IMG/VR virus record: IMGVR_UViG_3300032287_000749
Location: 1-28,810 of that record
Strand: one strand, 5' to 3'
Origin: a virus
DNA length: 28,810 nucleotides
In this document: positions 1-28,810 of the stretch, one piece after another
Numbering within the stretch: position 1 is the stretch's first letter
Layout of the letters: every line of letters starts with the position of its first letter
Position numbers and translations under genes: made by a program
Notes under the pieces: generated by a model
The model's input: only the letters and a program-made list of their open reading frames with translations
Database searches by the model: none
Told to the model about the DNA's origin: nothing

Positions 1-896
1 CTGCTTTATTAGCAGCTAACCCAGAGGCATTCTATTCTCAAGCTTACTTGTCTGAGGATACTGCTGACAACTACCGTTCTTTACCAGGTGTAAAGTACAA
101 AACTAAATTAGCGACTGTTACTTTCGGTAACATCTTGCAACCATCTAGCTGTTCTTTCTCAGCTCCTAATGATGATTTGAACGCTAAAGAAATTGACGTA
201 TGTGCTCTTTCTGCAATGGCTCAAATTTGTCAGTTTGATTTAGAGCAATCTTTCCTTTCTTTGCAAATGACAAAAGGATCTAACGGAGATTTTTCTGTTG
301 CATCTTTCATGTCTTTCTACTGGGGTGAGATGGCTAACAAAATTAACGGAGATATCGAATTAGTAAGATGGCAAGGTGATACACTTTCTGCTAACCCTAC
401 ACTTGCTCTATGTGATGGTTATGAGAAAAAATTGACAGCAGGTTTAACTGACCCAACTGATACGGTAATCAATGGTGGTACAGGTGCTATTGCTAACTTC
501 ACTGCTTTACGTACTAAGTTAGAAGCTGCATTTGCTTTGCTTCCTGCAACTATTGCTACTCGTACAGCTGACCTACGTCTATACATGCCTACTCAATTGG
601 TTAACATCTACCGATTAGGAGTAGCTGCAGGTAACACTCAAGCGTTTATTACTCAAGATTTGAACTTGACTTTCTTAGGTGTTAAAATCGTAGTATGTCC
701 TGGTATGTCTAACAACACTTTCGTGTGGACATTGAAAGATAACCTTATCTACGCATTCGATGCTGAAGGTGATTCATCTGATTTACGTGCAGTTAACTTA
801 GCTGATACTGTAGCTGAGCCTTATATCCGTACACGTGCTAACATGAAAGTTGGTTTCGAATATGTGAATGGTTCTGACATCGTTTTCTATTCTTAA
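1..896 (+). CDS. Major capsid protein, 5'-truncated by window edge
   Basis: This gene probably encodes the major head protein that builds the icosahedral shell. The reading frame is open from base 3, so the gene begins before the window; 297 residues are visible and the stop is TAA at 894-896. Comparison with the second copy at 28436 puts base 3 at codon 14, giving a full length near 310 aa, usual for HK97-fold capsid proteins. The C-terminus (NLADTVAEPYIRTRANMKVG followed by FEYVNGSDIVFYS) has the beta-strand ending usual for these proteins. No catalytic motif is expected. The context supports the call: in the second copy a protease-scaffold gene lies one base upstream, and here a tail-tube-like gene and the portal follow. 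A start at base 48 (TTG) is not credible because the frame and homology continue upstream. The family name rests on context and general resemblance, not on a profile search. Confidence 0.8.
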   Translation, partial: ALLAANPEAFYSQAYLSEDTADNYRSLPGVKYKTKLATVTFGNILQPSSCSFSAPNDDLNAKEIDVCALSAMAQICQFDLEQSFLSLQMTKGSNGDFSVASFMSFYWGEMANKINGDIELVRWQGDTLSANPTLALCDGYEKKLTAGLTDPTDTVINGGTGAIANFTALRTKLEAAFALLPATIATRTADLRLYMPTQLVNIYRLGVAAGNTQAFITQDLNLTFLGVKIVVCPGMSNNTFVWTLKDNLIYAFDAEGDSSDLRAVNLADTVAEPYIRTRANMKVGFEYVNGSDIVFYS

Positions 897-906
897 TAAT
901 AATCAT

Positions 907-931
907 GAGCCCTCTACCAAGGGGGCTCTTT
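907..931 (+). terminator. Hairpin after capsid gene, weak terminator or attenuator
   Basis: GAGCCCTC (907-914) pairs with GGGGGCTC (921-928) over 8 bp with one G-T wobble and a 6-base loop. Only three T residues follow, so this may be a leaky terminator, an mRNA 3'-end stabiliser, or both. It lies between the capsid gene and the gene at 946. Confidence 0.6.
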
Positions 932-945
932 AATACTTTAATATC

Positions 946-1488
946 ATGGCTTGTCAAGCATTAGAAGCAATCGTAAAATCATGCGACAACAACAGTGGTG
1001 GTATCTATGGTATCTGGATTAACCAACAAGATGAGATCGCATCTATCACACCAACCGACCCATCAGCGGGTACAGGATGGGAGATAACAGCTATCACTCT
1101 TGCAGGTACTCCTCCAGTACTATTTGAAAACTTCTACGTTCGTCGTAACACATCTAACTTTACTGAGGACAGTACTATTGACCTAGTTAATGGTAGCTCA
1201 TTTGTAACTCAGACAATTAACTTAATGTTTCACCGAAGAGACAAGGATAAGTCAAGAGCTATCAAAATCTTAGGAGCAGGACAACAATACTTAGCAGCTA
1301 TCGTATTAGATGCTAATGGTAAGTATTGGTACTTCCCTTACTTGCAGGTATCTGCTACAGGTGAAGGTTCAGGAACAGCTCGAGCAGACGGTTCTAAGTA
1401 TTCAGTTACTTTGGTAGCTGAAAATGAGTACCTAGCTTATGAGGTAGACATGTTACCTGCTGCACTTGCTGCAATTGGAGTACAATAA
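946..1488 (+). CDS. Probable major tail (tube) protein
   Basis: A 180-aa protein without signal peptide or membrane segment. It is rich in predicted beta strands, with a central charged segment MFHRRDKDKSRAIKILG (about 94-110) and a strand-turn-strand part with GKYWYFPYLQVSATGEGSG (about 125-143). This resembles tail-tube subunits, which carry a similar 'modified Gly-rich' strand pair near the C-terminus. It sits between the capsid gene and the portal, each side flanked by a hairpin, so it may be made at high level like the capsid protein. The ATG start follows TTTAATATC, a partial match to the late element described elsewhere, but without its upstream half. Alternatives are a head decoration protein or a head-tail joining protein. 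The fold assignment is inference. Confidence 0.5.
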   Translation: MACQALEAIVKSCDNNSGGIYGIWINQQDEIASITPTDPSAGTGWEITAITLAGTPPVLFENFYVRRNTSNFTEDSTIDLVNGSSFVTQTINLMFHRRDKDKSRAIKILGAGQQYLAAIVLDANGKYWYFPYLQVSATGEGSGTARADGSKYSVTLVAENEYLAYEVDMLPAALAAIGVQ

Positions 1489-1511
1489 GTTCTTTATTTC
1501 TCTACATAGCG

Positions 1512-1542
1512 AAAGGGCCTACCGTAATGGTGGGCCTTTTTT
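1512..1542 (+). terminator. Strong rho-independent terminator
   Basis: AAAGGGCCTACC (1512-1523) pairs with GGTGGGCCTTTT (1529-1540) over 12 bp with two G-T wobbles around a GTAAT loop, and the T-run extends through 1542. It closes the capsid/tail-tube transcription unit four bases before the late element that begins at 1546. Confidence 0.85.
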
Positions 1543-1545
1543 GTG

Positions 1546-1575
1546 AACATTTGTAAAGTCTAATTTAATATAGGT
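1546..1575 (+). promoter_or_regulatory. Late element A (candidate phage promoter)
   Basis: AACATT (1546-1551), 14 bp, TAATATAG (1566-1573), GT, then the GTG start at 1576. The same arrangement recurs at 14255, 16770, 24141 and 27424. Here it lies directly after a strong terminator, exactly where a new promoter is needed for the portal/lysis block. Confidence 0.55.
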
Positions 1576-1926
1576 GTGATATACTTAGATCAAGGTGTTA
1601 TTAATCAGTTTGTACTGACTCTATCAGAAGTCACTACGGTTAGTACACCACATTATTTGTTTGTGTTCACCAATGAAATGAATACTACTAGCACACCACA
1701 GCTATTCACATCTGCTGATACAAGTGCATACCCTGAAAGATACAATCTGTTTACTCTTGATGAGCCAACGGATATATCACTTTTAAAAGGGCAGTACACG
1801 TATGAAGTATATGAAAGCTCTACCCAATTTGTCCTACCACTGGATATCTCACAGACTACAGGAGTAATAATTGAGGAAGGTAGAATGGTAGTAAGTGGTC
1901 CAGTAGGTAACTCAATATACGATTAA
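1576..1926 (+). CDS. Small structural protein of unknown function
   Basis: A 116-aa protein that I do not recognise by family name. It appears all-beta: N-terminal YLDQGVINQFVLTLSE, a middle part FTLDEPTDISLLKGQYTYEV (about 59-78), and a C-terminal strand VIIEEGRMVVSG. Proteins of this layout are common just before the portal in phages of Bacteroidota and may be minor virion parts. The start is GTG at 1576, supported by its position two bases after late element A; an ATG farther in would lose the first strands. It ends one base before the portal start, so the two are probably translated together. Confidence 0.55.
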   Translation: MIYLDQGVINQFVLTLSEVTTVSTPHYLFVFTNEMNTTSTPQLFTSADTSAYPERYNLFTLDEPTDISLLKGQYTYEVYESSTQFVLPLDISQTTGVIIEEGRMVVSGPVGNSIYD

Positions 1927-1927
1927 T

Positions 1928-3256
1928 ATGGCATGGTACGATAGATTTATTAACAGCAAACCCAAAGGGCCCGAAGTAGTAGAGGGCTATCAATCTTTTA
2001 GCACTCCATTCTTACCGGTAGGTAGAGGCAACTTAACTTTGCCCTATGTGAATGGTAGATACGTACAAGAGTCTTGGGTTCGTTTCGGTGAGGGTAACCT
2101 ATATCCGGAACTGCTTAACCAAATGTACTACAGCTCACCACTACATGGTGCCATTGTAGACTTCAAGACAAATGCTGTAATTGGTGGAGGGTTTAATATC
2201 ATAACTGACAAGCTAACTCCCCAGGAGAAGCTTGACATGTACTCTTTTGAAAAGAAAGTAAACCTTAAGCACACCGTTAAGGCTGTTACTAGACAGTTAA
2301 TTCTACACAATCGGGTATATTTTAAGCTATATTTCGGTGAAAAAAGAAAGCTAATCAAGATTGAAAACATATCACCGGAGAAAGTACGTATATCACCATG
2401 TAGAAAATACTACTATTTATCGGATGACTGGAGCACTCGAATAGATACTGAGAAAATTAAGCCTTATCACATTGCATGTAGTGACGAAATACAACTATAT
2501 TGCTACGAAGTTAAGTCAGTAGGTCAAGATTATTACCCATTACCTACCTATACAAGTGCATTAAACTTTGCTTTTTTAAGTGGTGAGCTATCTTACTTCG
2601 CAAAAAGTAACATTCAAAATAGTGTGTTCCCATCATTTGCTATGATGTTCCCTAAGAGACCACAGTCTGAGGAGGAAAAACACATGATCAAGGAAACTAT
2701 TGACCGCCTTAAGGGTGCAGCTAATGCAGGAAAAGCTGTAGCATTTTTTGCTAACTCAGCGGACCAACTTCCAAAGATAGAAAGCCTGCCTACTAATGAC
2801 AATGATAAGCTATTTCATGAGGCATCTGCATTGAATACTGAGCAGATTTGCTTTGCTCATACTATTGACCCTATCTTGTTAGGGGTGCGTACATCCGGTA
2901 GCCTGGGTAATGGCAGTGACATCAAACAGGCCTATGTGATATTTGAGAAAAATGTAGTAATGGAGCTACGTATGCAAATCACTACGATATTTAATGAGCT
3001 ATTGACCATTGCTAAAATCCCTGCAGATTTCACAATCAACAACTTCCAAATCATCAACGAGACAATCGTAGAGCTTGAAGGTGAAAGTTCAAAGACCAAT
3101 GATGCATTAAATAGCTTGAGTCCATTAGTAGCTACAAAGGTACTTGAGACCATGACCATCAATGAGATTCGAGCATTGGCTTCGTTACCACCTGTAGATG
3201 GTGGAGATGTTACACAAGCAGCAGCAACAGCAGCAGCACAAACACCTGTAGTATAA
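1928..3256 (+). CDS. Portal protein
   Basis: The portal forms the 12-subunit ring at one head vertex through which DNA enters and leaves, and it docks both terminase and connector. The 442-aa length fits small portals of the HK97/SPP1 type. The segment NLYPELLNQMYYSSPLHGAI (about 56-75), followed by a helix with VIGGGFN, is the usual N-terminal region of portals in Bacteroidota phages. The middle (about 290-340: LNTEQICFAHTIDPILLGVR then a Gly/Ser-rich SGSLGNGSD) matches the portal core with its variable loop. The C-terminus ends in an Ala/Gln-rich tail (TQAAATAAAQTPVV) that may be disordered. Its stop overlaps the next ATG by one base (TAATG), suggesting coupled translation. Confidence 0.85.
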   Translation: MAWYDRFINSKPKGPEVVEGYQSFSTPFLPVGRGNLTLPYVNGRYVQESWVRFGEGNLYPELLNQMYYSSPLHGAIVDFKTNAVIGGGFNIITDKLTPQEKLDMYSFEKKVNLKHTVKAVTRQLILHNRVYFKLYFGEKRKLIKIENISPEKVRISPCRKYYYLSDDWSTRIDTEKIKPYHIACSDEIQLYCYEVKSVGQDYYPLPTYTSALNFAFLSGELSYFAKSNIQNSVFPSFAMMFPKRPQSEEEKHMIKETIDRLKGAANAGKAVAFFANSADQLPKIESLPTNDNDKLFHEASALNTEQICFAHTIDPILLGVRTSGSLGNGSDIKQAYVIFEKNVVMELRMQITTIFNELLTIAKIPADFTINNFQIINETIVELEGESSKTNDALNSLSPLVATKVLETMTINEIRALASLPPVDGGDVTQAAATAAAQTPVV

Positions 3257-3822
3257 TGTTGTATTTTATCACTGAAACCTACCTTAAGACTAACACACCT
3301 ATCACAGCCAATGTAGATGTGACTGATGTTACCCCATACATAGCAACTCAGAGTGCATTGAGGATACAGCCAATACTTGGCACAGTGTTCTACAATCACA
3401 TGCTAACTGCATACAACAATCAGACACTTACACCGGATGAGATTGACCTAGTAGAGTTCATTCAGCCGGTCATTGCCTGGAGAAGTGCAGAAGATGCGGT
3501 ATTTGGATTGACGTATCAGCTAAAAAACAAAGGACTTCAGACTCAAAATGGTGATTATTCTGCAAGCGTATCACGTAATGAGGTAGCTTTTGGCATGGAA
3601 CACTATGCACAAAAGGCATCATTCTTTGAGCAACGTCTAATCAGATGGCTATTAGCTAACAGAAATCTGTTCCCTATATTTATTAGTACCACTAACATGG
3701 ATACTGATCTAAGACCAATGTTCAATCATTGCTCATGCATCAATCAGTATCAAACAACTTGCATAGGTATGTGTGGTAACCTAAGAGAAAACGGATACAA
3801 TAACAGCATCCTTATCTTATAA
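3256..3822 (+). CDS. Head-tail connector, DUF6712-like
   Basis: A 188-aa mostly helical protein. IQPILGTVFYNHML (about 38-51), FIQPVIAWRSAEDAVFGLTY (about 69-88) and the run LKNKGLQTQNGD (about 90-101) match my memory of the DUF6712 family found in Bacteroidota phages. These are thought to act like gp6/gp15-type adaptors that extend the portal ring. Its place right after the portal fits that role. The C-terminal 40 residues contain five Cys (HCSCINQYQTTCIGMCGN and nearby), which could bind metal or form disulfides and is less usual for a connector. Stop and next start overlap as TAATG. Confidence 0.7.
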   Translation: MLYFITETYLKTNTPITANVDVTDVTPYIATQSALRIQPILGTVFYNHMLTAYNNQTLTPDEIDLVEFIQPVIAWRSAEDAVFGLTYQLKNKGLQTQNGDYSASVSRNEVAFGMEHYAQKASFFEQRLIRWLLANRNLFPIFISTTNMDTDLRPMFNHCSCINQYQTTCIGMCGNLRENGYNNSILIL

Positions 3823-4313
3823 TGGAGTCACAGGTAGCTATCTTACTAAAAACAATGCAGGCTAACTGGATTAAATTGTTAGCTACTATAAGTGCATTCT
3901 TAATGCCAATATCAGGACTGCTATTTTTGGTAGGGTTTGTTATCGTACTTGATACTATCACAGGTGTATGGAAGTCAATAAAAAACAAAACAAAGATAAC
4001 TAGCAGGGGCCTCAGTGCAATCATTAGCAAGATGCTACTTTATGAGGTAACTGTTATCCTATTCTATATGATAGATCACTTTATCCTTAACAATATCATA
4101 CTTCAGTTCTTTTCAGTACAGTTGTTACTCACTAAGATACTTGCACTCATCCTGATTAGCATTGAAGTAATGAGCATTAACGAGAACTATAAAGCAGTAA
4201 AAGGGCTTGACCTATGGCAGGCTATGAAAAATCTTTTCGCTAGAGCTAAGGATATAAAAAAGGAAGTAGATGAAATTAGACACAACCAAGATATTACAGG
4301 AACGCCTATCTAA
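3822..4313 (+). CDS. Phage holin
   Basis: A 163-aa membrane protein likely to open the inner membrane at the end of infection. Hydrophobic segments are visible at about 18-45 (ATISAFLMPISGLLFLVGFV), 70-90 (MLLYEVTVILFYMIDHFIL) and 97-115 (FSVQLLLTKILALILISIE). The signature DTITGVWKSIKNK plus TSRGLS is typical of the phage_holin_4 (toxin-secretion/lysis holin) family. The C-terminal 40 residues are charged and should be cytoplasmic. The amidase gene starts inside its last 44 bases, so the two lysis genes are translationally linked. Confidence 0.85.
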   Translation: MESQVAILLKTMQANWIKLLATISAFLMPISGLLFLVGFVIVLDTITGVWKSIKNKTKITSRGLSAIISKMLLYEVTVILFYMIDHFILNNIILQFFSVQLLLTKILALILISIEVMSINENYKAVKGLDLWQAMKNLFARAKDIKKEVDEIRHNQDITGTPI

Positions 4314-4917
4314 TGCACAGTACTTCCATGAGGAGTCTGAGAAAAAACAAATCTATTTACACCATACAGCAGGCAACGGGAACCCAGTAGCTGTATCACG
4401 TTGGTGGAATAGCAACGGAGATAGAATAGCTACTGCATTTGTGGTAGGTGAGAAGGGAACCATTGTACAGTGCTTCAGCTCCAGGCACTGGGCTTACCAT
4501 CTTGGTATAGATTCTCAAGATTTCTCAGTGCATGGACTCAAGTACCAAAACTTAAACAAGCTAAGTGTAGGTATTGAGGTGTGTAACTGGGGTCCATTAA
4601 AGCTAAGAGATGGAAAGTACTACAACTATGTCAAGAGTATTGTAGACCCATCCATGGTCACTACATTAGATGCACCATACAAGGGTAACATCCATTGGTA
4701 TAAGTATACGGATGAGCAAATTGAAAGCACTCGACAGTTGGTAGAATATTTATGCGATACCTATGACATTCCCAAGGCTTACCGGTCAGAGATATTTAGC
4801 ATTGATAAGGAAGCATTCAAAAGTACTCCTGGTATTTATACACATAACAGTGTTAGAAAAGACAAGGCGGATATTTACCCATGCCCTCGAATGATTAAGA
4901 TGTTACAAAGCCTATAG
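4270..4917 (+). CDS. N-acetylmuramoyl-L-alanine amidase (endolysin)
   Basis: This enzyme cuts the bond between muramic acid and the stem peptide, degrading the wall during lysis. It is 215 aa and consists of an Amidase_2 (PGRP-like) domain. Zinc ligands are likely H31 (in YLHHTAG), H192 (in THNSVRKDK) and D201, with K199 as the usual active-site Lys. SVGIEVCNWG (about 96-105) is the central strand of this fold. No signal peptide is seen, so export depends on the holin. The insertion between the central strand and the C-terminal His is long for a minimal amidase. ATG 4270 lies in the holin gene; a later start would still keep the domain, so the exact N-terminus is uncertain by a few residues. 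Confidence 0.9.
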   Translation: MKLDTTKILQERLSNAQYFHEESEKKQIYLHHTAGNGNPVAVSRWWNSNGDRIATAFVVGEKGTIVQCFSSRHWAYHLGIDSQDFSVHGLKYQNLNKLSVGIEVCNWGPLKLRDGKYYNYVKSIVDPSMVTTLDAPYKGNIHWYKYTDEQIESTRQLVEYLCDTYDIPKAYRSEIFSIDKEAFKSTPGIYTHNSVRKDKADIYPCPRMIKMLQSL

Positions 4918-4920
4918 CAC

Positions 4921-5385
4921 ATGAGACTTTCAATAATTATTTTGTCGCTAGTTTTTACTATATTTGCGACATCCTGCTCCGCTCCTAAGAGAGCTCAATG
5001 GCACTATAAGAAAGCGTTAAAAAATGGCCTGCAGTTAGTACAGGATAGTGATACCATTCGGATAACTACCATTGACAGCTTTGCAGTGATACGAAATGAT
5101 ACGATTGTATGGGAGAAATTCTATACCACTAAGGATACGGTAGTATATTTTAAGAATGTGTACGTTCCAAAGACTAGATGGCAAACACGAATAGAGTATA
5201 AAGAACGGGTCAAGACATTAAAGATAAAAGGAGATACTCAGTGGAAAACAGCTAAGGCAAAGCAAGTAGTTAAATACAGATGGGCATGGTGGCCTATTGT
5301 TATTTCGTTTATTTTAGGTATATTGCTCCGTTTTTTAATTCAAAAGGGGCTGCTAGATAGAATAGCCCTGCTATTCAAGCTATGA
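4921..5385 (+). CDS. Candidate unimolecular spanin (lipoprotein with C-terminal TM)
   Basis: A 154-aa protein with an N-terminal hydrophobic signal ending in a lipobox-like FATSC (Cys19), then about 100 polar periplasmic residues, then a C-terminal membrane segment at about 122-141 (WWPIVISFILGILLRFLI) and a basic tail. A lipid anchor at one end and an inner-membrane helix at the other is the architecture of u-spanins such as T1 gp11, which join inner and outer membranes in the last step of lysis of Gram-negative hosts. The gene follows holin and amidase by three bases, which supports the role. The -3 residue of the lipobox is Ala rather than Leu, a weak point. It overlaps the next gene by ATGA. 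Family membership is not recognised by sequence; the call is by topology and context. Confidence 0.65.
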   Translation: MRLSIIILSLVFTIFATSCSAPKRAQWHYKKALKNGLQLVQDSDTIRITTIDSFAVIRNDTIVWEKFYTTKDTVVYFKNVYVPKTRWQTRIEYKERVKTLKIKGDTQWKTAKAKQVVKYRWAWWPIVISFILGILLRFLIQKGLLDRIALLFKL

Positions 5386-6155
5386 GAAAAAGACTATTTT
5401 ATGACATTGAGACCTCTTTCAATGTCGGAGTATTCTGGAGGACAGGATACAACTTAACAATTAACCCAGGTGATATCATTCATGAACGTGCGATCATCTG
5501 CATCTGCTATAAATGGGAAGGTGAGGATGAAATTCACAGTCTAACATGGTCCAAAAATCAGAGTGATAAGAAAATGATAGAGCAATTCGTCAAAGTTTTA
5601 GCTCAAGCCGATGAAATAGTAGCTCACAATGGTGATAGGTTTGACCTCAAATGGATACGCACAAGGGCTTTATTTCATGGTATTCAGTTTATGCCATCAC
5701 CCAAGACTATAGACACGCTTAAATGGGCTAAAAAGTACTTCAATTTTAATAGCAACAAGCTTGACTATATAGCTAAGTTACTTAAGGTAGGTGCTAAGAT
5801 GGATACTGGAGGCTTAGATCTATGGAAAGATATAGTATTTCGCAAAGACCAGGAAGCCCTGGATAAAATGGTAGCCTATTGCAAGATGGATGTGGAGGTA
5901 CTTGAGGCAGTATTTGAAAAGCTTAACAGCTATACCCTTGCAAATCATAACTATGCAGTACAGCATGGAGGTGATAAGTATGAATGTCCTGAATGTGGAG
6001 CTGCTAACTTCCGATATAATAAAAAAGTAGTTACTACTGCCGGTACAGTACATCATTGGCTTAAATGTAAAGAATGCAATAAGCATCATAAAATTAATCA
6101 CCTGGTATTCACTAAGTATCAGGAATATCTCTACAAGCGTAAGTCTATAGCCTGA
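5382..6155 (+). CDS. DEDDy 3'-5' exonuclease with C-terminal zinc ribbon
   Basis: A 257-aa nuclease of the RNase H-like fold, related to the proofreading domain of family B polymerases (RNase_H_2/YprB type). Visible catalytic residues are D8 and E10 (FYDIET), D88 (AHNGDRFDLKW), Y166 and D170 (AYCKMD), that is the full DEDDy set. A C-terminal zinc ribbon follows: C202 and C205 (CPEC), C229 and C232 (CKEC), a likely DNA-binding part. No polymerase domain is attached or seen elsewhere in the window, so it is a stand-alone exonuclease, perhaps for recombination, end trimming or host DNA breakdown. It is placed after the lysis genes rather than among the replication genes, and is the last gene of that block. 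Confidence 0.85.
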   Translation: MRKRLFYDIETSFNVGVFWRTGYNLTINPGDIIHERAIICICYKWEGEDEIHSLTWSKNQSDKKMIEQFVKVLAQADEIVAHNGDRFDLKWIRTRALFHGIQFMPSPKTIDTLKWAKKYFNFNSNKLDYIAKLLKVGAKMDTGGLDLWKDIVFRKDQEALDKMVAYCKMDVEVLEAVFEKLNSYTLANHNYAVQHGGDKYECPECGAANFRYNKKVVTTAGTVHHWLKCKECNKHHKINHLVFTKYQEYLYKRKSIA

Positions 6156-6220
6156 TTTTTGCGGAGATTATTAAGCCTATAAGCTGCATTCCTTATTTAG
6201 AATGATTATAAATTGTGGAA

Positions 6221-6234
6221 AATTATGCATAATT
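6221..6234. promoter_or_regulatory. Perfect 14-bp palindrome, candidate operator
   Basis: AATTATGCATAATT reads the same on both strands. It ends two bases before the -33 TTTG of the promoter at 6236, a typical place for a repressor or activator site. A further GCATA half-site lies at 6239-6243, inside the promoter spacer. The binding protein is unknown; the small HTH proteins in this window are candidates. Confidence 0.5.
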
Positions 6235-6235
6235 G

Positions 6236-6265
6236 TTTGCATATATGAAACTATTTGTATCTTTG
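6236..6265 (+). promoter_or_regulatory. Host-type promoter for early region
   Basis: TTTG (6236-6239), 18 bp, TATCTTTG (6258-6265) fits the Bacteroidota primary-sigma consensus TTTG-N-TAnnTTTG. A 28-base leader follows before ATG 6294. The leader contains ATTAACACTTAAAAA, closely shared with the leader of the promoter at 11020. Confidence 0.75.
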
Positions 6266-6293
6266 TCAGGTATTAACACTTAAAAATTTAGTT

Positions 6294-6455
6294 ATGATAG
6301 ACACAATTAAAGATTATGAGCAGGAACTTAGAGCTGCTTATGAAGAAATGAGAGATGCATTTGGTGCATCTGATTCAGCTACTCAAAATGCATTCAGAGA
6401 GTGGTTAATTATGGATGAATTACTAACCCGTTTAAACTTACAAGATGAAGAATAA
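6294..6455 (+). CDS. Small acidic protein, unknown function
   Basis: A 53-aa protein starting MIDTIKDYEQELRAAYEEM, helical and acidic with a coiled-coil-like pattern. ATG 6294 is chosen because it lies just after the promoter and AT-rich leader; a longer frame from 6255 would begin inside the promoter. It is the first gene of the early region. I do not recognise the family; first-expressed small phage proteins often modify the host, but nothing in the sequence shows that here. Confidence 0.6.
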   Translation: MIDTIKDYEQELRAAYEEMRDAFGASDSATQNAFREWLIMDELLTRLNLQDEE

Positions 6456-6543
6456 AATACTAAACGATATTTTTTCTGCCCTATTTGTGGCAGCGTTCCC
6501 GATCCTATTGTATAACCTTTTAATTTTTTTAATATGCAAGTAA
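6445..6543 (+). CDS. Tiny membrane protein (32 aa)
   Basis: MKNKILNDIFSALF begins a 32-aa frame whose residues 11-30 form one hydrophobic helix (SALFVAAFPILLYNLLIFLI), with two Lys in front, so inside-positive orientation is likely. It overlaps the end of the upstream gene and the start of the downstream gene by about 10 bases each, the same tight spacing used across this region. Its function is unknown. The small size leaves some chance that it is spurious. Confidence 0.45.
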   Translation: MKNKILNDIFSALFVAAFPILLYNLLIFLICK

Positions 6544-6824
6544 CAGAAGTAACAAATGACACAGCCTACTTTGAAAGAGCATTCATGCATGGAAGCTGTA
6601 GCTATGTCATCAGAGATCTACATGGAGATTGGTATATTGAGCTGAATGACTTTAATGCCTTAGAGCATCCTGGAGAAGTGGAGCTTGACTATGAGCTCAC
6701 TGATGAGGAGAAGTATGAAGTTCAGTACCTAATTGAACAGCACCTAATGGAGTATAATATCATTGATGAATTAACTGACCCAGCTAACTACTACGATGAG
6801 GATGAGTGGAGGTACACATGTTAA
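6534..6824 (+). CDS. Acidic protein, unknown function
   Basis: A 96-aa, strongly acidic protein (many D/E, for example ELTDEEKYEV and YYDEDEW). The first 45 residues look like a small beta sheet (SYVIRDLHGDWYIELNDF), the rest like helices. Acidic phage proteins of this size may mimic DNA, but no family is recognised. ATG 6534 is preceded by an A/T-rich stretch (AATTTTTTTAAT) typical of starts in Bacteroidota. The end overlaps the next start. Confidence 0.6.
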   Translation: MQVTEVTNDTAYFERAFMHGSCSYVIRDLHGDWYIELNDFNALEHPGEVELDYELTDEEKYEVQYLIEQHLMEYNIIDELTDPANYYDEDEWRYTC

Positions 6825-7069
6825 TTGGTAGAGATTTATACTCAATGGCTGAATGGTGGATACGTCAGTCAATGGCAGGAGATAAGGGGGGCTCCTTTAA
6901 TATCCCCCATTATATTGAATATTTAAAAGCTAGAAACTCATGTTTAGATTATTGTACTATTATGAATCAAGACTTGCAGAAAGTTACGAATTCACAAGTG
7001 AAGCACTTTGTTATTGGAAGCTTAACGAATTTAGAAAAGCAGGAACTCACATCTACGGACACTTTGTAA
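6818..7069 (+). CDS. Small protein, unknown function
   Basis: An 83-aa frame from ATG 6818, five bases after GGAGG (6809-6813), one of the few clear Shine-Dalgarno-like sequences in the window; GTG 6806 is an alternative start. Residues 1-40 (MLIGRDLYSMAEWWIRQS onward to IEYLKARN) look like real protein. The last 40 residues overlap another frame (6940-7083) that looks more protein-like, so this gene may end in low-constraint sequence or may have been frameshifted relative to an ancestral fusion. Confidence 0.4.
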   Translation: MLIGRDLYSMAEWWIRQSMAGDKGGSFNIPHYIEYLKARNSCLDYCTIMNQDLQKVTNSQVKHFVIGSLTNLEKQELTSTDTL

Positions 7070-7083
7070 TACAGAAGCCATGA
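6940..7083 (+). CDS. Small overlapping gene (47 aa)
   Basis: The frame reads MFRLLYYYESRLAESYEF then TSEALCYWKLNEFRKAGTHI and ends GHFVIQKP. The composition is that of a normal folded protein, with many aromatics and balanced charge. Its TGA overlaps the next ATG as ATGA, exactly like most confirmed neighbours, which supports it as a gene despite lying mostly inside the frame of 6818-7069. The function is unknown. Confidence 0.5.
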   Translation: MFRLLYYYESRLAESYEFTSEALCYWKLNEFRKAGTHIYGHFVIQKP

Positions 7084-7337
7084 AGATACCACAATTAAAG
7101 AGATGTTATATCATTGTAGAGATGTTGAATGACATGAAGATACATACCCACAAAGAGATCAGGGAGAAAGTCAATGATAAGATGGGGCAAAACTACTGCA
7201 AGAGTCAAATTGAAAAGGACTTGAGCTGGATAAAATGGAACCTGGACCTAGATGAATATTACTCATCCGGCTTTGGTATTAGACTGTATGAGCCTCTTGA
7301 CTTTTGGAAGGCATTAAAAAACTATTTAGAGGTATGA
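7080..7337 (+). CDS. Winged-helix DNA-binding protein (WYL-N-like)
   Basis: An 85-aa protein with a predicted helix-turn-helix: helix RCYIIVEMLNDMK (9-21), helix THKEIREKVNDKMG (23-36), recognition helix KSQIEKDLSWIKWNL (41-55), then a beta wing SSGFGIRLYEP. This is the pattern of the N-terminal winged-helix domain of DeoR/WYL-type regulators, but no ligand domain follows. It is the first of three consecutive small DNA-binding proteins. A role in transcription control or in origin recognition is possible. ATGA overlaps join it to both neighbours. Confidence 0.6.
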   Translation: MKIPQLKRCYIIVEMLNDMKIHTHKEIREKVNDKMGQNYCKSQIEKDLSWIKWNLDLDEYYSSGFGIRLYEPLDFWKALKNYLEV

Positions 7338-7528
7338 ATCAGCACAAAATATACAGGGTGCTAAGACTCTTGCAGCTCCTACAGGAAAAACCGAGAACAG
7401 TAATGTCAATATCCAGGTACTTAGGCACCAGTGAGAGAACAGTCTACAGATATTTTAAGCTATTTGAAAAGCTTGAGTACACTGTAAAACGAGATATTTA
7501 TTACAAGTATTATATTGAGAAATTATGA
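7334..7528 (+). CDS. Winged-helix DNA-binding protein (HTH_11-like)
   Basis: A 64-aa protein. YRVLRLLQLLQEKPRTVM (7-24), SISRYLGTSERTVYRYFKLF (25-44) and a short wing (VKRDIYYKYYIEKL) make up an almost minimal HTH_11/DeoR-type domain; TSERTVYRYFKLFEKL is a clear recognition helix. ATG 7334 is preferred over an upstream TTG at 7304 because it forms an ATGA overlap with the previous stop and starts the domain in the usual place. It probably acts as a dimer on operators or near the origin; the target is unknown. Confidence 0.7.
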   Translation: MNQHKIYRVLRLLQLLQEKPRTVMSISRYLGTSERTVYRYFKLFEKLEYTVKRDIYYKYYIEKL

Positions 7529-7977
7529 ATGAGGAACTATTTGAACTGAGCAAAGTGCTTAACCAGGATATCATTGATATCATTAAAACGTACAAACTAG
7601 ATAGCTCCAGTAGAAAGCAGGACCTAGTTAGCAAGAGATACTACCTGTACAGCTACATGAGTAAGCATAGGCACATGACTACGACCATGATAGGAAGGTA
7701 CTTCAATAGAGATCATAGTACTGTGGTCCATGGGATATCTGAACATGAGTACTGGTATAAGAATAAGGATGCTAATTACCTTAAATTTATCCATCCGGTA
7801 CCTGAACTCATCCGAGCTAAGAGGTCAGATATAAATATCTTCGATGTGGATGTTATGCCACTGGATGATGAGGAAGCCAGGATAACTATCACCGGTAACT
7901 TCTCACCTAAGTTATTAAGAAGTTTTCAAGAGCAAATGACCAAAGAGGAATTATGTACTACATTTGAACTATCATAA
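7525..7977 (+). CDS. DnaA domain-IV-like DNA-binding protein
   Basis: A 150-aa protein whose residues about 30-78 resemble the C-terminal DNA-binding domain of the replication initiator DnaA: a basic region with SRKQDLVSKRYYLYSYMSK, then MIGRYFNRDHSTVVHGI containing the R-D-H-S-T signature (R62-T66) that reads the DnaA box. The AAA+ ATPase part of DnaA is absent. The C-terminal 60 residues are unrelated and acidic. It is the last gene before a terminator and an AT-rich gap in front of the primase-helicase, so it may mark the phage origin or compete with host DnaA. Similar stand-alone domains are known in phages; the function here is inferred. Confidence 0.8.
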   Translation: MNEELFELSKVLNQDIIDIIKTYKLDSSSRKQDLVSKRYYLYSYMSKHRHMTTTMIGRYFNRDHSTVVHGISEHEYWYKNKDANYLKFIHPVPELIRAKRSDINIFDVDVMPLDDEEARITITGNFSPKLLRSFQEQMTKEELCTTFELS

Positions 7978-8001
7978 TTTTTTAAGGGTTATATACGGAG
8001 A

Positions 8002-8028
8002 GAGGGGAGCATTAGCTCCTCTTTTTTT
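8002..8028 (+). terminator. Rho-independent terminator
   Basis: Bases 8002-8010 pair with 8015-8023 (core GGAGC/GCTCC, 9 bp including two G-T wobbles) around an ATTA loop, followed by a T-run 8022-8028. It closes the unit that starts at the 6236 promoter, 24 bases after the stop of the DnaA-like gene. Confidence 0.85.
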
Positions 8029-8037
8029 ATCTAATCC

Positions 8038-8215
8038 ATGACGCTGTGTCAATTCTCTATATATACCACTCTATAAATTTAAACTATGCACACTTTAAAA
8101 TTTTTGTTTTTTTATTGTCATATCGTCATGAAATCGCTAAAACATAAGCCTGCATTGGTTTATATCCATGACGCAAAACTTTTTTTATCGTCATTTATTG
8201 TCTATTCACTGTCAT
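8038..8215. repeat. GTCAT/ATGAC repeat cluster; candidate origin or operator region
   Basis: The 256-base gap 7978-8233 holds no gene. It contains six GTCAT or ATGAC sites: 8038-8042 and 8168-8172 (both as CCATGACGC), 8117-8121, 8125-8129, 8190-8194 and 8211-8215. Three are in the longer form TCGTCAT or TGTCATTTATT. The stretch from about 8085 to 8120 is very AT-rich with T-runs. Repeats plus an easily melted segment between a DnaA-like gene and the primase-helicase gene are what an origin would look like, but the last two sites also overlap the promoter at 8197, so operators are equally possible. Confidence 0.45.
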
Positions 8216-8227
8216 TTATTATATTTG
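8197..8227 (+). promoter_or_regulatory. Host-type promoter for primase-helicase
   Basis: ATTG (8197-8200), 19 bp, TATATTTG (8220-8227). The expected transcript start, about six to seven bases after the -7 box, falls at or next to the ATG at 8234, so the mRNA may be leaderless. A GTCAT repeat lies inside the spacer. Confidence 0.65.
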
Positions 8228-8233
8228 TCCGCT

Positions 8234-10582
8234 ATGTATAACCCAACAATTTCCGTATTCAGGTCCCTTTACAATTCTAAAGAGACCCCATTCAAGCTTA
8301 CAGCTATAGAAGTTTATAACAGGATTAAGAATGGTAATCCCGATGTAATTAACAAAATTAACCTCATCCGAAATGGTGAAAGTGAGCACAAAAATAAGCT
8401 CATGGCAATTATGTTTAATGGCACCTTCAATGAACGCAAGGATGATGGACTAATTGAGCACAGTGGTTTGTGTATCCTGGACTTCGATAAGTATCCGGAT
8501 ACCAAGACCATGAATAAGGATAGAAAAAAGCTCAAGGAATGTCCGTATGTTTATATGATGTTCACTTCACCGAGTGGTAATGGACTTAAAGCAGTCATTA
8601 GAATACCACAAAGTGACAAGTATGAGCATAAACGCAGGTTCGGTGCCTTTGCTGAATACTTCCAGAGTGAGTATTTTGATTCAGCCAATAGCAATATCTC
8701 AAGGGTTTGCTTTGAAAGCTATGACCCTGATGCCTATCTCAATGAATTTGCGGATGAGTATAGCGATATCCTGGAGGATAAGGGCTACACTGTTAGTGAG
8801 AAAGCCCCAGTGCTTCCATTAACGAATGAAGATAAGATCATTGAGTTAATCATGAAGTTTAATCATGGTAACTTTCAAGAGGGTGAACGTAACCTATGGC
8901 TTTTTAAGGTAGCAGTATGTATGTGTGAGTATGGTGTAGATGAGAGAATGGCGAAAGAGTACCTACTTCAATATCAGCAACCTGGATTTGAAGCCTATGA
9001 AATCAATAACACTGTGGCTAATGCCTACAGGAGGGGTGCATTTGGTACCAAATACTTTGAGGATAAGAGCACAGTGGACAGGGTGAAGGTAAAGCTAAGA
9101 GATGGGATCAATAAAGAGGATATCAAGAGGCAGTTAGGAGTGGATGAGAATATCATTCAAAGTGTACAGAAAGATGTTCAAAACATTGATGACAAATTCT
9201 GGGAAGGTGAAGGTAACAAAATGAAGATAGTACCGATGGACTTTGCTAGGTTCCTGCATAAGCATGGCTTTGCTAAGTACTATCCTGAAAGCTCTAAGAA
9301 ACCTACCTTTGTATACATCCAGGAGAATAAAGTAAACGAAAGCGGTACCGAGCTGATTAAAGACTTTGTACTCAACTACCTCAAATCACAGGGTGAACTT
9401 GACGTATACAATCACTGTGCGAAGTCAACAAATTTGTTTACTGAAAACTATCTAAACATGCTAGATAGTATTGACATGAAGATATTGCAGGATGATAGAA
9501 ATGTATCTTATATCCCTTTCCTCAATGGAGTGGTTAGGATAACTAAGAAAAGCATTGACCTATTGAGCTACATTGATATTGATGGCTACATTTGGTCCGG
9601 TCAAATAATCAACAGAAATTATACCTCAATCGCGATTCACGATAACAACTTCAAAGATTTTATACATAAGGTATCAGCTCAAGATGATGTGAGAATACAA
9701 GCCATGGAGACTACACTGGGATACCTGCTTCACACCTTCAAAGATAAAACAGATCAGAAGGCTATTATATTTAATGATCAGGAGATTGATGATAACCCCA
9801 ACGGTGGAAGTGGTAAGAGCTTAGTGCTTACTGCATTGAGTAATATTCGCAAAGTCATTAAGATAGATGGTAAGGCCTTCAATCCTGGAAAGAGTGATTT
9901 CGTATACCAACGCGTTAACCTGGATACTCAGGTCCTAGCCTTTGACGATGTTAAGAAAAACTTTGATTTTGAGCAGTTATTCTCACTAATCACTGAGGGT
10001 ATTCCTGTGAATAGAAAAAATAAGGATGAGATCTATATCCCATTTGAACGTTCACCCAAGATAGTGATAACTACCAACTATGTGATAGCAGGAGCAGGTA
10101 CGTCACATGACCGTAGAAGACACGAAATAGAGTTCTTTCAGTACTTCAACTCACAAAGAAACCCAGTGCAAGAGTATGGCCGGCTATTATTTGATGAGTG
10201 GACAGCAGAAGAGTGGAGTGCATTTGATAACTACATGCTGAATAACTTGCAAATGTACCTGCAGATAGGGTTAATGAAGTCTAAGAGTATCAATGCGGAT
10301 GCGAAGCGATTTATTCAGGCAACTTGTAAAGAGTTCTATGACTTTGCTATTGACGGTAATATATCGGCTAACATTAGACACTACAATAAGAGCAGTCTTG
10401 AGGCCTTCCAGAATGATACAAACGCATTCAAAGACCTTGATAGCAAAAAGTACTTGAGATGGGTGGCATCTTGGGCTACTTACAAAGGCTATATCATGAG
10501 CAAAGATAGAGACCAACATGGCAGATACTTTGAGCTCAAGCTTCCAAAACCTGAAACTAATACTAATGAAGCACCATTCTAA
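8234..10582 (+). CDS. Primase-helicase (VirE-N/BT4734-type primase plus SF3-like helicase)
   Basis: A 782-aa replication protein. The N-terminal part (about 1-200) starts MYNPTISVFRSLYNSKETPF and has LCILDFDKYPD and FTSPSGNGLKAVIRIP, matching the VirE-N/BT4734-like primase region with its acidic metal site. The C-terminal part (about 440-700) is a superfamily-3-like AAA+ helicase: Walker A N521-S529 (NPNGGSGKS), Walker B ending at D571-D572 (VLAFDD), sensor N615 (VITTNY). It should unwind and prime DNA at the fork, using host polymerase since none is encoded here. ATG 8234 is chosen because homology begins there and the -7 box ends at 8227; a longer frame from 8168 runs through the promoter. 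Stop overlaps the next ATG. Confidence 0.88.
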   Translation: MYNPTISVFRSLYNSKETPFKLTAIEVYNRIKNGNPDVINKINLIRNGESEHKNKLMAIMFNGTFNERKDDGLIEHSGLCILDFDKYPDTKTMNKDRKKLKECPYVYMMFTSPSGNGLKAVIRIPQSDKYEHKRRFGAFAEYFQSEYFDSANSNISRVCFESYDPDAYLNEFADEYSDILEDKGYTVSEKAPVLPLTNEDKIIELIMKFNHGNFQEGERNLWLFKVAVCMCEYGVDERMAKEYLLQYQQPGFEAYEINNTVANAYRRGAFGTKYFEDKSTVDRVKVKLRDGINKEDIKRQLGVDENIIQSVQKDVQNIDDKFWEGEGNKMKIVPMDFARFLHKHGFAKYYPESSKKPTFVYIQENKVNESGTELIKDFVLNYLKSQGELDVYNHCAKSTNLFTENYLNMLDSIDMKILQDDRNVSYIPFLNGVVRITKKSIDLLSYIDIDGYIWSGQIINRNYTSIAIHDNNFKDFIHKVSAQDDVRIQAMETTLGYLLHTFKDKTDQKAIIFNDQEIDDNPNGGSGKSLVLTALSNIRKVIKIDGKAFNPGKSDFVYQRVNLDTQVLAFDDVKKNFDFEQLFSLITEGIPVNRKNKDEIYIPFERSPKIVITTNYVIAGAGTSHDRRRHEIEFFQYFNSQRNPVQEYGRLLFDEWTAEEWSAFDNYMLNNLQMYLQIGLMKSKSINADAKRFIQATCKEFYDFAIDGNISANIRHYNKSSLEAFQNDTNAFKDLDSKKYLRWVASWATYKGYIMSKDRDQHGRYFELKLPKPETNTNEAPF

Positions 10583-11040
10583 TGAAAAAAGAGTATAAGG
10601 CACTGCTTCATGAGCTGAAGCTTCAACGGTATGCCATTACACATCCTAATTTCCCACAAGACTATATACCTAAAACAATGTACAAAGACTCAACAGCAAA
10701 TGGATTGACAAGAGCTATCTGTGATTTCATAAACTATCAAGGATACCAGGCAGAACGCATTAACACAATGGGAACAGCAAGAGAAAAAAAGACAACAGCC
10801 GGTAAGGTAATCGGGGTAACCTGGACAAAGGGCACCTCTACAGCAGGGAGTGCTGATATATCTGCTACCATTAAGGGACGTAGTGTGAAAATAGAGGTCA
10901 AGATAGGTAAGGATAGGCAGTCAGAGGCTCAGAAAAGATATCAAGAGAATATCGAGAGAGCAGGTGGTACCTATTACATAGCCAAAAATTTTGATGATTT
11001 CGTTGAATTTTTCAATGATTTTGTAAATAAGTGCAATTAA
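10582..11040 (+). CDS. VRR-NUC-type nuclease
   Basis: A 152-aa PD-(D/E)XK-fold nuclease. GSADISATIKGRSVKIEVK gives D92, E105 and K107, and Q117 lies in the following helix (SEAQKRYQENIERAG), ending with YYIAKNFDDF; this is the VRR-NUC order. The helix TANGLTRAICDFINYQGYQA (38-57) is the usual N-terminal helix. Such proteins cut branched DNA such as Holliday junctions or flaps, and in phages often serve recombination or resolve DNA before packaging. It is co-transcribed with the primase-helicase. A promoter for the next genes lies in its last 20 bases. Confidence 0.75.
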   Translation: MKKEYKALLHELKLQRYAITHPNFPQDYIPKTMYKDSTANGLTRAICDFINYQGYQAERINTMGTAREKKTTAGKVIGVTWTKGTSTAGSADISATIKGRSVKIEVKIGKDRQSEAQKRYQENIERAGGTYYIAKNFDDFVEFFNDFVNKCN

Positions 11041-11052
11041 TTTGTATATTTG
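11020..11052 (+). promoter_or_regulatory. Host-type promoter for recombination genes
   Basis: TTTG (11020-11023), 21 bp, TATATTTG (11045-11052). The leader ATTAACACCTTAAAATT (11058-11074) leads directly to ATG 11075 and closely matches the leader at 6272. Part of the promoter lies inside the end of the nuclease gene. Confidence 0.75.
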
Positions 11053-11074
11053 TAGAAATTAACACCTTAAAATT

Positions 11075-11608
11075 ATGACAACAAGGAAAACAACTCAAGC
11101 TGAAGAGCCAAAAACAGCAATGAATATTTATCAAAAATTGCACTGTGCTAAGCAGTCAATGGGTAAGGTCATTAAGAATGCCACTAACCCACATTTCAAA
11201 CGCAACTATGCTGATATTAACTCTATCATTGAGACCGTTGAGCCTATCCTAATGGATTGCGGACTAATATTAATGCAGCCGGTTATTGATAATAAGGTAA
11301 TCAGTAGAATAATTGACATTGAAACAGGAGAAAATGTAGAAAGTTCACTTGAATTACCTGCTATTTTAGATCCGCAGAAGCTACTTAGCTGCATTACTTA
11401 CTTCCGTAGAGGTACATTGGTTAGCTTACTATCCCTGCAAGCAGTGGATGATGATGGTGAGACTGCAAGCAAAGCTCCTAAGGCAAAGCCTACATTAGAT
11501 GGGGAGAGATGGGATAAGGCACTGGCAGCAGTTAAGAATGGTAAGTTCACTCCTGAGCAGATTAAAGAGATGTACAACCTAACCAAAGAGCAGGAGGCAC
11601 AGCTATGA
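11075..11608 (+). CDS. ERF-family single-strand annealing protein
   Basis: A 177-aa recombinase that would pair complementary single strands. MNIYQKLHCAKQSMGKVIKN (16-35), NPHFKRNYADINSIIE (37-52) and DPQKLLSCITYFRRGTLVSL with LQAVDDDGE (about 98-128) are the three conserved blocks of the ERF family; the ITYxRR motif is intact. The C-terminal 45 residues (after about 130) are charged and contain a helix starting WDKALAAVKNGKFTPEQIKE that probably binds SSB or another partner. It overlaps the exonuclease gene by four bases; annealing protein plus exonuclease form a Red-like pair. Confidence 0.88.
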   Translation: MTTRKTTQAEEPKTAMNIYQKLHCAKQSMGKVIKNATNPHFKRNYADINSIIETVEPILMDCGLILMQPVIDNKVISRIIDIETGENVESSLELPAILDPQKLLSCITYFRRGTLVSLLSLQAVDDDGETASKAPKAKPTLDGERWDKALAAVKNGKFTPEQIKEMYNLTKEQEAQL

Positions 11609-12228
11609 AGTTTAGAGCATCTCAATTAGGCAAATTAATGACCTCCTCCAGGACTAAGGGGGAGGCATTAAGCCAAACAGCTAAGAGCTACATCATTCAG
11701 AAAGCGAAAGAGGATTTCTTTGAGTACCGGAGTGAGCTCAATAACAAGTACATCACCAAAGGATTAGCACAGGAACAAGATAGTATTAACCTACTTAACC
11801 TGGTTAGGCTAGAGGATTATAAAAAGAATGAGGAGAGGGTAGAGAATGAGTGGTTATCCGGATGCTGTGATATTATCACTGATACATCTATCATAGATAT
11901 TAAGACCTCTTGGTCATTAGATACCTTCCCAGCTACTAGCTATGAGCTAAAGGATACATCAGATTATGAATGGCAAGGTAGAGCCTATATGTGGTTATAT
12001 GACATGCCATCTTTCGAGCTGTGTTATGTTATGGTAACTACTGCACCGGAAATCATGGGAGAATATGAGAATGGAGCACTGCACTATGTGGATCATATTG
12101 CACCTGAAAAGCGTATCACATCCATTACCTTTGCTAGAGATAAAGAAATTGAGATACAGATGGCTGAAAGATTAATCCTAGCTACTGAGTTCTATAAGGA
12201 AGTTATCAATCAATTAGAAAGCAAATGA
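11605..12228 (+). CDS. YqaJ/lambda-Exo-like exonuclease
   Basis: A 207-aa PD-(D/E)XK nuclease. The start MKFRASQLGKLMTSSRTK is the usual N-terminus of YqaJ-type nucleases. WLSGCCDIITDTSIIDIKTS provides the active site D89, D98 and K100, and E57 (GLAQEQDS) may be the helix acidic residue. Y/W-rich helix DYEWQGRAYMWLYDM supplies the Gln of the last motif. It should resect double-strand ends to give single strands for the ERF protein. The length is close to that of lambda Exo (226 aa). Confidence 0.85.
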   Translation: MKFRASQLGKLMTSSRTKGEALSQTAKSYIIQKAKEDFFEYRSELNNKYITKGLAQEQDSINLLNLVRLEDYKKNEERVENEWLSGCCDIITDTSIIDIKTSWSLDTFPATSYELKDTSDYEWQGRAYMWLYDMPSFELCYVMVTTAPEIMGEYENGALHYVDHIAPEKRITSITFARDKEIEIQMAERLILATEFYKEVINQLESK

Positions 12229-12440
12229 ACATAACACATGAACAAGATTCTATTAAACAAGAGGATAGCATTCTATTGGCAGTGATGGCTAAGTACTATG
12301 AGAGGAGTAAGAGGGGGCAGAAAAAGTACGGTACTAACCTAGATAGGAAAGATGTAGATTTGCATGGATGGTTAAACCATCTGCAAGAGGAGCTGATGGA
12401 TGCTACTCTTTATATAGAGAAACTAAAAAAAGAACTATGA
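12225..12440 (+). CDS. Small MazG-like/phage nucleotide-hydrolase-like protein
   Basis: A 71-aa protein. RGQKKYGTNLDRKDVDLHGW then LNHLQEELMDATLYIEKLKK (52-69) contains the H-x3-EE-x2-D pattern typical of small MazG-like or DUF550-like phage proteins, where the acidic residues bind Mg2+ and a nucleoside triphosphate. At 71 aa it is short for an active MazG-type enzyme (about 100), so activity is uncertain. ATGA overlaps link it to both neighbours. Confidence 0.55.
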   Translation: MNITHEQDSIKQEDSILLAVMAKYYERSKRGQKKYGTNLDRKDVDLHGWLNHLQEELMDATLYIEKLKKEL

Positions 12441-12514
12441 AACAAACAGCAGTAGCAAATCAATTAATAATAAGGGGTAAAAATTGCCCCATTAATAAAA
12501 TAGAAATGATATGA
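12437..12514 (+). CDS. Tiny ORF (25 aa)
   Basis: MKQTAVANQLIIRGKNCP begins a 25-aa frame that connects to both neighbours by ATGA overlaps (12437 and 12511). The spacing supports translation, possibly only to carry ribosomes across the gap. The start MKQTAV is frequent in small phage proteins, so this could be the remnant of a longer gene. Confidence 0.35.
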   Translation: MKQTAVANQLIIRGKNCPINKIEMI

Positions 12515-12726
12515 AAGCAAAACTAACATTTAACCTGCCTGAAGACCAGGAGGATTTCAAGCTGGCTTGTCAAGCTATAGATCTAAAACAGGCACTCATT
12601 GAGATAGGCATGGAGTTAAGGTCACTGCACAAATACGGTGAACTCCCAGTAAACCAATGGGAACTAATCGGACAGGTAAGAGATAGATACAATTCAATTT
12701 TAAACGAGTATAATATAGAAATATGA
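12511..12726 (+). CDS. Conserved small phage protein, unknown function
   Basis: A 71-aa, mostly helical, acidic protein starting MKAKLTFNLPEDQEDFKLAC. The first strand plus 'PEDQEDF' helix is a recurrent pattern in small phage proteins, but no function is known to me. There is no metal motif, signal or membrane segment. The end overlaps the next tiny gene. Confidence 0.6.
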   Translation: MKAKLTFNLPEDQEDFKLACQAIDLKQALIEIGMELRSLHKYGELPVNQWELIGQVRDRYNSILNEYNIEI

Positions 12727-12818
12727 TAATAGCACTTTCAATTTTACTAGCCCCTGCTATAGTGTGGGGTTGGATTAGCACAGTAAATTACATCAAATAC
12801 ATAAACAACCATGAGTAA
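12723..12818 (+). CDS. Tiny membrane protein (31 aa)
   Basis: MIIALSILLAPAIVWGWI forms one membrane helix, followed by a short polar tail (TVNYIKYINNHE). The start overlaps the previous stop (ATGA) and the stop lies inside the start of the DUF3127 gene. The role is unknown. Confidence 0.45.
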   Translation: MIIALSILLAPAIVWGWISTVNYIKYINNHE

Positions 12819-13167
12819 ATTTAAAGGAGAAGTGGTATTCATTACCCCTACAACGTCAGTGAATGACAAATTCAAAAAGAGAGAGATAACTCTAAAGAGC
12901 CAGGATGAATATCCGCAGTACGTTACGTTCCAATTAACCCAGGACAAATGCGATTTAGCTAACAATCTCAAAACAGGTGAGGTAGTAGAGGTGCAGTATA
13001 ACCTACGAGGCCGTAGATGGGAGGCACAAGACGGTACAATCAAGTACTTCAACTCGATTGAAGCATGGACCATGAGCTTGAGCTCAAAGGTAGAGAACAG
13101 TGCTGTTGATAAATTACGCAAAACTTTTGACACTACAGATGAGAGCAGTGACGATCTACCTTTCTGA
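12811..13167 (+). CDS. DUF3127-like single-stranded DNA-binding protein
   Basis: A 118-aa protein with an OB-fold-like pattern of strands (FKGEVVFITPT, REITLKSQD, YVTFQLTQDKCDLANNL, GEVVEVQYNLRGRRWEA, KYFNSIEAWTM) and an acidic tail ending DESSDDLPF. The tail is the SSB-type C-terminal peptide that recruits replication and repair partners. This matches DUF3127, a family of Bacteroidota and their phages. It probably coats single strands made by the helicase and exonuclease. Confidence 0.8.
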   Translation: MSKFKGEVVFITPTTSVNDKFKKREITLKSQDEYPQYVTFQLTQDKCDLANNLKTGEVVEVQYNLRGRRWEAQDGTIKYFNSIEAWTMSLSSKVENSAVDKLRKTFDTTDESSDDLPF

Positions 13168-13375
13168 GGACCAACAACTATCTGAATGGATGCGGAAAGA
13201 GATTAAACTCAAGCTATCCAAGAGATATAAGCTGACCCATCTATCTGAGGACATGGGGGTCAATTATGCTAAGCTATACCGGTTCATGCAGGGCCGTAAT
13301 GTGACCACTGAGATCTATGATAGCTTTTTTAAAGTATATTTGAATCAATGGAACTCTTACTACTCATACCTATAG
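13139..13375 (+). CDS. Small HTH protein
   Basis: A 78-aa basic protein from ATG 13139. Residues about 35-65 (KLTHLSEDMGVNYAKLYRFM then QGRNVTTEIYDSFFKVYL) resemble a small XRE-like helix-turn-helix, with 'LSEDMGVNYAKLYRFMQG' as the two core helices. The N-terminal 30 residues (YLSEDQQLSEWMRKEIKLKL) look like a helical dimer part. It may be a phage regulator. It overlaps the DUF3127 gene by 29 bases; an upstream start at 13100 is possible but would lengthen that overlap. Confidence 0.6.
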   Translation: MRAVTIYLSEDQQLSEWMRKEIKLKLSKRYKLTHLSEDMGVNYAKLYRFMQGRNVTTEIYDSFFKVYLNQWNSYYSYL

Positions 13376-13596
13376 CATGGTGGTGGTGCAATTTTGAGCC
13401 ACTGCAAGCAACTATAACAAGGATATATATGTCCTTTAGACCTGGCACATGGGCCATACCCTTACTAGATGCATTGAGTTGCAGTAAGTGTGTGGCCTTT
13501 TGGCTTACATTGGCATGGCACCAGGACTTTATCCTAGCCTGTCAGGCAGCACTGGGTGCCTATATACTCGAATTATGTTTGAACAAACTGACATAG
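13348..13596 (+). CDS. Small membrane protein, DUF1360-like
   Basis: An 82-aa protein with a hydrophobic N-terminus (MELLLLIPIAWWWCNF) and a second hydrophobic stretch containing CSKCVAFWLTLAW (about 45-57), then a third (ILACQAALGAYILELCL). The C-x2-C-x2-FW pattern resembles DUF1360-type phage membrane proteins. The function is unknown; it is not near the lysis genes. Confidence 0.5.
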   Translation: MELLLLIPIAWWWCNFEPLQATITRIYMSFRPGTWAIPLLDALSCSKCVAFWLTLAWHQDFILACQAALGAYILELCLNKLT

Positions 13597-13793
13597 AGGT
13601 AATAGATAAGATAGATGCACAGCCTGAAGCAGTGAAGTACTCTAAGCACTCATGCGTTCAGCTGTACAAAATACGGGTCAAGTACGATGGTCCACAGCCT
13701 AGGGAGTGCTTTTGTGCTTCAGTTAGGCGGAAAGTATGGTACAAAGACTTTATGGTATGGTATGAAAAGACTCTTAGACAAGTACATCAATAG
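13575..13793 (+). CDS. Small phage protein, unknown function
   Basis: A 72-aa protein from ATG 13575 (MFEQTDIEVIDKIDAQPE). The core VQLYKIRVKYDGPQPREC then FCASVRRKVWYKDFMVWYEK is basic and aromatic, as in nucleic-acid-binding proteins, but no family is certain. Longer frames from upstream run through the membrane-protein gene and are rejected. It overlaps the sigma-like gene by 32 bases. Confidence 0.55.
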   Translation: MFEQTDIEVIDKIDAQPEAVKYSKHSCVQLYKIRVKYDGPQPRECFCASVRRKVWYKDFMVWYEKTLRQVHQ

Positions 13794-14307
13794 TAATTAC
13801 CATGAGGTAAGAGCTTACACGCTGTACTTTCTCACTAAGATGGGGAGTAAGATAGAGGCAGATACCGTTATAAATAACTCATACCTGCATGTGCTGACCA
13901 TTAATGAGGATGCCAATAGTGAAGACCAGGTAAAAAGTTACTTGCTCAACACAATCAAGTATCAAATCCTATGGAACACGTCACTGAGCCATAGAGATGA
14001 CAGGGTCACATCCATGGAGTATGAGCCCAGTGAGCAGGAGGATGACGAACAGGATCTACAAGCTAAGATACTGGAGGATAAAATATACAGCACTCACAAA
14101 GGGCTGATAGAGATCTATAGAGCAGGGATAAGTGACAATGTGCACAGGATAGTTTTTGAGGCATATATCGATAAAGGTTATACCACAGCTCGAGGGATGG
14201 CTAAGTACTTCGGGATACCGGTTACTTCAGCTCATTACCTTATCACTGAAATTAAACAAAATCTTAGAAAATTACAATATAGGTATGAGACTATCTCAAA
14301 TAATTAG
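13762..14307 (+). CDS. Sigma-factor-like protein (candidate late regulator)
   Basis: A 181-aa protein with the size and layout of a small (ECF-type) sigma factor. Residues 1-75 are helical like region 2 (HEVRAYTLYFLTKMGSKIEA, then SEDQVKSYLLNTIKYQILWN). An acidic linker follows (SEQEDDEQD, 90-98). Residues 140-172 form a helix-turn-helix like region 4 (YTTARGMAKYFGIPVTSAHY then LITEIKQNLRKL). It is the last gene before the packaging block, and a copy of the late element lies in its own 3' end (14255). It may direct host RNA polymerase to the late elements. The similarity is structural; conserved region 2 motifs are weak, so another HTH regulator remains possible. ATG 13762 is preferred over 13687, which runs deep into the previous gene. 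Confidence 0.55.
   Translation: MKRLLDKYINSNYHEVRAYTLYFLTKMGSKIEADTVINNSYLHVLTINEDANSEDQVKSYLLNTIKYQILWNTSLSHRDDRVTSMEYEPSEQEDDEQDLQAKILEDKIYSTHKGLIEIYRAGISDNVHRIVFEAYIDKGYTTARGMAKYFGIPVTSAHYLITEIKQNLRKLQYRYETISNN
14255..14284 (+). promoter_or_regulatory. Late element E (candidate phage promoter)
   Basis: AACAAA (14255-14260), 14 bp, CAATATAG (14275-14282), GT, then ATG 14285. The spacer contains CTTAGAA as in elements B and C. It lies in the coding end of the sigma-like gene and starts the packaging block. Confidence 0.55.
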
Positions 14308-14449
14308 CATACTAGCTACATTCACTGCCTTGACCGGTGCGTTCTTTCTGATTAGAAATAACTACTTTTATGGTAGTAGAGCCTTTGGTATTTGGGTAGT
14401 ACTTTATTATGCATGGCTATTTTTAGAACAATATGAGCAAGAAAATTAA
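14285..14449 (+). CDS. Small membrane protein
   Basis: A 54-aa protein with two hydrophobic helices: LSQIISILATFTALTGAFFL (3-22) and AFGIWVVLYYAWLFLEQYEQ (about 33-50), joined by a basic loop RNNYFYGSR. ATG 14285 follows the late element by two bases. The function is unknown; it is not a recognised holin. It overlaps the next gene by 17 bases. Confidence 0.55.
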   Translation: MRLSQIISILATFTALTGAFFLIRNNYFYGSRAFGIWVVLYYAWLFLEQYEQEN

Positions 14450-14633
14450 AAGCAAGTACATGGGGCAGTATGTTACTGTGTACCTAAACGGAAGGGAAGT
14501 ATCTTTCAACATTTCTGAAGAGACAGCTAATGATGCTGATTTCTGGACTAACAACGGTCTAGGGCATATCTTTGAGGAAGTAGTAGTTAAAAAAATTAAA
14601 ACAGATGCCAACACCCCGCCCGCAGGAGAGTAA
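14433..14633 (+). CDS. Small protein, unknown function
   Basis: A 66-aa protein with a basic N-terminus (MSKKIKSKYMGQYVTVYLNG) and an acidic helical middle (SEETANDADFWTNNGLGHIF). No family is recognised. Its C-terminal TDANTPPAGE overlaps the start of the HAD-like gene by 29 bases. Its place at the start of the packaging block suggests a virion or packaging role, by context only. Confidence 0.5.
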   Translation: MSKKIKSKYMGQYVTVYLNGREVSFNISEETANDADFWTNNGLGHIFEEVVVKKIKTDANTPPAGE

Positions 14634-15057
14634 AGACGAGTACCTGGAGAGATGCATGGGAGATGAGGAAACTCTAGCCAAGTATCCGGAGAATGAACAG
14701 CGGTATGCTGTATGTAATTCTCTTTGGGATGCTGAAGCATTGAGCAGGTATCGTAGAGCATTTGCTCCTGATAAGATTTCTTTTGACTATGATGAGACCC
14801 TAACCACTGATAAAGGGATGCGATTAGCTAAGCAATGGATAAGCAAAGGTGCAGATGTTTATATCATTTCAGCACGCACTGATACTGAGCCAATGTTAAC
14901 CAGGGCAAAAGAACTTGGGATACCTAATTCACGCATCTATGCAATGGGTAGCAATAAGGCAAAGGTGGAGGAAATACTACAACTTGGTATATCTAAGCAT
15001 TATGATAACAATGCCGATGTTATTAAACAACTAGGCAAAATAGGAGAATTAATATGA
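14605..15057 (+). CDS. HAD-phosphatase-like protein with phage N-terminal module
   Basis: A 150-aa protein with two parts. Residues 1-45 (PTPRPQESKDEYLERCM ending RYAVCNSLWD) match a short module that recurs in phage head or protease proteins. Residues 57-150 are an HAD-type hydrolase core without a large cap: D61 and D63 (SFDYDET), S89 (IISARTD), K118 or K120, and D134 (HYDNNAD). All four HAD motifs are present, so phosphatase activity, for example on nucleotides or nucleic-acid ends, is plausible. It lies directly upstream of the terminase genes with an ATGA overlap. HAD-like end-processing enzymes are known next to packaging genes elsewhere, so a role in DNA ends is possible but unproved. 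Confidence 0.7.
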   Translation: MPTPRPQESKDEYLERCMGDEETLAKYPENEQRYAVCNSLWDAEALSRYRRAFAPDKISFDYDETLTTDKGMRLAKQWISKGADVYIISARTDTEPMLTRAKELGIPNSRIYAMGSNKAKVEEILQLGISKHYDNNADVIKQLGKIGELI

Positions 15058-15488
15058 GACCTAAACACATAGAAACACCTGAAGCAATGTGGGATCTATT
15101 TGAGGCCTACAAACGTTGGTGTAAAGAAAATCCTAGATATAGCTATTCTCTATCTAACAAGACTGGTGAAGCTACAGCAGTGCCATTAGAGAGACCACTT
15201 ACTCAAGTGGGTTTCAGGACTTTTGCTGCAGATAGATCACAAACTGTTAATGATTATTTTTGTAACAAGGATGGTCGATATTCTGAGTATGCCACAATCT
15301 GCTCACGCATAGAGGAAGCAATCCGCATGGACCAAATTGAAGGGGGCATGGTTGGTCAGTACAATGCATCGATTACCCAAAGACTAAACAATCTAACCGA
15401 GAGAGTTGACACTACTACCAACGGTGAGACCATCAATGACATCCAGGTGAAGATTATACTACCAACAGATGAGTCCTCAGCAGATTGA
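15054..15488 (+). CDS. Terminase small subunit
   Basis: A 144-aa helical protein that would bind phage DNA and start packaging. The N-terminal ETPEAMWDLFEAYKRWCKEN (7-26), a middle VGFRTFAADRSQTVNDYF helix-turn-helix, and EEAIRMDQIEGGMVGQYNAS then ITQRLNNL (about 87-114) resemble P22 gp3-type small terminases, whose last helix often reads 'E.A..G.yN..i..r.L'. The large subunit follows one small gene later. Confidence 0.75.
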   Translation: MRPKHIETPEAMWDLFEAYKRWCKENPRYSYSLSNKTGEATAVPLERPLTQVGFRTFAADRSQTVNDYFCNKDGRYSEYATICSRIEEAIRMDQIEGGMVGQYNASITQRLNNLTERVDTTTNGETINDIQVKIILPTDESSAD

Positions 15489-15657
15489 GTTCATGTGTAG
15501 ACTTGTAGAGGACTATATCTACAGAAAGAAAGGGAAGCAGGTAAAGATAGATATAAGGGAAGTTATGAGTGATGGGAGGCAACTCGCTATGTTAATGAAT
15601 GCCTATCAGATAGTACATGGAGATAAAGAGCACAGTAATTTTTCAAAAGAACCATGA
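15469..15657 (+). CDS. Small protein between terminase genes
   Basis: A 62-aa protein starting MSPQQIEFMCRLVEDYIYRK, helical and basic in the N-terminal half, with GRQLAMLMNAYQIVHGDKEH later. It overlaps the small-terminase end by 20 bases and the large-terminase start by 41 bases. It is not recognised. A packaging accessory role is a contextual guess. Confidence 0.5.
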   Translation: MSPQQIEFMCRLVEDYIYRKKGKQVKIDIREVMSDGRQLAMLMNAYQIVHGDKEHSNFSKEP

Positions 15658-16768
15658 GGCCCTTAATGATAAGGCTATAAGGTTTGTCATTAATGAGGGA
15701 GGGTCAAGGTCCTCCAAGACCTATAGCTTATGTCAGCTGATTATAGTCTACTGCCTACAAAATAAAGGTAAGGTAGTTAGTATCATTCGTAAGACCTTCC
15801 CTGCTCTAAGGGCAACGGTCATGCGTGACTTCATTGAGATACTCAAGGACCTGAACCTGTATAGCCTGGAAGCACACAACAAGAGTGAGCACATCTACAC
15901 CTTCCCTAATGGGTCCATCGTAGAGTTCTTTAGTGTGGATGATGAGCAAAAGATAAGGGGTAGGAAAAGAGATATAGCATGGTGTAACGAAGCCAATGAG
16001 CTGTACTTCGATGACTTCACTCAGCTCAACATGAGAACGGAGTACAAGTTAATCTTTGACTACAACCCCAGTGAGTCAAGCTCATGGCTGTATGAGTTAC
16101 CCCAGGAGGAAAGCCTGCTTATCAAGTCAACATATAAGGACAACCCATTCTTACCTAAGAGCATTCGAGCTCAGATAGAGGACCTCAAGAGAACGGATGA
16201 GGCACTGTACCAAATCTATGCACTGGGTGAAAAGGCAATCAGTAAGAGTAACATCTACAGCAATTGGAGCTTCATACCTCATAGGCCTGCTAGGTTTGTC
16301 AACTACGTCTATGGACTTGACTTCGGTTACAATCACCCCACTGCACTCATGCGAGTCTATTGGTGTGATGCTGACATCTACATTGAGCCAGTGATCTATG
16401 AAAGCTATCTCACTACACCGATGCTGATAGACAAGATGCAAGGTGCCAACATTGAAAAGACTGTCACTATCGTAGCTGACTATGCAAGGCCTGAAATCAT
16501 AGCCGAACTAAACAACGCAGGGTACGATGTTCAGAACGCCAACAAGGTAGTCAAGAAAGGTATTGACAACATCAAGACCTTCGGTGTGTTCTGCCAGGAT
16601 GACAAGGCCCTTAAGAAAGAGTACGAGAATTACAAGTGGAAAAAAGTAGGGGACATGATCACTGATGAACCAGTCAAGATGTTCGATGATGCCATGGATG
16701 CTGTGAGGTATGCGACTACTCACATCAGACAGGAGTACTATACGGATGATAGTTACCTGGCGTTTTAG
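15617..16768 (+). CDS. terL: Terminase large subunit
   Basis: The packaging motor and nuclease, 383 aa, Terminase_3/PBSX XtmB-like. The ATPase has Walker A G28-T35 (GGSRSSKT) and Walker B ending D119-E125 (DIAWCNE). The nuclease has D235 (GLDFGYNHPT), D288 (VADYARPE) and D361 (DDAMDAVRYA). All key residues are present. The start MEIKSTVIFQKNHEALNDKA is usual for this family and supports ATG 15617 although it overlaps the previous gene by 41 bases. Length is slightly short compared with 400-450 aa relatives. The packaging mode (cos or pac) cannot be told from this alone. Confidence 0.95.
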   Translation: MEIKSTVIFQKNHEALNDKAIRFVINEGGSRSSKTYSLCQLIIVYCLQNKGKVVSIIRKTFPALRATVMRDFIEILKDLNLYSLEAHNKSEHIYTFPNGSIVEFFSVDDEQKIRGRKRDIAWCNEANELYFDDFTQLNMRTEYKLIFDYNPSESSSWLYELPQEESLLIKSTYKDNPFLPKSIRAQIEDLKRTDEALYQIYALGEKAISKSNIYSNWSFIPHRPARFVNYVYGLDFGYNHPTALMRVYWCDADIYIEPVIYESYLTTPMLIDKMQGANIEKTVTIVADYARPEIIAELNNAGYDVQNANKVVKKGIDNIKTFGVFCQDDKALKKEYENYKWKKVGDMITDEPVKMFDDAMDAVRYATTHIRQEYYTDDSYLAF

Positions 16769-16769
16769 A

Positions 16770-16799
16770 AACACATTAACTGCTTAGAATAATATAGGT
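16770..16799 (+). promoter_or_regulatory. Late element B (candidate phage promoter)
   Basis: AACACA (16770-16775), 14 bp, TAATATAG (16790-16797), GT, then ATG 16800. The string CTTAGAATAATATAG is identical to that in element C. It fills the only gap between terminase and tail genes. Confidence 0.6.
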
Positions 16800-18266
16800 A
16801 TGGCAATGACATTAAAGGCTGCACCTCAGCGACTCACTCCGGCATACAACCCAGTCAAGTATATCTATGACTCGACAAACAAAAACTTAGGAGGCTTCAA
16901 GTATATCTTTGAGGTATACGAGTCAGGCACAGCTAATCAGATAGCTGAGTACAGGGTGCTACCTGTTTACTCTACGGGGTACGGTGAGATTGACCTAACT
17001 AAGTTACTCCAGTCTAAGGTAAGCTTTGACCTGGAGCCAACAAATGATACATCCTATGCTGCACCCAACAGCTACTATAATTATGATGTCAAGGTAGGTG
17101 AAGAGTATCTCACTACTACCACATTCACTTCAGCCATGACTCAGTACATCACTGCACCCTATGCCGGTAGAGTTCAGCTGAATGGAGCTAACAGCTTTGT
17201 GGTAGGTGATCAGATAGTATTAACTCAGACAGGACTAGGAGCAGCCAATGCTAACTTTGATGGACTGTACACTGTGCTTGTTGCTACACCTACCTATATT
17301 GTTATTAACTTCCTATGGTCAGGTATCACCAACATTAACAAGGATGTTGACATTACTTATGCAGATGGCAGGAGGACCACTACCTACAATATAATCAATG
17401 ACCTAAATAACTATGTATTCAATGGTGCACTGCCTTGGACTCAATGGCCGTTATGGGATGAGAACCAGTACTATCTACAAACAGCATTTGACAAGTTCTT
17501 AACCTCATGCCCTGCTACCAACTTTTACGCTACCCTATCTCCAGACCTTTGGATGAATGCAGTGTATCAAGCTGCAGGTATAGGTACTCACAAAATTATA
17601 TTCAAGAATGATGCAGCTGAGATATTTGAAAAGACTTTGCTAGTCAATGACTATATCACAGGAAATGCAGTAGGTCCTAACAACCTTGGAACACTGACAC
17701 CAATCATAGGCTCACTTCCATTGATTAAGCCTACCACTGAGTATTACGATTATTACTATGAGTTCAATGGTAACCAGGTTACTCAACCCTACCGAGTGAA
17801 CATAGATCGTAGAACACAAAGCCAAGAGTACAGCATTATATTCCTAGACCGTCTTGGCTCATGGGGTAGCTTTGCATTCACAGGTAGAGCATACGAGACA
17901 GGAAGCGTACAGCGTGAGCAGTACAACCAAGATGTGCAAGGTAAGATAGCAAGCAGTGAATGGACCTATGACCTAACTGAAAGAGGATATACCAACAGCT
18001 ATGTAACGGTAGAGAATACCATTGACCTCAATACTAACTGGATGACTGAGGACATGGCTACCTATTTCACTGAGCTCATCAGTTCACCTTACACTTACTT
18101 CAAGGTAAGCAACTACGATGAGAACTGTGATATACCTGCAAGCACTGAGTACATCAGCTGTAATGTAATGACCTCCAACTACGAGTACTATAAGCAACGG
18201 AACAAAAATCTAATCAAGCAAAGCATTACTATTAAGCTTGCTAATAACGACATGGTCAATGGTTAG
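16800..18266 (+). CDS. Tail structural protein, Bacteroidota phage type
   Basis: A 488-aa, mainly beta-strand protein rich in Tyr, Asn and Thr, without membrane segments. It begins with PQRLTPAYNPVKYIYDSTNK and a segment with FEVYESGTANQIAEYRVLP, followed by repeats of beta hairpins. The C-terminal half has YRVNIDRRTQSQEYSIIFLD, where a strand with 'LDRLGSWGSFAFTGR' recalls receptor- or baseplate-associated proteins. Proteins of this type precede the large tail protein and tape measure in related phages, so a distal-tail or tail-tip role is likely. The exact function is unknown. Confidence 0.6.
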   Translation: MAMTLKAAPQRLTPAYNPVKYIYDSTNKNLGGFKYIFEVYESGTANQIAEYRVLPVYSTGYGEIDLTKLLQSKVSFDLEPTNDTSYAAPNSYYNYDVKVGEEYLTTTTFTSAMTQYITAPYAGRVQLNGANSFVVGDQIVLTQTGLGAANANFDGLYTVLVATPTYIVINFLWSGITNINKDVDITYADGRRTTTYNIINDLNNYVFNGALPWTQWPLWDENQYYLQTAFDKFLTSCPATNFYATLSPDLWMNAVYQAAGIGTHKIIFKNDAAEIFEKTLLVNDYITGNAVGPNNLGTLTPIIGSLPLIKPTTEYYDYYYEFNGNQVTQPYRVNIDRRTQSQEYSIIFLDRLGSWGSFAFTGRAYETGSVQREQYNQDVQGKIASSEWTYDLTERGYTNSYVTVENTIDLNTNWMTEDMATYFTELISSPYTYFKVSNYDENCDIPASTEYISCNVMTSNYEYYKQRNKNLIKQSITIKLANNDMVNG

Positions 18267-21087
18267 GATACAACTAGCAACAGGCTACCTAGATGTTAAG
18301 GAAGGTACAGCATTCCCTCTGACATTTCAGGTAGGAGATATCAGAGATATAAGTCAAAGGAAAGGTAACTTTTCTAAGACCATTGTATTGGTAGGCAGTA
18401 AGAATAACAATGACCTACTGAACCACTACTACGATGTGAACATTGTAGCCGGTACCTTTGACATCAACGCAGTGACTACCTGCTCAGTTATCCAGGATGG
18501 GATACCAGTCATGGAGGATGCAAGCATGCAACTCATGGCCATCAAGAAGGTACAGCTCACTGAACAGTATGAGGAGCATGTGGAGTATGAGGTACTCATC
18601 AAGGAAAGCAAAGCGGATTTCTTTACAGCCATCAATAACCTTGAGCTAACTGATATAGACTTCAGTGACCTCAACCACACATACGATGCATTCAATGTGG
18701 TGAACAGATTTAACAACTCGGTAGCTGATGGCTTCAAGTACTTCCTACCTGGAAGCGGTGACGCGTTCTACAGCACTCAAGAGTTTAAGCCTGCCATCTT
18801 TGCCAAGACTTACTTCGATAGGATATTTGCTGATGCAGGATTTACATATAGTTGGCCCGACCTGTATGATGATAAGTTTGACAGGTTAATCATTCCATAC
18901 AATGGAGATACGGATAACTTCGACTATGCTGACTATAGAGTCAAAGCAAACGCAGGACCTACTACTTATACAGGTACGTTCTTTGCAGGGGTAGCTGAAT
19001 TTCAGAACCTTCAAACCATAGCAGGATGGACTGAGACCGAGGACCCTCAAAACATATTTAACCCTGTCACTGGAGTATATAGTACTCCATTCAACATCAG
19101 CTCAAACAACGCACAGCAGTATGACTACAATGTGCAGATACAATACGAGATAAGACTAGTCAACTCTTCAGGTGTTACATTGTACTCGGGTCAAGCCGGT
19201 ACAGCTGCACCTGTTTTCTTTCAGCCTCAGTTAGCACTTACTCGAAATGGTGTAGTGTCATTCACTACTAATCTATACACTAACCCTGCACCACTTAACA
19301 ACAGTGCAACGGTTACCTATGGAGTTCAAAGTCCTAACTCAATACCTAACGGAACCACAACTATATTGAGTCAGACAGCTATCTGTACCATGGCCTTGAC
19401 TTCTCAGAACTTACCACAGCTATCTCAAGGCAGGTTAGCTGTTAAGGTTCCAAGGATAGCAACCCCAGTGACTGGAGCTAACTCACCAATTTGGAGGACA
19501 GGTTCTGCATCCGGTCCTGCATGTGCATCGGGTCAGATTAAAGTACAGGCAGTAATCACTAGCATAGATGTTACTATCACACCTAGCAATAACATTGTAG
19601 CTATCGGTGGCACTATTGATGTCAATGACTACGTGCCTCAAAAGATAAAGCAAAATGATTTCGTCAAGGCTATCTTCAACATGTACAATCTGTACGCTGA
19701 TATAGATAAGACCCAACCTAATCAGCTTAATCTAATCCATAGGGATGCATACTACGATGCAGGTAAAGAGGTAGACTGGACTTACAAGCTATCCAAAGAC
19801 CAGGAGCAGTCACTGTCATTCTTACCGGAACTGACTAGTAAGAAAGTAATACTAACCTATTCACCTGATACGGATAGCCCTAATGCTACGTACACCACAG
19901 CGACTAATCAAATCTACGGACAAGTAGAGGTAGTCTTTGACAATGAGTATGTCAAGGATGTGGATACTAAGCCTATCTTGTTTGGACCTACGCCAATTAT
20001 TAAAACTCCATTTGGTGCATACGTGCCAATGATAGCAGGACAAGCTCCTAAGACTAATCTGCGTATCCTGTACGATGGCACAACTAGATCATGTAGTCCG
20101 TATCATATCTATGACTACGGTACTACCGGTATGACAGGCGTAACAAGTTACCCATACGTTGGTCACTTTGATGACCCACTTAACCCTACATGGGACCTTA
20201 ACTATTCGGTATGTTCATTCTATTACTACGAACCATTAAGCCTAACAGATAACAATCTATACAATAGATACTGGAGGCGAACCCTAGGGCAGATTAACAA
20301 CGGTAAGATGTTGACTGCTATGTTCAATCTTAAGGATAGTGACATCCAGGCTATGGAGCTCAATGATAAGATACGCATTGACAACTCATGGTGGAACATT
20401 AACCGAGTGATTGACTACGATGCCAATGCTAACAAGCTCACACAGGTAGAGCTTATCTCAGTTGATAGTGAGGTAAACTTCATGCCATTCGTTAACCCGT
20501 TCGGTACTCCAGGTGTAGGCCTTCCAAATATATCAGCTATTCAGCAGGTAGCTAACAGCACTGTGGTCAAGACTAAGAGCATGAATAGCAACGTGCTTAC
20601 CGGTGGCGGCATGATAGGTGACGTAGTGAACCGAGGTAACATTGTACCTGGAGGACTCAGAGTAATGGTAGCCACTGAAGGGTACTCAGTTGAGAATGAT
20701 GGTATAGTCACTGACAACTTAGTGGTAAGAGGTAGCATGAATGGTATCCCTGTTGATGCACCATACTACAAGTACACAGCATTGCTCACACAATCAGGAA
20801 CAGCTGACCCTGTTGCCGATGTGAAAGAAGGTAGCTTTGGAGAGATACTATGGGTACGAAATAACCAGGGAGAATACGAAGGGTTTATTCAAAACTGGGA
20901 GATAGGAACCATCCTAGCAAGTGAGATGACAGTCATGGTGAACAACGTGATGTATGACGGGGTGATCAGTGCTCAGTACATCCCATCAAACAACAGCATT
21001 TATATATTAACAACTCAGATAGGTGTAGGGTATGTAGACAACTACCTTAACTACACCACAATTGAAATCAGATATTACAAGCCATAA
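18259..21087 (+). CDS. Large tail protein (tail tip/baseplate-like)
   Basis: A 942-aa protein. The N-terminal 120 residues (MVRIQLATGYLDVKEGTAFP, then GDIRDISQRKGNFSKTIVL and YEVLIKESKADFFTAINNLE) resemble the start of large tail proteins of Bacteroidota phages. The middle (about 200-460) is Thr/Ser/Asn-rich and beta-strand-rich, and the part around 720-850 holds Gly/Pro-rich turns such as FVNPFGTPGVGLPN. The C-terminal 100 residues (about 845-942) look like a carbohydrate-binding or fibre-head domain. A role in the tail tip or host contact is likely. ATG 18259 gives an 8-base overlap with the previous gene; TTG 18238 is less likely. Confidence 0.6.
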   Translation: MVRIQLATGYLDVKEGTAFPLTFQVGDIRDISQRKGNFSKTIVLVGSKNNNDLLNHYYDVNIVAGTFDINAVTTCSVIQDGIPVMEDASMQLMAIKKVQLTEQYEEHVEYEVLIKESKADFFTAINNLELTDIDFSDLNHTYDAFNVVNRFNNSVADGFKYFLPGSGDAFYSTQEFKPAIFAKTYFDRIFADAGFTYSWPDLYDDKFDRLIIPYNGDTDNFDYADYRVKANAGPTTYTGTFFAGVAEFQNLQTIAGWTETEDPQNIFNPVTGVYSTPFNISSNNAQQYDYNVQIQYEIRLVNSSGVTLYSGQAGTAAPVFFQPQLALTRNGVVSFTTNLYTNPAPLNNSATVTYGVQSPNSIPNGTTTILSQTAICTMALTSQNLPQLSQGRLAVKVPRIATPVTGANSPIWRTGSASGPACASGQIKVQAVITSIDVTITPSNNIVAIGGTIDVNDYVPQKIKQNDFVKAIFNMYNLYADIDKTQPNQLNLIHRDAYYDAGKEVDWTYKLSKDQEQSLSFLPELTSKKVILTYSPDTDSPNATYTTATNQIYGQVEVVFDNEYVKDVDTKPILFGPTPIIKTPFGAYVPMIAGQAPKTNLRILYDGTTRSCSPYHIYDYGTTGMTGVTSYPYVGHFDDPLNPTWDLNYSVCSFYYYEPLSLTDNNLYNRYWRRTLGQINNGKMLTAMFNLKDSDIQAMELNDKIRIDNSWWNINRVIDYDANANKLTQVELISVDSEVNFMPFVNPFGTPGVGLPNISAIQQVANSTVVKTKSMNSNVLTGGGMIGDVVNRGNIVPGGLRVMVATEGYSVENDGIVTDNLVVRGSMNGIPVDAPYYKYTALLTQSGTADPVADVKEGSFGEILWVRNNQGEYEGFIQNWEIGTILASEMTVMVNNVMYDGVISAQYIPSNNSIYILTTQIGVGYVDNYLNYTTIEIRYYKP

Positions 21088-21088
21088 C

Positions 21089-23368
21089 ATGAATGAAGTA
21101 GAAATTCCTTTAAAGCTCGGGGGCATTGCCGAAATAAAAGCAGAACTTAGAGACCTCAAAGGTCAGATAGCTAATGCTGCGGATGCTGATACAATGACTG
21201 AATTAGCTCAAAGAGCAGGACAGTTAAAAGACCAATTAAAGGATGCCAATGAGCAGGTAGCTATCTTTACCACAGGGTCAAAGTTTGAGGCTGTATCTAA
21301 CAGCTTCGGTGCAATCAAAGGGGACTTAATGAGTCTTGACTTTGAAGGTGCATCTGAGAAGGCTCAAGTATTTGCTAAGAACATGGCAAGCATTAAGCCG
21401 GATGACATCAGTAAGGCGTTCAAAGGATTGACAAGTACTATCGGTTCTATCGGTAAGGCATTCATGTCATTAGGTCAAACCCTACTAGCTAACCCTATCT
21501 ATTTAATTGCTGCGGTGATAGCTGGAGTTATTGCTGCTACGATATATCTAGCTGATAAGTTAGGCTACCTTGACCAGGTAACTGAGGCAGCAGGTATGGT
21601 GTTTGATGCCTTAATTGAAACACTCAAGGAACTTGGTGAAAGTATGGGCATAGCTGCTGCTCAAAGTGAGGAGTACATAGCTATGCAGGAGGCTAACACT
21701 AAAGCTAATGAAGAGGCAGAGAAAAGTACAGCAGGTGTTATTGAAGTAACCAATGAAGTAGGCACTGCATTCGAGTTAGCTAAGGAAGGGGTGATATCTA
21801 AAGAGGAAGCACTCGCTACCTACAACTCAAAGCTAGGTGATACATTTGGTGCAGCTACTACATTGGCTGAAGCGGAAAGATTATATGTAGCTAAAACAGA
21901 TGCATACATTGCCGCTACCATGGCTAGAGCTCGAGCTGAAGTCTTTGCTAAGAAAGCAGCGGAAGCAGATGCCAAGGCTATCATGGCTAAGAGCAAAGAC
22001 CAAACAACAGCATTAGATAAGGTTACTACCTGGATAGATAAGAATAAGACTCTAGCGTATGTTGCAGGTGTTGCTACCATGGGTACAGGTCTAGCAGTAG
22101 TAGGTACTCTTGATGCCATGGATAAATCAGGTAAGAGTCTAGCTGATAAGCAAAAGATGAGAGTTGGAGAGGAGCAGAAAAGGCAAGGTAAGATATCTAA
22201 TATGTATCAAGAGGAGGCAAAGAAAGCACTCAAAACTGCACTTGAATTAGAGAAATCTAATGACATAAATATCAAAGGTAATAAGGCAAAGACTGCAATC
22301 CATAAAAAACAAAGCGACCAACGTATTAAGGATGCTGAGAAAGAGGCAGAAAAGCTACGTCAAATTGCTATCAAGGAAAATGAGGAAAGGATTAAAAGAG
22401 AAGATGATCAGTTTGAACTACTTAACAAGCTGACCCTTACACAACGTGAGCAGGATATCCTAGCATTGACTCAAGACTATGATAAAAAGTATGAGCTTGC
22501 AAATGGCAATGCTGAACTTGAGAAGCTACTAGCAGAACAGCAGAAAAAAGATATCGCAGAAATCAATAAGAAATATGCTGATGAGGCAGAAAAGAAAGCA
22601 AAAGAGGAAGCAGATAAATTGCTTGCAGCTAAGAAAGCAGCAGACGATCTAATATTTGAATTGAATGCTACCCAACAAGAGAAAGATATACGAGCACTGG
22701 AGGAACAACTTGAAGCAGATAGAAAAGTCCTAGGTGATAACGCAGCTGCACAGCTCCAGCTTACAGCTAAGTTTGAAGAGGATAAGAAAGCCATCGAGAA
22801 TAAGTATGCACTTGAAAGGATAGAGAATGCTAAGAAAGAAAGGGATGCTAAGATAGCTTTAGCTGAAGAGATATTTAATGGAGTATCTGAGGTAGGTACT
22901 GCATTGATCAAGGACCAAAAGAAACTAGAGAAATTCAATAAGGCAAACGCATTGATTCAAATTGGTATTGATACAGCCAAGGCAATCTCTTCATTAGTTG
23001 CTGCAGCACAGTCTAATCCATTCAATGGAATAACAGCAGGAGCTGCAGGTATTGCTCAGTTTGCATCGGGTATCGTTCAGATAGTTACTAACATAGCCAA
23101 GGCTAAGCAGATATTAACATCAGGCGGTACACCATCAGCAGGCGGTGGAGGAGGTACAGCTGAAGCAACAGGTGCAAGCAATACTAATGTAGCACAGCAG
23201 GTACCGGCATCAGCTCAATTATTTGGTGCAGCTAATAGTGGTAACGTAGTGAGTGCAGGAGGCGGTACAACTAACAGCTCCATGACTGTCACAGCTGTAG
23301 TATCTGAGACACAAATAACCAACGTACAAAACAAGATAACTAAGATTAACAAAAACGCTGAATTATAA
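21089..23368 (+). CDS. Tail tape measure protein
   Basis: A 759-aa protein that sets tail length and is injected with DNA. Residues 1-120 are helical (LKLGGIAEIKAELRDLKGQI). A hydrophobic segment at about 135-155 (NPIYLIAAVIAGVIAATIYL) can cross the membrane. About 360-600 is highly charged coiled coil, full of Lys/Glu/Ala. The C-terminal 180 residues hold a second hydrophobic part (GITAGAAGIAQFASGIVQIV) and a Gly/Ala-rich, low-complexity tail (SAGGGGGTAEATG). By the usual 0.15 nm per residue, the tail would be near 110 nm, a rough estimate. No tail sheath gene is seen, in line with a siphovirus. ATG 21089 is chosen over an upstream TTG at 21062, which overlaps the previous gene. Confidence 0.85.
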   Translation: MNEVEIPLKLGGIAEIKAELRDLKGQIANAADADTMTELAQRAGQLKDQLKDANEQVAIFTTGSKFEAVSNSFGAIKGDLMSLDFEGASEKAQVFAKNMASIKPDDISKAFKGLTSTIGSIGKAFMSLGQTLLANPIYLIAAVIAGVIAATIYLADKLGYLDQVTEAAGMVFDALIETLKELGESMGIAAAQSEEYIAMQEANTKANEEAEKSTAGVIEVTNEVGTAFELAKEGVISKEEALATYNSKLGDTFGAATTLAEAERLYVAKTDAYIAATMARARAEVFAKKAAEADAKAIMAKSKDQTTALDKVTTWIDKNKTLAYVAGVATMGTGLAVVGTLDAMDKSGKSLADKQKMRVGEEQKRQGKISNMYQEEAKKALKTALELEKSNDINIKGNKAKTAIHKKQSDQRIKDAEKEAEKLRQIAIKENEERIKREDDQFELLNKLTLTQREQDILALTQDYDKKYELANGNAELEKLLAEQQKKDIAEINKKYADEAEKKAKEEADKLLAAKKAADDLIFELNATQQEKDIRALEEQLEADRKVLGDNAAAQLQLTAKFEEDKKAIENKYALERIENAKKERDAKIALAEEIFNGVSEVGTALIKDQKKLEKFNKANALIQIGIDTAKAISSLVAAAQSNPFNGITAGAAGIAQFASGIVQIVTNIAKAKQILTSGGTPSAGGGGGTAEATGASNTNVAQQVPASAQLFGAANSGNVVSAGGGTTNSSMTVTAVVSETQITNVQNKITKINKNAEL

Positions 23369-24141
23369 TGAACTCACTACAAGCAATCACCAACCACATT
23401 GAGCAGTTCTACAACAATCACCTGCAGGTAAAGAAAGTAGGTAGTGACTTCAAGGAACAGCTGTACAACTTCGCTACCCAGGATGAGAAATACCCTATAA
23501 TTTTCATTGTACCGGTAAGCGTTAACCCTACCGAGAACACCTCAGAGTTTAACTTTGACATCTATTGCTTTGATATTATTCAAAAGGATAGAGCTAATAT
23601 CATTACAATCCTAAGCGATACACAGCAAATACTTAATGACTTGTATGTATACTTTACTTACAGCAATGACTACAGCTTTGATGTGATAGGACTGCCTAGC
23701 TTCCAAGCAATAAACAATGATCTACTTGACTACGCTGCAGGGTATGTTATGAACATCACTCTTACTGTCAATGACTGGACTGACTGTGCTGTACCATTGA
23801 ATACCAATGAGCCTACTATATCAGTGTATAGTCAAGTTATTGATTTCATGGCTCATCCTGTTTACAATTCAATTCAATATATGTGTGATGGTGTAATGGT
23901 TGAGGCTTGCTATGATACAGGTGGCTTTGATAACATACCTGCATTGGTTAACTTATTCAACACACCTGCTCCATCACCTTTACCTGTGTATTGTAATGAC
24001 CCTAGTTTTTGTTTATGTTGGTCAACCTATGGTACTTACTATGACAATGGGGATGGGACCATTAGATTAGAAATGCCTGTATCAATTTACAACAGCTTGT
24101 GCCCAGGTGGTACATTGACTTTGAATGTTATTCAAGATTAA
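23368..24141 (+). CDS. Tail-associated protein, unknown function
   Basis: A 257-aa protein. The N-terminal 130 residues (NSLQAITNHIEQFYNNHLQV, then EQLYNFATQDEKYPIIFIVP) have the helix-strand order of tail terminator-like proteins, with ENTSEFNFDIYCFDIIQKDR in the centre. The C-terminal half is different: Cys- and Pro-rich (PVYCNDPSFCLCWSTYGTYY, CPGGTLTLNV), possibly a small beta domain with disulfides. The combination may be a fusion of tail-completion and exposed virion parts. TAATG overlap with the tape measure gene. Confidence 0.5.
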   Translation: MNSLQAITNHIEQFYNNHLQVKKVGSDFKEQLYNFATQDEKYPIIFIVPVSVNPTENTSEFNFDIYCFDIIQKDRANIITILSDTQQILNDLYVYFTYSNDYSFDVIGLPSFQAINNDLLDYAAGYVMNITLTVNDWTDCAVPLNTNEPTISVYSQVIDFMAHPVYNSIQYMCDGVMVEACYDTGGFDNIPALVNLFNTPAPSPLPVYCNDPSFCLCWSTYGTYYDNGDGTIRLEMPVSIYNSLCPGGTLTLNVIQD

Positions 24142-24170
24142 ACATTTCGGAGGCTTAGAATAATATAGAT
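24141..24170 (+). promoter_or_regulatory. Late element C (candidate phage promoter)
   Basis: AACATT (24141-24146), 14 bp, TAATATAG (24161-24168), AT, then ATG 24171. Only the 29 bases between two genes are available, and the element fills them. Confidence 0.6.
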
Positions 24171-25580
24171 ATGAGTGCACCAAATTGGTGGGGAGACTGG
24201 AGACCTATCCTCACACCTCACACCGGAAACCTTCAACCTACTGACTTGCTAGAATGTACAATGATAGTAGGAGGTTTGCCTGTCAACACAGCTATCACCG
24301 GTCAACAAATCATTGATGGTGCAGGTGGTGGTGGTGCAGTAGGTTACTATGCTCAATACCAGGATGACATTAGTCAACCATTAGGTGCTGTGAATGTAGG
24401 TCAACCTGTTAAGTTCAGGACCATGGATTTCAGCAATGGTGTAACGGTTAACAGTGATACTGAGATTACCATAGCTAATACAGGGATATATAACCTGCAG
24501 TTCTCTTTTCAATATCAGAACACAGACACTCAAGAGCATGATGTAACTGTATGGCTTAGAAAAAATGGTTCGGATGTAGCAGGTAGTGCAGGCTTTGTAG
24601 CTGTTGTAGCTAAGCATGGTGGAGTACCTGGACACTGCATACCATCATGGAACTATTTACTTGATGCAGTAGGTGGAGATTATTACGAGCTGTATTGGAG
24701 TGCTACAAGTACACAGGTTACTCTTGAGTTTTATCCTGCAGGTAGTCCTCCTCCATCTGCAGCATCAGCTATATTCACCGTAACACAACAGGCAGGTATC
24801 ATAGCCGGTACAGGTATGACTGCATTGAATGGCTTGAGTGCAGATGTTCAGACAATAAGCACAGGAACTATAGGCACTGACTTCAACGTGGTATCAAGTG
24901 GTAGTAATCATGAGTTTAATATACCCACAGCATCCGCAACTAACCGAGGTGCATTGAGTACTACGGACTGGAGTGCCTTCAATGGTAAGCAAGCAGCGTT
25001 GGTATCCGGTACCAATATCAAGACAATAGCTAGTAACTCATTAGTAGGTAGTGGAGATGTACCATTGAAAACTATTAACGGTATTGGATTAGTTGGAAGT
25101 AGCAATATAGTCATAGCCTCTAGCCCTTACACATTAATAGGTAACCAATCAGGTGCATATGTCACAGGCACTATTGCCAATACTGCAAGCACTAGTCAAC
25201 GTATATTTCCAAATACAGTAAGCAATACTAACATTATTCAGGTCAGAACCAAGGTACATAAAATAAATAGTACTACATCTAGTACTATCAGAATGTACAT
25301 TAATACTAGCAACAGCTTAACAGGTGCAACATTAATAGCTACTGCAGCAGCAATGGGTACTCTTGGGATACAATCTTTTTGGAGAGACTTTCTTTTGGTA
25401 GGTAATCAATTATATTGCTATAATCCCAATACAGCTATCTCATCTGATATCACATTTAGTACCGTAACTTTAGTATCATTCAATCCTGCGGTAGATAACT
25501 ACATAATTTTTGCAGTACAAAACAGTGCTACCGCTGACTCGGTTAGCTTTTTAAGAACAAATGTAATGGTATATGCATAA
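24171..25580 (+). CDS. Tail fibre/receptor-binding-like protein with C1q/TNF-like domain
   Basis: A 469-aa virion protein. Residues about 60-205 have the strand order of a C1q/TNF-like jelly roll (VKFRTMDFSNGVTVNSDTEI, GIYNLQFSFQYQNTDT, VTVWLRKNGSDV, YELYWSATSTQVTLEFYPAG), a trimer-forming, sugar- or protein-binding fold. The centre (about 235-310) is fibre-like, with ATNRGALSTTDWSAFNGKQA and two similar units SNSLVGSGDVPL and GIGLVGSSNIVI, common in phage fibres. The C-terminal 150 residues form another beta domain (NTSNSLTGATLIATAAAMGT). This is the best candidate for host recognition in the window. Confidence 0.7.
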   Translation: MSAPNWWGDWRPILTPHTGNLQPTDLLECTMIVGGLPVNTAITGQQIIDGAGGGGAVGYYAQYQDDISQPLGAVNVGQPVKFRTMDFSNGVTVNSDTEITIANTGIYNLQFSFQYQNTDTQEHDVTVWLRKNGSDVAGSAGFVAVVAKHGGVPGHCIPSWNYLLDAVGGDYYELYWSATSTQVTLEFYPAGSPPPSAASAIFTVTQQAGIIAGTGMTALNGLSADVQTISTGTIGTDFNVVSSGSNHEFNIPTASATNRGALSTTDWSAFNGKQAALVSGTNIKTIASNSLVGSGDVPLKTINGIGLVGSSNIVIASSPYTLIGNQSGAYVTGTIANTASTSQRIFPNTVSNTNIIQVRTKVHKINSTTSSTIRMYINTSNSLTGATLIATAAAMGTLGIQSFWRDFLLVGNQLYCYNPNTAISSDITFSTVTLVSFNPAVDNYIIFAVQNSATADSVSFLRTNVMVYA

Positions 25581-25725
25581 GACATTTACATATAACGAAA
25601 TAGAGTACACAATCACAGGAACTATTGAAGTACTTAGTGATACTCAACTGCATGTAGAAACTGATAAGGGTATCATTTTAGTTGATGATACAATGGATAT
25701 TTTTAAAGATTTAATCAATGGCTAG
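25573..25725 (+). CDS. Small protein (50 aa), unknown function
   Basis: A 50-aa frame, MHKTFTYNEIEYTITGTI onward, ending FKDLING. It looks like a small beta protein and overlaps both the fibre gene end (8 bases) and the next gene start (8 bases). Good protein-like composition and tight spacing support it. The function is unknown; a fibre chaperone is only a contextual idea. Confidence 0.55.
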   Translation: MHKTFTYNEIEYTITGTIEVLSDTQLHVETDKGIILVDDTMDIFKDLING

Positions 25726-26170
25726 ATACGCAAACACAGGGGAGTTCAATGTCCTATATCCTACCCGTAGGAAAATGGCTAACATATTAAAAAGGATTAT
25801 TCGTAATGACGTTGTGGATGGCGAAGGTACACTTGTAGAAAGTATCCGTATCAATGCCAAGGTAACAGGCTTTCAAAAACTGGAAATCCAAATCGTAGCC
25901 ATGTACTACTTTATCTTTCTAAACAATGGAGCATTTTTATGGAACGGTGGGGTAATTACTCCGAGAGATTTCGTTGCACAATTTACGGATGAGTTAAACG
26001 CTGCAGGTATCACTGCAGAAATATACAGCCAGTACACTGAATGGTTAACTAAAAAGTATCCATTGGTGCAAGCTGTTGAGGTCCTTGAAAATCAGCAAAA
26101 AATTGTGTACACATTTGAAGCAGTTGACCCTCCTGCAGGATTTACTCCAGGCTTTCCATTAGATGTCTAA
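25718..26170 (+). CDS. Tail/virion accessory protein, unknown function
   Basis: A 150-aa basic protein. RYANTGEFNVLYPTRRKMAN then ILKRIIRNDVVDGEGTLVES (24-43) and INAKVTGFQKLEIQIVAMYY (45-64) resemble HK97 gp10-like tail-completion proteins in layout, but the match is weak. The second half (FTDELNAAGITAEIYSQYTE) is helical. It ends 12 bases into the converging minus-strand gene, so transcription from both sides meets here. Confidence 0.45.
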   Translation: MARYANTGEFNVLYPTRRKMANILKRIIRNDVVDGEGTLVESIRINAKVTGFQKLEIQIVAMYYFIFLNNGAFLWNGGVITPRDFVAQFTDELNAAGITAEIYSQYTEWLTKKYPLVQAVEVLENQQKIVYTFEAVDPPAGFTPGFPLDV

Positions 26171-26899
26171 CTCTTTTTTCATACCCAAAACATTAAACAC
26201 ATAAACGAGTGGTAGGGCACCTATTTTATCACTCTTAGTTATGTCACCTTTTGATAGACTATAGATCATTAGCTCCCAAGACCACTTGGCACTTTGCTGT
26301 TCTTTCTCTATTTCTTTGATTTCTTCAGGGTCAAGTTCTGCCTTTTCTTCATTGGTCAATGGCTCATCTGCTTCACCCATAAATAAGTTCTCATACTTTT
26401 TAAGAAAGTCATCTCTAAACTTTAAGAACTCATGTATCAATCCATACACATCAGTGATGGGTAGGTCAAGGAACTTATCAGCTCTAATGGTGCAGTCAAA
26501 GTCATAGGGCTCCATGACCTCATCCCCCCATTCATTCAGCTTAGTGTTCCGGTATAAGATAGCACATACATTAGCTAGGTTCTCTATATAGTTCTGACCA
26601 AAATAATAGTCCAGGTCAATGTACTCATATAGGCATAGCTTGTTGAATGGCTTGAGCTTCAACCCAAGTAGCTCATGTTTATATCTTTTGGATGGTTCAG
26701 ATTTACACCACTTATTGTCTTTGATTAACTGACGCATCTCATCAACATCGAGCTCTTCAATATCCTCAATGGGTAAGTCTGACAAGATAGAAAGTGCCTC
26801 ACTATTGTAGTGATACGAACCCTGTGAGGCATCTATCTTATTAAACTCAATGAACTGTTCAACAGTTACATCACTCCACTGCTTCGGTAGGTGTATCAT
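26159..26899 (-). CDS. Minus-strand protein 2, tail-chaperone-like, unknown
   Basis: A 246-aa acidic, helical protein on the reverse strand. It starts MIHLPKQWSDVTVEQFIEFN, similar to the N-terminal segment of its upstream neighbour (LTIEQFETI), so the two may be distant relatives. The middle LLGLKLKPFNKLCLYEYIDL (about 74-93) and an acidic segment TNEEKAELDPEEIKEIEKEQ (about 180-199) are visible; no catalytic motif. Two neighbouring proteins of this kind, overlapping by 29 bases in different frames, recall tail assembly chaperones (G/GT), but those normally lie before the tape measure on the same strand. The function is therefore open. Confidence 0.5.
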   Translation of the reverse strand: MIHLPKQWSDVTVEQFIEFNKIDASQGSYHYNSEALSILSDLPIEDIEELDVDEMRQLIKDNKWCKSEPSKRYKHELLGLKLKPFNKLCLYEYIDLDYYFGQNYIENLANVCAILYRNTKLNEWGDEVMEPYDFDCTIRADKFLDLPITDVYGLIHEFLKFRDDFLKKYENLFMGEADEPLTNEEKAELDPEEIKEIEKEQQSAKWSWELMIYSLSKGDITKSDKIGALPLVYVFNVLGMKKELDI

Positions 26900-27410
26900 T
26901 TCGTAATTGTTGGCCTATCTTTTGAGCTATGAACATGATATAAGGGATGGCAATGTTAGCATCTAGCTTGCGTAACAGCTTAGCTTTTTGTTTGATGTGA
27001 GCATCGGCATAGTGTTCGGTAGGTGTAAGGTCCTCACGTTTGAACATGACAGCTAACATCTCAGATATGTATCCTTTGTTCTTATGCAGTGCTACCTTCT
27101 CAATGATCTTAGTATCACGTACAGTTAACTTCATTTGAGCTCGGTAGATATAACCTTCAAGCTCAAGCTCCTCCACTACAGGAAAATCTTTTTGTTCCAT
27201 GGTATTGAAGTTCTTAACAATCTCTACAAAGTCAGCTACATCCGTATCCCAAAACTCATTCTCAGGTATCCCCAGGTAAGCGAATACTTTAAGGTGTTTG
27301 TCAATGGGGTCAAGGCTAGTATCATTGTTGATATCAGTGATAGTCTCGAACTGCTCAATGGTCAGCTCATCGATTTGGTTAGGGATTTCTCTGTCTAAGA
27401 TTTTTATCAT
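26871..27410 (-). CDS. Minus-strand protein 1, tail-chaperone-like, unknown
   Basis: A 179-aa protein on the reverse strand, helical, starting MIKILDREIPNQIDELTIEQ. Residues about 16-45 (LTIEQFETITDINND) match in style the start of the next gene. It contains LKVFAYLGIPENEFWDTDVA (about 44-63) and a C-terminal helical part (IKQKAKLLRKLDANIAIPYI). It is the first gene of the only minus-strand unit and is preceded by a host-type promoter (27426-27461). Stop and next start overlap by 29 bases, with the second gene in the +1 frame relative to the first, so a frameshifted fusion product cannot be excluded. Confidence 0.55.
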   Translation of the reverse strand: MIKILDREIPNQIDELTIEQFETITDINNDTSLDPIDKHLKVFAYLGIPENEFWDTDVADFVEIVKNFNTMEQKDFPVVEELELEGYIYRAQMKLTVRDTKIIEKVALHKNKGYISEMLAVMFKREDLTPTEHYADAHIKQKAKLLRKLDANIAIPYIMFIAQKIGQQLRNDTPTEAVE

Positions 27411-27423
27411 GTTTTAAAATTTG

Positions 27424-27453
27424 AACAAATATAGGAAATTTATAATATAGGTA
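27424..27453 (+). promoter_or_regulatory. Late element D (candidate phage promoter)
   Basis: AACAAA (27424-27429), 13 bp, TAATATAG (27443-27450), GTA, then ATG 27454. It is the weakest match in spacing (13 and 3 instead of 14 and 2). It overlaps the minus-strand promoter (27426-27461), and starts the protease/capsid block. Confidence 0.5.
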
Positions 27454-27461
27454 ATGGCAAA
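27426..27461 (-). promoter_or_regulatory. Host-type promoter, minus strand
   Basis: On the minus strand: TTTG (27461-27458), 24 bp, TATATTTG (27433-27426), then a 15-base AT-rich leader to ATG 27410. The -7 box matches the consensus perfectly; the spacer is one to five bases longer than the other promoters here, so the -33 assignment is less sure. Confidence 0.5.
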
Positions 27462-28434
27462 AGATAAACTACCAGTTTACAAAATTACTATTGATCCTGA
27501 GTACTCTGAGAATGGTCAAGACTTAGGTATCGAACAGATAGCTTTTACATCAACTCCAGCCATCAAAGTCATGGGTATGGCATTCAGTGCTCAGACAAAG
27601 CCGATGAGATTTAACGATGAGATAAAGTACCGTATCACTGCACCTGCTTTGATACCTATGGAGATCTATCGCTTTGATGAGGACACTGATGAAGAGTACT
27701 ATGTTAAATTTACTGCTGAAGAGATAGAGAAAATTCATGCTAAGTTCATGAAGGACATGTTGAATAAGGACCTATTCAACTTGGAACATGATACTGAAAA
27801 GACTGTACCTGCCTATGTACTTGAGGCATGGATAGTAGACACTCCAAAAGAGGACAAGGCTTACTCATCATTTGGTATTGAAGTACCTGAGGGTACACTT
27901 ATGGTTACTGCCCAGGTAACTGATAAAGAGTACTACGCTGAACTTGTAGCTCAAGAGCAAATAGGCTTCAGTATAGAAGGGTACTTAGGCATGAAACTAA
28001 AAGAGCAAAACAAATCCCAAATAAATACACAAATGAATGAGTTAATGTTGCCGGATGGCGAACACATCATCAACGAAAAAATCTACGTTGTAAAAGACGG
28101 TAAAGTAGTTGAAGTAAAAGATGTTGAAAAAGTAGAGGCTTCTGAGGAAGTAGCCCTAGAGGAAACTGTTATTGAAGAGGAAGTAACAGAAATGCCTGCA
28201 GAGGAAGAGACAATGGCGGTAGATCCTGTGCTTGACGCAGAAGCTATCCTTGCTATTGTTAAGCCTGCAATGGATGAGCAAATCAATGCCCTTGTAGCTA
28301 TGATCGCTGACCTTAAGAACCAACTTGAGGAAGTGATGAGTTCAGAGGTAGAAGACGAAGTAGTTGAAGAGGCTGTAGCTATGAGCGTACAGCATAGACT
28401 TTCTAGTGTAAACAAATTCATAAACAACAAATAA
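27454..28434 (+). CDS. XkdF-like prohead protease with scaffold-like C-terminus
   Basis: A 326-aa protein. Residues about 65-185 match the XkdF/S78_2-type putative serine protease domain: H112 (FNLEHDTEKT) and S173 (EQIGFSIEGYL) are the likely catalytic pair, with AYVLEAWIVD between them. Residues about 215-330 are highly acidic and helical (VEKVEASEEVALEETVIEEE and later MDEQINALVAMIADLKNQLE), as in head scaffolds. A protease fused to its scaffold, which is then removed during head maturation, is a known arrangement. The stop lies one base before the second capsid ATG (TAAAATG), so both are coupled. Confidence 0.75.
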   Translation: MAKDKLPVYKITIDPEYSENGQDLGIEQIAFTSTPAIKVMGMAFSAQTKPMRFNDEIKYRITAPALIPMEIYRFDEDTDEEYYVKFTAEEIEKIHAKFMKDMLNKDLFNLEHDTEKTVPAYVLEAWIVDTPKEDKAYSSFGIEVPEGTLMVTAQVTDKEYYAELVAQEQIGFSIEGYLGMKLKEQNKSQINTQMNELMLPDGEHIINEKIYVVKDGKVVEVKDVEKVEASEEVALEETVIEEEVTEMPAEEETMAVDPVLDAEAILAIVKPAMDEQINALVAMIADLKNQLEEVMSSEVEDEVVEEAVAMSVQHRLSSVNKFINNK

Positions 28435-28435
28435 A

Positions 28436-28810
28436 ATGCGTAAATTAAAATTCGACTTACAAGTTGACCCAACTGCTTTATTAGCAGCTAACCCTGAGGC
28501 ATTTTATTCTCAAGCTTACTTATCTGAGGATACTGCTGACAACTACCGTTCTTTGCCAGGAGTAAAGTACAAAACTAAATTAGCGACTGTTACTTTTGGT
28601 AACATCTTACAACCATCTACTTGTAGCTTCACTGCTCCTAATGATGATTTGAACGCTAAAGAAATTGATGTATGTGCTCTTTCTGCAATGGCTCAAATTT
28701 GTCAGTTTGACCTTGAGCAATCTTTCTTATCTCTTCAAATGTCAAAAGGATCTAACGGAGATTTCTCTGTTGCATCTTTCATGTCTTTCTACTGGGGTGA
28801 GATGGCTAAC
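28436..28810 (+). CDS. Major capsid protein, second copy, 3'-truncated by window edge
   Basis: The first 125 codons of a major capsid gene, starting MRKLKFDLQVDPTALLAANP. From 28473 it aligns without gaps to bases 1-338, with 24 substitutions (about 93% identity). Three residues differ, all Ser/Thr exchanges (residues 62, 66 and 103 by this numbering); 14 further codons differ silently. The silent excess shows both copies evolved as working genes, so this is not sequencing error. It shows the true start of the capsid gene missing at the left edge. Confidence 0.85.
   Translation, partial: MRKLKFDLQVDPTALLAANPEAFYSQAYLSEDTADNYRSLPGVKYKTKLATVTFGNILQPSTCSFTAPNDDLNAKEIDVCALSAMAQICQFDLEQSFLSLQMSKGSNGDFSVASFMSFYWGEMAN

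Follow-up and report, generated by a model that had tools for sequence, protein, structure and literature searches.

The gene for a predicted sigma-factor-like protein of 181 aa occupies an open frame at positions 13762 to 14307 (+ strand) of the window, by which we mean the whole stretch analyzed, positions 1 to 28,810 of the IMG/VR record IMGVR_UViG_3300032287_000749. Residues 1 to 74 are sigma2-like, and a linker at about 77 to 93 leads to a sigma4-like helix-turn-helix (HTH) part at about 95 to 180. A longer alternative frame begins at 13687. Because relatives with differing upstream sequence share the same start Met (MKxxLDxYI), 13762 is the likely start. The gene is conserved across hundreds of IMG/VR phages. 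No prophage or cellular copy was found, since both a BLAST search of INPHARED with the 181-aa protein and a scan of 85,000 bacterial genomes for its relatives came back empty. A small ORF just upstream (13100 to 13375) has weak Cro/C1-type HTH matches, and its product is a possible early regulator.

The initial annotation had placed the sigma-like gene at the end of the early/middle region, and the gene order bears this out. Upstream lie early or replicative genes for a DnaA-C-like HTH protein, a primase, and an SSB-like DUF3127 protein. Downstream lie TerS (GP3_package) and TerL, followed by tail, head, portal, and lysis genes. The early region includes, at 7525 to 7977, a gene for a protein with a DnaA C-terminal DNA-binding domain (Bac_DnaA_C, E 9e-9). 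None of the scanned window ORFs, including those of 804, 768, 488, and 442 aa, matched an RNA polymerase family, in agreement with the earlier remark that no phage RNA polymerase is seen. The largest late ORF (949 aa) had no match of any kind.

A 300-nt direct repeat with 92% identity stands at the two ends of the window (1 to 300 and 28473 to 28772). The record is classed as linear, but the repeat has the look of terminal redundancy in a genome that is circular or permuted and was assembled from two variants. Most relatives are terminally redundant too, at about 28 to 30 kb. They form a family of freshwater phages whose hosts are probably Bacteroidota.

Predicted fold of the 181-aa protein

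By sequence, the similarity to sigma factors is marginal. Direct searches of Pfam and PHROGs with the window protein gave no sigma match, the protein did not reach the Pfam Sigma70_r2/r4 gathering cut-offs, and Pfam PF04542 had no match in the window genome at E<=10. Several NCBIfam sigma models matched the protein family at E values of about 1e-3, all below their cut-offs, with a best E of 3.3e-4 across family members. The models matched were mostly sigma factors, among them PRK12520, Sig70_bacteroi1, sigma70-ECF, Sig70_famx1, and Sig-70_gvs1, and the TIGR02937 alignment covered residues 5 to 169. A profile-profile comparison (hhalign) with 12 collected sigma factors aligned region 4 only and was not significant (P 0.046), and a sequence profile run against the PDB found only a weak TetR HTH and a hydrogenase match. 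The RinA model TIGR01636 matched 1 of 18 family members (E 0.0085); the window protein itself matched none of the RinA/ArpU models.

We then turn to structure. Two AF2 models, built from alignments of 17 to 18 relatives, had mean pLDDT values of 73 and 79. They place N-terminal helices at residues 2 to 27, 33 to 46, 54 to 73, and 75 to 85, a disordered linker at about 77 to 93, and a C-terminal HTH part with helices at 95 to 122, 126 to 136, 143 to 150, and 154 to 180. In these models, the helix order is that of an ECF sigma factor, with sigma2, linker, and sigma4. When the models were compared with the PDB by Foldseek, the first 35 or so ranks in both runs were all sigma factors or sigma-like domains, including SigL, SigH, SigE, AlgU, SigW, SigK, and FliA, and the best match had an E of 2.8e-3 and a probability of 1.00. 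Structures holding sigma4 only (3hug, an isolated sigma4 domain) matched at TMt 0.56 to 0.64. The E values are modest and the full-length TM-scores low, about 0.25 to 0.37, probably since the models do not fix how the two domains sit relative to each other. Thus AF2 and Foldseek give a sigma2-then-sigma4 fold in which the mutual placement of the domains is left loose. In BFVD, the first match was an uncharacterized phage protein (45% identical), followed by an "RNA polymerase sigma-70 region 2" protein (E 1.8e-4) and many phage sigma factors.

The initial annotation had proposed a region 2-like helical part and a region 4-like HTH. The conserved gene and the sigma2/sigma4 similarity of the predicted fold, seen in both the PDB and BFVD, support this proposal. 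The profile search against sigma families gave NCBIfam sigma models at about 1e-3, below cut-offs, and no Pfam sigma match. The protein is therefore sigma-like by its predicted fold, and it is not filed as a sigma-70 member by sequence cut-off.

Late elements and their coupling to the gene

We scanned the window for a bipartite pattern, AACA-N15-17-YAATATAG(G/A)T, whose consensus spacer is N16. Five full-form late elements were found, all on the + strand and none on the - strand. By comparison, 500 dinucleotide shuffles of the window held a mean of 0.024 sites and never more than 1, so the five elements claimed earlier are real. Sigma-70-type TTGACA/TATAAT sites were no more frequent than in shuffles.

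Each element heads a late block. Element E (AACAAAATCTTAGAAAATTACAATATAGGT, 14255 to 14284, + strand) falls within the 3'-terminal part of the sigma-like gene, where the initial annotation had put it, and abuts the ATG at 14285 of the small-protein/TerS/TerL block. Element C (AACACATTAACTGCTTAGAATAATATAGGT, 16770 to 16799, +) abuts the ATG at 16800 of the block encoding the 488-aa protein, the 949-aa protein, and the tape measure. Element D (AACATTTCGGAGGCTTAGAATAATATAGAT, 24141 to 24170, +) abuts the ATG at 24171 of the WWGDWR protein block. Element B (AACAAATATAGGAAATTTATAATATAGGT, 27424 to 27452, +) ends 1 nt before the ATG at 27454 of an S78-type head protease gene, which is followed by the coat protein gene. 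Element A (AACATTTGTAAAGTCTAATTTAATATAGGT, 1546 to 1575, +) abuts a GTG at 1576 and heads the block for a 116-aa protein, portal, holin, and amidase. In the window and its relatives, most copies read TAATATAGGT and then ATG at once.

Two observations concern the surroundings of these elements. Ahead of element A, a G+C-rich stretch runs into a series of T (GGTGGGCCTTTTTT, 1520 to 1550). This arrangement is kept in relatives and may be a terminator insulating the portal/lysis block. Between elements D and B of the late region, two genes (26159 to 27410) are on the - strand, opposite to all others, and neither has a late element ahead of it.

The elements head the same five genes in the window and 25 relatives. 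Of the 98 sites aligned, 94 have AACA or TACA at a distance of exactly 22 nt ahead of ATATAG(G). Genome-wide, AACA accompanies ATATAGG at that offset in 94/157 cases on the strand of the sigma-like gene and in 0/74 on the other. ATATAGG alone is barely enriched (157 sites versus 129 expected from first-order composition on the sigma strand), and only its pairing with AACA is enriched. Complete genomes carry five late elements each, at fixed places downstream of the sigma-like gene.

Gene and elements occur together. Both are present in 25/25 near relatives and in 20/20 genomes of divergent clades, whose proteins are about 49 to 57% identical to that of the window; no relative in either set keeps the gene and lacks the elements. 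The 20 divergent genomes hold 83 sites on the sigma strand and 4 on the other, against 20 over both strands for a reversed-pattern control. In a scan for the elements only, with contigs chosen regardless of the gene, we tested eight contigs of about 23 kb or more. Five carried the whole gene, two carried a gene cut by the contig end, and one ended earlier; all that span the locus carry the gene. The one apparent case of elements without the gene, G027, is explained by a contig that stops short of the place where the gene would be expected.

The 3' end of the element also varies with the sigma clade. It is GGT in clade 1, a mixture of GGT, GTT, and GTC in clade 2, GTT in clade 3, and TAT in clade 4. 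Copy E is missing from the sigma 3' end in the divergent clade 2, where the copies at other late blocks remain, and in clade 4 it comes shortly after the gene. Therefore, the placement of E inside the gene is a common but not obligatory arrangement. Where E does overlap the gene, the codons over its boxes (KQ; QYRY) are invariant or nearly so and the spacer codons vary, with 21 to 29% of codons invariant gene-wide. Judged from these alignments, such constraint with a free spacer is the signature expected of a bipartite DNA site. Given the invariant box codons and variable spacer codons, we rejected the idea that E is a chance product of coding sequence.

Primary-sigma promoters of the Bacteroidota read TTTG ... 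TAnnTTTG (PMC7366714). Promoter-like sites of this host type lie on the + strand at 6236 to 6265 (TTTG-N-TATCTTTG), at the head of the early region, and at 11020 to 11052 (TTTG-N-TATATTTG), before the gene at 11075 in the early/middle region. Across relatives, there are 53 such sites in 285 kb of early + strand, 36 in 585 kb of late + strand, and 28 in 870 kb of minus strand, a density three to six times higher in the early region than elsewhere, although not exclusive to it. This distribution fits host-driven early and phage-driven late transcription, as far as sequence can suggest. A host-type site also lies 263 nt before the start of the sigma-like gene in eight relatives (G007, G010, G011, G012, G014, G023, G026, and G028), and the window has none there.

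A cultured parallel exists in Nonlabens phage P12024S (JQ823122.1). Like the window, P12024S and P12024L (Inhavirus) have the order DUF3127, primase, VRR-NUC, sigma-like gene, and terminase, with AACA-N16-(-10) elements against late start codons and one just after the sigma gene. The gene P12024S_33 (20595 to 21071, before the terminase) is annotated as Sigma-70 region 2 and, unlike the window protein, exceeds the Pfam PF04542 (Sigma70_r2) cut-off, at 25.2 bits, with relatives reaching 34.9. Its elements have the form AACA-N16-CGTTAATA. The pair AACA ... CGTTA stands next to the ATG of the late genes at 179, 3031, 5412, 23961, 25201, and 26802 and also of the gene at 21280, with an AACA-to-CGTTA offset of 20 (19 at one site). 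Both elements and gene are kept in the relatives L500 to L506. The two sigma proteins have no detectable pairwise similarity, and a profile-profile comparison of the window family with P12024S_33 was not significant. Shallow alignments possibly account for this null result and for that with the 12 collected sigma factors. The -35 box is common to both systems, whereas the -10 box is CGTTAATA in P12024S and TAATATAGG in the window family. A common -35 box with different -10 boxes is the pattern that recognition by two diverged sigma factors would predict.

A candidate switch for late transcription

We propose that a phage-encoded ECF-like sigma factor drives leaderless or near-leaderless late transcription by host RNA polymerase, in the manner of phage 7-11, and we put the probability of this reading at about 0.77. 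The gene and its predicted fold, the elements, their conservation, their co-occurrence with the gene, and their clade-wise covariation are established here. In the proposed scheme, early genes would use the host's own TTTG/TAnnTTTG promoters, and the 181-aa protein would be made in the early/middle phase as a small sigma factor of sigma2 plus sigma4. It would bind the host core RNA polymerase and direct it to five promoters of the form AACA (-35-like)-N16-YAATATAGGT (-10-like), one heading each late block. The first of these, E, within the 3' end of the sigma gene, would start the packaging block. That a phage sigma factor reads the late elements, as the initial annotation suggested, is thus supported by comparative evidence, namely fold, co-occurrence, and covariation. 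From the sequences we infer RNA polymerase binding, element recognition, timing, and transcript 5' ends.

The late promoters would usually touch the start codon, and because the element touches the ATG, late mRNAs are predicted to have little or no leader. In other phage sigma promoters, 6 to 9 nt separate the -10 box from the start (PMC8948821), and in Flavobacterium, 4 to 5 nt separate the -7 box from the start (PMC6847099). With either spacing, transcription would begin with the A of the ATG or slightly later, inside the ATG or after it. If YAATATA is the -10 box, then either the start site is unusually close or the -10 core is to be read about 2 nt further upstream. This start-site geometry is the least secure step of the late-promoter reading.

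Because the conserved block abuts the start codon at most sites, it might be taken for a translation-initiation signal instead of a promoter. We consider this very improbable. The element marks just five genes, each the first of its block, and its distant AACA box keeps a fixed spacing even inside a coding region. Moreover, the distance between element and ATG differs at several orthologous sites, and the box spacing stays unchanged. The start codon is shifted by +1 at B in G000, G001, and G020 and at C in G003, by +2 at D in G010 and G013, and by about +12 at C in G008, G010 to G013, G022, and G023. On this ground, we rejected the element as a ribosome-binding signal. Flavobacterium favors A at -3 and -6 and makes no use of a Shine-Dalgarno sequence (PMC6847099); the late element has G, not A, at -3, and so it is without the A that favors initiation there.

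Other explanations keep the elements as promoter-like sites and assign the protein a different role. A late-gene activator with a sigma-like HTH, acting in the manner of ArpU/RinA, could bind the AACA box or its surroundings and recruit the host holoenzyme. In favor of this, the protein resembles sigma region 2 weakly by sequence, the RinA model matches one family member, and the sigma-like gene sits just ahead of the terminase block, a usual spot for ArpU/RinA-type regulators. However, the N-terminal half is predicted to fold like sigma2, and the best structural matches are whole sigma factors. The element is also bipartite and -35/-10-like, with its boxes at a constant distance of 16 nt. Its -10 box does not resemble the host TAnnTTTG, which would leave a host holoenzyme without a -7 box to recognize. 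An activator is therefore unlikely in our judgment. We give still less credit to a host alternative (ECF) sigma factor as the reader of the elements, with the phage gene doing something else, such as binding a host sigma factor or core. Bacteroidota carry many ECF sigma factors, and the CGT box of some flavobacterial ECF-type promoters (PMC9723704) resembles the CGTTA of the P12024S elements. Against this, the last bases of the element change in step with the phage sigma clade, and every contig that was chosen by the elements and spans the locus has the gene.

A wider conclusion has, in our estimate, an even chance of being correct: that a widespread lineage of Bacteroidota phages has its own sigma factor and leaderless late promoters, in which the AACA (-35) box stayed constant and the -10 box diverged alongside the sigma factor. 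The -10 boxes form the series TAATATAGG, TAATATAGTT, and TAATATATAT, with CGTTAATA in the Nonlabens phages. Such co-divergence, if true, would be a natural series of matched sigma-promoter pairs, which could reveal how sigma region 2 reads unusual -10 boxes. Our results supply a candidate factor and exact target sites, and P12024S is a cultured laboratory system for testing both. The promoters are a possible source of Bacteroidota promoters silent without the phage sigma factor, and the two-box pattern offers a practical handle for annotating many uncultured phages, in which it marks start codons and late blocks.

Comparison with known systems

Our literature search turned up no account of a switch for late transcription in small Bacteroidota phages. 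RinA/ArpU regulators, from phages of Gram-positive hosts, are small HTH proteins encoded near the terminase that turn on late genes. To our knowledge, they have no sigma2-like half, and one weak profile match is all that links them to the window family. The sigma factors of crAss-like phages ("sigma-W", cr1_1, and cr50_1) are ECF-type, as is predicted for the window protein, and come from phages whose hosts are thought to be Bacteroidota. Unlike the window protein, they have clear RpoE similarity by BLAST, and they belong to genomes of about 100 kb. ECF (group 4) sigma factors, such as Escherichia coli RpoE and Mycobacterium tuberculosis SigL and SigH, share with the window protein the arrangement of sigma2, linker, and sigma4 and are its top Foldseek matches. 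Their -35 box has an AAC core, as does the late element. The window protein differs in that no anti-sigma factor was recognized alongside it and its sequence falls below all curated cut-offs.

The sigma factor SaPh711_gp47 of phage 7-11, one of the phiEco32-like phages, reads late promoters of the form GTAAtg-(16)-aCTA (PMC8948821). The window likewise has bipartite promoter-like sites with a fixed 16-nt spacer (AACA-N16-YAATATA) ahead of its late blocks, and it encodes a small sigma-like protein predicted to work with the host core RNA polymerase. Early genes of phage 7-11 are transcribed from host primary sigma promoters, and the window may resemble it in this, given that host-type sites are enriched in, although not exclusive to, the early region. 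In addition, the sigma factor of GAP52, a relative of phage 7-11 (K4F9S8), is among the structural matches to the window protein. The two systems differ in host phylum, promoter sequence, and genome. In the window, unlike in phage 7-11, the elements touch start codons and one lies inside the sigma-like gene. What is new here is the phylum, the promoter specificity, the layout abutting the start codon, and the clade-wise divergence of the -10 box. Among systems with a proven mechanism, the phage 7-11 sigma factor with its late promoters is the one that works most similarly.
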